64,000 nucleotides of DNA, from contig NZ_JAVDWM010000001.1 of assembly GCF_031457495.1 (NCBI RefSeq), positions 62,001 to 126,000 on the forward strand, in the 5' to 3' direction. Positions 1-64,000 of the stretch are shown here, piece after piece. The first letter of the stretch is position 1, and each line of letters begins with the position of its first letter. A model generated the notes under the pieces. It was given only the letters and a program-made list of their open reading frames with translations, was not told where the DNA came from and made no database searches. Origin of the DNA: Sphingopyxis sp. BE259. Lineage in GTDB: Bacteria; Pseudomonadota; Alphaproteobacteria; Sphingomonadales; Sphingomonadaceae. A program made the translations under genes and the position numbers.

Positions 1-1111
1 CTTTCGCGAGGGCAGGCTCGGCAATCACGCGGTGAACCTGCAGGCCATATTTATGTGCGAAATCAAGGTCGCGCTGGTCGTGCGCCGGGCAACCGAAAAT
101 CGCGCCGGTACCATAATCCATCAGCACATAGTTCACCACCCAGACCGGCATATGCCAGTTCGGATCGAGCGGATGTTCGACCGCCAGGCCGGTGTCGAAA
201 CCCATCTTCTCGGCGGTGTCGATCTGTTCAGCGGCGGTGCCCTGACGGCGGCATTCCGCGATGAACGCCGCCAGTTCGGGCGAATCCTTCGCCAGTTTCT
301 CCGCCAGCGGATGGTCGGGCGAAATCGCGGCGAAGCTCGCGCCATAGAGCGTGTCGGGGCGCGTCGTGAAGACGTCGAATCCCGGTGCACCGCCCGCGAG
401 TTTGAACGAGAACTCCAGCCCCTGCGACTTGCCGATCCAGTTTTCCTGCATCAGCCGAACCTTGTCGGGCCAGCTTTCGAGGCTGTCCAGCCCCTCAAGC
501 AATTCCTCGGCAAAGTCGGTGATCTTCAGGAACCACTGCGACAGCTTTTTCTTTTCGACCAGCGCGCCCGATCGCCAGCCGCGACCGTCGATCACCTGCT
601 CATTGGCGAGCACGGTCATGTCGACCGGGTCCCAATTGACATAGCTGTGCTTGCGCGTGACCAGACCCGCGGCGAACAGATCGAGGAACAGCGCCTGTTC
701 CTGGCCGTAATAATCGGGCTCGCACGTCGCGAGTTCGCGGCTCCAGTCGATCGCCAGGCCGAGGCGTTTGAGTTGCCCGCGCATCGCCGCGATATTGTCG
801 CGGGTCCAGCCGCCCGGATGGACGCCCTTTTCCATCGCGGCATTTTCGGCGGGCATACCGAAGGCGTCCCAGCCCATCGGGTGGAGCACGTCGTGGCCGG
901 TCATCCGCTTGAAGCGCGCCAGCACGTCGCCCATCGCATAGTTGCGGACATGCCCCATATGGATGCGCCCCGACGGATAGGGGAACATCTCGAGGATGTA
1001 GGCTTTCGGCCGATCTGCGCTGTCGGTCGTGGCAAAGCTGTTCGCCGCCTCCCACGCCTTTTGCCAGCGGGCGTCAGCGGCGAGGGCGCCAAAGCGCGGT
1101 TCGCGGGTCAT
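1..1111 (-). CDS. leuS: Leucine--tRNA ligase, N-terminal part (runs off the window)
   Basis: Class I aminoacyl-tRNA synthetase that charges tRNA-Leu in the cytoplasm. The first 370 codons are present; the 3' part lies left of base 1. The N-terminus has the LeuRS block [16 protein letters not shown] (about residues 43-58), whose HMGH is the class I HIGH signature, followed by the [12 protein letters not shown] block that is also specific to LeuRS. The catalytic KMSKS loop is outside the window. The ATG at 1111 puts the HIGH motif at about residue 51, normal for bacterial LeuRS. A DUF3576 lipoprotein gene lies 50 bp upstream on the same strand, an arrangement common in alphaproteobacteria, so the two are probably cotranscribed. 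Confidence 0.95.
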
Positions 1112-1161
1112 TCGTCGGTTACCCCGTTCGTCTGTCGTGTCGGCGCGGGCGCGCCGCCGGA

Positions 1162-1635
1162 TTAGCCCTCGATGGCGCTACGGCGCAGGTCGCGGGCGCG
1201 GGTGAGGATGATTTCCTCGAGCTTTTGCACGGTCGCCGCCTGCACCGGGGCATCGACCCAGGCGCCGCCCTGGGCGACCTGGCGCGATGCCGCGACGCGC
1301 AGCGCATCGGCCCGAAGATCGCGGTCGAGGATCGACACGGTGACCTTCATCCGCTCGCCCGGATTGCCGGGGTTCGCATACCAGTCGGTAATGATGACGC
1401 CGCCCGACGAATCGGCCTGGAGCAGCGGCATGAACGACAAGGCGTCGAGCGAGGCGCGCCACAAATAGCTGTTCACGCCGATGGTCGTGACCTGGCTGGC
1501 GGCGAGGTCGGCGCGCGGCCGGTCCTTGCTGGCGCAGGCCGAAAGCCCGAGCGCCGCGAGCCCGAGCAGCACGAACTGGGCCGGACGGCGACCACGTGCG
1601 GCAGTGCGCTGGGCAAAGACGGAAAGCTGGGACAT
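1162..1635 (-). CDS. DUF3576 domain lipoprotein
   Basis: 157-residue predicted lipoprotein of unknown function. After a basic N-terminus there is a hydrophobic stretch (residues 20-33) ending in the lipobox LSAC, with Cys34 as the likely lipidated residue. The body matches my memory of DUF3576, a family found beside leuS in alphaproteobacteria, with a conserved [15 protein letters not shown] segment. It may belong to an envelope-biogenesis neighbourhood (lptE and holA usually follow leuS), but that is inference. ATG start at 1635; a perfect TATAAT-type -10 lies about 17 bp upstream, implying a very short leader. Confidence 0.8.
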
Positions 1636-1651
1636 GCCGATAACACCTTAT

Positions 1652-1657
1652 ATTATA
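1652..1657 (-). promoter_or_regulatory. Candidate -10 box for the DUF3576-leuS transcript
   Basis: Read on the minus strand this is TATAAT, 17 bp upstream of the DUF3576 start codon. No good TTGACA-like -35 is visible at the expected distance, so the promoter assignment is tentative. Confidence 0.35.
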
Positions 1658-1826
1658 GGCGCCGCCGGATCATAAGATCCGCGCCGCGCAGAACGGAATT
1701 GCCAGCGTCTCTATCGTCGTTGCCGCCGCCGGGCAAGCGCGGCAATTTCGGTGGGGTGGCGGTTCAGATTCTGGTCAGATTGAGGACCGACTGTGGTGAT
1801 CGCGCAACAATTTTACCCAAAAACGG

Positions 1827-1887
1827 TTTTGCCATAATAATTTGCCGGGATTCACTGGCAAAATCATGCCAGGAGGCCTATCTCCTG
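1827..1887 (+). promoter_or_regulatory. Two inverted repeats in the leader of the 237-residue secreted protein
   Basis: TTTTGCCA (1827-1834) is perfectly complementary to TGGCAAAA (1856-1863), and CAGGAG (1870-1875) to CTCCTG (1882-1887). Both lie in the otherwise empty 280-bp stretch between the divergent DUF3576 gene and the gene starting at 1916. They could be leader hairpins or an operator. No known riboswitch fold was recognised. Confidence 0.35.
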
Positions 1888-1915
1888 AATCACTTGGGGT
1901 TGGAGTCGCAGGGTC

Positions 1916-2629
1916 ATGGCGCGGAAATCGCGACATTTTTGGAAGGGCAGTCTCACCGCTTTGGCGGTGGTTTCGCTTGCCTTGCCGCCTGCTCTCGCTG
2001 CGATGTCACGCTCTGAGCGCATCCGCGATACAGCTTTGTCCGAAACGCTGCTGGGTCAATTTACCCCGGCATCGGGCGATCCGCGACTGATCGCGCGCTA
2101 TGCCAAAATGTCGGCCGAACAGCGCCGCAGCTTCAGCTTCACTCCCGCGCTGACCGATGACAGCCGCAAGAACCGCGCAATCACCGTCGTGATTCGCGCC
2201 CGCGACGATGCATCGAGCGCCGCACGCACCTCCGCCATTGCCGCGGGACGCACGGCACCGATCGCGATCACGCCCGTGGCCTACAATCTGGGCGCATCGG
2301 TCGGGTTCGAAAAATTCGTCACGCCTACGCTGCCGCGCGGCACCGACCTGCGCAACTTGCCGGTCGCCAAAGCGCCCGAACAGGCCGAGAAAAAGTCCCG
2401 TTTTGCGACGCGCATGCTCAACCGGCCGAGCGATCCCAGCGGCGCGACCGACCGCATCACCACACCCGGCGAAGCCTCTGCGGTCGATGTCGTCAGCAGC
2501 TATCGCCTGACCAAGAATATCGATGTCACCGCCGGGGTCCGCTATCGCAGCGACGATCGCGTCGAACCGTTGACCGATACCCGCCGCGACAGCCAGGCGG
2601 TCTATGTCGGAACCGCGTTCCGCTTCTGA
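1916..2629 (+). CDS. Secreted protein with outer-membrane-like C-terminus, unknown function
   Basis: 237 residues. The N-terminus (MARKSRHFWKGSLTALAVV, then a hydrophobic run ending ALAA near residue 28) is a Sec signal peptide. The middle is Ala/Arg/Thr rich with no domain I recognise. The last 45 residues alternate polar and hydrophobic (YRLTKNIDVTAGVRYRS ... VYVGTAFRF) and end in Phe, the pattern of the final strands of an outer-membrane beta-barrel and of the BAM signal. At 237 residues it could only form a small barrel. ATG at 1916 follows GGAG by 10 bases. Its 3' end overlaps the convergent ThiE-like gene by 28 bp. Confidence 0.6.
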   Translation: MARKSRHFWKGSLTALAVVSLALPPALAAMSRSERIRDTALSETLLGQFTPASGDPRLIARYAKMSAEQRRSFSFTPALTDDSRKNRAITVVIRARDDASSAARTSAIAAGRTAPIAITPVAYNLGASVGFEKFVTPTLPRGTDLRNLPVAKAPEQAEKKSRFATRMLNRPSDPSGATDRITTPGEASAVDVVSSYRLTKNIDVTAGVRYRSDDRVEPLTDTRRDSQAVYVGTAFRF

Positions 2630-3219
2630 CGCGTCCGGCGCTTCACCGCCGCATTTTCCCAAGCATCGATCGCCGCCCAGCCGGGTATGATCCGACTCAT
2701 CCGGCGGTTCAGTTCGCGCGCCCGCGCGGGAGTCATTCCGCCAAGCGCGACCGGCTGCCCCCCCGCGAGACGCGCCAGCCGCAGCCAAGCGGCCAAGCCG
2801 AGCGCCGCGACGCTACGATGCGAGCGCGTCGAATGCAGTGGCGAGATGAAAGCGCCGGTGGCTCCTACGCGGCGGGCGCGGCGCGCCTCGCGCCCATCAT
2901 GGACCGGCATCGTCAACAGCAAGTCCAGCCGCAGCGCCTGCGCGGCGCGGTGCGTGTCGTGCTGCCGCAGATGGACGCCATGAGCGCCCCAGCGCCGCGC
3001 GAGTTCGGGCGGGCCGGCGAGAAATATCGTCAGGCTCCGTGTCCGCGCCATATGCATCAGCCGCCGCAACAGGCGCCAGCGCGCGCCGGGGGCCAGGCTG
3101 TCATGGCGCAGGACGATCCCGCTGCCAGGTGGCAGCAGCGCCGCCAGCCGCGCGACACTGACCGTCAGCCGTTCGTCGCTAAATAGCCATTGCGGCGGCA
3201 GGGGGTGGCGTCGGACCAT
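2602..3219 (-). CDS. Thiamine-phosphate synthase-like (ThiE/TenI family), probably degenerate
   Basis: 205 residues with the TIM-barrel landmarks of the ThiE/TenI family: GAHGVHLRQ (about 78-86), GATGAFISPLHSTRSH (119-134) and the phosphate-binding turn ALGGMTP (158-164). The Gln-x-Arg-x-Lys block that binds pyrophosphate is reduced to IVLRHD (35-40), and the VND motif before the DGVH block reads LAGPPE, so metal and pyrophosphate ligands look lost. It may be a TenI-like paralogue with another role rather than an active thiamine-phosphate synthase. The ATG at 3219 was chosen because the domain begins just after it; an upstream ATG at 3333 would add a low-complexity extension. Convergent with the secreted-protein gene. 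Confidence 0.65.
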   Translation of the reverse strand: MVRRHPLPPQWLFSDERLTVSVARLAALLPPGSGIVLRHDSLAPGARWRLLRRLMHMARTRSLTIFLAGPPELARRWGAHGVHLRQHDTHRAAQALRLDLLLTMPVHDGREARRARRVGATGAFISPLHSTRSHRSVAALGLAAWLRLARLAGGQPVALGGMTPARARELNRRMSRIIPGWAAIDAWENAAVKRRTRQKRNAVPT

Positions 3220-3275
3220 CGCCCTTCCTATAGGCGCGTCGCGGGCGCACGCAACGCGCCGGGATGGGACGAATG

Positions 3276-3950
3276 ATGAGCGACGCGGCAGACAGGCTGG
3301 CTGAAGTAAAGGCAAAGATCGCCGACGCGGCAACGCGCGCGCGGCGGCGCGCCGACGACATCTGCCTGATCGCGGTGTCGAAAACGCACGACGCCGCCGC
3401 GATCCGCCCGCTGATTGCGGCGGGCCAGCGCCACTTCGGAGAGAACCGCGTTCAGGAGGCAGCGGCGAAATGGCCCGAACTGCGCGCCAAAACCCCCGAC
3501 GTCAAACTCCACCTGATCGGCCAGCTGCAATCGAACAAGGCCGACGAAGCGGTCGCGCTGTTCGACGCCATCCATTCGGTCGATCGCAGCTCGCTGGTGC
3601 AGGCACTCGCCAAGGCTTGTGAACAGGCGGGCAAGCAGCCGCAGCTGTTCGTTCAGGTCAATATCGGCGACGAGGCGCAAAAGGGCGGCTGCAAGGTCGC
3701 CGACCTGCCCGCATTGCTGGCCGAAGCCGCGGCCGCAGGGCTGACGATCGACGGCCTGATGGCCATCCCCCCCGCCGACATCGAACCCGCGCCTTTCTTT
3801 GCGCTGCTCGACGAACTGGCCGAGCGGAACGACTTGCCCGGACGCTCGATGGGGATGAGCGGCGATTATGAAACCGGGGTGATACTGGGCGCGACGCATG
3901 TGCGCGTCGGGACGGCGTTGTTCGGGATACGTGGGCAGGTAGACGGCTAG
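3276..3950 (+). CDS. yggS: YggS family pyridoxal-phosphate homeostasis protein
   Basis: 224-residue single-domain fold-type III PLP-binding protein (YggS/PROSC/PLPBP), thought to buffer cytosolic PLP rather than catalyse a reaction. The PLP lysine sits in ICLIAVSKTH (Lys36). Other family marks are HFGENRVQE (53-61), HLIGQLQSNK (about 78-87) and the C-terminal phosphate-binding GMSGDYETG and THVRVGTALFG. Three ATGs are available (3264, 3273, 3276); 3276 gives the usual MSDAADRLAEVKA start. It is separated from the convergent DUF4402 gene by a long GC-rich inverted repeat. Confidence 0.9.
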   Translation: MSDAADRLAEVKAKIADAATRARRRADDICLIAVSKTHDAAAIRPLIAAGQRHFGENRVQEAAAKWPELRAKTPDVKLHLIGQLQSNKADEAVALFDAIHSVDRSSLVQALAKACEQAGKQPQLFVQVNIGDEAQKGGCKVADLPALLAEAAAAGLTIDGLMAIPPADIEPAPFFALLDELAERNDLPGRSMGMSGDYETGVILGATHVRVGTALFGIRGQVDG

Positions 3951-3966
3951 CGATCGAGAACTAGCC

Positions 3967-4054
3967 GTCGCCCCCGCGAAGGCGGGGGCCGCTGTCGGTT
4001 TGCGCAGCAGCGTACGGAAAGGATGCTTGCGGCCCCCGCCTTCGCGGGTGCGAC
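3967..4054. repeat. Intergenic inverted repeat, family A copy 1
   Basis: Two 24-base arms, 3967-3990 and 4031-4054, are complementary with one mismatch (core CCCGCGAAGGCGGGGGCC). They flank a 40-base centre containing TGTCGGTTTGCGCAGC. It lies between convergent genes, so it could fold in either transcript. A related element with a similar centre lies at 40688-40771. Confidence 0.8.
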
Positions 4055-4106
4055 ATTGGGGTGAAACGTCCACTTCCTACCCCGAAGCACACCTCAAACG
4101 CCCGAT

Positions 4107-4631
4107 CTACTGATACTCCACCGTCACCGGAATTCGCCCGCGATAGTCGCCGTCGTCGGCGCCTGCGATCTGCAGACGACCGCCGAAGCGAAAGACAAGG
4201 CGGCCATCGGGGCCGAGGCGCGGGGCGGCGTTGAGGTCGGTGGCGAGGCCGGTGACGCGCGCGGTGCGGCCGTGACTGCCCTCCAGATCGACGCTGGTCG
4301 GCAGGATGACACGCACTTCGGCGCCCGGGGCGCCGCGCACGGTGACCACACCCGTCAATGCAAAGCCGCCGAGATCAACGACGTCGCCGCTGAGGCGGCG
4401 CGTGCCCGATACCGGGTCGACCGCGACCTCGCCGCCCATCGCGCCGACCGCGATTCGCCCCATGTCGAGCCGCGTTTCGACCTCGACGCGCAGCGGCACC
4501 TCGGCCTCGCGCGCCGCCAAGCTGGACGCCTTTTCCGGCGCGCAGAGCAGGCACTGCGCCGATGCCGCGGGCGCGGTGGCGAACATCAGCACACAGGCAA
4601 GGAAAAGGCGCAGTTTCACCCCTGAACGCAT
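4107..4631 (-). CDS. DUF4402 domain secreted protein
   Basis: 174 residues: signal peptide (MRSGVKLRLFLACVLMFATA, cleavage near residue 25 after SA), a Cys pair in QCLLC just after it, then a beta-rich domain ending DGDYRGRIPVTVEYQ. That end matches the C-terminus of the DUF4402 protein at 44670-45167 (AGDYTGTFNVTANYQ), so I place both in the same family. DUF4402 proteins are exported and are often coded beside fimbrial-type chaperones and ushers; none is adjacent here, so this one could be an orphan subunit of the 40.8-45.2 kb system. ATG at 4631; a GGTTAACC element lies just upstream. Confidence 0.7.
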   Translation of the reverse strand: MRSGVKLRLFLACVLMFATAPAASAQCLLCAPEKASSLAAREAEVPLRVEVETRLDMGRIAVGAMGGEVAVDPVSGTRRLSGDVVDLGGFALTGVVTVRGAPGAEVRVILPTSVDLEGSHGRTARVTGLATDLNAAPRLGPDGRLVFRFGGRLQIAGADDGDYRGRIPVTVEYQ

Positions 4632-4714
4632 AGCCGCGCTATGGTTAACCCCGCGTAAAACGCCCGCGCCGCTAATCGCTGGCTAGTTTTCCGCTTTTCG
4701 GCCACAGATGCGCG

Positions 4715-5785
4715 ATGCAGACACCCCCGCCGTCCCCCCGGCTGAACGCGCTCGCCACCGCCGTGCCGGGCCACGACATCCATCAGGCCTTTATCGACTG
4801 GGCGACCCCGCGGCTGGCCGACGAACGCGTGCGCGCGGTGTTTTCGCGGATGACCGCGCGGTCGGGGATCGACCATCGCTGGTCGGTGCTGCCCCCCACA
4901 GCGGGCGGCGGATCGCCGGTTGCGGCGGGCGGCTTTTACGACGTTCCCGGGCTGCCGCCGACGTCGGTGCGGATGCGCGCTTATGCCGACCATGCGCCTG
5001 AGCTCGCGATGCAAGCGATTGCGGCGCTGGGCGATGCGTTCGATGCGGCGCGCATCACCCATATCGTCGTCGCCAGCTGCACGGGCTTTGTCGCGCCGGG
5101 GATCGACCAGATATTGGCGCGGCGGCTGGGGCTGGCGGCGACCGTCGAGCGGGTGCTGATCGGGTTCATGGGCTGCTACGCCGGGGTCACCGCGCTGCGC
5201 ACCGCGCGGCATATCGTACGGTCCGAGGCCGATGCGGTGGTGCTGGTGGTCAGCGTCGAATTGTCCACCTTGCACCTGCAGCTCGCCGATCAGCCCGAAC
5301 CTTTGCTCGCGATGCTCCAGTTCAGTGACGGCGCCGCAGCGGCGATCGTGTCCGCCGATGCCGCCGGGTTCGAATTGGGCGACGGCGCCAGTCTGGCGCT
5401 GGAGGACAGCGCCGACCTGATCCGCTGGGACATCGGCGACACCGGCTTTGCGATGCAATTGTCGGGCGAAGTGCCGGGTCGGCTGCGCGATGCCTTGTCT
5501 GCCCTGGAGGTACGAAGCCAGCTGTTCGGCGCGGGCAATCCGCCGCCGCTGCTCGCTGTCCATGCCGGGGGCCGGTCGGTGCTCGATGCGGTCGAACATG
5601 CGCTCGGCGTTCCCTCCGAAGCGCTGGCCGACAGCCGCGCCGTGCTCGCGCGCTTTGGCAACATGTCGTCGGCAACGATATTGTTCGTGCTGGCCGACAT
5701 GATGGCCCGCGGTGCAAAGGGCGACGGGCTGGCGATCGCCTTCGGTCCCGGACTCGCCGCCGAAGCGATCCGCTTCACGGCATGA
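4715..5785 (+). CDS. Type III polyketide synthase
   Basis: 356-residue chalcone-synthase-like homodimeric enzyme that condenses acyl-CoA starters with malonyl-CoA to make resorcinols, pyrones or similar phenolic lipids. The triad is visible: Cys122 in VVASCTGFVAPG, His283 in AVHAGGRSVLDA and Asn316 in ARFGNMSSATIL. Size is normal for the family. It is the first gene of a three-gene operon; its stop overlaps the methyltransferase start by 4 bp (ATGA). The substrate cannot be read from sequence alone. By analogy with bacterial alkylresorcinol/alkylpyrone synthases such as Streptomyces griseus SrsA, a long-chain acyl starter is likely, but this is inference. ATG at 4715. Confidence 0.92.
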   Translation: MQTPPPSPRLNALATAVPGHDIHQAFIDWATPRLADERVRAVFSRMTARSGIDHRWSVLPPTAGGGSPVAAGGFYDVPGLPPTSVRMRAYADHAPELAMQAIAALGDAFDAARITHIVVASCTGFVAPGIDQILARRLGLAATVERVLIGFMGCYAGVTALRTARHIVRSEADAVVLVVSVELSTLHLQLADQPEPLLAMLQFSDGAAAAIVSADAAGFELGDGASLALEDSADLIRWDIGDTGFAMQLSGEVPGRLRDALSALEVRSQLFGAGNPPPLLAVHAGGRSVLDAVEHALGVPSEALADSRAVLARFGNMSSATILFVLADMMARGAKGDGLAIAFGPGLAAEAIRFTA

Positions 5786-6495
5786 CCCCCTTCACCAGCC
5801 TTCGCGCGCCGATCGACGCCGAGGAGGAAATGGACGCGGTAGAGCTGGCGCCCGCACGCTACGCCAAAGTGCTCGCCGACCTGTCGCGGATCAACGCGCT
5901 GACGCTGGCGGCGCGGCCCACGCTGGGGTTTCTGGACCGCGTCGCCGCACGCGGGGTGGGGACAAGGCCGTGGCGCATCCTCGATGTCGGCTTCGGCAGC
6001 GGCGACATGCTGGCGCGGATCGACCGTTGGGGAGCGCATCGCGGCGTCGCGCTCGATCTGGTCGGCGTCGATCTCAACCCGAACAGCGCGCCGGTTGCCG
6101 ACGCGCGGCTCGGCGGGCGGGCGCGGCTGGTCACCGGCGATTATCGCGATCTGGCGGGGCAGGGGTGGGACATCATCCTGTCCAGCCTGGTCACCCATCA
6201 TATGAGTGCGGCCCAGCGCACGGAATTCCTGCGCTTCATGGACGCCGAAAGCGCGCGCGGCTGGCTCGTCAACGATCTCCACCGTCAGCGCCTGCCCTTT
6301 GCCGGTTATCCGCTGCTCGCGGCGCTCGCGCGGGTCGATCCGATCGTCCGCCGCGACGGTCAGCTGTCGGTCGGGCGCAGCTTCCGCCGCGCCGAATGGC
6401 AAGCGATGCTGGCGGAGGCTTTGCCCGAAACCGCCACCCACGCGCGCATCTTTCGCAGCTTTCCCTATCGGTTGTGCGTCGAGCGCCTGAGATGA
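5782..6495 (+). CDS. Class I SAM-dependent methyltransferase of the type III PKS operon
   Basis: 237 residues. SAM-binding motif I is ILDVGFGSGDML (about 66-77), the acidic motif II is LVGVDLNPNS (about 94-103), and a third block WDIILSSLVTHH follows, all typical of the Rossmann UbiE/ubiquinone-type methyltransferase fold. It overlaps the polyketide synthase and the flavoprotein by 4 bp on each side, so the three are translationally coupled and very probably act on one product (O- or C-methylation of a phenolic ring; inference). In the S. griseus srs operon the methyltransferase is of the unrelated isoprenylcysteine type, so this cluster is not simply orthologous to it. Confidence 0.85.
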   Translation: MTPFTSLRAPIDAEEEMDAVELAPARYAKVLADLSRINALTLAARPTLGFLDRVAARGVGTRPWRILDVGFGSGDMLARIDRWGAHRGVALDLVGVDLNPNSAPVADARLGGRARLVTGDYRDLAGQGWDIILSSLVTHHMSAAQRTEFLRFMDAESARGWLVNDLHRQRLPFAGYPLLAALARVDPIVRRDGQLSVGRSFRRAEWQAMLAEALPETATHARIFRSFPYRLCVERLR

Positions 6496-7589
6496 CCGAT
6501 GCAATCATTATCGGCGCCGGACCGGCGGGTGCCGCAGCCGCGATCGGGCTGGCGCGCGCCGGGGCCAAAACATTGTTGCTCGAACGGATGCGTGAAACCG
6601 GCGATGCGCTGTGCGGCGGGTTCTTGAGTTGGCACTCGCTGGCGCGGCTCGACGCGCTCGGGATCGATCGCGCCGCGCTGGGCGGGCAGCAGCTTACGCA
6701 GGTGCGGCTGTTTGCCGGGCGGCGGTCCAGCGAAACCAACTTGCCGCAAACAGCCATGGGCGTATCGCGCCGCCGTCTCGATACGCTCTTGCAGGCAGCG
6801 GCGGTTGCCGCCGGGGCGGATATGCAGCGCGGCGTGTATGCGACGATGATCGATGGAGCGACCGTCCAGACCCGCGACGGCGCGACGCTGGCCGCGCCCG
6901 CGTTATTTCTGGCTGCGGGCAAGCACGGTTTTCGCGGCCAACCGCGCGCCCCGGCGCCGTGGCAGCAGCGCGATCCGGTGATGGGTCTGCGCTTGCGGCT
7001 GCCACACCACATCGCGCTCGACCGCCTTATCGGCGACGCGGTCGAGCTCCACCTGTTCGACCGCGGCTATGCCGGGTTGGTGCGGCAGGAGGACGGCAGC
7101 GCGAACCTGTGCCTGGCGACCCACAAGTCGCGGCTCGACGAAGCAGGCGGCGATCCGGAGGCGCTGCTCCGCGCGCTCGGCGCCGCCCATCCGGTGCTGG
7201 GCGAGCGGCTGGCATATGCCGACTGGTCGCAATCGATCGATGCGATCGGGCATGTCCCCTATGGCTGGCGCACCGCCGATGCCATGCCGGGACTGTTCCG
7301 CCTCGGCGATCAGGCGGGGGTGATCCCCAGTCTGGCAGGCGAAGGCATGGGGTTGGCGCTCGCCAGCGGCAACGCGGCGGTGGCGGCATGGCGCCGCGGC
7401 GGCGGCGATGCTGCGCCCGCGTTCCAGCGCGCGCTTGCGGCGCGCATGACGCGGCCGTTTGGCATCGCGAGCGCTGTTTGGCGTACCGGCGAAAATCCGC
7501 GCACCGCGGGCGGTTTGACCTCGCTGGCGGCGGCCTTTCCATCGCTGGTCCGCTGGGCGTCGCAAGCAACGCGGATCCGGGACGACTGA
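6492..7589 (+). CDS. FAD-dependent oxidoreductase/monooxygenase of the type III PKS operon
   Basis: 365 residues. The N-terminal dinucleotide fold begins at once with IIIGAGPAGAAAAIGLARAG (GxGxxG at 8-13), and the second FAD motif is FRLGDQAGVIPSLAGEGMG (about 266-284), as in the geranylgeranyl-reductase/phenol-hydroxylase class of flavoproteins. An early Cys block DALCGGF (about 37-43) is typical of the reductase branch. ATG at 6492 overlaps the methyltransferase stop. It probably hydroxylates or oxidises the polyketide ring, by analogy with SrsC; the analogy is functional, not proof of substrate. It is the last gene of the operon; msrB follows after 109 bp. Confidence 0.85.
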   Translation: MTDAIIIGAGPAGAAAAIGLARAGAKTLLLERMRETGDALCGGFLSWHSLARLDALGIDRAALGGQQLTQVRLFAGRRSSETNLPQTAMGVSRRRLDTLLQAAAVAAGADMQRGVYATMIDGATVQTRDGATLAAPALFLAAGKHGFRGQPRAPAPWQQRDPVMGLRLRLPHHIALDRLIGDAVELHLFDRGYAGLVRQEDGSANLCLATHKSRLDEAGGDPEALLRALGAAHPVLGERLAYADWSQSIDAIGHVPYGWRTADAMPGLFRLGDQAGVIPSLAGEGMGLALASGNAAVAAWRRGGGDAAPAFQRALAARMTRPFGIASAVWRTGENPRTAGGLTSLAAAFPSLVRWASQATRIRDD

Positions 7590-7698
7590 ACGGCCCGCCC
7601 CTTGCGGGACCGCGGTTTCGACCCGATATTAGGGGCAACCGTAATGCCGCCGACCATTGGCCCGCATCCACTGCCGCACGCCCGAGGAGAAATCCGCC

Positions 7699-8106
7699 AT
7701 GACCGATCCGAACCCCGACAAGCCGCTCGACCCGATGGCGCACCATGTGCTGCGCGAAGGCGGCACCGAGCGCGCCTTCACCGGCAAATATACCGATCAC
7801 AAGGGTGACGGCATGTACCGCTGCGCCGGATGCGGCGAGCCCTTGTTCGACAGCCGCACCAAATATGACAGCGGCTCGGGCTGGCCCAGCTATTCCGCAC
7901 CTGCCCAGGGCGGCGCAGTGACGGAGTTGACCGACACCAGCCACGGAATGGTCCGCACCGAAGTGCGCTGCGCCAATTGTGAAGGCCATCTCGGCCATGT
8001 CTTTCCCGACGGCCCCGGACCGACGGGGCTGCGCTATTGCATCAACAGCGCGGCGCTTGACTTCGCGGGGCGCGCGCCGGATGAGGCGCAGACCGACGAA
8101 GGCTGA
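7699..8106 (+). CDS. msrB: Peptide-methionine (R)-S-oxide reductase MsrB
   Basis: 135 residues. Reduces R-methionine sulfoxide in proteins using thioredoxin. The two zinc-binding CxxC pairs are CAGC (42-45) and CANC (91-94), the substrate site is [11 protein letters not shown] (56-66) and the catalytic cysteine is Cys114 in [12 protein letters not shown] at 7699 is preceded by GAGGAG at the right distance; an in-frame upstream start at 7657 lacks a ribosome site. Confidence 0.95.
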
Positions 8107-8179
8107 ACCAGCCATCGCCGGGGGGCTGCAATGAAGGGCTGGCGCTGACAGGGCGCGGCGAGGGAAGGAATACACCGCT

Positions 8180-10354
8180 TTGCGCCGCGAACGAAAGTCG
8201 TCATCGTCAGGTAATTCATCATCGTCGGGTCAGCGCGGCGGCAAGACGCCAACAAGCGAGCCGTCGCGCTTTCGCATCTGGGTGCGGCGGCTTTTCCGCT
8301 GGGGGCTGGGCTTGGCCGTCGTCGCGCTCGTCGCGCTGGCGGTCGCGGTCGGCATCGCCGTGCAGCGGATGCCGAGTTTCGAGGAACTCAAGAAATCTCC
8401 GGCGGGTCAGACGATCCGCGTCCGCGCCGCCGATGGCACCGTGTTCCTGTCGCTCGGTCCCAATTACGGGCGCTGGCTGACGCTGCGCGAAACGCCGCAG
8501 GTGATGCAGGACGCGATGGTCGCGGTCGAGGACCGGCGCTTTCGCTATCATCCGGGGCTCGATCCGGTCGGCATGGCGCGCGCCGCGGTGGTCGCGGTGC
8601 AGAATCGCGGCAGCGGGCGGCGGCTGCAGGGGGCCTCGACAATCACCCAGCAACTGGCGCGCAACGTGTTCCTGTCGAACAGCTATGATTTCAAGCGCAA
8701 GGCGCGCGAAATGATCCTGGCGATGGCGCTCGAATGGAAATTTTCGAAGGACGAGATCCTCGAACTCTATTTGAACAAGGTCTATTTCGGCGGCGGCAGT
8801 TATGGCATCGATGCCGCCTCACGCCGTTTTTTCGGGCATAGCGCCACCGAAATGTCGCTATCCGAAGCTGCCGTGGTCGCGGGACTGGTCAAGGCGCCGT
8901 CGCGCTATTCGCCGACCGCCGACGCGGGCGCGGCGCTGGGCCGCGCCGGGGTCGTGCTGAGCGTCATGGTCGATGCCGGGGTGATCACCCAGAGTCAGGC
9001 CGACAGCGCCAAGCCTGCCGATGTCCAGCTGGCACAGGAAACCGGCCAGAACAGCGCCCGATATTTCAGCGACTGGGCATTGCCCCAGCTCGACATGCTG
9101 ATCGACGAAGGCAGCGAGGCGCTCGACGTGTACACGACGATCGACCTCAATATGCAGCGCGCCGCGACCGCGGCAATCCAGGCGAACACTCCGCGCGGGG
9201 TGCAGGGCGCACTGGTCTCGCTCGACCGCGACGGCGCGGTGCGCGCGATGGTCGGCGGCACCGATTATGTCACCTCCAACTATAACCGCGCAACGCAGGC
9301 ATTGCGCCAGCCGGGGTCTGCGTGGAAATTGTTCGTCTATATGGCGGCGCTCGAAGCCGGATATAAGGTCGACGATCCCGTGGTCGATGAGCCGGTGACG
9401 ATCAACGGCTGGAGCCCGCGCAACTCGTCGGGGCGCTTTGCCGGGACGATGGATCTGCGCAGCGCCTTTGCCTATTCGGTCAACACCGTCGCCGCCAAGC
9501 TGGGCGACGAGGTCGGATTTTCGTCGGTCGCCAACATGGCGCGGCGGTTCGGCATCACCACCCCGGTCAACACTCACCCGTCGATGGTGCTGGGCAGCGC
9601 CGAAGTGCGGGTGATCGACATGGCGGCCGCCTTTGCCGCGGTGTCGCGCGGCGGCATTTCGGTCGAACCTTACGGCATCACCAAGGTGACGACCGCCGAC
9701 GGCCGCCTGCTGTACCAACGCCCCGCGACCCGCGGCCAGGTGCTGGTCGACAATTGGGTCGCCGCGGGCATCACCGACCTGCTCCAGACCGCGGTCAACA
9801 CCGGCACCGGCCGCGCGGCGCAGATCGGCCGCCCCGTCGCGGGCAAGACCGGGACGACGTCGAGCAACAAGGACGGCTGGTTCCTGGGCTTTTCCAGCGG
9901 GCTGACGACGGGCGTGTGGATGGGCCGCGACGATGCCAAGGCGGTCGGCGGGCTGCAGGGCGGCCGCGCCCCGGCACAGGCCTTTGCCGATTATATGCGG
10001 GTCGCTGTCGCGCGGCGGCCGGTCGAGGCATTCGACACCGAAGTCGTCCTGCCCGAATGGCAGCTGGAGGACGAAGGCGAGGCCTATATGGGCGAGCCCG
10101 GCGAGGGCGGGCTGGTCGATGAGAATGGCATGCCGATCGAACTGCCTTATGACCTGCGCCCGCCCGAAAGCACCGAACCTGCCCCGGCGCCGGAGGACGG
10201 TCCGGTGCTTGATCAACAATGGATCGAGGAACAGACCGGACGGCGTGGCCCCGGCGACCCCGGCGCAGCGCCCAAGAACGGCGCGCCACCCAAGGGACAA
10301 CCGCCGGTGGCAAAGGCACCGGCGCAGCGCCCGCCGCCGGCCGAGTTCAATTAG
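8180..10354 (+). CDS. Class A penicillin-binding protein (PBP1-type transglycosylase/transpeptidase)
   Basis: 724-residue bifunctional peptidoglycan synthase anchored in the inner membrane. A Ser-rich cytoplasmic tail is followed by a transmembrane helix (about residues 33-57). The glycosyltransferase domain shows EDRRFRYHPG (catalytic Glu near 117), GASTITQQLARN and the EILELYLNKVYFGGG block. The transpeptidase domain has SAWK (SxxK, about 380), SVN (SxN, about 433) and KTGTT (about 555). The last 100 residues are Pro/Ala/Gly rich. Start is TTG at 8180, chosen because AGGGAAGGA lies 10 bases upstream. It could equally be called PBP1A or PBP1C-like; I see no PBP1C-specific tail. Confidence 0.92.
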   Translation: MRRERKSSSSGNSSSSGQRGGKTPTSEPSRFRIWVRRLFRWGLGLAVVALVALAVAVGIAVQRMPSFEELKKSPAGQTIRVRAADGTVFLSLGPNYGRWLTLRETPQVMQDAMVAVEDRRFRYHPGLDPVGMARAAVVAVQNRGSGRRLQGASTITQQLARNVFLSNSYDFKRKAREMILAMALEWKFSKDEILELYLNKVYFGGGSYGIDAASRRFFGHSATEMSLSEAAVVAGLVKAPSRYSPTADAGAALGRAGVVLSVMVDAGVITQSQADSAKPADVQLAQETGQNSARYFSDWALPQLDMLIDEGSEALDVYTTIDLNMQRAATAAIQANTPRGVQGALVSLDRDGAVRAMVGGTDYVTSNYNRATQALRQPGSAWKLFVYMAALEAGYKVDDPVVDEPVTINGWSPRNSSGRFAGTMDLRSAFAYSVNTVAAKLGDEVGFSSVANMARRFGITTPVNTHPSMVLGSAEVRVIDMAAAFAAVSRGGISVEPYGITKVTTADGRLLYQRPATRGQVLVDNWVAAGITDLLQTAVNTGTGRAAQIGRPVAGKTGTTSSNKDGWFLGFSSGLTTGVWMGRDDAKAVGGLQGGRAPAQAFADYMRVAVARRPVEAFDTEVVLPEWQLEDEGEAYMGEPGEGGLVDENGMPIELPYDLRPPESTEPAPAPEDGPVLDQQWIEEQTGRRGPGDPGAAPKNGAPPKGQPPVAKAPAQRPPPAEFN

Positions 10355-10376
10355 GTCAAAAACCTACTTTTATGAA

Positions 10377-10490
10377 CCGTTTGTCCTGAGGAGCCATTGA
10401 GCTTGTCGAAATGGCGTCTCGAAGGACGCTCCCACCCACGTCCTTCGAGACGGGCCTTCGCAAAGCTCAGACCCTCCTCAGGACCAACGG
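10377..10490. repeat. Intergenic palindromic repeat, family B copy 1
   Basis: Begins CCGTTTGTCCTGAGGAG and ends with the complement CTCCTCAGGACCAACGG. Internal inverted pieces include GTCTCGAAGGAC and GTCCTTCGAGAC. It fills most of the gap between the convergent PBP and metallopeptidase genes. Related copies are at 21052, 35042 and 38662. Confidence 0.8.
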
Positions 10491-10520
10491 TCTTTTGAAT
10501 CTGTCTAATCAGAACCGAAC

Positions 10521-11252
10521 TCAGGCCTCAAACCGATACCGGTGCAGCCCGCGTCCCTCGCGGCGCAACCAGCCGCGCGCCGCGGCGACATCGCCGTCGT
10601 GCAATTCGTCGACCAGCGCGTGGAAAGCGGCGCCATGATCCATATGCACCAGATGTGCGACCTCGTGTGCCACGGTGGCGCGGCGGACATGGTCGGGCGC
10701 CATGATCAGTCGCCAGCTATAGCGCAGGTCGCCGTCATAGGTGCAACTACCCCAGCGGCTGCGCGGATCGCCGACCCCGACACGCCCGACTGACAGTCCG
10801 GCGCGGGCGGCAATGTCGCGGCTTTCACGGTCAAGCAGCGCCAGTGCCTGCCCTTTCAGCCAGCGCTCGACGCGACGTCCGACGGTTTCGGCGGGACCGC
10901 CCACGCACAACGCATCGGGGCCGACAGCAATGGCGCGCGGCGCGGCAGGCATCCAGTCGATATGGCGATCGATGCCGAGGAACGGCACTGAAGCGCCGGG
11001 GCCGACGATGACCGGCTGCGCCGCCTTGCCCACCTGTTCGGCGAGCCAGGCCTGCTGCTCGCTCGCCCATTTCAGCGCCGCGCGGACGTTGGTGCGGCGC
11101 GGCACGGTCAGCCGCAACTGGCCGCGCGCCGCGTCGAACACCAGCCGGTAGCGTCGCGACTGGGCGTGGTGGACGACGCGCACCGGCCACGCCTCGTCAC
11201 CGACCTGGATGTGCGGCGCCTCGGCGCGCGAATCAAACCACGCGTTCGACAA
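10521..11252 (-). CDS. YgjP-like (DUF45) zinc metallopeptidase
   Basis: About 243 residues. The C-terminal half carries the zinc-binding HEVAHLVHMDHGAAFH (HExxH plus a downstream His) and the DPRSRWGSCTYDG block of the YgjP/DUF45 family related to SprT and M48 peptidases; the substrate is unknown. The start is uncertain. TTG at 11252 gives a short N-terminus as in other family members and overlaps the YcgN stop by 20 bp; ATGs at 11279 and 11330 would overlap YcgN by 47-98 bp. It is the last of three minus-strand genes (SCO, YcgN, this) that overlap end to start and look like one operon. Confidence 0.82.
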   Translation of the reverse strand: MSNAWFDSRAEAPHIQVGDEAWPVRVVHHAQSRRYRLVFDAARGQLRLTVPRRTNVRAALKWASEQQAWLAEQVGKAAQPVIVGPGASVPFLGIDRHIDWMPAAPRAIAVGPDALCVGGPAETVGRRVERWLKGQALALLDRESRDIAARAGLSVGRVGVGDPRSRWGSCTYDGDLRYSWRLIMAPDHVRRATVAHEVAHLVHMDHGAAFHALVDELHDGDVAAARGWLRREGRGLHRYRFEA

Positions 11253-11688
11253 GATGATTTTCCAGCGGCCCGGCGACATCCTCGCTGACGGTCCAGCCGA
11301 CGATCGACTGACCCGCGCGATGGACCGCATCGCGGTCGCCCGACACCAGATAATGCCACGCGGGCAGCGGCCGGTCCTCGGCGCGCAGGCGGTAAGCGCA
11401 GCTTTGCGGCAACCATTCGATGTCGGCGACCTTCGCCTTGGTCAGCGTCAGGCAGTCGGGAACGTGACGACGGCGATGCTTGTAATCGCCGCAGCGCGCG
11501 GTGGCGAGGTCGAGCAGGCGGCACGCGACGTTGGTGGGATAGATGCGCCCCGTATCTTCATCCTCGATCTTGTGCAGACAGCATTTGCCGCAGCCGTCGC
11601 ACAGGGCTTCCCACTGGCCGGCGTCGAGGCTGGCGAGCGGCGCTTCCCAAAAGGGACGGGGCGCCGCAGCGCCGGTCACTTGACCCAT
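11233..11688 (-). CDS. YcgN family cysteine-cluster protein
   Basis: 151 residues of the UPF0260/YcgN family. Eight conserved cysteines are visible: CDGCGKCC (30-37), Cys56, Cys66 (RCGDY), Cys79 (PDCL) and Cys97 (SCAYR), consistent with an Fe-S or zinc cluster. Biochemical function is not established. ATG at 11688 overlaps the SCO gene stop by 13 bp, implying coupled translation. Upstream SCO is also a metal-handling protein, but a shared pathway is only a guess. Confidence 0.88.
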   Translation of the reverse strand: MGQVTGAAAPRPFWEAPLASLDAGQWEALCDGCGKCCLHKIEDEDTGRIYPTNVACRLLDLATARCGDYKHRRRHVPDCLTLTKAKVADIEWLPQSCAYRLRAEDRPLPAWHYLVSGDRDAVHRAGQSIVGWTVSEDVAGPLENHLVERVV

Positions 11689-12320
11689 TTCGCCAGATCG
11701 GCGGCAACCGCTGCGGGGGCACCCTCGTCGGCGTCGGTCGACGGATCGTCCAGCGGCAGCAGCGCGAGCGGCTTGCCCGCCGGGTCCATCAGAAACGCGA
11801 GCTGGCTGTGCGCCATCAGATAGCGGTCGGGGGCGGACCCATCGACCTTGTTATAGGTGACGACATAGGCTTTGGCGACCGTGGCAATCTGTTCGGGGGT
11901 GCCGGTCAGGCCCAGCAGGCGCGGATGATAGCGCGCCACGAAGGGTTTCAGCGCCGCGGGGGTATCGCGCGCCGGATCGACGGTGATGAACAGCGGCGCA
12001 ATCTTCGCGCCGCGTGCCGCGTCAGCCTTTTCGAACTGCGCCAGCCCGCGCATCAGCTTTTGCAAGTCGACCGGACAGATGTCGGGGCAGAAGCTGTAGC
12101 CGAAATAGACGAGGCGATACTGGCCTTTGAAATCCGTATCGCGCACGGTCTTGCCGGTCTGATCGGTGAGCGTGAAGGGACCGCCGATGCGCGCGCCTTC
12201 GAGCGGCGGGGTCGACGGCGGCGCCTCGGCCGCGCCATTGCATCCCGACAGCATCGCGCCGAAAGCGACGATCAGGCTTGCACGGATCAGCGTTTGTCCC
12301 ATATTTGCGATATTCATCAT
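11676..12320 (-). CDS. SCO1/SenC family copper chaperone lipoprotein
   Basis: 214 residues. A hydrophobic segment ends in the lipobox LSGC (Cys27), anchoring a thioredoxin-fold domain in the periplasm. The copper-binding CPDIC (Cys78, Cys82) and the distal His in YLMAHSQLAF (about 170) are all present, so the protein should deliver copper for the CuA centre of cytochrome oxidase. ATGs at 12320, 12317 and 12302 all leave a plausible signal peptide. Divergent from the ankyrin gene. Confidence 0.9.
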   Translation of the reverse strand: MMNIANMGQTLIRASLIVAFGAMLSGCNGAAEAPPSTPPLEGARIGGPFTLTDQTGKTVRDTDFKGQYRLVYFGYSFCPDICPVDLQKLMRGLAQFEKADAARGAKIAPLFITVDPARDTPAALKPFVARYHPRLLGLTGTPEQIATVAKAYVVTYNKVDGSAPDRYLMAHSQLAFLMDPAGKPLALLPLDDPSTDADEGAPAAVAADLAKWVK

Positions 12321-12406
12321 GTGGCCAGCCTTGGTCGGCTAGGCCGCGAAAATCAACCATTGTCGTCGCGGCGTCGCGGCGGTGCTTGCCAAGGGTCACC
12401 CAGATC

Positions 12407-13027
12407 ATGTTCCGACGCGCGGAGTTCCGCCTCGCCACTCTCCTCCTTGCCGTCATCGCGGCGGCGAGCCTGCTCCACGGCCCGGCCCAAGCGCAGTTCC
12501 GCGGCGGTTACGCCTTTTTGCAGGCGGTCGAAAACCGTGATGGGACCAAGGCGACCGACGCGCTGAAAGATGACGCGACGCTGATCAACACCCGCAATCC
12601 CGACACCGGTGAAACCGCGCTGGCCATCGTCGCGAAGCGCCGCGACGGTACCTGGCTGCGTTTTTTGCTGGCGAAGAACGCCGACCCGGCGATCGCGGAC
12701 CGCCAGGGCATGACCCCGCTGATGCACGCGGCGCTGCTCAACTTTACCGACGGCGCGCAGGAATTGCTCGATGCGAAGGCACCGATCGACCAGACCAACC
12801 GCCGTGGCGAAACCGCGCTGATCCTGGCGGTGCAGACCAAAAATGTGGCGATGGTCCGCCTGCTGGTGCGGGCCGGCGCCAATCCCGGTAAGGCCGACCA
12901 TGCCACCGGGATGAGTGCCCGCGACTACGCCAAGCGCGACGACCGCACCGGACAAATCGTGACGATCCTCGACGCCAAACCCGATGGGCCGACGCGCAAT
13001 CTGGGGCCCAGCTTCGGCCCCAATTGA
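12407..13027 (+). CDS. Ankyrin-repeat protein, exported
   Basis: 206 residues. Signal peptide (RLATLLLAVIAAASLLHG, cleavage near AQAQ) followed by about four ankyrin repeats, the clearest being GETALAIVAKRRDGTWLRFL, GMTPLMHAALLN and GETALILAVQTKNVAMVRLL. Periplasmic ankyrin proteins usually act as protein-binding scaffolds or inhibitors; the partner here is unknown. ATG at 12407 is used because the signal peptide begins there; the in-frame ATG at 12278 would add an untypical extension across the promoter region shared with SCO. Confidence 0.85.
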   Translation: MFRRAEFRLATLLLAVIAAASLLHGPAQAQFRGGYAFLQAVENRDGTKATDALKDDATLINTRNPDTGETALAIVAKRRDGTWLRFLLAKNADPAIADRQGMTPLMHAALLNFTDGAQELLDAKAPIDQTNRRGETALILAVQTKNVAMVRLLVRAGANPGKADHATGMSARDYAKRDDRTGQIVTILDAKPDGPTRNLGPSFGPN

Positions 13028-13035
13028 TCTCTAAA

Positions 13036-13065
13036 TGTGATGTACTGATTGACAGTCACATCACA
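13036..13065 (+). promoter_or_regulatory. Operator-like inverted repeat with embedded TTGACA, upstream of the HTH-RibB gene
   Basis: TGTGATGTACTG (13036-13047), five bases, then CAGTCACATCACA (13053-13065): an almost perfect 12-base inverted repeat with one extra C. TTGACA at 13049-13054 overlaps the centre and could be a -35 box, which would put transcription start close to the ATG at 13084 (possible leaderless mRNA). A second small palindrome TCACAGTGTGA covers 13061-13071. The downstream protein starts with an HTH-like domain, so autoregulation at this site is a reasonable inference. No FMN riboswitch is visible. Confidence 0.55.
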
Positions 13066-13083
13066 GTGTGAGACAGTCCGCCC

Positions 13084-14361
13084 ATGTCCACACAGTTGAT
13101 CGAGCGCATCCGCGCCATCGTCGATGACGGCAGCATGTCGCGGTCGGGCCTTGCCCGCGCCGCGGGTCTGCACGCCAACAGCCTGCGCGATCTGGATTCG
13201 CCCGGCTGGAACCCCACCGCCGAAACCTTGCGCAAGCTGGAACATTGGCTCGCGCACGGCAGCGACCTGTCGCCGATGGCGACGCCGGAAGAGATTATCG
13301 CCGAGGCGCGCAACGGCCGGATGTTCATTCTGGTCGATGACGAGGATCGCGAAAATGAGGGTGATCTGGTCATTCCGGCGCAGATGGCGACACCCGACGC
13401 AGTCAATTTCATGGCGACCCACGGCCGCGGCCTGATCTGCCTGACGCTGACCAGGGCGCGCGTCGATCAGCTCGGGCTCGAGTTGATGAGCCGCGCAAAC
13501 GGCACCCGCCACGAAACCGCGTTCACCACGTCGATCGAGGCGCGCGAGGGCGTCACCACGGGTATTTCGGCGGCCGATCGCGCGCGCACCGTGTCGGTCG
13601 CGATCGACGGCGGCAAGGGCCGCGACGACATCGTCACCCCCGGCCACGTCTTTCCGCTGATCGCCCGCGACGGCGGCGTGCTCGTCCGCGCCGGCCATAC
13701 CGAGGCGTCGGTCGATATTTCGCGGCTCGCCGGGCTAAATCCGTCGGGGGTGATCTGCGAGATCATGAACGACGACGGGTCGATGGCGCGGCTCGACGAC
13801 CTGATCCCCTTCGCACGGCGCCACGGGCTGAAGATCGGGACGATCGCCGACCTGATCGCCTATCGCCACCGCAACGACCGGCTGGTCGAATGCGTCGCCG
13901 ACGACCCGTTCGAATCGGATTATGGCGGCGACTGGCGACTCAAATCCTATCGCAACAAGATCGACGGCAGCGTCAATCTGGTGCTGCAAAAGGGCGCGAT
14001 CGATCCCGCAGGCGTGACGCTGGTCCGGATGCATCCGGTGTCGATCTTTGACGACATCATGGGTCGTCCCGGCCCAAAGAAGCGCCGGCTGCAACGCTCG
14101 ATGGAAGCGATCGGCGAGGCCGGGTCGGGGGTCATCGTCATGCTGATGCGCCCGCTACCCGGATCAGCGGCGGCCGAGGAAATCCCGCCGCCATCGGGCG
14201 GCATGGACCTTCGCACCTATGGCATCGGCGCCCAGATCCTTGCCGACCTGGGCGTCCATGCGATGGAATTGCTGACGCCGTCGCACAACAATCTCGTCGG
14301 GCTGGAGGGCTATGGCCTGTCGGTCGTCGGCGAACGTTCGATCCCCGGGGAGGCCGCATAA
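13084..14361 (+). CDS. ribB: 3,4-dihydroxy-2-butanone-4-phosphate synthase with N-terminal HTH and degenerate RibA-like domain
   Basis: 425 residues in three parts. Residues 1-60 resemble a Cro/XRE-type helix-turn-helix ([19 protein letters not shown]). Residues about 68-275 are RibB, which makes the four-carbon riboflavin precursor from ribulose 5-phosphate, with [12 protein letters not shown] (85-96) and GHTEASVD intact. Residues about 280-425 align with GTP cyclohydrolase II but the three zinc cysteines are gone: the usual ECLTGD is VSIFDD, and RCDCG is replaced by RPGPK. GTP cyclohydrolase activity is therefore unlikely and a separate RibA must exist outside the window. ribH follows with a one-base overlap. 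No clear ribosome site precedes the ATG. Confidence 0.9.
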
Positions 14362-14786
14362 TGGCGCATGTTCTGATCGTCGAAGCCCGTTTCTACAGCC
14401 AGCTCAACGACATGCTGCTCGACGGCGTGCGTAGCGCGCTCGACGCGGGCGGCCATAGCCACGAGACGGTGACCGTCCCCGGCGCGCTCGAAGTGCCCGC
14501 GGCGATCTCGCTCGCCGCCGACACCGGCCGCTACGACGCTTATGTCGCGCTTGGCGTCGTGATCCGCGGCGAAACCTATCATTTCGAGGTGGTGTCGAAC
14601 GAAAGCGCGCGCGGCATCATGGCGCTGACCCTCGATGGCTTGGCGATCGGCAACGGCATCTTGACCGTCGAGAATGACGAACAGGCGCTTGCGCGCGCCG
14701 ACAAGACGCGCAAGGATAAAGGCGGCGAAGCGGCAAAGGCCGCGCTCGCCATGCTGTCCCTGAAGGAACAATTCGGCATTGGTTGA
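14361..14786 (+). CDS. ribH: 6,7-dimethyl-8-ribityllumazine synthase
   Basis: 141 residues, the usual length. Condenses 5-amino-6-ribitylaminouracil with the RibB product to form lumazine. Marks are [11 protein letters not shown] near the N-terminus, the GALEVPAAI substrate loop, [15 protein letters not shown] and [16 protein letters not shown]. The ATG shares its first A with the ribB stop codon, so the two are coupled. ribE and ribD are 7 kb away on the other strand. Confidence 0.95.
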
Positions 14787-15441
14787 TCGCCCGCCCCCGA
14801 GCCGTTTTTCCGTCGTCGAGCGCGGCGGGCGGCTGGTGGTGATCGACAAGGAAACCGGCCAGACGCCGCTTAGCGCCGCCGAGCGCATGGAAATTCACGA
14901 TCGCCAGCTGGGCATCGAATCAGTCCGACCCGAACGGCGGGCCAATGCGCCCGACCTGTCGGCATCCGCGCGCGCCGAATCGGGTCTCAGCGCGCGGCCC
15001 GCGCCGAACCAGCCGCAGGCGGTGACCCCCGCCCCCAGCAAGCCGCGCAGCGCCGCCGCGCCGCAGCAGCAGCAGGGCAAGCGGCCCTGGACAACCGAGC
15101 CCGGTGACCGGCCAGCCCTGAAATCGAATAGCGCGCCCGCGCCAGCCCGCGTCCCCAGCCGTCCGGCACCGCAAGGCGGCGCCCGCAAGACGATCGTCAC
15201 CGGCAAATGGTGGGACAGCAAAGGCCCGCGCATGATCGAGCTGGGGCCAAAGGGGCAGCAGACGCTGAGCGGCGGGTTCGTCACACTGTTCGCCGTCGCA
15301 GTCATCGCAGCGATCGTCGCGCTGATCATTCAGCCGGTGCTGCTGTTCGTGGGCGGCTTCCTGCTGTTCCGGTTCGGCAGTAATATCCTCGGCCCGCTGG
15401 GCGCAGGGATTGTCGATAAGGCGATTGCGGAGAGGAACTGA
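14779..15441 (+). CDS. Hypothetical protein with C-terminal membrane hairpin
   Basis: 220 residues, function unknown. N-terminal 40 residues are ordered-looking ([19 protein letters not shown]). A long Pro/Ala/Gln-rich linker (about 50-135) with a QQQQ run follows, then a short conserved-looking segment [20 protein letters not shown] and two close hydrophobic helices (about 168-200). The TTG start at 14779 overlaps the ribH stop by 8 bp, so it is probably the third gene of the ribB-ribH operon. A link to riboflavin is not shown by the sequence. Confidence 0.6.
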
Positions 15442-15478
15442 TCGTCGCCCCCGCGCTAGCAAGGGCGACGATGACGTT

Positions 15479-16564
15479 TTACGCGTCCACCAGCGCCGGA
15501 TAGTCGGTGTAACCCTCGGCGCCCGGCGAGTACCAGGTCTGCGGGTTATCCGCGGCCCATGCGGCGCCGCTTTTGATCCGTTCGACCAGATCGGGGTTGC
15601 CGATATAGGGGCGACCAAAGGCGATTGCGTCCGCCACCCCGCTCGCCAGCGCCGCTTCGGCCTTGGCGACATCATAGTCGCTGTTGAGGATCAGCGGGCC
15701 TTTGAACACCTTGCGGATCGCCGGCGACTGCTTCGGCACGTCGGTGTTGCCGAAGGTGCCGTCAGGACCGGGCTCGCGCAGTTCGAGGAAGCCGATGCCG
15801 AGCGTATCGAGCGCCGCCGCGGCCGCCGTGAACAAGGGCTCGGGATTGCTGTCATCGACACCCTGCGAATTGCCATTGGGCGACAGGCGCACCGAGACGC
15901 GGTCGGCGCCCCAGACGCCGATCAACGCTTCGGTCACTTCGCGCAACAGCCGGATGCGATTCTCGACCGGGCCGCCATAATCATCATCGCGCAAATTGCT
16001 GTTGTCGCGCAGGAACTGGTCGATCAGATAGCCGTTGGCGCCGTGGAGCTGGACCCCGTCGAACCCGGCGCGCTTCGCATTCTCGGCCGCCTTGGCATAA
16101 TCGGCAATCAGTCGCGGAATTTCAGCCAATTCGAGCGGGCGCGCGACTTCAAGATCGCGGCGACCGACCGGCGTATGCGCCCGGCCCTCACCCTGCGTTG
16201 CCGATGCCGACACCGGCGGCTTGCCATCGTTGAACACCGAATGGACCAGCCGCCCCATGTGCCACAGCTGTGCCACGATGCGTCCGCCCGCGGCATGGAC
16301 AGCGTCGGTCACCGGCTTCCAGCCTTCAACCTGTGCGTCGGTCCACAGCCCGGGCGCCGACGGCCAGCCGAGGCCTTCCTGCGAAATGCCGGTTGCTTCC
16401 GAAATGATCAGCCCCGCCGAGGCGCGCTGGCGGTAATATTCGACCGCGAGTTCAGTCGGGACAAACCCGGCGGCCGCGCGGCCGCGGGTCAGTGGCGCCA
16501 TGATGATGCGGTTCGGCGCCGCGATGGCGCCCAGCTTGATCGGGTCGAAAAGCGATACGGCCAT
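15479..16564 (-). CDS. Old yellow enzyme family alkene reductase (NADH:flavin oxidoreductase)
   Basis: 361-residue FMN-binding TIM barrel that reduces activated C=C bonds with NAD(P)H (NemA/OYE class). Visible features: RIIMAPLTRGRA near the N-terminus, IISEATGISQEGLG, AQLWHMGRLVH, the substrate-binding His/Asn pair in GFDGVQLHGANGYLIDQFLRD, and the FMN phosphate loop ADAIAFGRPYIGNPDLVER. Start at ATG 16564, preceded by GGAGG at 16569-16573; an in-frame ATG at 16582 lacks this. Physiological substrate unknown. Confidence 0.92.
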   Translation of the reverse strand: MAVSLFDPIKLGAIAAPNRIIMAPLTRGRAAAGFVPTELAVEYYRQRASAGLIISEATGISQEGLGWPSAPGLWTDAQVEGWKPVTDAVHAAGGRIVAQLWHMGRLVHSVFNDGKPPVSASATQGEGRAHTPVGRRDLEVARPLELAEIPRLIADYAKAAENAKRAGFDGVQLHGANGYLIDQFLRDNSNLRDDDYGGPVENRIRLLREVTEALIGVWGADRVSVRLSPNGNSQGVDDSNPEPLFTAAAAALDTLGIGFLELREPGPDGTFGNTDVPKQSPAIRKVFKGPLILNSDYDVAKAEAALASGVADAIAFGRPYIGNPDLVERIKSGAAWAADNPQTWYSPGAEGYTDYPALVDA

Positions 16565-16677
16565 AAATCCTCCACGTTCCAAATTTCCGGCGACGACCGT
16601 TCGGGGCGCCGCTATGGCCCGCAGAGCTATGGATGCTGCGGTGCCTGCACAATGGTGAGTATCAAAAGAAAATCTAA

Positions 16678-17589
16678 ATGACAGCCAAGATCGAAAGCCT
16701 CGACGCGAAAGACGCTGCGCTGCCGATCACCGGGCGCTGGGCCTTTCTGGCCTTGCTGGCGGGCAATATTTCGCTGTCGATCGGCGCGCTGCTCGTCCGA
16801 CTGGCCGACTCCGGACCCACCGCCTCGGCCTTTTGGCGCATGGCGATTGCGCTGCCCTTCCTGCTCGCGCTGGCGTGGCGCGAGAGTGGCGGGCGGCTGC
16901 CGCCGCGAAACGCCATCATCGTGGCGAGCGCCGCGGGCATTTTCTTCGCGCTCGACCTCGTCGCCTGGCACATCGGCATCCTCCAGACCAAGGTCGCCAA
17001 CGCCACCCTGTTCGGCAATTGCGCCAGCCTGCTGCTGGTGATCTGGGGGATTTTTCTCGCGCGCAGCTGGCCGCGCGGGTGGCAGGCGCTGGCGATCCTG
17101 CTCGCTTTTGCCGGATCGGCGCTGCTGATGGGGCAAAGTTACGAACTGTCGCCCGCCTATCTGGTCGGCGACCTGCTCAGCCTGCTCGCGGGGGTGCTCT
17201 ACACCGTCTATGTGATCCTGATGCAGCGGGTGCGCGACACGCTCGAACCGTGGACCGCGCTGGGCATTTCGTCGATCGTCTGCGTCCCGATCCTGCTCGG
17301 CACCGCGCTGGCGCTGGGCGAGGCGATCATGCCGCAGAACTGGACCCCGCTGATTCTGCTGGCGCTGACCAGCCAGATCATCGGGCAGGGGCTGATGACC
17401 TGGTCGCTGCCGCGTTTCTCGCCGCTCGTCATCGGACTGACCCTGCTGGTTCAGCCCGCGGTCGCCGCGCTGGCGGGCTGGCTGGCGTTCGGCGAACTGC
17501 TGGGGCCGATCGACATTTTCGGCGGAATGCTGGTCGGTGCGGCGCTGGTGCTGATCCGGTTGCCGAACCGCCGCGCCGCGCCTATCTGA
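16678..17589 (+). CDS. EamA/DMT family transporter
   Basis: 303-residue inner-membrane protein with about ten hydrophobic segments arranged as two EamA repeats (about 25-150 and 165-298), the drug/metabolite transporter superfamily. Substrate cannot be predicted. Its stop TGATG overlaps the COQ9 start by one base, so the two are coupled, although a functional link is not obvious. Divergent from the old yellow enzyme. Confidence 0.88.
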   Translation: MTAKIESLDAKDAALPITGRWAFLALLAGNISLSIGALLVRLADSGPTASAFWRMAIALPFLLALAWRESGGRLPPRNAIIVASAAGIFFALDLVAWHIGILQTKVANATLFGNCASLLLVIWGIFLARSWPRGWQALAILLAFAGSALLMGQSYELSPAYLVGDLLSLLAGVLYTVYVILMQRVRDTLEPWTALGISSIVCVPILLGTALALGEAIMPQNWTPLILLALTSQIIGQGLMTWSLPRFSPLVIGLTLLVQPAVAALAGWLAFGELLGPIDIFGGMLVGAALVLIRLPNRRAAPI

Positions 17590-18260
17590 TGCCTATGGCC
17601 TCGATCCTTCCTGCCGATCCGACCCTCGACGAGATTCGCGCCGCGCTGGCGCCGCTGATCGCGCAATCGGCGGCGTTCGACGGATTCAGCGCCGCCGCAC
17701 TCGCCGATGCCGCGCAGCGCGCGGCGGTCGATCCCGACGTCGCCCGCCTCGCCTTTCCGGGCGGCGGGCGCGACATGGTCAGTGCGTGGTTCGCCGCCAT
17801 CGATGATCGCATGGCGGAGAAATGGCCCGCCGAAAAGCTGGCGGCGCTCAAAATCCGCGAGCGCATCACCACCCTCGTCGAAACGCGCATCGACCTGCTG
17901 GCCCCCGATCGCGAGGCGCTGCGCCGCGCGCTCGCGCTGCTGGCGCTGCCCACCAATGTGCCATTTGCTGCCAAGCTCGGCTGGCGCAGCGCCGATGCGA
18001 TGTGGCGGCTCGCGGGCGACACCGCGACCGACTATAATCACTACAGCAAGCGCGCGATCCTCGGCGCCGTCTATGCCGCTACGATGGCTGTATTCCTGAA
18101 TGACGAGAGCGAGGGGTTCGCCGATACCCGCGCCTTTTTGGGCCGCCGGATCGATCAGGTGATGCGTTTCGAAAGCTGGAAATACCGCCGCGCGTCACGC
18201 AGCATCGAACGCCCCAGCCTCGCCCGCTTCGTCGGGCGGCTCCGCTATCCGGGGCGTTAG
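17589..18260 (+). CDS. COQ9 family protein
   Basis: 223 residues. Matches the COQ9/RpsU-like family, a lipid-binding TetR-fold protein that helps ubiquinone synthesis in mitochondria and alphaproteobacteria. Recognised from AFPGGGRDMVSAWF, KIRERITTLVETRI, TNVPFAAKLGWRSADAMWRLAGD and DYNHYSKRAILGAVYAATM; the last two are the hallmark core of the family. ATG at 17589 overlaps the EamA stop; a second in-frame ATG is at 17595. Confidence 0.9.
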   Translation: MPMASILPADPTLDEIRAALAPLIAQSAAFDGFSAAALADAAQRAAVDPDVARLAFPGGGRDMVSAWFAAIDDRMAEKWPAEKLAALKIRERITTLVETRIDLLAPDREALRRALALLALPTNVPFAAKLGWRSADAMWRLAGDTATDYNHYSKRAILGAVYAATMAVFLNDESEGFADTRAFLGRRIDQVMRFESWKYRRASRSIERPSLARFVGRLRYPGR

Positions 18261-18304
18261 GCTGTATCCACGCGCATCAATCTTCGGACTGGCGCTCGCG
18301 CACC

Positions 18305-18323
18305 GATATTGATAATCGCTCGC
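18305..18323 (+). promoter_or_regulatory. Fur-box-like site upstream of feoA
   Basis: GATATTGATAATCGCTCGC matches the classical 19-base Fur box in 14 positions, with an intact TGATAATC core. It ends 2 bases before the feoA ATG, where bound Fur would block transcription or initiation. Iron repression of feoAB is expected from family knowledge; the site itself is a by-eye match. Confidence 0.55.
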
Positions 18324-18325
18324 AA

Positions 18326-18592
18326 ATGACAGCTTTGCTCGACAAGACGCCGCTCGGCGTCACCGTGCGGATTACCCGTATCGACTGGAACGCGATGTCC
18401 GAAGACGAGGGGCGCCGCCTGCGTGAATTCGGCTTGCTGGAAGGGTGCGAGGTCACCCCTCACCACCGCGGCAGCATTTTTTCGCGCGATCCGCTGGCGC
18501 TGACGATCGGGCGGATGAAGGTGATCATCCGCAGCAGTCAGGCCGCGGCGATCGCCGTCGAGGACATCGTGGGCCAAGAGGGCGCCGCATGA
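18326..18592 (+). CDS. feoA: Ferrous iron transport protein A
   Basis: 88-residue SH3-like cytoplasmic protein that partners FeoB. Core features are RITRIDWNAM, the REFGLLEGCEVTPHHRGSIF block and the C-terminal LALTIGRMKVIIRS beta strands. ATG at 18326 directly follows a Fur-box-like site; the stop overlaps the feoB ATG by 4 bp. No feoC is present downstream. Confidence 0.93.
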   Translation: MTALLDKTPLGVTVRITRIDWNAMSEDEGRRLREFGLLEGCEVTPHHRGSIFSRDPLALTIGRMKVIIRSSQAAAIAVEDIVGQEGAA

Positions 18593-20448
18593 CCGCCGCC
18601 ATTCCCTCCATCGCGCTCGTCGGCAATCCCAATGCGGGGAAATCGAGCCTGTTCAACGCGTTGACCGGCGCGCGGCAAAAGATCGCCAACTATCCGGGGG
18701 TCACCGTCGAGCGCAAGGCGGGGCATAGCAGCTTTTCCGATGGCCGGCCGCTGTCGCTGATCGATCTGCCCGGCACCTACAGCCTGACCCCCGCCAGCCT
18801 TGACGAAGCGGTGACGCGCGACGTGATTCTGGGTCGTCAGGCGGGCGAGACGCAGCCCGACGCCTTGATCGTCGTGCTCGACGCGGCGAACCTCGACAAT
18901 CATCTTTGCTTCGCGCTCGAACTGCTCGCCCTTGGTCTGCCAACCGTGGTCGCGCTTAACATGCTCGATCTGGCGACACGCGACGGGCTGACCCTCGATG
19001 CCGAGCGACTGTCGAAAGAACTCGGCGTCCCGGTCGTGCCGACGGTCGCGGTGCGCAAGCGCGGCCTCACCGAATTGCTCGCTGCGGTCGATGGCGCGAT
19101 CCGGTCGCACCAGCCGCGCGCCGCCCTCGCTGCTCCGTTAAACGACGCCGCGCTGCACCAGCGCGCCCGGGCGATCGCGCGCGCCGCGACCGTCGACGAG
19201 ACGCCGGTGCGGCGCTGGACCCAGCGCGTCGACAATATTGCGCTCCACCCTGTCGGCGGACTCGTCATCCTGGTCGCGTTGATGTTTTTGATGTTCCAGG
19301 CGGTCTTTTCCTGGGCAACACCGTTCGCCGACGCGCTCGAAGGCGTGATCGGCGTAGTCCAGGCATGGGTGGTCGGCACGTTCGCCGACAATTTCCTGCG
19401 CGGGCTGGTGGTCGAGGGGCTGCTCGCGGGGGTCGGCGCGGTCGTCGTCTTTCTGCCGCAGATCCTGATCCTGTTCCTGTTCATCCTGCTGCTCGAAGCG
19501 TCGGGTTATATGACGCGCGCCGCCTTTCTGATGGACGGGCTGATGGGCAAGGTCGGGCTGTCTGGCCGCGGCTTCATCCCGCTGCTGTCCAGCTTTGCCT
19601 GTGCGGTGCCCGGGATCATGGCAACGCGCGCGATCCCGGATGAAAAGGACCGGCTGACGACGATCCTGATCGCGCCGCTGATGACCTGTTCGGCGCGCAT
19701 GCCTGTCTATACGCTGATCATCGGCGCCTTCATCCCGGCGCGGAATGTCGGCAATACGCCGATCGGGTTGCAGGGGCTCGTCTTGTTCGGCCTGTTCCTG
19801 AGCGGCATCGTCGGCGCGCTGCTCGTCGCCTTTTTCCTCCGCCGTTCGGTGACCAAGGGCAATGCCACGGGCTTCATGATGGAAATGCCGCGCTATCAAT
19901 GGCCGCGGGTGAATGACATCGCCATCGCGCTATGGCAGCGCGCCTGGATCTTCCTGCGCCGCGCCGGGACGATCATCGCTGCGACGACGGTGGTCCTGTG
20001 GCTGCTGCTGACCTTTCCGCAGGCACCGGCCGGTCAGAGCCAGGTCGAATATAGCGCCGGCGGCCGCATCGCGAGCGCGATCGAGGTCGTCGTCCAGCCG
20101 ATCGGTTTCAACCACGATATCGCGCTGGCACTGATCCCCGCCATGGCGGCGCGCGAGGTTGCGGTGTCGGCGATGGCAACCGCCAATGCGATCGACGCAG
20201 GCGACGATGAGGAAGCAATGGCCGAGGCGCTCGGCGACCGCATCGCCGGTCGCTGGAGCATCGCGACAGCGCTCGCCTTCTTGGCGTGGTTCGTGTTCGC
20301 GCCGCAGTGCATTTCGACGATCGCGATCACCCGGCGCGAGACCAATGGGTGGAAATGGCCGCTGTTCATGGTTGGCTATTTGTTCGCGCTCGCCTATGCC
20401 GCGGCAGGTATCACTTACTGGACAGCCGTTGCCTTCGGACTAGGCTGA
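18589..20448 (+). CDS. feoB: Ferrous iron transporter FeoB
   Basis: 619-residue inner-membrane Fe(II) permease with an N-terminal G-protein domain. G1 is [13 protein letters not shown] (11-23), switch region [10 protein letters not shown]3 is DLPGTYS, and the G4 position reads [12 protein letters not shown]. The membrane part has two Gate motifs ([13 protein letters not shown] and the later GHNF-like region) and about eight helices. ATG at 18589 overlaps the feoA stop. Followed by ssb after 31 bp; a shared transcript is possible but not implied functionally. Confidence 0.95.
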
Positions 20449-20479
20449 TCCTTCCCACAATCAAGCGGAGCGGAGCGGC

Positions 20480-21037
20480 ATGGCTGGCAGCGTCAACAAG
20501 GTAATATTGATCGGCAATCTGGGCGCCGATCCCGAAATCAAGTCGTTCCAGAATGGCGGCAAGATCGCCAACATCCGCATCGCGACGTCCGAACAGTGGA
20601 AGGATCGGATGACCGGCGAGCGCAAGGAGCGCACCGAATGGCATAATGTCGTGATCAACGGCGAAGGGCTGGTCGGGGTCGTCGAACGTTTCCTGAAAAA
20701 AGGCTCGAAAGTCTATATCGAGGGCAGCCTGCGCACCCGCAAATGGCAGGACCGCGACGGCAACGACAAATATACCACCGAAGTGGTGATCGCCGGCATG
20801 GGCGGCACGCTGACGATGCTCGACGGCGCGCCCGGCGGCGGCGGCGGTTCGCGCGGCGGCGGCGGCGGGAACGATGACTGGAGCGGCGGTTCGTCGGGCG
20901 GTGGTGCGGGCGGCGGCTGGAACCAGGGCGGCGGCGGCTCATCGGGCGGCGGCTTTGGCGGCGGTTCGAGTGGCAGCGGCAGCGGCGGCGGACGCCCGCC
21001 CTTCGACGACGATCTGGACGACGACGTTCCGTTCTGA
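20480..21037 (+). CDS. ssb: Single-stranded DNA-binding protein
   Basis: 185 residues. The OB fold occupies 1-110 ([19 protein letters not shown] start, then [15 protein letters not shown] and [20 protein letters not shown]). A very Gly/Ser-rich linker (about 115-172) leads to the acidic tip DDLDDDVPF, the protein-interaction peptide of SSB. The PF end is intact. ATG at 20480. Confidence 0.96.
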
Positions 21038-21051
21038 GCAAAACCCCAAAT

Positions 21052-21140
21052 CCGTTCGTGCTGAGCTTGTCGAAGCACCGTCCTTTCTTATGACGTCGCA
21101 GCAAAGAAGAACGGCCCTTCGACAAGCTCAGGGCGAACGG
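21052..21140. repeat. Intergenic palindromic repeat, family B copy 2
   Basis: Outer arms CCGTTCGTGCTGAGCTTGTCGAAG-like on the left and CTTCGACAAGCTCAGGGCGAACGG-like on the right, with AAAGAAGAACGG and CCGTCCTTTCTT as inner complementary pieces. It reaches the possible GTG start of mmcB at 21140, which is why a later start was preferred there. Confidence 0.8.
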
Positions 21141-21154
21141 TGGTAGGTAAGACC

Positions 21155-21646
21155 GTGGTTGGACTAGTCGGCACCAGCGCCGAGATGGGAATCACCGCCG
21201 CCGACGTCGCGCGCGGCGTGTGCCGCCTGTTCGCGCAGGCGGGACTGGTTGCGATCCCGGAAGTGCCATTGCCGAACGGACGGCGTACCGACCTGACCGC
21301 GATCGACGCCAAGGGCAACATCACCATCGTCGAGATCAAGGTCAGCCGCGCCGACCTGCACGGCGACGGCAAATGGCCCGACTATTGCGACTGGTGCGAC
21401 CGTTTTTACTGGGCATTAGCGTCGGGGCTCGACCCCGCGATCCTCGACACCGCCGATTATCGTCCTGCAACATCCGGATTGATCATCGCCGACCGCTATG
21501 GCGCCGCCGTGGTGCGCGAGGCGGCGAGCTGCAACCTCGCCCCCGCGCGCCGCAAGGCCGAACTGCTGCGAATCGGACGGCTCGCAATGCGGCGGTCGAT
21601 GGTGGCGGCGGATCCGGAGCTGGCGGCGGGTTGGGTCGACGGATAG
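21155..21646 (+). CDS. mmcB: MmcB family DNA repair protein
   Basis: 163 residues. Belongs to the PD-(D/E)XK-like MmcB/DUF1052 family; in Caulobacter MmcB is an SOS gene implicated in mitomycin C resistance. Catalytic-type residues are in RRTDLTAIDAKGNITIVEIKVSRADL (Asp ... Glu-x-Lys, about 45-70) and the DYCDWCDRFYWAL segment is characteristic. Starts at GTG 21140, GTG 21155 or ATG 21185 are possible; 21155 was taken because 21140 lies inside a repeat and 21155 has AGGTAAG upstream. Confidence 0.85.
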   Translation: MVGLVGTSAEMGITAADVARGVCRLFAQAGLVAIPEVPLPNGRRTDLTAIDAKGNITIVEIKVSRADLHGDGKWPDYCDWCDRFYWALASGLDPAILDTADYRPATSGLIIADRYGAAVVREAASCNLAPARRKAELLRIGRLAMRRSMVAADPELAAGWVDG

Positions 21647-21661
21647 TCGGTCACAAACTTC

Positions 21662-21743
21662 GTCATTGCGACGAGCGAAGCGACGCGGCAATCCAAGAGT
21701 GTGCGTAGACCGCTCTGGATTGCTTCGCTTCGCTCGCAATGAC
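21662..21743. repeat. Intergenic inverted repeat, family C
   Basis: GTCATTGCGACGAGCGAAGC at the left end is nearly complementary to GCTTCGCTCGCAATGAC at the right end; GGCAATCCA and TGGATTGC pair inside. It lies between the convergent mmcB and ribE genes. Only one copy was found in this window. Confidence 0.75.
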
Positions 21744-21752
21744 AAAAAGAAA

Positions 21753-22370
21753 CTAGGCGCCGCGCGCCTGCATCCGCGCCAGATAGCGCGCGAGAATGTC
21801 GATTTCGAGATTGACCGGGCGCCCCGCCGCTGCTTCGTCCAGCGTCGTCATTTCCTGGGTATGCGGGATGATGTTGAGCGTGAAATGCGCTTCGCCATTC
21901 GGCTGGTCGGTCACGTCGTTCACGGTCAGCGATACGCCGTCGACGGTAATCGATCCCTTCGGCGCGATATGCGGCGCGAGCGACGCGGGCGCTGCGACGG
22001 TGACCGTCACGCTGTCGCCGACCGGGACGACCGACACGATGGTCCCCACCGCATCGACATGCCCGGTGACAATATGCCCGCCCAACTCATCGCCGACCCT
22101 CAGCGCGCGTTCGAGATTCAGGCGGCGACCCGCATCCCACATTCCCGCCGCGGTGCGCGCCAGCGTTTCGGCACTCGCATCGATCGCGAACCAGTCGCCG
22201 TCGGCGTCAGCACCCTTGTCGACCACCGTCAGGCACGCCCCCGAACAGGCGATCGACGCCCCCAGGTCGATGGTCCCGGTGTCATAGCGCGTGGCGATGA
22301 CCAGCCGTGTGTCGCCGCGATCCTCGCGCGAACGGACGGCGCCGATGTCGGTAATGATGCCGGTGAACAT
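21753..22370 (-). CDS. ribE: Riboflavin synthase, alpha subunit
   Basis: 205 residues, the usual size. Dismutates two lumazines into riboflavin. The duplicated barrel is visible: MFTGIITDIGAV at the N-terminus, GASIACSGACLTVV in repeat one, and HIVTGHVDAVG followed by GSITVDGVSLTVNDV in repeat two. The start ATG at 22370 is fixed by the conserved MFTGI. ribD lies 10 bp upstream on the same strand. Confidence 0.95.
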   Translation of the reverse strand: MFTGIITDIGAVRSREDRGDTRLVIATRYDTGTIDLGASIACSGACLTVVDKGADADGDWFAIDASAETLARTAAGMWDAGRRLNLERALRVGDELGGHIVTGHVDAVGTIVSVVPVGDSVTVTVAAPASLAPHIAPKGSITVDGVSLTVNDVTDQPNGEAHFTLNIIPHTQEMTTLDEAAAGRPVNLEIDILARYLARMQARGA

Positions 22371-22379
22371 GGGGAACGC

Positions 22380-23360
22380 TTATCCTTCTCTGACCCGCTG
22401 GTAGACGTCCAGCCGGTCGCTGCCAAGCAGGCGGCTGTCGGTCAGGTGCCAGCGGCCGTGGGCGTCACTTAGATCGGTGAGACCAATGTCCCCCAGCGCA
22501 GCTTTGCCGCCACCGATCAGGATCGGAGCGCGGTAAAGCAGCAGCCGATCGACGCGGTCGGCGGCAAGGAAGGCAGATGCTGCCCCCGCGCCGCCCTCGA
22601 CCAGCACCGAATCGACGTCGAGCGAATCGACTCCCGCCGGCGCGCGCACCGCCGTCCAGCCGTCGGGAGCATCGCCGCTCGTGAGCAACAGCTTGCGCGG
22701 GCTGCGCGCAGCAAGGTCGGGGAGGCGCACGTCGAGCCTCGGCGCATCGGCTTCGAGCGTCCCGCGCCCGACGAGGATCGCCTGATGCTGGGCGCGTTCG
22801 AGATGACCATGCGCCCGCGCGCGCTCGCCAGTGATCCAGCGGCTCGATCCATCGGACCGCGCGATGCAGCCGTCGAGCGACGTCGCGAGCTTGAGCGTGA
22901 CGAAAGGCCGACCAGCAGCCTGCCGCGTCCACCACGGCGCCATCGCGGTGCGCGCCTCGGCGGACAAGACGCCTACGACCACCTCGGTCCCGGCATCGCG
23001 CAGGCGCGCAATGCCCGCTCCATCGGTGCGCGGATCAGGATCCTGCGCCGCGATGACAACGCGCGCGATACCCGCGGCGATCAGCGCGTCGGTGCAGCAG
23101 GGGCCGCGCGGGCTGGGGTGGGCGCAGGGTTCGAGGGTGATGTATGCGGTGGCGCCCTGCGCCGCGTCGCCCGCTGCGGCGAGTGCTGTCGCCTCGGCAT
23201 GCGGGCGGCCACCGGGCTGGGTCCAGCCGCGCGCGACGACCCGGTGATCCTTGACGATCAAGCAGCCGACATTGGGATTGGGCGCCGACGCGGGCCGGCC
23301 GCGCCGCGACAGCGCAATGGCGGCCGCCATCCAGTCGGCGTCGGCTGGCGGACGCTGCAT
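22380..23360 (-). CDS. ribD: Bifunctional riboflavin deaminase/reductase RibD
   Basis: 326 residues, two domains. The deaminase (1-145) has the zinc motif HAEATAL and PCAHPSPRGPCC; the reductase (146-326) has VTLKLATSLDGCIA and the substrate loop SRWITGERARAHGHLERA plus VEGGAGAASAFL. It performs steps two and three of riboflavin synthesis. ribD-ribE form a short minus-strand operon; a membrane-protein gene ends 5 bp... its upstream neighbour starts at 23832 and ends at 23365, so all three may be cotranscribed. Confidence 0.95.
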   Translation of the reverse strand: MQRPPADADWMAAAIALSRRGRPASAPNPNVGCLIVKDHRVVARGWTQPGGRPHAEATALAAAGDAAQGATAYITLEPCAHPSPRGPCCTDALIAAGIARVVIAAQDPDPRTDGAGIARLRDAGTEVVVGVLSAEARTAMAPWWTRQAAGRPFVTLKLATSLDGCIARSDGSSRWITGERARAHGHLERAQHQAILVGRGTLEADAPRLDVRLPDLAARSPRKLLLTSGDAPDGWTAVRAPAGVDSLDVDSVLVEGGAGAASAFLAADRVDRLLLYRAPILIGGGKAALGDIGLTDLSDAHGRWHLTDSRLLGSDRLDVYQRVREG

Positions 23361-23364
23361 AAGC

Positions 23365-23832
23365 TCAGTCGGCAGTTTGCGGTTGCGGTGCGCGCGCGGC
23401 GCGTTCGGCGAGGGTCGAACGCGTGGCAGCCACCGGCTTTTGCTGCTTCGCCGCCGCCGCCGCTTCGGCGCCCAACGTTTCGCGCGTCACCTTGTCGGCC
23501 TCGGCCGAATCATATTCGACCCCCAGCCGATCGGCGAGCCGCTGATATTCGGCGCGCTTTTCGGCGTTGGCGCGGGTGGTTTCCTTGGCGCGCGCAACCC
23601 AGTCGGCGCGAATCTCGGCCGCGCTGCGGTCTACCGACCAGTTTTCGAAATAGATGATCTCGGCCTTCGGCTCTTCGGTGCGAATCAGATGTTCGGAAAA
23701 GCCGTACAAGATAACGAACGGCAGGACGATCGCCACGCCCCAGCTGGCCCAGCGGTGCGGACGCGGTTCGCGGATATACGCCCAGAAATCGGACAGGCCG
23801 CCGCCGACATCGACGTTGTTGAACATTCCCAT
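23365..23832 (-). CDS. Hypothetical single-pass membrane protein
   Basis: 155 residues, function unknown. N-terminal 30 residues are cytoplasmic-like (GGLSDFWAYIREPRPHRW), followed by one transmembrane helix (about 30-46). A charged, probably helical segment contains Arg/Glu repeats (ADWVARAKETTRANAEKRAEY) and an Ala/Gln-rich tail. The first part resembles small conserved proteins found beside ribD in other sphingomonads, from memory only. Stop is 4 bp from the ribD start, so it is likely the leading gene of the ribD-ribE unit. Confidence 0.6.
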   Translation of the reverse strand: MGMFNNVDVGGGLSDFWAYIREPRPHRWASWGVAIVLPFVILYGFSEHLIRTEEPKAEIIYFENWSVDRSAAEIRADWVARAKETTRANAEKRAEYQRLADRLGVEYDSAEADKVTRETLGAEAAAAAKQQKPVAATRSTLAERAARAPQPQTAD

Positions 23833-23947
23833 GTGTTCAATTTAGGCGATGTCGCGGCAATTTGCGAGGGGGAGGTGGATTGCACCGGATGATGGCTTGG
23901 CCCGCCGACGATTGCAAAAAATGCAAGTGCAGATGTCTATTTCGCAG

Positions 23948-23976
23948 TTGCACAATTTTTTGTGCGCTGCAATATG
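23948..23976 (+). promoter_or_regulatory. Candidate promoter for the small RNA
   Basis: TTGCAC (23948-23953), 17 bases, then AATATG (23971-23976). Both are reasonable sigma-70 matches and would start transcription near 23983, just before the terminator-bounded RNA. Confidence 0.45.
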
Positions 23977-23982
23977 AGCATG

Positions 23983-24041
23983 CCTTTTAGGCATCCTCTC
24001 CCAAAACTTTCATGGGCCACCCCCGGGTGGCCCTTTTTTTT
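23983..24041 (+). ncRNA. Candidate trans-acting small RNA
   Basis: No plus-strand gene precedes the terminator at 24014-24041, yet its U-run is on the plus strand. A promoter-like pair lies at 23948-23976. Between them is a 6-bp hairpin (ATGCCT / AGGCAT, 23980-23994) and a single-stranded C/U-rich linker CCTCTCCCAAAACTTTC, able to pair with Shine-Dalgarno regions. This layout (5' hairpin, anti-SD linker, strong terminator) resembles the short alphaproteobacterial suhB/mmgR-type RNAs, but family membership was not tested. The exact 5' end is inferred and the first hairpin may begin a few bases earlier. Confidence 0.55.
24014..24041 (+). terminator. Intrinsic terminator of the candidate small RNA
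   Basis: GGGCCACCC (24014-24022) pairs perfectly with GGGTGGCCC (24025-24033) and is followed by eight T residues. Both neighbouring genes run on the minus strand, where this sequence would not have a U-run. Confidence 0.85.
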
Positions 24042-24094
24042 CGACCTTTTTGGTTGAGAGATTGCGATTTCCGGCGCCGCCTGTGCTTCGCGAA

Positions 24095-24556
24095 TCACGC
24101 CTGCGCTGGCATCCGCTTTTCGAATCGGCGCACTTCAGCGATAAAACTACCCGGCAGCGGGGTAGCACCACCGCTGTCCAAGTCGAGATGCGCATAGCTG
24201 ATCGCGATATCGGTCAGCCGTTCGGTGCCGCGAAAAATCGCGCAATGAACGGTGAAGCTGGTCCGTTCGAACTGGCTTACCCGTGCCGCGATCGTGATCT
24301 GCTCGTCCAGCCGCGCGGGCGCATGATATTCGATTTCGCACCGCGTCTCGCGAATATCCGTACCATATTGGTGAAAATAGGGCCCAGGCTGGCCTTCTCC
24401 GAGGGCGCGGAAATATTCGGTCACGCCGATATCGGCATAGACCAGATAATTGCCGTTGAAGACGATGTTCTGGCCGTCGATCTCGTTGAAACGCACCCGA
24501 ATCGTCTCATGAACGCGAAAATCTTCACGCGGCACGTCCCAGTTGCTGCGATCCAT
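24095..24556 (-). CDS. Hotdog-fold acyl-CoA thioesterase
   Basis: 153 residues of the YbgC/4-hydroxybenzoyl-CoA thioesterase class. The catalytic Asp is in VRFNEIDGQNIVFNGNY (Asp27), and the strand ARLDEQITIAARVSQFERTSF is typical. Acyl-CoA substrate unknown. Stop-to-start gap to the aminopeptidase gene is 7 bp on the same strand, so they are cotranscribed, with the thioesterase last. ATG at 24556. Confidence 0.85.
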   Translation of the reverse strand: MDRSNWDVPREDFRVHETIRVRFNEIDGQNIVFNGNYLVYADIGVTEYFRALGEGQPGPYFHQYGTDIRETRCEIEYHAPARLDEQITIAARVSQFERTSFTVHCAIFRGTERLTDIAISYAHLDLDSGGATPLPGSFIAEVRRFEKRMPAQA

Positions 24557-24563
24557 GACCGCG

Positions 24564-26402
24564 TCAGGCCGCGAGTGCGGCGGGGGTGCGGTCGAGCGGC
24601 GCGCACGCCGCTTCGAGCCAGGCGCGATCGACGTCCGTCATCCCAGGTGCCAGCTTGGCGAACACGCTGGCATGATAGGCGTCGAGCCAATCGGCCTCGG
24701 TGGGCGACAGCAGCGCGGTTTCGACCAGATTCTGCGCGATCGGGGCGAAGGTGATCGTCTCGAACCCCAGCATGTCCTCCTCTGCCCCGTCGATCGCCAG
24801 CGGCACGACGATGACCAGATTTTCGATGCGGATGCCAAAGCTGCCCGCCTTGTAATAGCCGGGCTCGTTCGACAGGATCATGCCCGCGTGCAGCGGTTCT
24901 TCGGTCCCCGCCTGCCCGCCGGCGGGCTTGGCGATGCGCTGCGGCCCCTCATGCACCGCCAGATAGGCGCCGACACCATGGCCGGTGCCGTGGGCATAAT
25001 CGACCCCGTCGGCCCACAGATATTGGCGCGCGAGGATGTCGAGCTGGCTGCCGCGCGTCCCTTTCGGAAAGCGTGCCGTCGCGAGCGCGATATGGCCCTT
25101 CAGCACCTGCGTGAAGCGGCGGCGCATCTCGGCGGTCGGCGCGCCGATCGCAATCGTTCGCGTGATGTCGGTGGTGCCGTCGGCATATTGGCCGCCCGAA
25201 TCGACCAGATACAGCGTCCCGGTCTCGATCGCCCGGTTCGTCGTTTCATCGACCTTGTAATGCGGCAGCGCGCCGTTCGGCCCCGCCGCCGAAATGGTAT
25301 CGAAGCTCAGATCGACCAGCGCGCCATTTTCGTCGCGGAACGCGCGCAGCTTGGCGGCGGCGCCGAGTTCGTCGAGGCCGCCTTGCGGCGCGACATCCTC
25401 CATCCATCGCAGGAAGCGCGACACCGCGACCCCGTCGCGGACATGCGCGGCGCGGGTGCCGCCGAGTTCGGTCTCGTTCTTGATCGCCTTGGGCAGCACC
25501 GCGGGATCGCGGTGGCGTTCGATCTTCGCGCCCGCGGCGTCGAGGGCGGTGAAGATCGCGGCGACCGCACGGTCAGGGTCGACCGCGACCTTTTTGTCCT
25601 TGAGCGCGGCCAGCGCCGCTTCGAACGCATCGCGATCATGGATGCGCACGCTGTTGCCCAGATGCGCGCGCACCGCATCGGTCATTTTCTCGGGCGCGAT
25701 GAACAGATCGGCGGTCGCGTCGGCATGGAGCAAGGCAAAGGCCAGCCCCACCGGGGTGTGGCTGACGTCGGTGCCGCGAATGTTGAAGGCCCAGGCGATC
25801 GAATCGAGCGCGGTCATCACCGTGGTGTCGAGACCCTGCGCCTTCAGCCAGTCGGCGATGACTTCGCGCTTCTCGACCGCGCTCTGGCCAGCCAGCGCGG
25901 CATCATGGACCGTCACCACCGCGGCGCTCGGCGCGGGCTGGTCTTCCCACGCTGCGTCGATCGGGTTCTGATCCACCGCGACCAGCTGCGCGCCTTTGGC
26001 AGTCAGCGCCTTGCCCAGGCTGCGCGCCCAGTCGATGCCGTGCAGCCACGGGTCGAAGCCGATTTTCTGCCCCGCGCTGACGTTCGCGCTCAGCCATTCG
26101 GCCACGCTCGACTGCGGCACCCCGACATAGTCGAACAACGACCCGTCGACCTGATCGCGGACCTGCACCGTATAGCGCCCGTCGATGAACACCGCCGCCT
26201 TTTCGGGCAGCACCGCCGCAGTCCCCGCCGACCCGCCAAAGCCGGTCAACCACGCCATGCGCTGGGCATAATCGCCGACATATTCGCTCATATGCTCGTC
26301 GCTGATCGGCACGACAAAGCCGTCGAGCCCGCGCGCAGCGAGCGCCGCGCGGACGCGGGCGAGACGATCGGCATATGACAATCCGGGGATGGCGCTGGAC
26401 AT
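24564..26402 (-). CDS. Xaa-Pro aminopeptidase, M24 family (long three-domain form)
   Basis: 612-residue metallo-aminopeptidase that removes N-terminal residues preceding proline. Two creatinase-like N-terminal domains (1-310) precede the pita-bread catalytic domain with metal ligands in VDSGGQYADGTTDITR (two Asp), HGTGHGVGAYLAVHEG (His), ILSNEPGYY (Glu) and the following GIRIENLV (Glu); a C-terminal extension as in eukaryotic APP1 follows. Start ATG 26402; the GTG at 26405 is an equal alternative. No signal peptide, so cytoplasmic. Confidence 0.93.
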   Translation of the reverse strand: MSSAIPGLSYADRLARVRAALAARGLDGFVVPISDEHMSEYVGDYAQRMAWLTGFGGSAGTAAVLPEKAAVFIDGRYTVQVRDQVDGSLFDYVGVPQSSVAEWLSANVSAGQKIGFDPWLHGIDWARSLGKALTAKGAQLVAVDQNPIDAAWEDQPAPSAAVVTVHDAALAGQSAVEKREVIADWLKAQGLDTTVMTALDSIAWAFNIRGTDVSHTPVGLAFALLHADATADLFIAPEKMTDAVRAHLGNSVRIHDRDAFEAALAALKDKKVAVDPDRAVAAIFTALDAAGAKIERHRDPAVLPKAIKNETELGGTRAAHVRDGVAVSRFLRWMEDVAPQGGLDELGAAAKLRAFRDENGALVDLSFDTISAAGPNGALPHYKVDETTNRAIETGTLYLVDSGGQYADGTTDITRTIAIGAPTAEMRRRFTQVLKGHIALATARFPKGTRGSQLDILARQYLWADGVDYAHGTGHGVGAYLAVHEGPQRIAKPAGGQAGTEEPLHAGMILSNEPGYYKAGSFGIRIENLVIVVPLAIDGAEEDMLGFETITFAPIAQNLVETALLSPTEADWLDAYHASVFAKLAPGMTDVDRAWLEAACAPLDRTPAALAA

Positions 26403-26471
26403 CACAGGTTCCTTGTTCCTACATCGCGGACGATCCCGCCCATATCGGGCGACACCGCGGGGGATTTTCCG

Positions 26472-28637
26472 ATGCGCGCTATTTGGCTGTTTCTGGCAGT
26501 AATTGCCACCCCGCTTGTCGCATCATCGCCCCTGCTTGCCCAACAGAAAGACCCCGCATTGACCAGCCCAACCCCTGCCCTGCCCGCCGCGCCCGTCGCC
26601 GCCAAGCGTCCGCACGACACGGTGCTGCACGGCAAAAAACTGTCCGATCCCTATCATTGGCTGAAGGACGACAGCTATCCGGTGATCGATGATCCGGATG
26701 TTCTCGATTATGTGAAGCAGGAAAACGCCTATTTCGACGCGGCGATGAAACCGCACGCGGCGCTGGTCGAAACGTTGTTTCAGGAGATGAAGGGGCGGAT
26801 CAAGGAGGCCGATTCGAGCGTGCCGCAAAAGGACGGCGACTGGATTTACTGGGTCGAATATGAAGAAGGTGCCGAGTATAAGAAATGGTATCGCAAGTCG
26901 GCGTCAGGCTCCGGCGATCCGGTCCTGATTCTCGATGAGGTCGCGATGGCAGCGGGCAAGGAATATTTCCGCCTGTCCGACGTGTCGATCAGCCCGAATG
27001 GCACGCTGATGGCCTATGCCGTCGATGACAATGGTTCCGAACGGTTCGAGGTGCGCTTCACCGATTTGTCGACCGGCAAGGCATTGCCCGACGTCATTCC
27101 CGGCACGCTGTCTTCGTTGGTGTGGACCGCGAATAACGACGCGCTGCTCTATGGCCTGGCCAACGAAAATTGGCGGACTGACAATGTCCGGCTGCACAAG
27201 CTCGGCACCCCGGTAAGCACGGACAAATTGCTCTATAAGGAGGCGGACATCGGTTTCGGGGTCGGCATCGGCAAGACCGCCGCGGACAATTATATCGTCA
27301 TCGCGACGGGCGATAATGAGACGAGCGAAGTCTATCTGCTGCCCGCCGACAATCCCGAGGCGACGATGCAGCTGGTATCGGCGCGCAAAAAGGGCCGCGA
27401 ATATAGCGTCGATGAGCGCGACGGCACGCTCTACGTCCATACCAATGACGAGCACGCCAATTTCCGCGTTGCGACCGCGAGCCTCGCCAAGCCCGACGCG
27501 TGGACGACTTTGATCGCCGGGTCGGACACAACATACATCACCGGACTCGCGATATTCCGCGACTATTTCGTCCTCGAATCGCGCGAAAAGGGGGTCGATC
27601 AGGTCGATGTCCGCCGCTACGACGCGCCGCTGACTGCGGGCCGGATCCAGTTCCCCGAGGCGACCTATGTCGCGGGTCTTGGCGACAATCCCGAATATCA
27701 TCAGGACAAGCTGCGGCTCGATTATGAATCGATGGTCACCCCCGATACGGTGTTCGATTATGATCTGGCGAGCGGCAAACTGGAAACGCTGAAGGTGCAG
27801 GAAATTCCATCGGGTTATAATCACGATGACTATGTAACCGAATTGGTAAATATGCCAGCGCGTGACGGCACCCCGGTGCCGGTGTCGCTGGTCTATAAGA
27901 AAGGCACGCCGCGCGACGGCAGCGCGCCGACGCACCTCTATGTCTATGGCTCCTACGGCTACCGCGTCCCGCCGGGGTTCTCGACGACGCGGCTCAGCCT
28001 GGTCGATCGCGGCATGATCTATGCCATCGCGCATGTCCGCGGCGGCGACGACCTAGGCCGGGCCTGGTATCTGGCGGGCAAGACCACCGAACGCAAAAAC
28101 ACGTTCCACGATTTCATCGACGTCGCCAAAGGCCTGATCGCGGCGAAATATACCAGCGCGGGCAAGATTGCGATCGAGGGCCGTTCGGCCGGCGGGCAGG
28201 TGATGGGGGTCGTTTATAACGAGGCGCCCGAGCTGTGGGGCGCCGTGCTTGCGGGCGTCCCCTTCGTCGATGTGATCAACACGATGGTCGACGAAACGCT
28301 GCCGCTGACCCCCGGCGAATGGCCCGAATGGGGCAATCCGATCACCGACAAGGCGGCGTTCGACTATATGCTGAGCTACAGCCCCTATGACAATGTCACC
28401 GCGAAAGCCTATCCGCCGATGCTGGTGTCGGCGGGCCTCAACGATCCGCGCGTGACCTATTGGGAGCCCGCCAAATGGGTCGCCAAGCTGCGCGCCACGC
28501 GCACCAACGATGCCCAGCTGCTGCTCCGCACCAACATGGGCGCGGGCCATGCGGGCAAATCGGGCCGCTGGGGCGCGCTGCGCGAAGATGCTGAGGAGTT
28601 TGCGTTCGTGCTAACGCAGCTCGGCGTGGAGAAATGA
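26472..28637 (+). CDS. Oligopeptidase B (prolyl oligopeptidase family, S9A), with signal peptide
   Basis: 721 residues. A beta-propeller domain is followed by an alpha/beta-hydrolase with catalytic Ser in EGRSAGGQVMG (about 570), Asp in SAGLNDPRVTYWEP (about 657) and His in MGAGHAGKSGR (about 691). The SAGLNDPRVxYWEPxKW block is specific to oligopeptidase B, which cuts short peptides after Arg or Lys. Unlike enterobacterial OpB, it begins with MRAIWLFLAVIATPLVASS and AQQ, a good signal peptide, so it is probably periplasmic. Divergent from the Xaa-Pro aminopeptidase, 69 bp apart. Confidence 0.92.
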   Translation: MRAIWLFLAVIATPLVASSPLLAQQKDPALTSPTPALPAAPVAAKRPHDTVLHGKKLSDPYHWLKDDSYPVIDDPDVLDYVKQENAYFDAAMKPHAALVETLFQEMKGRIKEADSSVPQKDGDWIYWVEYEEGAEYKKWYRKSASGSGDPVLILDEVAMAAGKEYFRLSDVSISPNGTLMAYAVDDNGSERFEVRFTDLSTGKALPDVIPGTLSSLVWTANNDALLYGLANENWRTDNVRLHKLGTPVSTDKLLYKEADIGFGVGIGKTAADNYIVIATGDNETSEVYLLPADNPEATMQLVSARKKGREYSVDERDGTLYVHTNDEHANFRVATASLAKPDAWTTLIAGSDTTYITGLAIFRDYFVLESREKGVDQVDVRRYDAPLTAGRIQFPEATYVAGLGDNPEYHQDKLRLDYESMVTPDTVFDYDLASGKLETLKVQEIPSGYNHDDYVTELVNMPARDGTPVPVSLVYKKGTPRDGSAPTHLYVYGSYGYRVPPGFSTTRLSLVDRGMIYAIAHVRGGDDLGRAWYLAGKTTERKNTFHDFIDVAKGLIAAKYTSAGKIAIEGRSAGGQVMGVVYNEAPELWGAVLAGVPFVDVINTMVDETLPLTPGEWPEWGNPITDKAAFDYMLSYSPYDNVTAKAYPPMLVSAGLNDPRVTYWEPAKWVAKLRATRTNDAQLLLRTNMGAGHAGKSGRWGALREDAEEFAFVLTQLGVEK

Positions 28638-28744
28638 TGTACCGGTACCGATAGCCCGAAGGCCTGCGACAAGCGCACGACATTTCGGCACATCGGTGCG
28701 ACAGCTCGCGATCACCGCCTCCCCTTTACCGAGGGAGAGACGGA

Positions 28745-30184
28745 ATGAAGACAAGATCGACCGCGTGCGTTGCAGGCCTCATGGCTTTGCTGGCGAGCGC
28801 ATCAACCGCCCAAGCCGAAACGGTCGCCGACGCCGCCATCATAGCCCAGCGCCTGCTCGATACACTGCGCGAGAGCAACGGCGTGCCGGGCATGGGCGCC
28901 GCTGTGTGGCAGGAGGGGCAGATCGTCTGGGAGGGATCGAGCGGGCTGCGCGATGTCGAAGGCGATGCGCCGGTGACGCGCGATACACTGTTCCGCCTCG
29001 CCAGCGTGTCCAAGCTTTTCACTGTCACCGCCGCCGCGAAGCTCGCCGAAGAGGGCGCGCTCGACCTTGACGAACCGGTGCAAGCGCAGCTGCCATGGCT
29101 CGACGCCCGCTGGCCCGCGATCACCCCACGCCAGCTCGCCGCGCATACATCGGGGCTGCCGCATTATCAGGACGTCGATCGCGATCGCGGCGCCGTGCAT
29201 TATCGCACCGGGCGCGAGGCGGTCGCGATTTTCGCCAATCGCGACCTGCTCAGCACGCCCGGCACCGCCTACAGCTATTCGTCATGGGGATACACTCTGC
29301 TCGGCACCCTGGTCGAGGAGCACGCGGGCCGATCCTTCCCCGACTATGTGGCGCAGAAGCTGGTGCCGGGACTCGCGATCCGCGCCGACGCAACACACGG
29401 CGGCGATCCCAATGCATCGCTCGCCTATGGCTTCGAAACCGGACGCATGGTCGAAATGCCGCGGCACGACTTCAGCTATACCTGGGGCGGCGGCGGGCTG
29501 AGCGGGACGGCGGGCGCGGTCGCCACCTTCGGTGGGCAGATGATCGACGCCAAGATTGTTCGCCCCGCCACCTTCGATGCCATGCTGGTGCCGGTGCTGC
29601 TCGCCGACGGGCGGCCTGCGGGCGAACCCGATTATGACGTCGGCTTTGGCTGGCGGATCAGCCGCGACCCCGATGGCGCACCTTTTGTCCATCACAATGG
29701 CAGCGCGATCGGCGCGCGCAGCACCGTCGGTCTGTGGCGCGCCGAACGCTCCGCGGTCAGCGTGCTGGCAAATGCCTCATGGGTGTCGCGGATGGAGCCG
29801 ACGGCACAGATGATCGCGGCGCCGTTCCGGCCAGCCCCGGCAGAGCTGACCGCCGCCGCCTGCCCGATCGACACGCAGCGCTACAGCGGCACCTTCGGTG
29901 ACGTCGCGGTCGAGGGCACCGTCCGCTTTCGGATCAAACAGGGCCTGTGCATCGGCACCGCCGACCAGCATACGGCGATGCGCCGCTATTTCGGTACCGC
30001 GATGCAGCGGACCGACGCGCCGCTCACGCTGATCGGGCTCGACCCGAAAGGCGGCCTCGCCCGCGCCGGACTCGTCAATCCGTTCGGTATCGCCGATCTG
30101 CGCGCGCAGGCTGATGGCAGCTTTGCCGCGGAGATTGCGACCGGACGACGCCTCGTGCTGCGCTTCGATCAGCCCGGCAAATAG
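28745..30184 (+). CDS. Serine hydrolase, beta-lactamase/class C family
   Basis: 479 residues. Signal peptide (about 1-25, cleavage near AQA), then a beta-lactamase-like domain with SxxK in LASVSKLFTV (Ser near 88) and the tyrosine motif in YSYSSWGYTLLG. A C-terminal lipocalin-like beta domain (about 370-479) is typical of esterase/D-aminopeptidase-like members. Substrate unknown; probably acts in the periplasm on peptidoglycan fragments or esters. ATG at 28745 follows GAGGGAGAGA. Its last 16 bp overlap the convergent HAD gene. Confidence 0.85.
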   Translation: MKTRSTACVAGLMALLASASTAQAETVADAAIIAQRLLDTLRESNGVPGMGAAVWQEGQIVWEGSSGLRDVEGDAPVTRDTLFRLASVSKLFTVTAAAKLAEEGALDLDEPVQAQLPWLDARWPAITPRQLAAHTSGLPHYQDVDRDRGAVHYRTGREAVAIFANRDLLSTPGTAYSYSSWGYTLLGTLVEEHAGRSFPDYVAQKLVPGLAIRADATHGGDPNASLAYGFETGRMVEMPRHDFSYTWGGGGLSGTAGAVATFGGQMIDAKIVRPATFDAMLVPVLLADGRPAGEPDYDVGFGWRISRDPDGAPFVHHNGSAIGARSTVGLWRAERSAVSVLANASWVSRMEPTAQMIAAPFRPAPAELTAAACPIDTQRYSGTFGDVAVEGTVRFRIKQGLCIGTADQHTAMRRYFGTAMQRTDAPLTLIGLDPKGGLARAGLVNPFGIADLRAQADGSFAAEIATGRRLVLRFDQPGK

Positions 30185-30780
30185 CCGCGCCGGACCAGAT
30201 CACCTTCGAGCATCGCCGCGCCTTTGAACAGATGTCCCGCAATTCCGACCGATTCGGCGCCCGCGACATTTGCCGCCACATCGTCGATGAAAAGCGCGCC
30301 CGCGGGGTCGATGCCGAATTGCTCGATCGCGAGGCGGTAGATCGCGGGGTCGGGCTTCATCAATTTCTCGGTCCCCGACACGATGATGTCCTGGAAGCGG
30401 TCGAAGATCGGTTGGGTCGGGCGGAAGCCTTCCCAGAATTCATGGCCAAAATTGGTGATTGCGAACAGCGGCACGCCCGCATCGTCCAGCCGTTGGATCA
30501 GCTCGAGACTGCCCGGCATTGGGCCGGGGATCGTTTCGTTGAAGCGTGCGGCATAGGCGTCGATCAGCGACGCATGATCGGGAAACTCGGCCTTGAGCTC
30601 GGGCAGCATGTCGGCGAGCGGGCGGCCCGCGTCGTGCTGAAAATGCCACTGCGGCGTCACCACGTTCGACACGAACCATTCCAGCTCGTCCGAATCGGTG
30701 ATCAGCTTGGCAAACAGATAACGCAGGTCCCAGTCGAACAGGACGCGCCCGACGTCGAAGATCACGCTTTGCCGAATCAT
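30169..30780 (-). CDS. HAD-IA family phosphatase
   Basis: 203 residues. Haloacid-dehalogenase fold with the nucleophile Asp in VIFDVGRVLFDWD (Asp9), Thr/Ser motif II in FAITNFGHEF, motif III Lys in KLMKPDPAIYRLAI and the motif IV acidic pair in ALFIDDVAAN. The FDxGxVL form of motif I is that of the YihX-like sugar-phosphatase branch. ATG at 30780 chosen; GTG at 30795 is also in frame. Convergent overlap of 16 bp with the serine hydrolase. Confidence 0.87.
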   Translation of the reverse strand: MIRQSVIFDVGRVLFDWDLRYLFAKLITDSDELEWFVSNVVTPQWHFQHDAGRPLADMLPELKAEFPDHASLIDAYAARFNETIPGPMPGSLELIQRLDDAGVPLFAITNFGHEFWEGFRPTQPIFDRFQDIIVSGTEKLMKPDPAIYRLAIEQFGIDPAGALFIDDVAANVAGAESVGIAGHLFKGAAMLEGDLVRRGYLPG

Positions 30781-30839
30781 GCCCGTTCCACCCACGCGAA
30801 AGCGCCGCCGGAAGTATCCGACGGCGGTTCGCTGTTCGT

Positions 30840-30867
30840 CAAAAGCAAACGGGGCGATTCTGCCCCG
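30840..30867 (-). terminator. Intrinsic terminator after rpmJ
   Basis: On the minus strand CGGGGC, six-base loop, GCCCCG, then TTTGCTTTT, starting 11 bases past the rpmJ stop. Confidence 0.6.
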
Positions 30868-30877
30868 CGCCGGGGCA

Positions 30878-31003
30878 TCAGCCCTGGCGCGCCTTGAAGC
30901 GGCGGTTGGTCTTGTTGATCACATAGGTGCGGCCACGGCGGCGGATAACGCGGTTATCGCGGTGGCGGTCCTTCAGCGACTTCAGGCTGTTGCGAATCTT
31001 CAT
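30878..31003 (-). CDS. rpmJ: 50S ribosomal protein L36
   Basis: 41 residues ([20 protein letters not shown], then [21 protein letters not shown]). This is the longer C-minus form of L36: the zinc ribbon positions that hold Cys/His in the C-plus form are not cysteines here. Many proteobacteria that carry only this form lack zinc-dependent L36. It is a lone gene, as usual for alphaproteobacteria, with a terminator just downstream. ATG at 31003, preceded by AAGAACC. Confidence 0.93.
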
Positions 31004-31093
31004 GGTTCTTATCCGTAAATCTTGGCGTGTTGACGCGAAGCGGCGCAACTATGGGGATGCGGGTAAAAAGTCAACCGGCTGCCGCCCTTTTTC

Positions 31094-31165
31094 GTCATCC
31101 CGGACGTGATCCGGGATCCATCGCCGCGCTCGACCGCGTGGACCCCGGATCACGTCCGGGGTGAC
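31094..31165. repeat. Intergenic inverted repeat, family D copy 1
   Basis: GTCATCCCGGACGTGATCCG at the left end pairs with CGGATCACGTCCGGGGTGAC at the right end. It lies downstream of rpoN and upstream of rpmJ. A near-identical element is at 37408-37477. Confidence 0.8.
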
Positions 31166-31182
31166 GAGGGTAGGGCGGCGCT

Positions 31183-32652
31183 TTACCCCGCCAACGCCTT
31201 TTGCCGCCGCCTTTGCACCGACGAGCCATAACCCATCGCCTCGCGGTATTTCACCACGGTGCGCCGCGCGATGTCGTGGCCTTCGGCCGACAATTTCTGT
31301 GCGATCGTCTCGTCGGACAGGATCGCCTTGCCGTCTTCGGCCTCGATCATTGCCTTGATTCGGCTCTTCACCGCTTCGGCCGACACCGCACCATCGCCCT
31401 CGGTCGCCGAAATGCCGCTCGAGAAGAAATATTTGAGTTCGAACAGTCCGCGCGGGCAGCTGAGATATTTGTTGCTGGTGACGCGGCTGACGGTCGATTC
31501 GTGCATACCGATTTCCTCGGCGACCTGGCGCAGGGTCAGCGGGCGCATGTGCGCGACGCCGTGCAGGAAAAAGCCCTCCTGCTGCTTCACGATCTCGCTC
31601 GCGACCTTGACGATCGTGCGCTGGCGCTGATCGAGCGCGCGGACCAGCCAGTTGGCGCCCGCCAGTTGCTCGGACAGCCACGCCTTGCTCTTCGCCGCGG
31701 CGCCGGTCGCCAGTTCGGTGTAATAGCGGCGGTTGACGAGCAGCCGCGGCAAGGTGCCGCTGTTGATTTCGACCGCCCAGCCTGCCGCGGTGCGGCGGAT
31801 ATAGAGGTCGGGGACGACCGCCTGCGCCGCATCGCCGCCGAATTTCAGCCCCGGCCGGGGATCATAGCCGCGCAGCTCGCGGATCATGTCGGCCAAATCC
31901 TCGTCATCGACCCCGCAGATGCGCTTCAATTGCGGAAAGGCACCCTTGGCGACCAGATCGAGATGCGCGATCAACGTCGCCATCGCGGGGTCGTAGCGGT
32001 CGGCCTCGCGCGCCTGGATCGCGATGCATTCGGCGAGGTCGCGGCCGCCGACGCCCGACGGATCGAAGCCTTGTACCCCCGCGAGCACGCGCTCGACCAG
32101 CGCCAGCGGCACGCCCAGCCGCTGCGCGACGTCGGCGAGGTCGGCGCGCAGATACCCCGCCTCGTCGATCAGCGCGACCAGCTGTTCGGCGATCATCGCC
32201 TCCAGCCCGCCGAAGCGTTCGCCAACCTGCGCCAGCAGATGGGCGTGCAGCGTTTCATCCTCGCCCGCGAAGCTGTCGAAATCGATGCCTTCGCTGTCGG
32301 CCCCCGACAGGCCGACGTTGTCGCTGGCGCTGTCGTGGTGAAAGCTGTCGGCGGTCAGATCGACGTCGAGGTCGTTGGCGGTGCCGCTGTCCGCCGCCAG
32401 CGCCTGATCGGCGTCGAGCGACGCCGCCTCGGTCGCGGGGGCATCGTCACCGCGATCATCGGTCAAGTCGTTTGCGCCGCCATCGCTGTCGGGCGACGCC
32501 GTATCGAGCAGCGGATTGCCCTCCAGCGCCTCGGCCAGATAGGTTTCGAGTTCGAGGTTCGACAGCGCCAGCAGCTTGATCGCTTGCTGCAGCTGCGGCG
32601 TCATCACCAGCGATTGCGACTGGCGGAGATCGAGGCGCGGACCCAACGCCAT
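31183..32652 (-). CDS. rpoN: RNA polymerase sigma-54 factor
   Basis: 489 residues. Region I is Gln/Leu rich (LDLRQSQSLVMTPQLQQAIK, 8-27), region II is long and acidic (about 60-150), the HTH core-binding part includes MRPLTLRQVAEEIGMHESTV, and the RpoN box is ARRTVVKYREAMGYGSS near the end. It directs transcription from -24/-12 promoters together with enhancer-binding ATPases. It follows lptB by 14 bp, the conserved lptB-rpoN order; hpf and ptsN, its usual downstream neighbours, lie 30 kb away. Confidence 0.96.
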   Translation of the reverse strand: MALGPRLDLRQSQSLVMTPQLQQAIKLLALSNLELETYLAEALEGNPLLDTASPDSDGGANDLTDDRGDDAPATEAASLDADQALAADSGTANDLDVDLTADSFHHDSASDNVGLSGADSEGIDFDSFAGEDETLHAHLLAQVGERFGGLEAMIAEQLVALIDEAGYLRADLADVAQRLGVPLALVERVLAGVQGFDPSGVGGRDLAECIAIQAREADRYDPAMATLIAHLDLVAKGAFPQLKRICGVDDEDLADMIRELRGYDPRPGLKFGGDAAQAVVPDLYIRRTAAGWAVEINSGTLPRLLVNRRYYTELATGAAAKSKAWLSEQLAGANWLVRALDQRQRTIVKVASEIVKQQEGFFLHGVAHMRPLTLRQVAEEIGMHESTVSRVTSNKYLSCPRGLFELKYFFSSGISATEGDGAVSAEAVKSRIKAMIEAEDGKAILSDETIAQKLSAEGHDIARRTVVKYREAMGYGSSVQRRRQKALAG

Positions 32653-32666
32653 GGATCGTTATGACC

Positions 32667-33479
32667 TCACAGGGAAAAGCCTTCGCCGAGGTAGAGGCGG
32701 CGCACTTCGGGGTCGGCGACCAGCTCTTCGGGCGAACCCGCGAGCAGCACCTTGCCGTCATAGATGATGCAGGCGCGGTCGACGAGGTCGAGCGTTTCGC
32801 GGACATTGTGATCGGTGATCAGCACCCCGATGCCCCGTGTCTTCAGATCGGCAACGAGGTCGCGAATGTCGCTGATCGACAGCGGGTCGATCCCGGCAAA
32901 AGGTTCGTCGAGCAGCATGATCGACGGGTTCGCGGCCAGCGCGCGGGCGATTTCGGCGCGGCGCCGTTCGCCGCCCGACAGCGCCATCGCCGCCGAATCG
33001 CGCAGCCGGGTGAGGCCGAATTCGTCGAGCAATTCTTCGAGCCGCCGCTCGCGCGACACCTTGTCGGGCTCGCTGAGTTCGAGCACCGCGCCGATGTTCT
33101 GCGCAACGGTCATGCCGCGAAAGATCGAGGTTTCCTGGGGCAGATAGCCGAGGCCAAGAATCGCGCGGCGGTACATCGGCAGTGCGGTAATGTCCGATCC
33201 GTCGAGCATGATGCGCCCGGCGTCGGGCTTCACCAGCCCCATGATCGAATAGAAACAGGTGGTCTTGCCAGCGCCGTTGGGGCCGAGCAGGCCAACCACC
33301 TCGCCCTTGCCGACCGACAGCGACACGTCGGACAGGACGGTACGCTTGTCATAGCTTTTGGCGATCGAAATGACCGCGAGGCCGTTGCCCGACGCGGCAT
33401 CGTCGCGTGCGTGCGCCTGATGTTCGGCGACGCCGTGGTCGGCGTCGGAAAGCGTATTCACCGTGGATTCGTCGGTCAT
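32667..33479 (-). CDS. lptB: LPS export ABC transporter ATP-binding protein
   Basis: 270 residues with a non-conserved N-terminal extension of about 35 residues. Walker A GPNGAGKTTCF (about 66-76), signature LSGGERRRAEIARAL, Walker B IMLLDEPFAGIDP and H-loop LITDHNVRETLDL are intact. It drives extraction of lipopolysaccharide from the inner membrane with LptFG. lptC and lptA, often upstream, are not here. ATG at 33479; first gene of the lptB-rpoN pair. Confidence 0.94.
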   Translation of the reverse strand: MTDESTVNTLSDADHGVAEHQAHARDDAASGNGLAVISIAKSYDKRTVLSDVSLSVGKGEVVGLLGPNGAGKTTCFYSIMGLVKPDAGRIMLDGSDITALPMYRRAILGLGYLPQETSIFRGMTVAQNIGAVLELSEPDKVSRERRLEELLDEFGLTRLRDSAAMALSGGERRRAEIARALAANPSIMLLDEPFAGIDPLSISDIRDLVADLKTRGIGVLITDHNVRETLDLVDRACIIYDGKVLLAGSPEELVADPEVRRLYLGEGFSL

Positions 33480-33570
33480 AGGCTGGTCAGTTCCATGTCT
33501 ACCCTCATGCAGCCGTTACCCCAGCGACGCGGCGAAGGTCAATCTGGCAAGATATTTGCAGGGCAGTCTG

Positions 33571-33596
33571 CTCCCCTCCCGCTTGCGGGAGGGGAG
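33571..33596. repeat. Intergenic hairpin, family E
   Basis: CTCCCCTCCCGC, TTGC, then GGGAGGGGAG: a perfect 10-base stem in the 123-bp gap between the phosphohexomutase stop and lptB. No U-run follows on the minus strand, so it is not a classical terminator for the upstream gene; it resembles common mobile palindromes. Confidence 0.5.
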
Positions 33597-33602
33597 AAAA
33601 GG

Positions 33603-34985
33603 CTAATGCCCCGCCTGCTCCCCGCGCACGATCCCCGACAGCGCCAGTTGTTCGTCGATCGCAGCGAGCAGGCGTGCCAGCGCCGCTTCGTCGGTGGCCT
33701 CGGCGCGCGCCACCAGCACATCCTGGGTATTCGAGGCGCGCAGCAGCCACCAGCCATCATCGGTCAGCACCCGCGCGCCATCGGTGCGATCGACCTTGGC
33801 CCCCGATGCGGTGAGCCGCGCCAGAACTTCCTCCACAATGGCAAACTTTCGCACCTCATCGACCTGAAAGCGCAGCTCGGGGGTGTTGACCATCGGCGCC
33901 ATGCCGCCGCGCAAGTCGGTGACGCTCTGTCCCAGCTTCGTCGCCGCCTCGATCAGCCGCACCGCAGCATAGGGCGCATCGTCGTAGCCGTAATAACGGT
34001 CGGCAAAAAACACATGGCCGCTCATCTCGCCCGCCAGCGGGCTGCCGGTTTCCTTCATCTTCGCCTTGATCAGGCTGTGGCCGGTCTTCCACATCAAAGG
34101 CGTTCCGCCGAGCTCGGCGACGCGGTCGAACAGCGCCTGGCTGGCCTTCACATCGGCGATGATCGTTGCCCCCGGCAGATCCCGCAGCAGCGCCGCGGCA
34201 TAGATTTGCAATAGCTGGTCGCCCCAGATCACGCGACCTTCGCCATCGATCGCACCGATGCGGTCGCCGTCTCCATCGAATGCGACGCCAAAATCGAGGC
34301 GCTTGTCGGCGACCAGCGCCTTCAGGTCGGCCAGATTCTTTTCCTCGGTGGGATCGGGATGGTGGTTGGGAAAATGGCCGTCGATGTCGGTAAACAACAG
34401 ATGATGCTCGCCCGGCAGCTTCGCGGTCAGCTTTTCGATGACGGTTCCGGCGGCGCCGTTGCCGGCGTCCCAGCCGATGCGGAAAGCGCCGCCGCTGAAC
34501 CCGTTGACCAGCCGGTCGACATAGGCGTCGACGATGTCGATGCTCTGCACCGTGCCCTCGCCCGCCTCCCAATCACCCGCGGCGGCCATTTCGCCGATCC
34601 GCTGAATATCGGCGCCATAGAAGGGCCGCCCCTGCATCACAAATTTGAAGCCGTTATAGTCGGGGGGATTGTGGCTGCCGGTTATCTGTATGCCGCCGTC
34701 CACCTCTTCGGTTGAAGCCGCATAATAGAGCATTGGCGTCGGCCCCAGCCCGACATTCAGCGCGTCGATCCCCGCCGCGTTGATCCCCGCGACCAGCGCA
34801 TCGCACAGCATCGGCGACGACAGCCGCCCGTCATAGCCCACCGCGACCCGGCTGCCCCCGGCGCGCGCGACCAGCGTCGCAAAACTGCGCCCGATCGCAT
34901 AGGCGTCGGCGGCGGACAAAGTGTCGCCGACGACGCCGCGGATGTCATATTCGCGCAGCATCGTGGGATGGAAGATATGAGTCAT
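33603..34985 (-). CDS. Phosphomannomutase/phosphoglucomutase
   Basis: 460 residues. Four-domain alpha-D-phosphohexomutase interconverting hexose 1- and 6-phosphates for exopolysaccharide and LPS sugars (AlgC/ManB class). The phosphoserine loop is [13 protein letters not shown], the metal loop FDGDGDRIG, and the sugar-binding GEMSGHVFF loop is present. Start ATG 34985 has GAGGAC 7-12 bases upstream and begins with the usual [16 protein letters not shown]; the in-frame ATG at 35024 is less likely. Confidence 0.93.
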
Positions 34986-35041
34986 TGGGGTGTCCTCATT
35001 GGGGGGAGAGAAGATTGGGAGCATGGCGCCATTCTCTTAAC

Positions 35042-35162
35042 CCGTTCGCCCTGAACTTGTCGAAGCCTGTCCTGAGAGCGTGCCTTGCAGGCAGTCGAAG
35101 GGGGCCGTTCTTGCCTTTACCTCAAGATAAGAGCGGTGCTTCGACAAGCTCAGCACGAACGG
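35042..35162. repeat. Intergenic palindromic repeat, family B copy 3
   Basis: Starts CCGTTCGCCCTGAACTTGTCGAAG and ends CTTCGACAAGCTCAGCACGAACGG-like. The right half also contains a CTGTCCTGAGAG / CTCAAG pair. It is in the 200-bp gap between mipZ and the phosphohexomutase, both on the minus strand. Nothing else was seen in this gap. Confidence 0.8.
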
Positions 35163-35185
35163 AAAATTGGGTAGCGGATGACTTT

Positions 35186-36007
35186 CTAGGCGGCGGCGAA
35201 GAGGTCGCCGTCGGGATGGAAGCGTTCGCGCGCGGGCAGGTTCAAGCCGCCCATCGCCTCGCGTAACTCCTGCCGCGCGACGACATGGCCGATGCCCATG
35301 CCGCCCAGATGCGCCTTGTCGAGCAAGGTCAGCCCGGCGGGAAATAATTCGCGATAGATGACGCGCTCGCCCAGCCCGGGGATGACGCGAAAGCCGACGC
35401 GGCGCGACAGCTGGCTGAGCGCCTCACCGACGCGGCGCATATTGTGCGCGTCGACATGCTGGAGCCGGTTGCGCAGGATGATCCAGTCGATCGTCCGCCC
35501 GTCGGTCTTGGCACGCGCCTTGCGCGTGTCCCAGATCAGTTCGGAATAAAAGCTGGGGCGGGTGACCTGAAACGTCTCGGGATCGACCTGCCCAATCAGG
35601 TCGAAATCGATGAAGCTGTCGTTGATCGGGGTGACCAGCGTGTCGGCGGTCATCGCCAGATGGCGCGCGAACACATCGTCGCGGCCGGGGGTGTCAGCGA
35701 CAAAATAGTCGCAATCGGCGGTCAACCGCGCGACCTGCGCGTCGAGTTCCTCGATCGTGGAGCCTTCGAACACCTCGAAATGCGGCATCGGCAGCTCGAT
35801 ATCGCGGCGCTTTGCGGTGTTCGTCCGATTTTCGAGATAGCGGTGGAACGTGCGCTGGCGCGGATCGAGATCGAGCCCGGCGACTTTCCAGCCCTGGCTC
35901 GCCAACGCGACCGCAAAATGCACCGCGCAGGTCGATTTTCCGGTCCCGCCCTTTTCATTGGCAAAGATGATGCGGTGCGGTGCGGGCTTGGTCGCGCTGT
36001 TCGTCAT
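35186..36007 (-). CDS. mipZ: Division-plane positioning ATPase MipZ
   Basis: 273 residues. ParA-type deviant Walker A KGGTGKST (about 18-25), Walker A' region KVAGLDLDPRQRTFHRYLENR and Walker B DYFVADTPGRDD. The LDLDPRQ-TFHRYLENR block is distinctive of MipZ rather than ParA. In Caulobacter MipZ binds ParB at the origins and inhibits FtsZ near the poles, placing the division site. parB/parS lie 10 kb away in this window. ATG at 36007 fits the MipZ core directly; upstream in-frame ATGs run into panC. Divergent from panC. Confidence 0.92.
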   Translation of the reverse strand: MTNSATKPAPHRIIFANEKGGTGKSTCAVHFAVALASQGWKVAGLDLDPRQRTFHRYLENRTNTAKRRDIELPMPHFEVFEGSTIEELDAQVARLTADCDYFVADTPGRDDVFARHLAMTADTLVTPINDSFIDFDLIGQVDPETFQVTRPSFYSELIWDTRKARAKTDGRTIDWIILRNRLQHVDAHNMRRVGEALSQLSRRVGFRVIPGLGERVIYRELFPAGLTLLDKAHLGGMGIGHVVARQELREAMGGLNLPARERFHPDGDLFAAA

Positions 36008-36092
36008 GGGCAGTTGCGATTTTCCGGTTGGCGGCGCATGGCGGCGCCGCGAGTGGTGCAGTTGCGCCGCCAATATCGGAGGCTGGGCAAGC

Positions 36093-36932
36093 GTGCAAAT
36101 CATCCGTGATATCGCCACGCTGCATCGCGCCATCGCAGCGCTGAAACAGGGCGGCAAAAGCGTCGCCCTGGTGCCGACGATGGGGGCGCTGCACGACGGC
36201 CATCTCTCGCTCGTGCAGATGGGACGGCGCGTTGCCGACCATGTCGTCGTTTCGATCTTCGTCAACCCGACCCAGTTCGGCCCCAACGAGGATTTTGCCG
36301 CCTATCCGCGCGACGAAGCCCGCGACGCCGCGCTGCTGGTCGATGAAGGCGTCAGCCTGCTGTGGGCGCCGGACGTCAGCGTCATGTACCCCGGCGGTCA
36401 CAGCACCCATATCGAGGTCGCCGAGCTGGGCGCCGATTATTGCGGCGCCGCGCGTCCCGGCCATTTCGACGGCGTTGCAACCGTCGTCGCCAAATTGTTC
36501 AATCAGGTCCGCCCCGATATCGCCATTTTCGGGGAAAAGGACTGGCAGCAGCTCGCGATCATCCGCCGCATGGCGCGCGATCTGGATTTTCACCTCGACA
36601 TCCTGGGCGCGCCGATCGCTCGCGATCCCGACGGCCTCGCGCTGTCGTCGCGCAATGCCTATCTGTCGCCCGCGCAGCGCGCCGGTGCAACGGCCTTTCC
36701 CGATGCGCTGAAAGCCGCCGTGATGGCCATCGCACGCGGCGACGATGTCGGCGAAACGCTCGCCCAAGCTGCGGCGGCAATCGTCGCGGGCGGCTTCGAC
36801 AGCGTCGATTATGTCGCGCTCGCCGACGCCGACAGCCTTGAAAGATTGCGCGAATTTCGCACCCCGGCGCGACTGCTCGCCGCGGCGCGAATCGGCAAAA
36901 CGAGGCTGATTGACAATTATCCGGTCGATTGA
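36093..36932 (+). CDS. panC: Pantoate--beta-alanine ligase
   Basis: 279 residues, normal for PanC. Makes pantothenate from pantoate, beta-alanine and ATP. Motifs: PTMGALHDGHLSLV (HxGH nucleotidyl-transferase), FVNPTQFGPNEDF, GEKDWQQLAIIRRM and LALSSRNAYLSP. The GTG at 36093 has GGAGG at 36078-36082 and gives the standard length; an in-frame open frame continues upstream but crosses mipZ. panB is not in the window. Confidence 0.95.
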   Translation: MQIIRDIATLHRAIAALKQGGKSVALVPTMGALHDGHLSLVQMGRRVADHVVVSIFVNPTQFGPNEDFAAYPRDEARDAALLVDEGVSLLWAPDVSVMYPGGHSTHIEVAELGADYCGAARPGHFDGVATVVAKLFNQVRPDIAIFGEKDWQQLAIIRRMARDLDFHLDILGAPIARDPDGLALSSRNAYLSPAQRAGATAFPDALKAAVMAIARGDDVGETLAQAAAAIVAGGFDSVDYVALADADSLERLREFRTPARLLAAARIGKTRLIDNYPVD

Positions 36933-36997
36933 CGCCGACCGGAAACGGCTGAATTCCGCCATTTCGGCGTGCTATCCACAAGAAATCGCCGGGTGCG

Positions 36998-37012
36998 TTA
37001 ACGCTTTGTTGA
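36998..37012 (+). promoter_or_regulatory. CtrA-box-like sequence
   Basis: TTAA, seven bases, TTGA: one mismatch to the CtrA consensus TTAA-N7-TTAA, 61 bp upstream of the SEL1-like gene start. A by-eye match, weak alone. Confidence 0.3.
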
Positions 37013-37072
37013 CCATAAGCCGCAAGATTGAGCCCCGAAGCCTCCTGTGGGGGGAGGCGACAGGGGGTTTTT

Positions 37073-37387
37073 ATGGCCAACAGTCTGAAGTCCGCGCAGT
37101 ATCTGATCGAAAGCCGCTTGCTCGATGCGGCCCGCGGCGACGCCAATGCTTATTTCGATCTGGGGATCGCATTTTCGACCGGCACCGGCGGGGTTGATGT
37201 CGACCTGATCCAGGCGCATAAATGGTTCAACCTTGCGGCGCTCGGCGGCAACAAGGAAGGCCAGCAATGCCGCGCCGACCTGTCCGACGAAATGAGCCGC
37301 GACGAAATCGCCGAAGCGCAGCGCCAGGCACGCGCCTGGCTCGACGAAACCGCACGCCGTCCGGCGGCACGGCGGTTTGCGGCTTAA
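37073..37387 (+). CDS. SEL1-like repeat protein, small
   Basis: 104 residues. One TPR/SEL1-type repeat is clear: GDANAYFDLGIAFSTGTGGVDVDLIQAHKWFNLAALGG, followed by a basic, Arg-rich tail. Small single-repeat SEL1 proteins are usually interaction modules; partner unknown. ATG at 37073 follows an unusual G-run (GGGGGAGGCGACAGGGGG) that likely serves as a ribosome site. An earlier in-frame start at 37028 is possible. A CtrA-like site precedes it. Confidence 0.75.
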   Translation: MANSLKSAQYLIESRLLDAARGDANAYFDLGIAFSTGTGGVDVDLIQAHKWFNLAALGGNKEGQQCRADLSDEMSRDEIAEAQRQARAWLDETARRPAARRFAA

Positions 37388-37407
37388 GCCTTCACGATAT
37401 TATTCTC

Positions 37408-37477
37408 GTCATGCCGGACTTGATCCGGCATCCAGTCTGGCCACGACGCATAGACCCCGGATCAAGTCCGGGGTGAC
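37408..37477. repeat. Intergenic inverted repeat, family D copy 2
   Basis: GTCATGCCGGACTTGATCCG pairs with CGGATCAAGTCCGGGGTGAC, inside the 105-bp gap between convergent SEL1-like and GNAT genes. Related to 31094-31165. Confidence 0.8.
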
Positions 37478-37492
37478 GAAAGTGGCGAACGA

Positions 37493-38641
37493 CTAGTCGG
37501 CCCGCCGGAAGGGCATGTGCCCTTCAAGCCATTCCATCTCGACTTCTTCGGCGCGGCGTTCCTGGTCCAGAAAATCGGCCACCGCGCGGCGGAAGCCGGG
37601 ATCGGCGATGAAATGCGCCGACCAGGTGGCGACTGGGCCATAGCCCCGCGCCAGTTTGTGGCCGCCCTGTGCGCCCGCTTCTACCCGCGTCAGCCCGCGC
37701 GCGATCGCGATGTCGATCGCGCGGTAATAGCACAGCTCGAAATGCAGATAGGGAATGTCGGTCAGGCACCCCCAATAGCGTCCGTAGAGCGTATCAGCGC
37801 CAAGGAAATGCAACGCCCCCGCCACCGGCCGCTCGCCGTCATACGCCAGCAGCAGGATGATCTGCTCCGCCATTCGGTCGCCGATCAGGTCGAACGCCGC
37901 ACGGGTGAGATACGGCTGCCCCCATTTGCGCGCGCCGGTGTCCTGATAGAAGAGCCACATCGCGTCCCAATGCTCGGGACGGATCGCATCGCCGGTCAAT
38001 TCCTCGATCCGCAGACCTTGAACAGCGCGGGCCCGCTCCTTGCGAAGCTGCTTGCGCTTGGCGGACGTCAACGTGGCAAGGAAATCGTCGAAGCTGGTGT
38101 AACCCGCATTGGCGAAATGAAACTGGATGTCGCGGCGCACCAGCCACCCCGCGCCTTCGAACAGCGGCATCTGTTCGGGTGCGACAAAGGTGGCATGGGC
38201 GGACGACAGACCGTTCTGGCGGATCACCGCTTCCGCCGCACGGATCAGCAGCCGCGCATCGTCGATGTCCCGCGCCAGCAGCCGCGGCCCCGGCACCGGG
38301 GTGAAGGGCGCCGCGATCTGGAGCTTGGGATAATAGTCGCCGCCCGCGCGCGTCCAGGCGTCGGCCCACCCCTGGTCGAACACATATTCGCCCTGACTGT
38401 GCGATTTCAGATAGGCGGGCGCGGCGGCAACCAGCCCGCCCGCTTCATCCTCGACCAGCAGCGGCGCCGCCTGCCACCCGGTGCCCGGCCCGACGCTGCC
38501 CGATTCCTCCAGCAGCGACAGGAAAGCATGGCCGACAAACGGATTGCTGCCACCCGTCAGCGCGTCCCACGCTGCGGGATCGAGCGCAGCGACACCGGTG
38601 CCGAGCGAAATCGTGCGGGCAAGCGGGTCGGCTTCAGCCAT
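37493..38641 (-). CDS. GNAT/FemAB-like acyltransferase (DUF482)
   Basis: 382 residues. Belongs to the COG3146/DUF482 proteins, a tandem GNAT-fold family related to FemAB. Recognised from NPFVGHAFLSLLEESGSVGPGTGW, the SAKRKQLRKERARA segment and the C-terminal FELCYYRAIDIAIARGLTRVEAGAQGGHK block. Substrate unknown. ATG at 38641. Confidence 0.82.
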   Translation of the reverse strand: MAEADPLARTISLGTGVAALDPAAWDALTGGSNPFVGHAFLSLLEESGSVGPGTGWQAAPLLVEDEAGGLVAAAPAYLKSHSQGEYVFDQGWADAWTRAGGDYYPKLQIAAPFTPVPGPRLLARDIDDARLLIRAAEAVIRQNGLSSAHATFVAPEQMPLFEGAGWLVRRDIQFHFANAGYTSFDDFLATLTSAKRKQLRKERARAVQGLRIEELTGDAIRPEHWDAMWLFYQDTGARKWGQPYLTRAAFDLIGDRMAEQIILLLAYDGERPVAGALHFLGADTLYGRYWGCLTDIPYLHFELCYYRAIDIAIARGLTRVEAGAQGGHKLARGYGPVATWSAHFIADPGFRRAVADFLDQERRAEEVEMEWLEGHMPFRRAD

Positions 38642-38661
38642 CTATATGCATCCTTCGCTTG

Positions 38662-38778
38662 CCGTTCGTCCTGAGGAGGGACTGAGCCCGGCGAAGGCCC
38701 GTCTCGAAGGACCATGCACCGCGCCAAGTCCTTCGAGACGCCATTTCGACAAGCTCAATGGCTCCTCAGGACGAACGG
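38662..38778. repeat. Intergenic palindromic repeat, family B copy 4
   Basis: Begins CCGTTCGTCCTGAGGAG and ends CTCCTCAGGACGAACGG, a perfect complement; GTCTCGAAGGAC and GTCCTTCGAGAC pair inside, as in copy 1. It lies between RidA and GNAT, both on the minus strand. Confidence 0.85.
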
Positions 38779-38812
38779 GGAAGGTGCTGACCAACGGCTC
38801 GTCAAGGCTCGC

Positions 38813-39277
38813 TTATGCCGACTTCACCGCGACGATCGCGTCAGCCTCGACCGCGGCGCCGAGCGGCAGTACCGCGACGCCGACCGCGGCGCGCGCATGG
38901 CGGCCCGCGTCACCGAACAGCGTCTCGAACAATTCCGATGCGCCATTGGCCACCTTCGCCTGATCGGTGAAGCTGGGGGCGCTGTTGACGAACACCCCGA
39001 GCTTGACGACGCGCTCAATGCGCGACCAGTCGCCGCCGAGCGCCTGGCCGATCTGCGCGACGAGCATAAGCGCGACGCGCTGCGCCGCGTCCTGGCCGCC
39101 CGCGACGTCCATGTCGTCGCCCAGCCGTCCGGTCACGACCTGTCCGTCGCGGAAGGGCAGCTGGCCGCTGACGTACAGCATCCCACCCTGTTCGACGACG
39201 GGGACATAGGCGGCGACCGGCGCGGCCGCCTTGGGCAGTTCAAGACCGAGTTCGGCGAGTTTGGCGGTGATGTCCAT
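38813..39277 (-). CDS. RidA family protein
   Basis: 154 residues. YjgF/RidA fold, the longer YjgH-like branch. Marks: MLYVSGQLPFRDG, the Arg in ARAAVGVAVLPLGAAVE that binds carboxylates in imine deaminases, and the final VEADAIVAV. Probably destroys reactive enamine/imine intermediates, but activity in this branch is not certain. Closely follows the HAD gene (9 bp) in a minus-strand operon with DUF3572. Confidence 0.85.
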   Translation of the reverse strand: MDITAKLAELGLELPKAAAPVAAYVPVVEQGGMLYVSGQLPFRDGQVVTGRLGDDMDVAGGQDAAQRVALMLVAQIGQALGGDWSRIERVVKLGVFVNSAPSFTDQAKVANGASELFETLFGDAGRHARAAVGVAVLPLGAAVEADAIVAVKSA

Positions 39278-39286
39278 GATATGTCC

Positions 39287-39931
39287 TTACGATGCCGTCT
39301 GGGGGGCGGGGGCGGGAATGTTTTCGGCGAGACGCGCGAGGATCCAGTCCTGCGCCGCGGTCCAGTCGTCGATGCGGGCATGGGCATGTTTCGACGCCGC
39401 GATCTTGTCCGCGATCGCAGGCTCGCCGACCAGATGCAACCGCCACACGTCGGGCGCTTCCTGCGCCACGGAATGATGATGCCCCGCCAGATCGTCGATG
39501 AACACCGCGACCGGCGGCCGATATTGTTCGATCAGGCGGCGCACCGGTTCGCCCTTGCCGCCGCGGCTGCCGATCACCGGGGCGTGGAAATCATGGAGCG
39601 CCAGCTGGTCGATTCGCGCCTGCTGATGGTCGGGGCCGACGTTGGTCAGCACGACGATGTCGGCCTGTTCGGCGATCGCCGCCATGGCGGCGAGCGCGCC
39701 GGGGATCGGATATTGCCGGGTCATCTCGGTGCGGAAAAAACTGTCGAGCAGCGGCCAGACCTCGGCCGCCTCCAGCGGTGTCCCGCATTCCTTGCGCTTG
39801 AGCGCCCCGGCAAAGCTCGCGTCCTCGATGCGGAACAAGACGCCATGTTCGGCGTCGACCCATTCAGCGAAGGGGACGACCATGTGCATCAGCACTTCGT
39901 CGCAATCGGTGATGACGAGCGGGCGGCTCAT
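39287..39931 (-). CDS. HAD family hydrolase
   Basis: 214 residues. The first motif is VITDCDEVLMHMVV: nucleophile Asp9 and acid/base Asp11 (DxD). Motif II is VVLTNVGPDHQQ, motif IV is VAVFIDDLAGHHHSV. Substrate unknown. ATG at 39931 was chosen because the fold starts there and it overlaps the DUF3572 stop by 4 bp, whereas the ATG at 40012 would add an Arg/Gly-rich tail inside the neighbour. Middle gene of DUF3572-HAD-RidA. Confidence 0.87.
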   Translation of the reverse strand: MSRPLVITDCDEVLMHMVVPFAEWVDAEHGVLFRIEDASFAGALKRKECGTPLEAAEVWPLLDSFFRTEMTRQYPIPGALAAMAAIAEQADIVVLTNVGPDHQQARIDQLALHDFHAPVIGSRGGKGEPVRRLIEQYRPPVAVFIDDLAGHHHSVAQEAPDVWRLHLVGEPAIADKIAASKHAHARIDDWTAAQDWILARLAENIPAPAPQTAS

Positions 39932-40200
39932 GCCTCGATCCTCTCGTCGCCCGCCAGCCGAAGCGCGGCGGCCACCAACGCCTCCGGCCGCACCGCCAGA
40001 GCTTCGGCGCAAGTCACCAGGTCGGGCTCATGCGCCGCGAGGAACGACAGGATCGCGGCGAGGGTCGCGGGATCACCGAGCGACCCGCGCAGCGTATCGG
40101 GACCAAGCCCGGTCATCGCCAGCAGCCGTTCGGCGCGCGGTTCGTCGCTCAATATCCAGCCGAGCGCGTGAAGCGCCAAAGCTGCGTCGTCGTCGTGCAA
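39928..40200 (-). CDS. DUF3572 domain protein
   Basis: 90 residues, an all-helical small protein family of alphaproteobacteria with no known function. Core: ALALHALGWILSDEPRAERLLAMTGLGPDTLRGSLGDP. Start TTG 40200 has GAAGGG 9 bases upstream; TTG 40227 is an in-frame alternative. First gene of a three-gene minus-strand set; the family often sits beside divK, which is divergent here (90 bp away). Confidence 0.8.
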   Translation of the reverse strand: MHDDDAALALHALGWILSDEPRAERLLAMTGLGPDTLRGSLGDPATLAAILSFLAAHEPDLVTCAEALAVRPEALVAAALRLAGDERIEA

Positions 40201-40289
40201 GGCATTTTTCCCTTCAACGGGAGGCAATTGTGTCGCGCCGCCGATTCGCCTAAACGGGCCGCGAACGCAAGGTGGGGAAGCGAAGTATC

Positions 40290-40652
40290 ATGGGCAAGAC
40301 CATATTGGTCGTCGAGGATAATGAGCTGAACCTGCGCCTGTTCTGTGACCTGCTCAACGCCCATGGCTACACCGCCCACCCGGTCCGCGACGGCCGCGAT
40401 GCGGTGGCGAAGGCGCGCGAAGTGACGCCCGACCTGATCATCATGGACATCCAGCTGCCGCATGTCAGCGGGCTTGAACTGATCGGCCAGATGAAGGCGG
40501 ATTTGACCTTGCGCAGCGTTCCGATCATGGCGGTCACCGCCTATGCGGGAAAAGGCGACGAGGAACAGATCCGCGCCGCGGGCGCCGAAGCCTATGTGTC
40601 GAAACCGATTTCGGTGATCAAGTTCATCGAAAGTGTCGGGGTGTTTGCCTGA
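40290..40652 (+). CDS. divK: Single-domain response regulator DivK
   Basis: 120 residues, receiver domain only. Acid pocket Glu10/Asp11 region (VVEDNELN), phosphorylated Asp53 in LIIMDIQLP and the Lys in YVSKPISV. The VVEDNELNLRLFCDLL start and GYTAHP segment are typical of DivK, which relays phosphate in the DivJ/PleC cell-cycle circuit that controls CtrA. ATG at 40290 follows GTGGGGAAG; an in-frame ATG at 40272 is weaker. pleD, often next, is absent; a convergent usher-like gene follows instead. Confidence 0.9.
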   Translation: MGKTILVVEDNELNLRLFCDLLNAHGYTAHPVRDGRDAVAKAREVTPDLIIMDIQLPHVSGLELIGQMKADLTLRSVPIMAVTAYAGKGDEEQIRAAGAEAYVSKPISVIKFIESVGVFA

Positions 40653-40687
40653 CCCGAGTGAGCGACCGGTTTCGACCGGTTGCTGCC

Positions 40688-40771
40688 GTCCCCGCGTAGG
40701 CGGAGGCCGATGTCGGTTTACGCAGCGACTCCGGGTAAGGCCGTTGGCGGCCCCCGCCTGCACGGGGCTAC
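40688..40771. repeat. Intergenic inverted repeat, family A copy 2
   Basis: Left arm GTCCCCGCGTAGGCGGAGGCC and right arm GGCCCCCGCCTGCACGGGGC with a central TGTCGGTTTACGCAGC close to copy 1 (TGTCGGTTTGCGCAGC). It is between the convergent divK and usher-like genes, as copy 1 is between convergent genes. Confidence 0.75.
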
Positions 40772-40817
40772 GATAGCGCGCAATGTTCGCTTCCGCCCGA
40801 AAGCGGGCAATCGGTTC

Positions 40818-43595
40818 CTAATGTCCCCCACCCCCCGCGCCCGGCGGCCCGCGCCCGCCGTTGCCCTCGCCCATCACGGCCGTATCCTCCTGCGCCGCGA
40901 CATCACGGCGGAGCGGCTTCACCGCCAGCGCTCCAAGCCGCACCCGCGGCGTCGCCTTGCCGGGCATCGCCGCCATCGCGAAATTGCTATCGAGCCGCAA
41001 CGCCGCCGCCGACGCCTGCCCCAGCCGCACCGTATAACGTCCGTAAGCGACGCTTTCGAAAAGGAAATATCCGTCGAACTCGGTCAGCGTCGTCGCGCGC
41101 ACCCGCCCTTCGGCGTCGACCAGCTCGAGGCTCAGCCCCTCGATCGGGTTGCCGCCGTCGCGCCGCACGACCCCCTCAATCTCGCCCGCTGCCGCCATCG
41201 GCAGCGACACCCGCGTCGCGACGCCGGGACGCGGCGACACCACGACGCCCGGCAGCGCGGGCTGGACATAGGGATCAGGCAGGCTGCCGGCATCGATGCC
41301 GATCAACACCGGACGGAACGGCTCCAGCCCGTCGATCGTTGCCTGCCCCTGCTGATCGGTCGCCGCGTCGATAAAGCCGTGGCCCGCGGTCAGCGGCACC
41401 CCCGCCAGCGGTGCCTCGCCAGGCTGACGAATGCCGTCGCCATTATCGTCCATCCATATGTCGGCGATCACCTGACCGCGGCTCGCCAGCTTTTCGCTCG
41501 ACACCCGCCAGCCGCCATTCGGCTTCGGACCAAAGCTGAACGCGAGCGACAGCGACGCCGCGAGCGAGCCGTCGCTCGCCACTTCGCCAAAAGCGCTCAG
41601 CTGTAACCGATTGAAACGGCGGGTATATCCAGCGCCAACCCGCGCCCGGTCGAACCCGCGATCATAGCCGAGTTCGGCGCGCCATTCGGCATCGCCCTTC
41701 CCGGCCCATTCGCCGATCAGCGCCACGCGCGTGTCGCTGCTGTCGCCCGACAGCGCAAAACGCGCCTCTCCGCGGACGCGAACACGCCCGATCCGGGCAT
41801 TGGCGAGCAGGCTGGCGGTCAGATTGTCGGGCGGATCGGGGCCGATCGGCACCTTGGTCCGGCTCCAGTCGAGCTGGCCGGTAAAGGTCAGCGCGCGAAA
41901 ACTCGCCGATGCGCGCGCGCTGGCTTCCAGACTGGCGATCCCCGACCGCCGGTCGATCTGGCGGACGTCGAAATGCAGCGGCAGCACGGTGCGCCCCAGC
42001 TTGACCGCCTGATCGACCGAAATCGAATAGAGGCCGTTGATATTGCCGAGAAAACGGTCGGAGACAAAGCCGTTCCAGCCGCGCATCGCATCGGCGCGGA
42101 CATAGGTTTCGCCGAACGCCGCCAGCCAGCTGGCGCGAACCGCGCCGCCGCGATCGTCGGCATAGCTGCCGCCGACCTCGAGTAGCGTCGGCCCGAGCGA
42201 GCGGCGCAGCGCGACCTCGGCATAATTGCGCCGAACGTCTTCAATCATCAGGCTGTGTGCATAAGCCGCGATCGACGTGCGCGCATCGAGCCCGCGCTCG
42301 GCCCCCAACGTCCCGCGCCAGCCGCGACGGAACGGCCCGCGCCGCCGCCCGCCAAATTCGATCAGGTCGGCGTCCTCCTGCGCGAATCCCGCCCAATACC
42401 AAGTCTGCTGCGGCGGGATCGAGTCCATCCCAACCTGCACCTGCTTGATTTCGCGCCGGATTTGCCCCTGCGGCCCGTAAAGGACGATTTCGAAGCGGTT
42501 CGATCCATATTGCAGCGGCACGTCGAGAAATTCGTAACGGCCATCGCCATTGGGGCTGGTGAACGCCAGCAATTGCCCGTTGCGATAGAGTTCGGCGTCC
42601 CAGCCCGCGGGCAAATCGCCGCGAAAATCGGTCTTGTCGAAGCTGTCGGGGCGCTCGACCGGGCGATTGGTCACCACCGCGCCGCGCCCCGGCGCCGACG
42701 ATGCGACGAGTCCGGTCGACAGCAGGCTGACATCGCCCGCCGCATAATGCGTCGCTTTCAACGGGCCGAGCAGCCGCCCCTCGGGATCGGTGCGATACAG
42801 TCGCATCCGCAGACTATCGGGTACCCCCTTGTTGTCCGACGACAAGCGCGCGTCGAAACTCTGCCCTATCACCTCGCCCGCGGCGAAAATCTCGTACCGT
42901 CCCTGAACATAAGAGCCCGCGCGCTTGTCAGACACAAATCCTGCCGACGCGACGACATCGACCGAGGGGGTCGCCCACGTCTGATACGGGCGCGACGCCT
43001 GCGGCAGGCTGGCGAGGTCGAATTGCGCCGCTGGCCGAATCCCGGCGGCGCGGGCGCGCCGTTCGGCGGCGAGCTGGAACGGCAGTTTGTCCTTGGTGTC
43101 GATCCGCAGCACCGCGTTCGACAGATCGGCGGCGATCGGCACCCCCAACCAGCTGTTGAGACTGTCCAGATCGACGCACCAGCCCGCGGGCGTATCGCGA
43201 ATCATCGTCGCGGACAGCCGGAAACTCTGGCTCCCCGCGCGCACCTCGCCCGCATCGCGGTCGATCGTCAGGCTGCGCCGCTCGTCGAACACCCAGCCGG
43301 TTGCGCGGCGCAACTTCTTGTCGACGCGCACCGCCAGGTCGAGCGCGAGCACGATGTCGGCGAGGTCGACGCACACCCCCTGCGGCGTCTGATAGCCGCG
43401 CACCCCGTCGCCGAGCCGATACTGCCCCGACCGCAAGTCGAACAGCCAGCTGTCATCCTCGTTCGGCGCCCAGCCATCGTTGGCGAGCGACACGGGCTGG
43501 CTGTCAACGGCCTGAGCGCCGGTCGGGACAAGCCCGGCCAGCGCCAGCCCGGCGAGAATCGCCGGTTTCCATCGAGCAAGCACCGCGCCGATCAC
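40818..43595 (-). CDS. Usher-like outer-membrane protein of a DUF4402 chaperone-usher-type locus
   Basis: 925 residues. Signal peptide (about 1-29). An N-terminal region (30-250) includes VCVDLADIVLALDLAV and paired Cys segments, then GWDAELYRNGQLLAFTSPNG with RYEFLDVPLQYGSNRFEIVLYGPQG, very like the region in fimbrial ushers just before the barrel. A long beta-rich span (about 390-720, many alternating R-Y/T patterns) is a likely barrel, and GQVIADIWMDDNGDGIRQPG plus EIEGVVRRDGG are SdrD B-like or carboxypeptidase-regulatory modules. The Gly-rich end may be disordered. Third gene of the DUF4402 locus; ATG at 43595. Usher identity is inferred from architecture and neighbours. Confidence 0.7.
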   Translation of the reverse strand: MIGAVLARWKPAILAGLALAGLVPTGAQAVDSQPVSLANDGWAPNEDDSWLFDLRSGQYRLGDGVRGYQTPQGVCVDLADIVLALDLAVRVDKKLRRATGWVFDERRSLTIDRDAGEVRAGSQSFRLSATMIRDTPAGWCVDLDSLNSWLGVPIAADLSNAVLRIDTKDKLPFQLAAERRARAAGIRPAAQFDLASLPQASRPYQTWATPSVDVVASAGFVSDKRAGSYVQGRYEIFAAGEVIGQSFDARLSSDNKGVPDSLRMRLYRTDPEGRLLGPLKATHYAAGDVSLLSTGLVASSAPGRGAVVTNRPVERPDSFDKTDFRGDLPAGWDAELYRNGQLLAFTSPNGDGRYEFLDVPLQYGSNRFEIVLYGPQGQIRREIKQVQVGMDSIPPQQTWYWAGFAQEDADLIEFGGRRRGPFRRGWRGTLGAERGLDARTSIAAYAHSLMIEDVRRNYAEVALRRSLGPTLLEVGGSYADDRGGAVRASWLAAFGETYVRADAMRGWNGFVSDRFLGNINGLYSISVDQAVKLGRTVLPLHFDVRQIDRRSGIASLEASARASASFRALTFTGQLDWSRTKVPIGPDPPDNLTASLLANARIGRVRVRGEARFALSGDSSDTRVALIGEWAGKGDAEWRAELGYDRGFDRARVGAGYTRRFNRLQLSAFGEVASDGSLAASLSLAFSFGPKPNGGWRVSSEKLASRGQVIADIWMDDNGDGIRQPGEAPLAGVPLTAGHGFIDAATDQQGQATIDGLEPFRPVLIGIDAGSLPDPYVQPALPGVVVSPRPGVATRVSLPMAAAGEIEGVVRRDGGNPIEGLSLELVDAEGRVRATTLTEFDGYFLFESVAYGRYTVRLGQASAAALRLDSNFAMAAMPGKATPRVRLGALAVKPLRRDVAAQEDTAVMGEGNGGRGPPGAGGGGH

Positions 43596-43625
43596 GGTCC
43601 TGGCTTTCGCCCCATCCTTACTCGA

Positions 43626-44453
43626 TCATTTCACCACCCGATCGGCTTCGTCGATCGTGCCACCGCCGATTTCGCGATCCTCGGAATAGCGGATATGCAC
43701 CGGTCCCTTGAGCTTGGCCGCAAGTTCGGGCGGCACGCGCAGCGACACTTCGCGCGCGGCAACCTCGGGATATACCGCGATGCCGCGGGCAACGAGCAGC
43801 GGCTCGGGCGCGCCCGGCCGCGTCACTTCGATGTCGCCATAGACCGAACGATTGCCGCTGCGCGTCAGGCCAAAATTGAACGCCGGGCCGTCGGGCGTTT
43901 CGGCGACCCATGCGTCGCCGATCACCGCTTCGGCGCCGAGATCGCCGACGCGAACGATCACCGGGATGGTGATGCCGTAAATCGGGGTCAGCGCAATCGA
44001 AACACCGCTGGCTGGCTTTGCCGTTTCGGCAGGCGCCGCGGCCACAGCATCGGGCACGGCGCGGAACAGCATATGCGCGCGATATTCGCCCGCCGGGGTG
44101 CCTTCGGGAATCCGCACGCCGACGCGGATGACCTGTGGCTGATTGGGCGGCAGGGTGACGCGGCGCGGGCTGAACGCGATCATGTCGAGCGCCGCACGCT
44201 CGGCGGGGCTCATATTTTCCTCGGCGATCTCGTCGAGCCCGCCCGCCGCGGTCATCCGCTTGATCTCGAGGCTGATGCGATAGGTTGCCGGCTCGGCACC
44301 GATATTGTTGAGCACCACTTCGGTGCCGCGCGATCCGTCGAGCACCACCCGGGTTGGCGCGACGAGCAGGTCGCCCGCCGCCTGGACCGGCAGCGCGGCG
44401 CCGCCGAACGCAAGCGCGAAAAACAGGCCGAAGCCTTTGAAAAATCTAGGCAT
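43626..44453 (-). CDS. PapD-like periplasmic chaperone of the DUF4402 locus
   Basis: 275 residues. Signal peptide (FKGFGLFFALAFGGAALPVQA, cut near residue 27). The remainder looks like the fimbrial chaperone fold: DLLVAPTRVVLDGSRGTEVVLNNIG, RVTLPPNQPQVIRVGVRIPEG (G1-strand-like), GEYRAHMLFRAVPD and a domain-two region. ATG at 44453 directly precedes the signal peptide; frames further upstream run over the terminator. The usher-like gene starts 30 bp downstream, the DUF4402 subunit gene lies 216 bp upstream. Confidence 0.75.
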   Translation of the reverse strand: MPRFFKGFGLFFALAFGGAALPVQAAGDLLVAPTRVVLDGSRGTEVVLNNIGAEPATYRISLEIKRMTAAGGLDEIAEENMSPAERAALDMIAFSPRRVTLPPNQPQVIRVGVRIPEGTPAGEYRAHMLFRAVPDAVAAAPAETAKPASGVSIALTPIYGITIPVIVRVGDLGAEAVIGDAWVAETPDGPAFNFGLTRSGNRSVYGDIEVTRPGAPEPLLVARGIAVYPEVAAREVSLRVPPELAAKLKGPVHIRYSEDREIGGGTIDEADRVVK

Positions 44454-44578
44454 GGATACGATCCCCACAATCGTTGGTCCGGAATGGCCCACACCATTCC
44501 GCTGGTCGCATCCTGCCTGCGCCAACATGGTTGATATTTCGCTAACCATGGGGCGCTTATCGTGCCGAAACGGCACGT

Positions 44579-44614
44579 AAAAAGGGGTCGCCAGCTTGTC
44601 GCTGGCGACCCCTT
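44579..44614 (-). terminator. Strong intrinsic terminator between the DUF4402 subunit and the chaperone gene
   Basis: On the minus strand AAGGGGTCGCCAGC pairs perfectly over 14 bases with GCTGGCGACCCCTT (loop GACAA) and ends in TTTTT. It would let the subunit mRNA accumulate while only read-through reaches the chaperone and usher. A second small hairpin CGTGCCG/CGGCACG lies at 44561-44577. Confidence 0.8.
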
Positions 44615-44669
44615 GATGTGATCGGCGAGCCGGAACCCGCCGGTCCCCCACCCTTATCGGCCTTTGGCC

Positions 44670-45167
44670 TTACTGGTAGTTGGCGGTGACGTTGAACGTC
44701 CCGGTGTAATCGCCCGCCGTCTGGTTGGCGCCGACGCTCAGCGTGCCGCCGACCTGAAAGCTGCCGCCGGTCGCGCCCAGCGTGATGTTCGCCGCCGAAT
44801 AGGTCAGCGTCGAGGCCATCGTGCCGCCGAGCGAACCGTTGAGCGTGACGTTGGCGTCGCCACCGACGAGGACCACAGCACCACTGGTGCCCTGGACGTC
44901 GAAATTGGCGGCCGTCGTCGTACCAGTGCAGGTCAGACCCGCGCCGCAAGTGCGCGCGCCAGCCGTGGTGACGGCGACGGTCGAAGCGGTGGCACCGCTG
45001 ATGATCGTCGCATATTGCAGGGCGCTGGTGTTGGTCAGCGTGATCTGGCGCAGGATCTTGGCCGTGGCCGTCCCGGTTGCCGTTGCTGCATGGGCCGCCG
45101 AAGCGTTCATGGCGAGGGCAGCAATCGCGGCGCCGACGATGGCGCGCTTCATTCCAAATTTGCGCAT
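44670..45167 (-). CDS. DUF4402 exported subunit
   Basis: 165 residues. Signal peptide (MRKFGMKRAIVGAAIAALAM, cleavage after AHA). The mature protein is Ser/Thr/Ala/Gly rich, beta-strand-like and has one Cys pair (RTCGAGLTCTG). It ends AGDYTGTFNVTANYQ, like the 4107-4631 protein. The composition, secretion signal and neighbouring chaperone make it a likely pilus-like or surface subunit. ATG at 45167 follows AGGGA; the in-frame ATG at 45260 starts outside this context. First and, by the terminator that follows, probably most expressed gene of the locus. Confidence 0.8.
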   Translation of the reverse strand: MRKFGMKRAIVGAAIAALAMNASAAHAATATGTATAKILRQITLTNTSALQYATIISGATASTVAVTTAGARTCGAGLTCTGTTTAANFDVQGTSGAVVLVGGDANVTLNGSLGGTMASTLTYSAANITLGATGGSFQVGGTLSVGANQTAGDYTGTFNVTANYQ

Positions 45168-45442
45168 ATGTTTGGTCCCTTGAATTCGAAGACTGAAAGT
45201 CGAAACACGAATGGATATCCCACCCCATTCGCCGACCTGTTTAGCGGCGCACAGGTTCAACCTTTGCCAGCAAGATTGGTTAACGGTGCAATAGGAATTG
45301 ACCCGCCTTACCCATGGTAAGCGAGTGGAATCAGGGTCTTAGCCTGATTCAGAGAGGGTCGCGGGGACCGCCTGTTCTTCTTTAACGGCCCGGACTGGCA
45401 CAATTTAAGCGCGGTGCTGGGCCGATTCGCACCACCTTGTTC

Positions 45443-45468
45443 GTCATCCAGGCGAAGGCCGGGATGAC
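45443..45468. repeat. Short inverted repeat, family D-like
   Basis: GTCATCC ... GGGATGAC with a 10-base GCGAAGGCC-type centre, between parB and the DUF4402 subunit. The rest of this 312-bp gap (45168-45479) holds no gene; a GTTAACC element near 45283 may belong to the subunit promoter. Confidence 0.5.
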
Positions 45469-45479
45469 GAGCCAGATAA

Positions 45480-46439
45480 TCAAATCCCCTCGCCGCTCAG
45501 CCGCTGACAAATCATGTCGAGCTGATCGAGCGACGCGAATTTCAGCGTCAGCGCGCCCTTGCCGCCGCCCGAATAGTGGATCGCGACACCGATGCCGAGC
45601 AGCTCGGACAAGTGGCGCTCGACCGCGACGATATCGGGATCGCGCCCGACGCCGTCCATGCTCTTATATTCCAGCGGCGCCTTGCGCCCGCCGCCCTTGT
45701 CTTCGCGCACCAGCGCCTCGACCGCGCGGACCGACAGGCCGTCCTTGACGACGCGTCGCGCAATCGACTCGGCGTCGGCGGCACCGATCAGCGCGCGCGC
45801 ATGCCCCATCGCCAGCGATCCATCGCCGACCAGCGCCTGCACCGCTTGCGGCAGGTCGAGCAGCCGCATCAGATTCGCCACATGGCTGCGCGATTTGCCG
45901 ACCAGCTTGGCCAAAGCCTCGTGATTATGGCCGAAATCGTCGATCAGGCGGCGATAGGCGCCGGCTTCTTCGATCGCGTTGAGGTCTTGCCGCTGGATAT
46001 TCTCGACCAGCGCGATTTCATAGGTCGCCGCATCGTCGAGTTCGCGCACCAGCGCCGGAATCTGGTGCAGCCCGGCGCGCTGCGCCGCGCGCCAGCGCCG
46101 CTCGCCCGCCACCAGCTGATACCCGTCGCCATCGGGGGCGCGGCGGACGATGATCGGTTGCAACAGCCCGCGCAGCCCGATCGAATCGGCGAGCTCGGCG
46201 ATCGCATTCTCGTCGAAATGGCGCCGCGGCTGCCCTGGCAGCGGCCGAATCGCACCGACCGGCACATGCTGCACGGCATCGCCCGACACCGTCGGCGCGG
46301 CCTTTGCGGCGCTGCCCGCACTGGCGAGCACCGGCGCCTCGGCGGCAACGTCACCAAAGAGCGCGTTCAGCCCGCGCCCCAGCCCCGACGGCCGCTTGCG
46401 CGCTGGAGATGCTCCACTTTCATCTTTATTATCAGTCAT
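45480..46439 (-). CDS. parB: Chromosome-partitioning protein ParB
   Basis: 319 residues. CTP-dependent clamp that loads at parS and spreads. The N-terminal ParB/Srx domain has IRPLPGQPRRHFDENA and the CTP-binding GERRWRAAQRAG (about 121-132), followed by the HTH LVGKSRSHVANLMRLLDLP. The C-terminal dimer domain ends LTLKFASLDQLDMICQRL. It starts directly after parA with no gap (parA stop at 46440), so they form one unit. Three parS sites are within 4 kb. Confidence 0.96.
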   Translation of the reverse strand: MTDNKDESGASPARKRPSGLGRGLNALFGDVAAEAPVLASAGSAAKAAPTVSGDAVQHVPVGAIRPLPGQPRRHFDENAIAELADSIGLRGLLQPIIVRRAPDGDGYQLVAGERRWRAAQRAGLHQIPALVRELDDAATYEIALVENIQRQDLNAIEEAGAYRRLIDDFGHNHEALAKLVGKSRSHVANLMRLLDLPQAVQALVGDGSLAMGHARALIGAADAESIARRVVKDGLSVRAVEALVREDKGGGRKAPLEYKSMDGVGRDPDIVAVERHLSELLGIGVAIHYSGGGKGALTLKFASLDQLDMICQRLSGEGI

Positions 46440-47222
46440 TTATGCAGCCTTGCGGACATTGGGCAAGCGATCGATCAATTCGCGGGCCAGCGCGATATAC
46501 GCCGCCGACCCGGCGCAGCGATGGTCATAAATCAGCGCCGGCAGCCCATGACTTGGCGCCTCCGACAGCCTGACGTTGCGCGGAATCACGGTTTGGAACA
46601 CCACCGGGCCCAGAACTTCGCGCACATCGTCCGACACCTGATCGGTCAACCGGTTGCGGCGGTCGAACATCGTCAGCGCAACACCCAGGATAGAGAGTTT
46701 CTGGTTGAAGCGCTCGCGCACGCGTTCGACCGTGGTGAGCAATTGGCTCAGCCCTTCGAGCGCGAAAAATTCGCATTGCAGCGGCACGATGAGCGATTCG
46801 GCGGCGATCAAGGCATTGAGCGTCAACATCCCAAGCGACGGCGGACAATCGATCAGGCAGATGTCCCACTGTCCTGCTTCAGCCCCCGACAACGCCTGCT
46901 GCATCCGGTGCAGCCGATCCTGGAACTCGATCAGTTCGATCTCGGCGCCTGACAGGTCGACCGTTGCGGGCACGATGTCGAGCCGCGGCACCGCGGTCGG
47001 GATCGCACATTCGGCGAGCGTCGCGTCGCCGCGTAGCAATTCGTAACTCGAATATTCGCGCTGCGCCTGCTTGATGCCCAGCCCGGTCGACGCATTGCCC
47101 TGCGGATCAAGGTCGATGATCAGCGTCCGCCAGCCGGTCGCGGCGAGCGCCGTTGCCAGATTGATCGCGGTCGTCGTCTTGCCGACCCCGCCCTTCTGGT
47201 TCGCCACGGCAATGCGGATCAT
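46440..47222 (-). CDS. parA: Chromosome-partitioning ATPase ParA (Soj)
   Basis: 260 residues. Deviant Walker A KGGVGKTTTAI (11-21), A' block LIIDLDPQGNASTGLG and Walker B ICLIDCPPSLG. It moves ParB-parS complexes along the nucleoid. ATG 47222 overlaps the rsmG stop by 4 bp; the in-frame ATG at 47321 would cover rsmG. Order rsmG-parA-parB is the standard alphaproteobacterial arrangement. Confidence 0.96.
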   Translation of the reverse strand: MIRIAVANQKGGVGKTTTAINLATALAATGWRTLIIDLDPQGNASTGLGIKQAQREYSSYELLRGDATLAECAIPTAVPRLDIVPATVDLSGAEIELIEFQDRLHRMQQALSGAEAGQWDICLIDCPPSLGMLTLNALIAAESLIVPLQCEFFALEGLSQLLTTVERVRERFNQKLSILGVALTMFDRRNRLTDQVSDDVREVLGPVVFQTVIPRNVRLSEAPSHGLPALIYDHRCAGSAAYIALARELIDRLPNVRKAA

Positions 47223-47878
47223 GCTTTTCCTCGCTGTCTTGCCGGGATTTTTCCGGTGCCGACCAATATCTGGCTGTCGGCGTCGGTACGGCTTTGTTCC
47301 ACGTGAAACAGATTCTGCCACGCCTGCGGCAGCAACGCCAGTTCCTTAACGGCGTTTCGTCCCTTTGGCAGCAGCCAGCGCGTCGATTCGGTGGAAAAAC
47401 GCGCGGATAAATCGATCAGCTTGTCGAGCGGCGCGAAAGCTCGCGCACTGATCGTCGCGGCCGGTCGCGTTTCGACACGTTCAAGCGGCGCCTCGACGAC
47501 CTCGACATGGCCCAGGCCGATTTGCAGGGCTGCGTCACGCAGGAAGCCACAACGCAGCTTGCGCGATTCCACCAGCGCCACCGGACGCTCACTCAGAATT
47601 GCCACCACCAACCCCGGCAAGCCTGCCCCGCTCCCAAGGTCGAGCCACATTCCGTCACCGCCCATGTTGTCGAGCGTCACCAGCTGCGCGCTGTCCGCAA
47701 TATGGCGAACCCACAGATTCGGGATCGTCGAGGCGGCGATCAAATTCTGCTTTTCGGTCCCGGCGATCAGCATCGCCGCATATTGGTCAAGCTGCGCCCA
47801 TTGCCGTACCGTCGGCGCAAAGGTCTCGCCGATCCAGGCTCGCGCCCCATCTTCGCTATCCAGAATTTGCGTCGTCAA
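47219..47878 (-). CDS. rsmG: 16S rRNA (guanine527-N7) methyltransferase RsmG
   Basis: 219 residues. SAM-binding motif WLDLGSGAGLPGLVVAI (about 78-94), followed by LVESRKLRCGFLRDAA, the family pattern. Methylates G527 of 16S rRNA. It carries a parS sequence inside its coding region (47295-47310). Its stop overlaps parA by 4 bp, and mnmG lies 103 bp upstream. Confidence 0.94.
   Translation of the reverse strand: MTTQILDSEDGARAWIGETFAPTVRQWAQLDQYAAMLIAGTEKQNLIAASTIPNLWVRHIADSAQLVTLDNMGGDGMWLDLGSGAGLPGLVVAILSERPVALVESRKLRCGFLRDAALQIGLGHVEVVEAPLERVETRPAATISARAFAPLDKLIDLSARFSTESTRWLLPKGRNAVKELALLPQAWQNLFHVEQSRTDADSQILVGTGKIPARQRGKA
47295..47310. promoter_or_regulatory. parS site inside rsmG
   Basis: TGTTCCACGTGAAACA, 15 of 16 matches to the canonical ParB site TGTTTCACGTGAAACA. 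It lies in coding sequence without disturbing the rsmG frame. Confidence 0.9.
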
Positions 47879-47981
47879 ACTGATCCCGTCCTTTTGACTA
47901 GGGGTGTTGCGCTAGTCGTGGCGCCCTCGTTTGTTCCTCTCAAGACGGCGGAAAGAACGCCCCCCGCATCCGCGGCTCATC

Positions 47982-49844
47982 CTATGCCGCGCGCCGCCGG
48001 CTGTGCACCATGATCGCAGTCAGCGCAGCCGGGGTTACCCCGTCGATGCGCGCCGCCTGCCCCAGCGTTTCGGGACGCGCCTTGCCCAGCCGCTCGACCA
48101 TCTCGCGCGACAGCCCACCGATCGCGCGATAATCGAGTGCGGGGTCGAGCGTGATTGCTTCATTTGCCGCCAGCGATCGGAGCTCGGCATCCTGCCGCGC
48201 GATATAGGGCGCATAATGGGCATCCTCGACCAGCTCGGCCAGGATCGTGCGGTCGATCGCGGCAAGTTCGGGCGCAAGCGTCACCAGGGTCGCGATCGTC
48301 ACATCGGGAAAGCGCAGCAGCTCGATCCGCGTTCGCGCGATGCCGTCGCCGGGGGTGCTCATCCCGATCGCGCCATAGTCGCCGCTCGCCACCGGCACCG
48401 CCAGCAGCGCTTCGGCAGCGGCGCGTGCGGCCTGCCGTGCCGCGAACAATTCGGCAGTCGCGGGCCGCACCAGACCCAGCGCGATCCCGGTCGGGGTCAG
48501 CCGCGTCGCGGCATTGTCGGCGCGCAGTCGCAGTCGATATTCGGCGCGTGCGGTGAGCATGCGATAGGGTTCGCTCACCCCCTGCAACACCAGATCATCG
48601 ACCATCACCCCAATGTAGCTTTGCGACCGGTCGAGGATCAGCGGCGCACGCCCTTGCGCCGCCAGCGCGGCGTTCGCGCCCGCGATCAGCCCCTGCGCCG
48701 CCGCTTCTTCATATCCGGTCGTGCCATTGATCTGCCCCGCACAATAGAGGCCGGGCATCGCGCGGACCTGCAATGTCCGGTCGAGCGCGCGCGGGTCGAT
48801 ATGATCATATTCGACCGCATAGCCCGGCACGACCATCTCGACCGCCGCCAGCCCGTCCATCGTCCGCAGCATCGCGAGTTGGACATCGGCGGGGAGCGAG
48901 GTCGAAATGCCGTTCGGATAGACAAGATGCGAGTCGAGGCCCTCGGGTTCGAGAAAGACCTGATGCCCGTCGCGGTCGGCGAAGCGGTGGATCTTGTCCT
49001 CGATCGACGGGCAATAGCGCGGTCCCGCCGCACCAATCGCTCCCGTGAACAGAGGTGAACGATGCAAATTCTCGGCGATAATCCGATGCGATTCAGCGTT
49101 GGTGCGCGTAATTGCACAAAAAATCTGCGGGACCGTCCGCTCACTGTTCCACGTGGAACAGGTCCATGCCCCGCCGTCCGACGGTTGTTCTTCGAGCCGC
49201 GCCCAGTCAATTGTCCGTCCGTCGAGCCGCGGCGGTGTCCCCGTCTTAAGCCGCGCCATCGGCAGATCGGCGGCGCGCAACTGCTCCGCCAGACGATGCG
49301 CGCCATCTTCGCCGATGCGCCCGCCGGCCATCCTTTCCTCGCCGCGGAACATCCGTCCGCCCAGAAAGGTGCCGGTCGCCAGCACCACTGCGGGTGCGGT
49401 CAGGACCGTTCCGTCGCCAAGCTCAAGCCCCACCACCGTCGCCTCGTCGGCGGACAACCGCAGCGCGGCGGCTTCCCCGGCGATGACCGTGATGCCATCC
49501 TCGGCCGCCAGCAGACTCTGGATCGCATCGCGATAGCGCGTCCGGTCGGCTTGGACGCGCGGCCCCTGCACCGCGGCGCCCTTCGACGCATTGAGCATCC
49601 GGTAATGGATCGCAGCGCGATCGGCGGCGCGGGCCATCCAGCCATCAAGCGCATCAACCTCGCGCATCAGATGCCCCTTGCCGAGCCCGCCGATCGCAGG
49701 GTTGCAGGACATTGTACCGATCAGTGCTGGATCGAAACTGACCAGCGCGACGCGCGCACCGAGCCGTACCGCGGCGGCGGCCGCCTCGGTCCCGGCATGC
49801 CCCCCGCCGACGACGATGACATCATAGATGGTGCTGCTGCGCAT
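47982..49844 (-). CDS. mnmG: tRNA uridine-5-carboxymethylaminomethyl enzyme MnmG (GidA)
   Basis: 620 residues. FAD-binding N-terminus [41 protein letters not shown], the [15 protein letters not shown] region and the C-terminal domain [13 protein letters not shown]. With MnmE it modifies wobble U34 of several tRNAs. It carries a parS-like site (49145-49160). mnmE is 75 bp upstream. ATG at 49844. Confidence 0.95.
49145..49160. promoter_or_regulatory. parS-like site inside mnmG
   Basis: TGTTCCACGTGGAACA, a perfect 16-base palindrome differing from canonical parS at two symmetrical positions. Confidence 0.8.
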
Positions 49845-49903
49845 GATTGCGGCGCCCTTAGCCCAAATGCGGTGCCAAATCCACCGCCGTGCGACCGAAG
49901 CGA

Positions 49904-49919
49904 TGTTTCACGTGAAACA
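49904..49919. promoter_or_regulatory. Canonical parS site between mnmG and mnmE
   Basis: TGTTTCACGTGAAACA, exact match to parS; the palindrome extends to 18 bases (49903-49920). It abuts the mnmE stop codon in the 75-bp gap to mnmG. Confidence 0.97.
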
Positions 49920-51203
49920 TCATTTCCCGATACAGAAACGTCCGAACAAGGTGTCGAGCATATCTTCGACGCCCGCCCGCCCGGTGATCCGGTCGAGCGC
50001 ACCGCTCGCGAGCCGCAGCCGTTCGGCGAGCAGGATCAGATCGTCCGCTTCGCGCGACCCCGCTTCGATCCGCAGCCAATCGCGGGCTTCGCCCATCGCC
50101 GCGCGCTGACGCTGACGCAGCGCCGCCTCCCCTTCGCGCGGCAACAATGTGCGCGCCATCTTGACGATCATCCGATGCAGCGCCTCCATGCCCTCGCCCG
50201 TCGCCGCCGACAGCACCAAGTCGCACCGCGCTGCATCGGCTTCCGCCGCCGCATCGCCGCGCCACCGGTCGGCTTGCGCCGCGATCAGGATCGTGCGGGC
50301 ATGATCGGGCGCCTCCTTGGGCGCGCCTAACCACAGCAGGATGTCCGCCGCCGCGACCGCCGCCTTGGCGCGGTCGATCCCGATCATCTCGATTTCATCG
50401 CCACTTTCGGGGCGCAGGCCCGCGGTATCCGAAAAGCGCATCGCGATCCCGTCGAGCGCCAATGGGGTCTCGATCACATCGCGCGTCGTCCCCGCCACGG
50501 GCGACACGATAGCCAGCTCCCGTTGCACTAAAGCATTGATTAAAGTTGATTTTCCGGCGTTTGGCGGTCCTGCGATAACCACCGCGACCCCCTCCGCGAT
50601 CACCTCCGCCGCGGGCCGCGCCAACCATTCGTCCAATTCGCCCGCCAAAGCTGCCATCCCCGCAATCAACCGCTGCGCGACACCTTCGCCAACTTCGACA
50701 TCATCCTCATCGGCAAAATTCAGCTCGGCCTCGGCCCCCGCCATCAAGGTCAGCAGCCGTTTCTGCCATTCTGCAACGGCACGCGACACATGCCCGCTCG
50801 CTAGCCCCAGCGCCTGCACCCGCTGGCTCTCGGTCTCCGCCGCCAGCAAATCGGCCAGACCTTCTGCTTCCGCCAGATCGATCCGCCCGTTCAGGAACGC
50901 CCGCCGGGTAAACTCCCCCGCTTCGGCGCGGCGCAGCCCCGGCATCGTCGCCAGCGCCGCTTCGACCGCGGTGACAACCGCGCGGCCGCCATGGAGGTGC
51001 AGCTCGGCCAGATCCTCGCCGGTCGCCGTCGCCGGACCCGGAAACCACAGGATCAGTGCGCGATCGAGGATCGCGCCCGTGGCGCCTGCGAGTTCGGCAA
51101 GCGACGCCCGCCGCGGCACCGGCAGCTGTCCGGCCAGCGCCCGCAGCGCCTCCCCTGCCTGCGGTCCGCTCACGCGCACAACCGCGATCGCCGCCGGCGG
51201 CAT
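49920..51203 (-). CDS. mnmE: tRNA modification GTPase MnmE (TrmE)
   Basis: 427 residues. N-terminal formyl-THF domain, helical domain, and an inserted G domain with G1 GPPNAGKSTLIN (about 214-225), G2/G3 region GTTRDVIETPL and DTAGLR. The C-terminal CIGK (Cys-x-Gly-Lys) is present and catalytic in the family. Works with MnmG on tRNA U34. A canonical parS site touches its stop codon. ATG-like start MPPAAIAVVRVSG at 51203 is TTG or similar weak start, but the next residues fit the normal N-terminus. Confidence 0.94.
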   Translation of the reverse strand: MPPAAIAVVRVSGPQAGEALRALAGQLPVPRRASLAELAGATGAILDRALILWFPGPATATGEDLAELHLHGGRAVVTAVEAALATMPGLRRAEAGEFTRRAFLNGRIDLAEAEGLADLLAAETESQRVQALGLASGHVSRAVAEWQKRLLTLMAGAEAELNFADEDDVEVGEGVAQRLIAGMAALAGELDEWLARPAAEVIAEGVAVVIAGPPNAGKSTLINALVQRELAIVSPVAGTTRDVIETPLALDGIAMRFSDTAGLRPESGDEIEMIGIDRAKAAVAAADILLWLGAPKEAPDHARTILIAAQADRWRGDAAAEADAARCDLVLSAATGEGMEALHRMIVKMARTLLPREGEAALRQRQRAAMGEARDWLRIEAGSREADDLILLAERLRLASGALDRITGRAGVEDMLDTLFGRFCIGK

Positions 51204-51247
51204 TCCGCTCGACAGTGCAAAAATCGTGTCGCTTACACCGTCTTGGT

Positions 51248-51544
51248 TCAGCTCTTGCGCCCCTTGGCACCCTTGTCGTCATCGCCCTTCTCGGTCGATT
51301 TCGCCGCGCCGCCCATCAAGCCGCCGCCGAACTGGCCCAGCAGCGACTGCACCAGCCCCAACCCGCTTTCGCCCATCGGCACCCATGTCTTGACCATCTG
51401 TTGCACCATATCGGGGGTGATACCCTTCGCCATCAATTCCTTGACGCGGTCGAGATAGATGTCGTGCAGCGGTTCAAGGTCGGGCAGGCCGAACAGTTGC
51501 CGCGCCTCCTGGGGAGTGCAATCGATCTCGATATTGAACTTCAT
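51248..51544 (-). CDS. DUF6489 family protein
   Basis: 98 residues. Small alphaproteobacterial family (KFNIEIDCTPQEARQLFGLPDLEPLHD) that is conserved near mnmE in sphingomonads, from memory. Centre IYLDRVKELMAKGITPDMVQ, Lys/Asp-rich tail. Function unknown. ATG at 51544 was chosen over the in-frame ATG at 51631, which would extend into the promoter gap with the divergent hydrolase. It leads an mnmE-type minus-strand block. Confidence 0.75.
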   Translation of the reverse strand: MKFNIEIDCTPQEARQLFGLPDLEPLHDIYLDRVKELMAKGITPDMVQQMVKTWVPMGESGLGLVQSLLGQFGGGLMGGAAKSTEKGDDDKGAKGRKS

Positions 51545-51647
51545 CGCCTGTCTCCGCCCCGAAATTCCGGTAAGCCGCTTGAGCCATGCCCGCAGCCCCG
51601 CTAGCTTTGCGCTTTCAGTGCCGTTTGGCAAGAGTCAGGAGCCCCGC

Positions 51648-52346
51648 ATGTCCGCGACCAACACCACCATCCCCGCGCTCGACGGGACCAGCGCGATCCC
51701 CGCCTATGTCGCGCGTCCCGATGCCGATGGGTCGCGCGCGATTATCGTCATTCCCGAGATTTTCGGGGTGAATGCCGGAATCCGCGAAAAATGCGACGAG
51801 TGGGCGGCACAGGGCTATCTGGCGATTGCGCCCGACCTGTTCTGGCGCTTTGCCCCCGGGGTCGAGCTCGACCCCGATGTCGAGGCCGAGCTGCAGGAAG
51901 CCTTTGGCTATTTCGGCCAATATGACGCCGACGACGGGGTCAAGGACATCGAGGCCGCGATCCGCTGGCTTCATGCCCAGGGGGCGAGCAAGGTCGGCTG
52001 CGTCGGCTTTTGCCTGGGCGGCAGGCTGGCCTATATGGCGGCGGCGCGCACCGACGTGAACGCGTCGGTTGGCTATTATGGCGTGATGATCGATCAGATG
52101 CTGGGTGAAAGCCATGCCATCGCGCATCCCTTGATGCTGCATATCCCGACGATGGACCATCTCGTCAGTCCCGAGGCGCAGGCCAAGATGCACGAGGGGC
52201 TAGATTCGCATCCCAAGGTCACGCTCCACGATTATGACGGCCTCGACCACGGCTTTGCCGCGACCAGCGGCAATCGCCGCGATGCCGCGGGCGCCGAACT
52301 TGCCGATGGCCGCACCCAGGCCTTTTTCGCCGAGCATCTGGCATGA
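51648..52346 (+). CDS. Dienelactone hydrolase family protein
   Basis: 232 residues. Alpha/beta-hydrolase with nucleophile Cys in CVGFCLGGRLAY (about 123-134; GxCxGG) and His in GLDHGFAA. The Asp is in the PTMDHLVSP region. The related enzyme opens dienelactones in aromatic degradation; here there is no degradation operon, so the substrate is open. ATG 51648 follows AGGAG. Followed by an NTF2-like gene with 4-bp overlap. Confidence 0.88.
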   Translation: MSATNTTIPALDGTSAIPAYVARPDADGSRAIIVIPEIFGVNAGIREKCDEWAAQGYLAIAPDLFWRFAPGVELDPDVEAELQEAFGYFGQYDADDGVKDIEAAIRWLHAQGASKVGCVGFCLGGRLAYMAAARTDVNASVGYYGVMIDQMLGESHAIAHPLMLHIPTMDHLVSPEAQAKMHEGLDSHPKVTLHDYDGLDHGFAATSGNRRDAAGAELADGRTQAFFAEHLA

Positions 52347-52738
52347 GCGCCGCCGCCGGCGTCGCCGCTTGGCATCATTATATGGCGGGCGGCGGTGACC
52401 CCCTGGCGCTGCGCGAGATGCTCGCCGAGGACGCGGTATTCCACTCCCCCGTCGTCCACACGCCGCAGGCCGGGCGCGACAAGGTCTTCGCTTATCTCCA
52501 CGCCGCCAGCCATGTCTTGGGCGGCGACGATTTCCGCTACGAACGCGAGATTGTCGATGGCGACCAGGCAATGCTCGAATTTGCAACGACGCTTGACGAC
52601 ATCCATGTCAACGGGGTCGACATCATCCGCTGGAACGACGATGGACAAATCATCGATTTCAAGGTGATGGTGCGCCCGCTCAAGGCGATCAACAAAGTCT
52701 GGGAGAAGATGGGCGAGATGCTCGCCGCGCAAGGATAA
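52343..52738 (+). CDS. NTF2-like/SnoaL-fold protein
   Basis: 131 residues, cone-shaped NTF2 fold: EMLAEDAVFHSPVVHTPQAGRDKV early, FEYRYEREIVDG-type strands and DIIRWNDDGQIIDFKVMVRPLKAI at the end. These proteins are lyases, isomerases or ligand binders; nothing more can be said. It overlaps the hydrolase stop by 4 bp, so the pair is an operon of two. Confidence 0.75.
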   Translation: MSAAAGVAAWHHYMAGGGDPLALREMLAEDAVFHSPVVHTPQAGRDKVFAYLHAASHVLGGDDFRYEREIVDGDQAMLEFATTLDDIHVNGVDIIRWNDDGQIIDFKVMVRPLKAINKVWEKMGEMLAAQG

Positions 52739-52751
52739 TGTTGGCGCCGCG

Positions 52752-53153
52752 CTAGATGAGCATCAGCGCCGCGAGCTCGCGATAGAGGTGCGGCGGCAGG
52801 TCAGCGACGCTGTCGTGGTCGGCCATGCCCTTGGGCGCGTCCTCATCGGCCAGATAGCGCCAACCCTGATGCGCGCGCTTCGACATTGGCGGCAGGATTT
52901 CCACTTCTTCCGAACAGACGATGTCGACCCGGCCATCCTTGCGATCGTCAAAGCGCAGGATCTGCTGCCGCGCAACGATGCGGTGCTTGATGATCCAGTG
53001 CAGATAACCGCCGACCAGCTCGTCCATCCGCTTCGGCCGCATCCGCGTCGGCACCCGCAATTCGCCATCACGAACGCGCGTCGCCACCCGGCGCGCGAAC
53101 GTCTCGACATGCGCGCAGCCAACCGCGACCTTGGTGAGATGGAGTGGGGGCAT
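52752..53153 (-). CDS. DUF1489 family protein
   Basis: 133 residues. Alphaproteobacterial family recognised from HLTKVAVGCAHVETFARRVATR and GGYLHWIIKHRIVARQQILRF, with CSEEVEILPPMSKRAHQGWRYL as the second half. Function unknown. ATG at 53153 gives this conserved start; the in-frame ATG at 53231 adds an unusual N-terminal extension. Convergent with the NTF2-like gene. Confidence 0.78.
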   Translation of the reverse strand: MPPLHLTKVAVGCAHVETFARRVATRVRDGELRVPTRMRPKRMDELVGGYLHWIIKHRIVARQQILRFDDRKDGRVDIVCSEEVEILPPMSKRAHQGWRYLADEDAPKGMADHDSVADLPPHLYRELAALMLI

Positions 53154-53255
53154 AAAGCCTAAATGGGGCGGTGAAGCCGAAAACCAACCCGTCCCTAAAG
53201 GCGATACGATCGCACGACTAGCCTTGGCCAACCGCGCGATCGTGCACCCGGAATA

Positions 53256-53981
53256 TTACCCCAGCAAGGTTCCCAGCCCGACCGACGGATCAACCCAGCC
53301 GTCGTAGATCATCTTGACCGCGACATAGACGATGACCGCGAGGCCGAAATAGGCGATCCAGCGGTAACGCTCGATGTATTTGGCGATGATGTTGGCGGCG
53401 ACGCCCATCAGGATGACCGCGACAATCAGGCCAACGATCATGATCCCCGGATGATCACGCGCCGCGCCAGCGACTGCGAGGACGTTATCGAGGCTCATCG
53501 ACACGTCGGCGATCGCAACCGCCCAGGCTGCCGCCGCAAAGCTCTTGGCGGGTTTCAGGCCCGAATGCTCATCACCAGTGACTTCAGGCGATCCAGCCGA
53601 ATGGGCGCCGTCGCGCAGTTCGCGCCACATTTTCCAGGCGACCCAGGCCAGCAGCAAGCCGCCGACGAAGATCAGGCCGACGATTTGCAGCAACTGGGTG
53701 ACGACCAGTGCAAAGGCGATCCGCAGCACCAGGGCGGCCAGCACCCCGATGATGATCACCTTGCGGCGCTGATCGGCAGGCAGGCCCGCGGCCAGCGCGC
53801 CGACGACGATCGCATTGTCGCCCGCGAGCACGAGATCGATCAGCAGCACCTGCAAAAATGCCGCCATCGCGGCGGGTTCGGTGATGTTCGAAAAATCATT
53901 GACGATATGGCCCCAGATTTCCGACGGGCCGCCCAGCCCCTGCGCGGCCGTGGTGGCGGCGGTCAACAACAGGTCAATCAC
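53256..53981 (-). CDS. TerC family integral membrane protein
   Basis: 241 residues with about seven transmembrane helices. TerC family core is visible: LIDLVLAGDNAIVVGALAAGLPADQRRKVI with the Asp-rich GDNA motif and SLDNVLAVAGAARDHPG. Members are implicated in metal (Mn) export or membrane-protein metalation. ATG 53981 overlaps the stop of the pseudogene by 4 bp, indicating a once-coupled pair. Confidence 0.88.
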   Translation of the reverse strand: MIDLLLTAATTAAQGLGGPSEIWGHIVNDFSNITEPAAMAAFLQVLLIDLVLAGDNAIVVGALAAGLPADQRRKVIIIGVLAALVLRIAFALVVTQLLQIVGLIFVGGLLLAWVAWKMWRELRDGAHSAGSPEVTGDEHSGLKPAKSFAAAAWAVAIADVSMSLDNVLAVAGAARDHPGIMIVGLIVAVILMGVAANIIAKYIERYRWIAYFGLAVIVYVAVKMIYDGWVDPSVGLGTLLG

Positions 53982-54270
53982 ACAAGCTCTCCGAAATATT
54001 GCACGACCGGCATCGGGTCATAAAAGGGGTGCAACAGTGCCCGCCATTCCGCATATCGTGCGGAGCGGCGGAAACCGTCGCGATGGTCTTCCATGCGGTG
54101 CCAATGCACGATCAGCAAGTAGGTTTCCACCGCTTCGCATCCGCGCCGCACTTCCATGCCCAAAAAACCGGGCCCAAAAATCCCGGCAGGCCGCGATCAG
54201 CGGGCGGGCGATGGCCAAGGCACGCTCAAAAGCCGCGCCGAACCTGCAACAAGGCCTGTTCGACGATCAT
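53978..54270 (-). pseudogene. Frameshifted antibiotic-biosynthesis-monooxygenase-type gene
   Basis: Read on the minus strand, three pieces in different frames make one protein: MIVEQALLQVR (from ATG 54270), then FERALAIARPLIAA, then GPGFLGMEVRRG continuing as EAVETYLLIVHWHRMEDH and AEWRALLHPFYDPMPVV to the stop at 53978. These are consecutive parts of a small ABM/EthD-like ferredoxin-fold protein. The first frame breaks near 54228-54240. The second breaks near 54170-54185, where CCGGGATTTTTGGGC is followed by CCGGTTTTTTGGGC, a near-duplicate that could have arisen by slippage. A 61-residue open frame remains at 53978-54163. Sequencing error cannot be excluded. Confidence 0.7.
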
Positions 54271-54285
54271 CCCGCCCCAGCGCGA

Positions 54286-55542
54286 CTATTGATTCATCGA
54301 ATCGAAGAAATCCTCGTTGGTCTTCGAATCCTTGATCTTGTCGAGCAGGAACTCCATCGCGTCGATCGTGCCCATCTGCATGAGGATGCGGCGTAGCACC
54401 CACATTTTCGACAGCTTGTCCTTCTCGACGAGGAGCTCTTCCTTGCGGGTGCCCGACTTGCCGACGTCGAGCGAGGGGAAGATGCGCTTGTCGGCGACCT
54501 TGCGATCAAGGACGATTTCCGAGTTACCCGTGCCCTTGAATTCTTCGAAGATCACTTCGTCCATGCGGCTGCCGGTATCGATCAGCGCGGTGGCGATGAT
54601 CGACAGCGAACCGCCCTCCTCGATGTTGCGCGCGGCGCCGAAGAAACGCTTCGGACGCTGGAGCGCATTGGCGTCGACACCGCCGGTCAGCACCTTGCCC
54701 GACGAGGGGACGACGGTGTTGTAGGCGCGGCCAAGGCGGGTGATCGAATCGAGCAGGATGACGACATCCTTCTTGTGCTCGACCAGGCGCTTCGCCTTTT
54801 CGATCACCATTTCGGCGACCTGGACGTGGCGCGTCGCGGGTTCGTCGAAGGTCGAGGAGACGACCTCGCCCTTCACGCTGCGCTGCATGTCGGTGACTTC
54901 CTCGGGGCGTTCGTCGACCAAGAGGACGATCAGATAGACCTCGGGATGATTGTCGGTGATCGCCTTGGCGATATTCTGCAGCAGCACGGTCTTACCGGTG
55001 CGCGGCGGCGCGACGATCAGCGCACGCTGGCCTTTGCCCTGCGGGCTGACGAGGTCGATGACGCGCGCCGACTTGTCCTTGACCGTCGGATCGACGGTGT
55101 CGAGCGACAGCTTCTGGTTCGGATAGAGCGGGGTGAGGTTATCGAAATTGACGCGGTGGCGGACAACATCGGGATCGTCGAAATTGACGCTGATCAGCTT
55201 GGTGAGCGCAAAATACCGCTCGCCGTCGCGCGGGGCGCGGATTTCACCTTCGACGGTGTCGCCGGTGCGCAGGCCATATTTGCGGACCTGGTTCGGCGAG
55301 ACATAGATGTCGTCGGGGCCGGCGAGATAATTGGCCTCCGACGAACGCAGAAACCCGAACGAGTCGGGCAAAACCTCGATCGTCCCCGATCCGATGATTT
55401 CCTCGCCCTCTTCGGCGAGTTCTTTCAGGATCGAGAACATCAGATCCTGCTTGCGCAGCGTCGATGCGCCCTCGACCCCCAGTTCTTCAGCCATTTCGAC
55501 AAGCTGGGCGGGGGCTTTGGTTTTGAGTTCTTTAAGATGCAT
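54286..55542 (-). CDS. rho: Transcription termination factor Rho
   Basis: 418 residues, the normal size. RNA-binding cold-shock-like domain [23 protein letters not shown], Walker [14 protein letters not shown] (about 178-190), [10 protein letters not shown], Walker [18 protein letters not shown] and the R-loop/Q-loop regions are intact. ATG 55542 begins [20 protein letters not shown], the standard start. hemJ and hemE lie upstream on the same strand. Confidence 0.97.
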
Positions 55543-55738
55543 GGATGGATTCCAGGATAAGATATAGGGAGAAAATACCGTCGGTTTTCAGTGCACCGCG
55601 AGGGTGCCTATCCGGCCGTGGGACGACCGTTTGCGATAGTTCCGGCGCTGGGGAAGCACCGCCCGGCTGGCGGGATTGCCATGGCCCCTATCCCTCGCCC
55701 GGTGCCAAGTCAATCAGGCTGGCCCGAACCGGGCAGGA

Positions 55739-56188
55739 TCAGGGACGAACGACCGCGAGAATGACGATGAGCGCCGCAGCGACACCGGGGACTTCGTTGA
55801 GCAAGCGCAGCTGCTTTTCGGTGAGCGGCCGCAACCCCTGTTGGAGCTTTTTGAAGTAGCCGATCATCCAGCCGTGATAGCCCGACAGCGCCACCACCAG
55901 GACAAATTTGGCGATAAACCAGCTTTCACCCCAATAATTGCCGTTGAACGCGAGCAACAGCCCGAGCGCCCAGACGATGGTCAGCGAAGGATTCAGGATG
56001 ATCCGGCGCAAGCGGTCTTCGCGCTCGATCCACTTCTTGTCCTCATCCGACCCGACGGCACATTGGTGATGATAGACAAAAAAGCGCGGCATCATGAACA
56101 GTCCCGCCATCAGGAAGATGACGAAGATAATATGCGCCGCTTTGACCCAAAGCATCGTCGCCCCCAAAAAACCTGCCCAGTCTGCCAT
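55739..56188 (-). CDS. hemJ: Protoporphyrinogen oxidase HemJ
   Basis: 149 residues, four transmembrane helices. Conserved His in VKAAHIIFVIFLMAGLFM (His near 18) and YHH, the Lys/Tyr in GYHGWMIGYFKKL, as in HemJ, which oxidises protoporphyrinogen IX. Next to hemE, so the haem context supports it. ATG 56188 is taken; GTG 56194 would overlap hemE by 4 bp and is a fair alternative. Confidence 0.88.
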   Translation of the reverse strand: MADWAGFLGATMLWVKAAHIIFVIFLMAGLFMMPRFFVYHHQCAVGSDEDKKWIEREDRLRRIILNPSLTIVWALGLLLAFNGNYWGESWFIAKFVLVVALSGYHGWMIGYFKKLQQGLRPLTEKQLRLLNEVPGVAAALIVILAVVRP

Positions 56189-56190
56189 AT

Positions 56191-57219
56191 TCACCCGCCG
56201 CGAACCCGTCTGATCAGATGTTCGACATGGGCGATCGGCGTGTCGGGCACGATGCCATGGCCGAGGTTGAAGATATGGGGACGCGCCGGGAAGGCCGCAA
56301 GGATGCGGTCGATCGCAGCGTCCAGCGCCGCGCCGCCGGCGACGAGCGCGAGCGGATCGAGATTGCCCTGCACCGGCAAATGTTGCGGCAGGATACGGTC
56401 GGCCCAGTCCGGATCGACCGTCTCGTCGAGCCCGATCGCATCGACCCCGGTTTCATCGGCATAGGCGCGCAGCTTGCCGCCCGCGCCCTTGGGAAAGCCG
56501 ATCACCGGGGTGTCGGGATGGATCGCCTTCAAACGGCGGACGATTTCGGCGTTTGGCACGATGACCCAGCGTTCGAATTGTGCGGGCGAAAGACTGCCCG
56601 CCCAACTGTCGAACAATTGCACCGCCTCGACGCCATGTTCGATCTGGCCCGCAAGGTACGTTACCGTGACATCGACGATCGCGTCGATGATCGCTTGGAA
56701 CGCGGCTGGATCGCCAAACGCCATGCGGCGGGCCGCGGCCTGATCCTTCGACCCTTGGCCCGCGACCATATAGGTTGCGACAGTCCACGGACTGCCTGCA
56801 AAGCCCAGAAAGGTCGTATCGGCGGGCAACGAGGCCGCCACGCGCGCGACGGTAGCATAAATGGGGTCAAGCCGCTCAGGAACCGCTTCGAGCGCGCTGA
56901 GTGCGCTGTCGACCAGCGGCGGGGCCAGCCGCGGCCCCTCACCGGCCTCGAACCATAAATTCTGGCCCAGCGCGTGCGGCACGATCAATATGTCGGAAAA
57001 CAGGATCGACCCGTCGAAACCGAAGCGCCGGATCGGCTGCAAGGTGACTTCTGCCGCGGCTTCAGGGTCATAGCAGAGCTCGAGGAAACCGCCCTTGGTT
57101 TCGCGCAAGGCCCGATACTCGGGAAGATAGCGTCCGGCCTGACGCATCAGCCACAAGGGCGGGCGCTCCTGCCGCGCTCCGCGCAGCACTGCCAGCAAAC
57201 TCTTCGGTGACGCCTTCAC
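56191..57219 (-). CDS. hemE: Uroporphyrinogen decarboxylase
   Basis: 342 residues. Coproporphyrinogen III formation in haem synthesis. The N-terminal RPPLWLMRQAGRYLPEYR (catalytic Arg/Arg), FDGSILFSDILIVPHALG (Asp), the GFAGSPWTVATYMVAG loop and FNLGHGIVPDTPIAHVEHL are hallmark blocks. Start GTG 57219 gives the standard length; an in-frame ATG at 57318 would enter the origin region. Its upstream end borders the oriC features, as in Caulobacter where hemE flanks oriC. Confidence 0.95.
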   Translation of the reverse strand: MKASPKSLLAVLRGARQERPPLWLMRQAGRYLPEYRALRETKGGFLELCYDPEAAAEVTLQPIRRFGFDGSILFSDILIVPHALGQNLWFEAGEGPRLAPPLVDSALSALEAVPERLDPIYATVARVAASLPADTTFLGFAGSPWTVATYMVAGQGSKDQAAARRMAFGDPAAFQAIIDAIVDVTVTYLAGQIEHGVEAVQLFDSWAGSLSPAQFERWVIVPNAEIVRRLKAIHPDTPVIGFPKGAGGKLRAYADETGVDAIGLDETVDPDWADRILPQHLPVQGNLDPLALVAGGAALDAAIDRILAAFPARPHIFNLGHGIVPDTPIAHVEHLIRRVRGG

Positions 57220-57566
57220 GCGAACTCTCTTTCTCTTCAATATATAGATTAGATGAATTGTGGTGGTTTGTTGGTCGGCGGACAGCGCGGCTTTAGGCCG
57301 GGGCGTCGTTTTTGCCAACAGCTTGACTCTGGCAGCACCGTTCCCCGCCGCAGAGTCGGCGCCTGCTTTGCCCGCAATTCACAGCCTGTGGATAAATTCC
57401 GTCCCTTGTGGACAAGTGATGGAGCGGAATCGGCAGCGTCGGGGATGAAACTCCCGTCCCGATTCCGTCCCCGCGCTTGTCCAAATCTTATCCACAGGCC
57501 GCTTTTCCCGTTTATGGGCCGCATCCGGCATTGCCTTTTTCCGCTGCTTCCCGCCATGGTGCCGCG
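57220..57566. other. Putative chromosomal origin of replication (oriC)
   Basis: Gene-free interval between divergent hemE and ppsR. It holds an AT-rich stretch at 57226-57260 (CAATATATAGATTAGATGAA-type), two exact DnaA boxes (TGTGGATAA at 57387-57395; TTATCCACA at 57488-57496), a one-mismatch box TGTGGACAA at 57407-57415, and four GANTC sites in 141 bp (57325, 57353, 57427, 57461), well above chance. CcrM-regulated methylation of such sites is known in Caulobacter. The hemE-oriC-ppsR-maf-aroE order and the nearby parABS fit an alphaproteobacterial origin. A GC-skew switch was not computed. Confidence 0.75.
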
Positions 57567-58388
57567 ATGGGCCGGCTCCACCTTCATCTTATCTCTGACT
57601 CCACGGGCGAGACACTCGAAAATATCGCCAAGGCAGCGATCGCGCAGTTCGACGATGTCGAGGTGGTGCGTCATTTCTGGCCGATGGTACGATCGGAATC
57701 GCATCTCGACCGGATCATGGCCGAAGTGCAGGCCAGTCCGGGGATGATCCTGTTCACATTGGTCAATGGCGATCTGCGCGTCAGCCTCGAACGCCGCGCC
57801 GGGGCGCTCAACCTGCCACTCGTCCCCGCGCTCGATGCGGTGACCGATGCACTGTCACGAATGTTGGGCCAGGAGGCGAAGGCGCGGCCGGGGCGCCAGC
57901 ATCAGCTCGATGCTGCCTATTTCGCCCGCGTCGAGGCGATCCAGTTCACCGTCGCGCATGATGACGGCATCGGCTGGGAAAATTGGGAACAGGCCGACAT
58001 CGTGCTGGCCGGGGTGTCGCGCACCTCGAAGACTCCGACCAGCATCTACCTCGCCAACCGCGGCTTCAAGACCGCGAACATTCCGATCGTCCCTGAATCG
58101 CCGCCACCCGACGCCTTGTACCGGCTGAAACGGCCGATGGTTGTCGGGCTGACGACCGGGCTCGACCGGTTGGTCCAGGTGCGGCGCAACCGGCTGCTGT
58201 CGCTCAACCAGGCGCCCGAAACGAGCTACGTCGACGACGAGCGGGTCAAGGCCGAGCTGGCCTATGCGCGGCGCATGTTCGCCGACAATGGCTGGCCGGT
58301 GATCGACGTCACCCGGCGCTCGATCGAGGAAACCGCCGCGGCGGTGATCAAGCTGGTCGAGGATCGCGGCGCGGGCACCGGGGCATGA
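57567..58388 (+). CDS. ppsR: Pyruvate phosphate dikinase regulatory protein (DUF299)
   Basis: 273 residues. Bifunctional ADP-dependent kinase/Pi-dependent phosphatase that controls PEP synthase or PPDK. Recognised from LHLISDSTGETLENIAKAAIAQF at the start and the P-loop-like ADIVLAGVSRTSKTPTSIYLANRG. ATG at 57567 lies at the start of the conserved part. Its stop overlaps maf by 4 bp; maf, aroE and coaE also overlap, so this is the start of a long operon running away from the origin. Confidence 0.9.
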   Translation: MGRLHLHLISDSTGETLENIAKAAIAQFDDVEVVRHFWPMVRSESHLDRIMAEVQASPGMILFTLVNGDLRVSLERRAGALNLPLVPALDAVTDALSRMLGQEAKARPGRQHQLDAAYFARVEAIQFTVAHDDGIGWENWEQADIVLAGVSRTSKTPTSIYLANRGFKTANIPIVPESPPPDALYRLKRPMVVGLTTGLDRLVQVRRNRLLSLNQAPETSYVDDERVKAELAYARRMFADNGWPVIDVTRRSIEETAAAVIKLVEDRGAGTGA

Positions 58389-58981
58389 CCCTCTTTCTCG
58401 CCTCGCAAAGCAGCGGCCGCGCCGCGATGCTCCGTGCCGCCGGGCTCGAGTTCGAAACGACTGCCGCGCATGTCGATGAAGAGGCGCTGACCGCGTCGCT
58501 GCTCGCCGCCGGCCAGACCCCGCGCAACATTGCCGACGCGCTCGCCGAGGCGAAGGCGATCAAAATCTCGTCGCGCTTGTCCGGGGTCACGGTGATCGGC
58601 GCCGACTCGACCCTCGCGCTCGACGATGGCACGATGCTCTCGAAGCCTGAGACGCCCGAAGAGGCGGCCGATCATTTGCGCCGCATGGCAGGCGCGCGCC
58701 ACCGCTTGTTCAGCGCCGCAGTCGCCGCGCGCGATGGTGCGCCCGTGTGGCGCACCATCGGTGAGGCGAAGCTGTGGATGCGGCCCTTGTCCGATGGCTT
58801 TATCGCCGACTATGTCGCGCAACATTGGGACAGCATCCGCTGGACCGTCGGCTGTTATGAAATCGAGGGAGCGGGGGTGCAATTGTTCGAACGGGTCGAG
58901 GGCGATCCCTGGACGATCATCGGCATGCCGATGCTGCCCTTGCTGGCGTGGCTGCGGACCACCGGGTTGGCACCACAATGA
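58385..58981 (+). CDS. Maf-like nucleotide pyrophosphatase
   Basis: 198 residues. Hydrolyses dTTP/UTP or modified nucleotides to monophosphates in the cytoplasm. Motifs: LASQSSGRAAMLRAAGLEFE (SxSxxR) and VIGADSTLALDDGTMLSKPETPEEAADHL, with the QHWDSIRWTVGCYEIEGAG end. Start ATG 58385 overlaps the ppsR stop (ATGA). Subtype (YhdE or YceF) is not decided. Confidence 0.88.
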   Translation: MTLFLASQSSGRAAMLRAAGLEFETTAAHVDEEALTASLLAAGQTPRNIADALAEAKAIKISSRLSGVTVIGADSTLALDDGTMLSKPETPEEAADHLRRMAGARHRLFSAAVAARDGAPVWRTIGEAKLWMRPLSDGFIADYVAQHWDSIRWTVGCYEIEGAGVQLFERVEGDPWTIIGMPMLPLLAWLRTTGLAPQ

Positions 58982-59793
58982 GCGCGCAGCCCTATGCCGA
59001 AGTGATCGGCGATCCGATTTCGCACTCGAAATCGCCGTTGATTCACAAGTTCTGGCTCGACGCGCTGGGCATCGCGGGCGATTACCGCCGCGCGCATATT
59101 AAGCCCGACGCGCTGGCCGCCTATATCGAACAGCGCCGCTCCGATCCCGACTGGCGTGGCTGCAACGTCACCATTCCGCACAAGCTGGCGGTGATGGATC
59201 TGGTCGATGATCCGGGTGATATTCGCGGCACCATCGGCGCGATGAACACGATTATCCGCCAGAAAGATGGCGCGCTGATCGGAACCAACACCGATGCGGC
59301 GGGCTTCTACGCGCCGCTCGCCGAGCTCGTCCTCGACGGCGCCCCTGTCGCTGTCGTCGGCGCGGGCGGCGCGGCGCGGGCGGTGCTGTTCGCGCTGGCG
59401 CGCGCAAACGTCGGCCATGTGACGATCCTCAATCGCTCACCGCTGAAAGCCATGGGCCTGCTCGCGACCTTCGGCCTCAAGGGTGATGTCGTGGCGCTCG
59501 ATGCCCAGCTTCCCCCGGCCGCGCTGCTCGTCAATTCAAGCAGTCTGGGGATGACCGGCCAGCCGCCGCTCGACCTCGACCTGTCGCCGCTGGCTGACGA
59601 TGCGATCGTCTATGATCTCGTCTATGCGCCGCTCCGGACCGGCTTGCTCAAGGCCGCCGAGGCGCGCGGGCTCGACACCGTTGACGGGCTCGACATGCTG
59701 ATCGGTCAGGCAGCGCTGGCGTTCGAGCTGTTCTTCGGCGCACCGCCCCCCGAGGGCCGCGACGACGAACTGCGCGCACTGCTTATGGCATGA
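58978..59793 (+). CDS. aroE: Shikimate dehydrogenase
   Basis: 271 residues. Reduces 3-dehydroshikimate with NADPH in aromatic amino acid synthesis. Substrate-binding ISHSKSPLIHKFW (14-26), catalytic Lys in CNVTIPHKLAVMD, NTDAAGFYAPL and nucleotide motif VAVVGAGGAARAVLFAL. ATG 58978 overlaps the maf stop by 4 bp; coaE likewise follows with 4-bp overlap. Confidence 0.94.
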   Translation: MSAQPYAEVIGDPISHSKSPLIHKFWLDALGIAGDYRRAHIKPDALAAYIEQRRSDPDWRGCNVTIPHKLAVMDLVDDPGDIRGTIGAMNTIIRQKDGALIGTNTDAAGFYAPLAELVLDGAPVAVVGAGGAARAVLFALARANVGHVTILNRSPLKAMGLLATFGLKGDVVALDAQLPPAALLVNSSSLGMTGQPPLDLDLSPLADDAIVYDLVYAPLRTGLLKAAEARGLDTVDGLDMLIGQAALAFELFFGAPPPEGRDDELRALLMA

Positions 59794-60425
59794 AGCATCG
59801 CCCTTCCCTTGGCCGACGGCCGGGTTCGCGGCTGCGGCGGCCGTTCATCCTCGGCCTGACCGGCTCGATCGGCATGGGCAAATCGACTGCTGCGGCGATG
59901 TTCGAACGCGAAGGTGTGCCGGTGTTCGACGCCGACGCCGAAGTACATCGGTTGCAGGGGCCGGGCGGCGCGCTGGTCGCGGCGATCGAGGCGCGATTCC
60001 CTGGCACGACAGGACCGCGCGGCGTCGATCGGCAAAAGCTCGGCGCGCTGGTCCTCGGCAACCGCCACGAACTCGCGGCGCTGGAGGCAATCGTCCATCC
60101 AGCCGTGTTCCACGCGCAGAAGAAATTCCTCGCCCGGCACCGCGCCCGCGCTGTCGTCGTGCTCGACATCCCGCTGCTGTTCGAAAAGGGCGGCTGGCGC
60201 CGCGTCGGGGCGATTGCTGTCGTCTCGGCGCCGACATGGATGCAGACCAAGCGGGTGATGCGCCGCCCAGGGATGAGCTACGGTCGCCTGAAAGCCATCC
60301 GCCGCCTGCAAACGCCCGACCGCGTCAAACGGGCGCGCGCCGATTTCATTATCGAAACGGGCGGACCGAAAAGCGAGACGCATCGCCAGATTCGCGCCAT
60401 CGCCTCTTGTTTCCGCGCCCGATAG
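59790..60425 (+). CDS. coaE: Dephospho-CoA kinase
   Basis: 211 residues. P-loop LGLTGSIGMGKSTAAAMF (about 21-38), PVFDADAEVH, the lid HRARAVVVLDIPLLFE and the C-terminal ETGGPK region. Last step of CoA synthesis. The N-terminal 20 residues before the P-loop are longer than usual, but the ATG at 59790 overlaps the aroE stop and has no close alternative start. Confidence 0.92.
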   Translation: MKHRPSLGRRPGSRLRRPFILGLTGSIGMGKSTAAAMFEREGVPVFDADAEVHRLQGPGGALVAAIEARFPGTTGPRGVDRQKLGALVLGNRHELAALEAIVHPAVFHAQKKFLARHRARAVVVLDIPLLFEKGGWRRVGAIAVVSAPTWMQTKRVMRRPGMSYGRLKAIRRLQTPDRVKRARADFIIETGGPKSETHRQIRAIASCFRAR

Positions 60426-60444
60426 GGTCCAGATTGATCGTTCA

Positions 60445-61152
60445 ATGCGCGAGATAATCTTCGATACGGAAACCACGGGGTTCGACCCCAAGACCGGGGA
60501 CAGGCTGGTCGAAATCGGGTGCATCGAACTGGTCGACCGGCGCGAAACCGGGGTCAACTTTCACGCCTATTTCAACCCCGAACGCGACATGCCCGCCGCT
60601 GCCGAAGCGGTGCACGGGCTGTCGATCCAGTTTCTGGCCGACAAGCCGCTGTTCGCGGCGCGCGTCGACGAGCTGCTGGAGTTTCTGGGCGATGCGCCGC
60701 TGGTCGCGCATAATGCCGCTTTCGACTTTGGTTTCGTCAATGCCGAGCTGGCGCGCGCCGGACGCCCGGCGCTCGACATGACGCGGATGTGCTGCACGGT
60801 GCAGATGGCGCGCAAGCTGCATCCCGGCGCCAAGCACAGCCTCGACGCGCTGTGTACCCGTTACGGCATCGACCGCAGCCACCGCGTCAAACACGGCGCG
60901 CTGCTCGACGCCGAACTGCTCGCGCATCTGTATATCGAAATGACTGGCGGGCGGCAGATCGGGCTGGGATTGGCCGCGTCTTCCCCCGACGGTTCGACTG
61001 CGGCGGCGGCGGCGCCTTCCCCGGCGCCTCTGCGTGGTGGCGACCGTTTGTTTCGTGAACCCAGACCCCATATGGCATCGGCCGCCGATCTGGCGCGCCA
61101 TGCCGAATTTGTCGCAGGGCTGAACCAGCCGCTGTGGCTCGATACGGTGTGA
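60445..61152 (+). CDS. dnaQ: DNA polymerase III epsilon subunit (proofreading exonuclease)
   Basis: 235 residues. 3'-5' exonuclease of the DEDDh family: IIFDTETTGFDPK (Asp/Glu), HNAAFDFGFVN (Asp) and the final Asp region KHGALLDAELLAHLYIEM (His-x-5-Asp). The C-terminal 60 residues are Ala/Pro-rich with a PolIII alpha-binding tail. ATG 60445. Position beside the origin and coaE is conserved in alphaproteobacteria. Confidence 0.94.
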   Translation: MREIIFDTETTGFDPKTGDRLVEIGCIELVDRRETGVNFHAYFNPERDMPAAAEAVHGLSIQFLADKPLFAARVDELLEFLGDAPLVAHNAAFDFGFVNAELARAGRPALDMTRMCCTVQMARKLHPGAKHSLDALCTRYGIDRSHRVKHGALLDAELLAHLYIEMTGGRQIGLGLAASSPDGSTAAAAAPSPAPLRGGDRLFREPRPHMASAADLARHAEFVAGLNQPLWLDTV

Positions 61153-61196
61153 TGGCCTCTCCCTGACCATCGCACCGGCCATAAAGGAGAAGAAAA

Positions 61197-61769
61197 ATGG
61201 AAATCCGCGTCTCTGGCCACCAGATCGAAACCGGCGAAGCGCTGCAGGCGCATGTGTCGGACCGGATGAACGCGATTGCCGACAAATATTTCTCCCGGGC
61301 GATCGGGGCGCACGCGACCTTCGGCAAAGGACCACATGACAGTTTCCAGTGCGACATCGTCGCGCATGTGATGCAAGGGCTGGTGCTCAAGGGGCATGGC
61401 CAGGCGCAGGACGCGCATGTTGCGTTCGAGGGCGCCGCCGAACGCATCGAAAAGCAGCTGCGGCGCTATATGCGGCGATTGAAGGATCACAATAATGGCG
61501 TAGCGCAGCCGTCGCCGACGGTTGACGAGATCGAGGACAATGCAGGCTATACCGTGTTCGACGCTGGCGACGACGAGGATGCCGGTGACGCGCCCGCGAT
61601 CATCGCCGAAACGCGCGTCGATATCCCCAGCAGCAGCGTGTCCGATGCGGTGATGATGCTCGACCTGCGCAACACCAATGCGCTGTTGTTCGTCAACAGC
61701 AAGACCGGGGCGCACAATATGGTCTATCGCCGCGACGACGGGACGATCGGCTGGGTCGAACCACGATAG
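61197..61769 (+). CDS. hpf: Ribosome hibernation promoting factor, long form
   Basis: 190 residues: N-terminal S30AE domain (about 1-100, MEIRVSGHQIETGEALQAHV) and the C-terminal dimerisation domain (about 135-190, VMMLDLRNTNALLFVNSKTG). The long form links two 70S ribosomes into 100S dimers in slow growth. In E. coli hpf and ptsN follow rpoN; here they sit 30 kb from it. GGAG lies upstream of ATG 61197; ptsN follows after 149 bp. Confidence 0.93.
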   Translation: MEIRVSGHQIETGEALQAHVSDRMNAIADKYFSRAIGAHATFGKGPHDSFQCDIVAHVMQGLVLKGHGQAQDAHVAFEGAAERIEKQLRRYMRRLKDHNNGVAQPSPTVDEIEDNAGYTVFDAGDDEDAGDAPAIIAETRVDIPSSSVSDAVMMLDLRNTNALLFVNSKTGAHNMVYRRDDGTIGWVEPR

Positions 61770-61918
61770 GACTGGATTTTCTTCGCCAACCGGCATAAGG
61801 GCCGCGCCCAACAACGTCCCATGCCGGTATGGCGGGGCGCCGGCATCACTGATCCGCGATTCATCGTTACGGAACAACCGGCCCCTCGCCCGTTGGCTAC
61901 ACAGATTTGACTAGACCC

Positions 61919-62383
61919 ATGAACCTTTCCTCCCTTCTGTATCCGGCGACCGTGCGCGCGCATGTGCAGCTCGATTCGAAAAAGGCGCTTTTTCCCTTTG
62001 TCGGCGATCTCGCCAGCCGGTCGCTCGGCCTCGACGCGGGCGAAGTCAGCGAAGCGTTGCTCGAACGCGAACGGCTGGGGTCGACCGGGTTCGGGCGCGG
62101 GATCGCGCTGCCGCATGCCAAGATGGCCGACCTGACCGGCGTGCGCGGGCTGTTCCTGCAACTATCGCGGCCGATCGATTTCAACGCGGTTGATGGCTTG
62201 CCCGTCGATCTGCTGTTTGTCCTGTTGTCGCCGCTCGATGCCGGCGCCGACCATCTGAAGGCGCTCGCTGGCGTCTCGCGGATGCTGCGCAACGAGCCGA
62301 TTGCCGAACGGCTGCGCGGGGCAAAGAGCGATGAAGCGCTGTACGCCCTGCTCGCCGACACCGAAACGCGTGACGCGGCGTAA
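61919..62383 (+). CDS. ptsN: Nitrogen-PTS enzyme IIA
   Basis: 154 residues. Phosphorylated His66 sits in GRGIALPHAKMADL, and the KALFPFVGDLASRSLG start is typical. Part of the regulatory PTS-Ntr (PtsP-NPr-PtsN) that affects potassium and nitrogen balance. ATG 61919; TTG at 61907 is in frame but less likely. The gap before it contains a 7-base inverted repeat (ATGCCGG at 61821, CCGGCAT at 61840). Confidence 0.9.
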   Translation: MNLSSLLYPATVRAHVQLDSKKALFPFVGDLASRSLGLDAGEVSEALLERERLGSTGFGRGIALPHAKMADLTGVRGLFLQLSRPIDFNAVDGLPVDLLFVLLSPLDAGADHLKALAGVSRMLRNEPIAERLRGAKSDEALYALLADTETRDAA

Positions 62384-62404
62384 CGCCGCGGCGCGAGTTT
62401 TCCC

Positions 62405-62743
62405 ATGACGCGGCTCGCCAGCCGCTTCCTCGTCGATCTGCTGCTGCGCCGGACTGAAGCGGCAGGCGGCTTTGCGACTGTGCTTGCCAAAGGCGATGAG
62501 CATTCGGGAATCATATTGGTCCAATGCACCGAACGCGGCGCATCTGGCCCGCTGCTCGAACGGCGTTTTTCGGCGAGCGGCCACTATATCTGGGAGGCCG
62601 TTGGCCCGGGCGACCCCAAAGATGGTGAATCGCGCGCCAACTACCAAGACCGGCGGCGCGCCGCCGATCCCGATTTGTGGATCGTTGAACTGGATATCGC
62701 AGATGCGCCACGACTCGTCGCGGAGTGGGCCGCGTTAACTTGA
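62405..62743 (+). CDS. DUF1491 family protein
   Basis: 112 residues. Small alphaproteobacterial family of unknown function: MTRLASRFLVDLLLRRTEAA, ATVLAKGDEHSGIILV and the WIVELDIADAPRLVAEW end. ATG 62405 is 22 bases after ptsN, so it likely shares the transcript. Confidence 0.8.
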   Translation: MTRLASRFLVDLLLRRTEAAGGFATVLAKGDEHSGIILVQCTERGASGPLLERRFSASGHYIWEAVGPGDPKDGESRANYQDRRRAADPDLWIVELDIADAPRLVAEWAALT

Positions 62744-62804
62744 CTCTGTTGCGGTGCACAATAAGTGGCGCCCATTCGATAACGCGTAGGTCGTTCCGTG
62801 GGTT

Positions 62805-62822
62805 GCATCGTCTGGACGATGC
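62805..62822. repeat. Perfect inverted repeat upstream of the SleB-type gene
   Basis: GCATCGTC-TG-GACGATGC, a perfect 8-base palindrome with a 2-base centre, in the 196-bp gap before 62940. It could be an operator; nothing else was seen in the gap. Confidence 0.4.
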
Positions 62823-62939
62823 CCCGGCAAAACGGGTTGGACACGCAGTCGGACGATGACCGCAGGCGGCGATACTGGACGTTAGTCCCCCGCCTGTTTT
62901 GAGAGGTTCGGTTCATCGGCCGCACTTTTGACGGACATT

Positions 62940-63608
62940 ATGAGTCGCATTTTGAATACAGCCAGCGTGGCTGCCGTCGGCATGACTGCCGCCACCATGC
63001 TGCTTTTGGCGGAACCTGGCTTTGCAAGCGATCTTGCCGCCGACGCCAATCTCCCCGCGCTGATCGCCCCCGCTGCTGATGCACCGGTCGTGGCAGACCA
63101 GGCGGATCTGTCGATCAAGGCCGATGTGCCGGACGATGACACCCCCAAAAATCTCGAAGAAGCACCCGCGCCGGACGCAAAGCCGACTCCGGTGACCGCC
63201 GAATCGCTTGCCGCGCTGGTGGCGGCCACGCCGCGGCCCGCCGATATGGATCCCGAACTGCGCTGCCTGGCTGGAACGGTTTATTTCGAATCGCGCGGCG
63301 AATCGCTTCCGGGCCAGCTCGCGGTCGCGCATGTCGTGATCAACCGCGCCCAATCGGGCCGTTTCCCCAAGAGCCTGTGCGGCGTCGTCCATCAGAAAAG
63401 CCAATTCAGCTTTGTGCGCGGCGGCAAGATGCCCGCGGTTCGCGAGGGCACCCAATGGGCCAATGCTATCGCAATCGCCCAGATCGCCCGCGACGGCAGC
63501 TGGAAGAATCACGCCCCGGGCGCGCTGTTCTTCCATGCCCGCTACGTCTCGCCGGGTTGGCGCAAGACGCGCATCGCCCAGATCGACAACCACATCTTCT
63601 ATCGCTGA
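62940..63608 (+). CDS. SleB-type cell wall hydrolase (Hydrolase_2 domain), exported
   Basis: 222 residues from ATG 62940. Signal peptide (about 1-30), an acidic Pro-rich linker (about 40-100) and the lysozyme-like Hydrolase_2 domain with catalytic Glu in VYFESRGESLPGQLAVAHVV, CGVVHQKSQFSFVR and WANAIAIAQIARDG, ending HARYVSPGWRKTRIAQIDNH. Expected to cut peptidoglycan in the periplasm. TTG 62928 is an alternative start. Confidence 0.88.
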   Translation: MSRILNTASVAAVGMTAATMLLLAEPGFASDLAADANLPALIAPAADAPVVADQADLSIKADVPDDDTPKNLEEAPAPDAKPTPVTAESLAALVAATPRPADMDPELRCLAGTVYFESRGESLPGQLAVAHVVINRAQSGRFPKSLCGVVHQKSQFSFVRGGKMPAVREGTQWANAIAIAQIARDGSWKNHAPGALFFHARYVSPGWRKTRIAQIDNHIFYR

Positions 63609-63693
63609 GTGGGTGGGCTGCTGCCACGGCGCTCCCTCCTCATTCGTCATCCCATTCATTGCCAAGCCATATTTGCTGGCGCATGATGGCTGG

Positions 63694-64000
63694 ATGACGC
63701 GTCAACTTTCCGTCGCCCTGCTTTGTGCAGCGGCGCTTTCGTTCGGCGGCTGTGCCACCGCAGTGCCGCCGGTTGAAGTCACCCGTTTCCATAATGCCGT
63801 GCCCGGCTGGGCGCCGGGGACGCGCTATGCGATCGCGACCGCGCCGCTCGATGGCCCTGCGGTCGGTATGCCGTCGCTCGAATGGAACAGCTATCGCGCC
63901 GCGGTCGACCAGCAATTGCAGCGTCAGGGGCTCGTCGCGGCAGGCAGCAATGACCGCGCGCCGTTGCTGGTTCGCGTCGCGTTCGAACGCAGCGAACAGC
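63694..64000 (+). CDS. DUF4136-type lipoprotein, N-terminal part (runs off the window)
   Basis: First 102 codons. Signal peptide with lipobox FGGC (Cys20), then VEVTRFHNAVPGWAPGTRYAIA and LEWNSYRAAVDQQLQRQGLV, matching DUF4136. Lipid-anchored envelope protein of unknown role. The gene continues beyond 64000. Confidence 0.75.
   Translation, partial: MTRQLSVALLCAAALSFGGCATAVPPVEVTRFHNAVPGWAPGTRYAIATAPLDGPAVGMPSLEWNSYRAAVDQQLQRQGLVAAGSNDRAPLLVRVAFERSEQ

Follow-up and report, generated by a model that had tools for sequence, protein, structure and literature searches.

Three adjacent minus-strand genes of Sphingopyxis sp. BE259 raise the question of whether an exported DUF4402 protein, a chaperone and a large outer-membrane protein could form a chaperone-usher system, and of how such a system would relate to the known ones. 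The preliminary description had reported these genes in the window (the whole stretch of 64,000 nucleotides that was analysed), and the open reading frames confirm all three at that place. The features are as follows.

44670..45167 (45167-44670), minus strand: DUF4402 protein with a signal peptide, 165 residues; Pfam PF14352, E 5.7e-24
44582..44614, minus strand: terminator-like hairpin of 14 pairs between the subunit and chaperone genes, with a T run on the 3' side; fold z -6.15 for 44454-44680
43626..44453 (44453-43626), minus strand: PapD-like periplasmic chaperone, 275 residues from the ATG at 44453
40818..43595 (43595-40818), minus strand: usher-like outer-membrane protein, open reading frame of 925 residues with a GTG start
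42336..42953, limits approximate, minus strand: plug-containing region of the usher with adjoining barrel strands, residues 215-420; archaic-usher slice match 93.2%, E 3e-7
40986..41513, limits approximate, minus strand: C-terminal domains of the usher, residues 695-870; Pfam SdrD_B and CarboxypepD_reg; archaic ushers 95.6%, E 1.3e-8
4107..4631, minus strand: second DUF4402 protein, 174 residues, 36 kb from the trio; Pfam E 2.1e-22

Gene layout and conservation of the trio

The length of the chaperone, 275 residues, is that of the public gene call P0235, and its frame is open back to 44651. The assignment of the small subunit and of its distant second copy to DUF4402 is borne out by Pfam (E 5.7e-24 and 2.1e-22), while the Usher, PapD_N and fimbrial subunit models of Pfam give no match up to E 1 in the trio proteins. 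Standard family models do not recognise the usher and the chaperone, and to judge from sequence the trio looks like a member of a deep branch.

The trio occurs together in all 60 order-level loci fetched, which is the conservation in sphingomonad genomes that had been proposed as a check, in 19/20 loci at the class level and in 6/6 loci of a phylum sample. Runs of N account for one spurious usher of 3603 residues, in a related locus (L097). Terminator-like hairpins lie downstream of the subunit gene in 30/60 loci, upstream of it in 2/60 and downstream of the usher gene in 1/60. The hairpin at 44582-44614 was missed by the terminator scan because its T run lies partly within the stem, and a promoter scan found none.

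Homologues of the usher number 2368 at E <= 0.001 among 8000 scored candidates. Across 296 genomes the usher and DUF4402 are both present in 88 and both absent from 206, with one genome carrying only the usher and one only DUF4402; that single weak case aside, DUF4402 genes, linked or unlinked, are confined to usher-positive genomes. G267, the one sampled genome of the genus that lacks the usher, has lost DUF4402 as well.

Profile homology of the usher and the chaperone

The profile of the 925-residue protein matches archaic ushers at 99.5% (E 2.6e-22, 658 columns), and the controls for this comparison gave 0.5% (reversed) and 2.9% (TonB receptors, 30 sequences). Taken as separate slices, the plug, barrel and C-terminal domains match the archaic set at 93.2, 93.9 and 95.6%, respectively, the barrel similarity being partly generic, since TonB receptors also score 60.9% against the archaic set over 89 barrel columns. 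The match to the classical ushers of K-12 is 97.1% (E 6.6e-11), and that to alternative ushers is 95.1% over the last 213 columns, with none outside the C-terminal part; the single sequences LptD, FhuA and BamA gave 4.4, 4.2 and 0.2%. By profile, the protein reads as an outer-membrane barrel with a plug and C-terminal domains, and its description as usher-like holds for these three regions.

The N-terminal region, which the preliminary description had likened to fimbrial ushers, is the sole part without an usher match. In known ushers the N-terminal domain recruits the chaperone; here it gave 0.2-1.8% against the three usher sets (1.8% against the archaic one), an absence that does not set this usher apart because the N-terminal domains of alternative and classical ushers are likewise undetectable to each other (2.3%).

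Relatives of the usher are named by NCBI 'MSCRAMM family protein' or 'carboxypeptidase regulatory-like domain-containing protein', and the SdrD B-like C-terminal modules noticed earlier are genuine Pfam matches to SdrD_B and CarboxypepD_reg. Single-sequence searches of solved structures returned nothing for any trio protein; the usher profile returned 14 matches, only to SdrD-type and similar modules, the best being SdrD B (E 7e-10). These names and matches would suit an MSCRAMM-type surface adhesin, with the DUF4402 proteins as its partners or unrelated to it. However, the SdrD matches are confined to the last ~150 residues, the other conserved part matches the usher plug and barrel, and a fimbrial-type chaperone gene adjoins in 60/60 loci, which makes this reading very improbable. 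A Gram-positive MSCRAMM, anchored in the cell wall and with N-terminal ligand-binding domains, was rejected, as only the C-terminal B-like modules match and the rest matches ushers.

The fimbrial chaperone pattern reported for the second protein is supported: its profile matches nine K-12 fimbrial chaperones at 87.1% (E 4e-6; reversed control 0.3%), in keeping with a PapD-like protein. The cleft arginine equivalent to Arg8 is found in 61/61 chaperones, the TR of PapD and FimC being aligned to TR71. Lys112 of PapD and FimC is not kept, and the aligned place is occupied by Thr/Ser-Ile-Pro. No match was obtained to the sole archaic chaperone compared (5.7%) or to EcpB (3.6%), and the chaperone profile finds solved structures only weakly (Tri1, 0.031; EfmWxLIP1, 0.054 and 0.058).

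DUF4402 proteins as putative pilus subunits

The Pfam name of PF14352 states that its function is not known, and a literature search found no paper naming 'DUF4402' or 'PF14352'. Neither K-12 pilins (16%) nor EcpA (6%) are matched by the profile of the family. The pilin C-terminal motif pairs a Tyr at -2 with a Gly at -14, each present in 19/20 K-12 pilins. The linked DUF4402 protein, whose last residues are ...AGDYTGTFNVTANYQ, has both, and this pilin-like ending is shared by 119/150 order-level DUF4402 proteins vs 1/1274 other frames; a literature search for the Tyr/Gly motif found no paper. Among distant relatives it occurs in just 7/49 DUF4402 proteins, a count that omits one profile match which is the chaperone frame itself (L323). 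The N-terminal segment of DUF4402 alternates, with small or hydrophobic residues at 583/704 odd and 107/702 even cells, a pattern suggestive of donor-strand complementation and exchange.

The genome contains four DUF4402 genes in three places, all clear members of the Pfam family, and four is also the commonest number per genome (46/89 positive genomes). The earlier statement that DUF4402 is the only subunit is thus correct for the operon, which has one subunit gene, but not for the genome. In some relatives four DUF4402 genes form one operon with the chaperone and usher genes. The protein encoded at 4107-4631 groups with trio-adjacent subunits of other genera (support 0.986 with 8 sequences and 0.851 with 20), and its class is the first gene of the four-subunit operons; we infer that it belongs to a second class of subunits used by this system. 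The linked DUF4402 protein is probably the major subunit. No adhesin gene lies nearby in this window, as had been noted; in three relatives (L095, L096 and L098) a two-domain, tip-adhesin-like DUF4402 protein is encoded directly after the usher.

The proposal of a simple homopolymer therefore fares poorly against the four genes per genome and the trio-adjacent position of the 4107-4631 class in other genera. In its fuller form, the linked DUF4402 protein would build a homopolymer or a capsule-like coat while the remaining DUF4402 genes serve something else. Most order-level loci that have a short usher do carry a single linked subunit gene, as this would predict; the restriction of DUF4402 genes to usher-bearing genomes and the leading place of the second class in four-subunit operons argue against it, and we regard it as unlikely.

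The computed linkage and co-occurrence of the genes, the homology that profiles show for usher and chaperone, and the pilin-like endings are best explained by a chaperone-usher system with DUF4402 pilins, whose lineage is probably separate from the classical, alternative and archaic ones. From these observations we infer strand donation, a fibre and the roles of the four subunits. The DUF4402 proteins would be exported by Sec. Each may adopt an immunoglobulin-like fold that lacks the last strand, and the PapD-like chaperone would hold it in the periplasm by lending a beta strand, then pass it to the outer-membrane usher of 925 residues, where N-terminal strand exchange would join the subunits into a fibre. 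The linked subunit may be made in excess owing to the terminator-like hairpin after its gene, and the remaining three DUF4402 genes, located away from the trio, would provide the other subunits.

If this is true, DUF4402, a family with no assigned function, gains a likely job as pilus subunits, and usher genes annotated as 'MSCRAMM' or 'carboxypeptidase regulatory-like', a group to which the 2368 homologues give a scale, become pilus-assembly proteins. The different N-terminal domain of the usher and the missing Lys112 would probe what the chaperone-usher mechanism strictly needs. An annotation rule is usable now, namely, that a lone DUF4402 gene be read as encoding a subunit of a distant usher. 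Biofilm formation is common among sphingomonads, yet a literature search on Sphingopyxis or Sphingomonadales returned no paper on ushers or chaperone-usher pili.

Relation to known chaperone-usher systems

In pairwise profile scores the usher is nearest to the archaic set (199, vs 102 for the classical and 81 for the alternative set), which here comprises 11 ushers of one order. This proximity would fit a strongly diverged archaic (sigma) system in which DUF4402 replaced the spore-coat-U subunits, with no separate lineage. However, alternative ushers score nearly the same against the archaic set (183), and classical ushers about twice as high (409); the archaic-like usher that this genome also carries is detected by Pfam Usher (29.1 bits), but the 925-residue protein is not; and the subunits are DUF4402 by Pfam, not SCPU. 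A divergent archaic origin is accordingly possible but doubtful. Placement as a fourth main chaperone-usher division, found in Alphaproteobacteria and other proteobacterial classes, is somewhat favoured; its subunits (DUF4402), the N-terminal domain of its usher and its chaperone cleft would be peculiar to it, and its genome layout would be split, with one chaperone-usher pair for four subunit classes whose genes lie in three places.

The archaic pili (Csu, CupE) resemble the Sphingopyxis system in the plug, barrel and C-terminal domains of the usher by profile, in the gene set of subunit, chaperone and usher, and in the tip-adhesin-like two-domain protein of some relatives. They differ in having SCPU rather than DUF4402 subunits and in the usher N-terminal domain and the chaperone, which find no match (one archaic chaperone compared); the distance of the Sphingopyxis usher to the archaic set equals that of the alternative ushers.

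With the classical pili (type 1, K-12 Fim and its paralogues) the system shares the PapD-type cleft arginine, the pilin-like C-terminal ending and the order subunit-chaperone-usher, which K-12 fim and sfm also show. Unlike in those pili, the Usher, PapD and Fimbrial models of Pfam find nothing, Lys112 is not kept, and the subunit family is DUF4402, not one of those of the Pfam-recognised pili, a difference that had been foreseen. Classical FimD has 878 residues, while the Sphingopyxis usher is about 50 longer and carries SdrD_B-like modules.

The alternative (alpha) pili (Ecp, CooC-type) differ in that no CooC_C domain is found in the Sphingopyxis protein or genome, and the usher match is limited to the C-terminal part. 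That part is nevertheless alike at 95.1% over 213 columns, and the ecp order subunit-chaperone-usher-adhesin is the same as in the loci L095, L096 and L098.

The locus and its usher-like protein

The locus comprises three genes, with a hairpin between the first and the second:

45167-44670, minus strand, ORF: DUF4402 protein, 165 aa (Pfam DUF4402, E 5.7e-24)
44582-44614: hairpin of 14 pairs with a T run, between the DUF4402 and chaperone genes
44453-43626, minus strand, ORF: chaperone-like protein, 275 aa
43595-40818, minus strand, ORF: usher-like protein, 925 aa (C-terminal Pfam SdrD_B, 1.6e-10, and CarboxypepD_reg, 2e-10)

Close relatives belong to Sphingopyxis. Pfam gave neither an usher nor a PapD match in the three proteins, and NCBIfam no match above its cut-offs. 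Public relatives of the chaperone are named 'fimbrial biogenesis chaperone' or 'molecular chaperone', so its kind is already known in some annotations; those of the 925-aa protein are named 'MSCRAMM family protein' or 'carboxypeptidase regulatory-like', and its usher kind is absent from the public annotations examined.

Usher profiles were compared by hhalign without secondary structure, each E value referring to one comparison. The profile of the 925-aa protein matched the archaic reference set (11 ushers) at 99.5% (E 2.6e-22, 658 columns, score 199), the classical set of E. coli K-12 (8) at 97.1% (6.6e-11, 487 columns, score 102) and the alternative set (11) at 95.1% (3e-8, 213 C-terminal columns, score 81); the reference sets score 409 (classical-archaic), 183 (alternative-archaic) and 180 (classical-alternative) among themselves. 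Reversed-profile controls gave 0.5, 0.6 and 5.3%, and 30 TonB receptors from the same genome 2.9%, while the archaic set itself reached 60.9% over 89 columns against these receptors, which counts against specificity. Slices covering the plug region, barrel and C-terminus matched the archaic set at 93.2, 93.9 and 95.6% (TonB receptors: 0.3, 4.3 and 0.1%), and the N-terminal slice did not match it (1.8%). Because the C-terminal slice matches archaic ushers, the SdrD_B-like end represents the usher C-terminal domain pair; it aligns with the FimD run 'Td..G.a.i..l.py....i.id...l'.

Ushers of some four-subunit loci (L081-L089, L091) have about 1150-1330 aa, several hundred residues more than that of the window, and the extra stretch is internal, since matching to the profile still reaches close to the ends of these proteins. 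A SPOR domain (PF05036) is present in some distant ushers (protein records P0127, P0138, P0139, P0141, P0157 and P0166) and might link them to the division site or peptidoglycan.

Chaperone and putative subunits

The chaperone profile (61 sequences) matched nine K-12 chaperones at 87.1% (E 4e-6; reversed, 0.3%), pairing APTR71VVLDG with GATRVIYPAG of FimC and EYRAHMLFRAVP with ESLFWMNVKAIP. The aligned arginine is present in 61/61 chaperones, and where FimC has RIK they have Thr/Ser-Ile-Pro, with proline in all 61. Single reference sequences matched little (archaic 5.7%, EcpB 3.6%, EcpE 40.1%). The profile (43626-44453) also shows weak similarity to EfmWxLIP1, a WxL-interacting protein of enterococci (E 0.054 and 0.058).

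The preliminary description took DUF4402 to be the only subunit, a reading that is not supported, since the genome carries four DUF4402 genes: besides the linked one there is 4107-4631, and two more form a pair near 3.57 Mb. No usher or chaperone of this kind was found in the genome outside the trio. The DUF4402 pair at L005:9135-10745 has neither an usher nor a chaperone gene next to it. Among the 89 DUF4402-positive genomes of the order, four matches occur in 46, five in 19, three in 14, one in 5, two in 3, and seven and ten in one each. One group of relatives, whose ushers measure about 950-1330 aa, has four DUF4402 genes adjoining the chaperone and usher, mostly in one run with the usher.

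A tree was built from 150 DUF4402 proteins. The window's linked protein clusters with other linked ones (22 sequences, support 0.919). Protein 4107-4631 joins the second of the linked genes in L053, L058, L060, L074 and L075 (8 sequences, 0.986), and the next-wider clade takes in the first gene from each of 12 four-gene loci (20 sequences, 0.851). Of the two genes near 3.57 Mb, the first lies in a clade made up solely of unlinked genes (26 sequences, 0.898); the second had no supported placement in this tree. These placements lend some support to three of the four subunit classes.

The order's DUF4402 proteins end much as pilins do, with Tyr at -2 in 129 of 150, Gly at -14 in 125 and both in 119; each residue occurs in 19/20 K-12 pilins, and both in 1/1274 other frames that are 150 aa or longer. 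The last strand alternates, with small or hydrophobic residues in 889/893 odd versus 170/882 even cells, as does the segment past the signal peptide (583/704 versus 107/702), a control stretch alternating less (240/680 versus 462/732). Two results count against this likeness: the DUF4402 profile matched neither K-12 pilins (16%) nor EcpA (6.2%), and the ending is looser among 49 distant relatives, of which 16 have Tyr at -2, 15 have Gly at -14 and 7 have both.

In L095, L096 and L098 a protein of 324-330 aa, with DUF4402 as its second half, is encoded immediately 3' of the usher; the first half showed no Pfam family in the two examined. This layout is that of two-domain tip adhesins. CupE6 is so described in PMC10104325.

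Conservation of the locus

The usher was found in 89/296 genomes of the order (27/79 genera). For the order-level sample, 60 of 92 places were taken for spread, leaving out the weakest or most broken (G016, G133, G220, G247). The preliminary description named conservation of the trio in sphingomonad genomes as a check, and the trio is complete at 60/60 of these loci. At class level, where 24/385 genomes including the present one have the usher, 20 of 28 places outside this genome were sampled; the trio is complete at 19/20, L335 having the usher alone, and 18/20 have a DUF4402 frame at E 1e-8 or better. The phylum sample gave an usher in 16/398 genomes (three as short partial matches), and six loci from it all have the complete trio (best DUF4402 E 2e-41 to 3e-7). 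Named relatives include Iodidimonas nitroreducens and records from Rhodospirillales and Gammaproteobacteria.

DUF4402 (E <= 0.001) likewise occurs in 89 of the 296 genomes: 88 have both, 206 neither, one the usher alone (G133, where it is broken) and one DUF4402 alone (G083, E 6e-4, under cut-off), giving a Fisher value of 9e-74, a statistic that takes no account of kinship. G267, a genome from the window's genus, lacks both. In a class-level sample of 230, 7/8 genomes with above-cut-off DUF4402 also have the usher (exception, G438). The usher-to-DUF4402 direction is weaker at this level, G297 having an usher and no Pfam DUF4402 match; distant copies missed by the Pfam model were caught by our own profile.

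The trio adjoins parB (45480-46439). A ParB match lies inside the fetched stretch at 34/60 loci (L040-L099) and 68/80 (L100-L179), so this position near chromosome-partition genes is old.

Compared with shuffled sequences, the hairpin stretch folds better by 6.15 sd. In a strict search of 60 loci (59 fetched and the window), 30 have a hairpin of this type behind the subunit gene, 2 ahead of that gene and 1 behind the usher (shuffles, 2.75%); the one behind the subunit gene is mostly absent from four-gene loci. Such a hairpin could act as a brake keeping the subunit message in excess.

Relation to known systems

An archaic-like cluster lies near 1.246 Mb of the same genome, with matches to SCPU, the spore-coat-U subunits of archaic pili (E 2.8e-4, just under cut-off), and Usher (4.2e-7), so the two systems coexist:

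L010:5146-10996: archaic-like cluster of two subunit-like genes, a PapD-like chaperone, an usher above the Pfam cut-off and a 368-aa tip-like protein

Searches that covered few subscription papers, and so leave absence from print unproven, found no publication naming DUF4402 or PF14352, pairing Sphingopyxis with pili and usher or Sphingomonadales with usher and fimbria, or treating chaperone-usher systems of alphaproteobacteria as a new clade; papers joining chaperone-usher with Sphingomonas have other subjects, judging from their listing.

Chaperone-usher systems are divided into three groups and six clades in PMC9452303. Most testable features of such systems were found here, and the usher N-terminal domain was not. 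The trio quite probably works as a system of the chaperone-usher type, and would belong inside or beside the archaic group.
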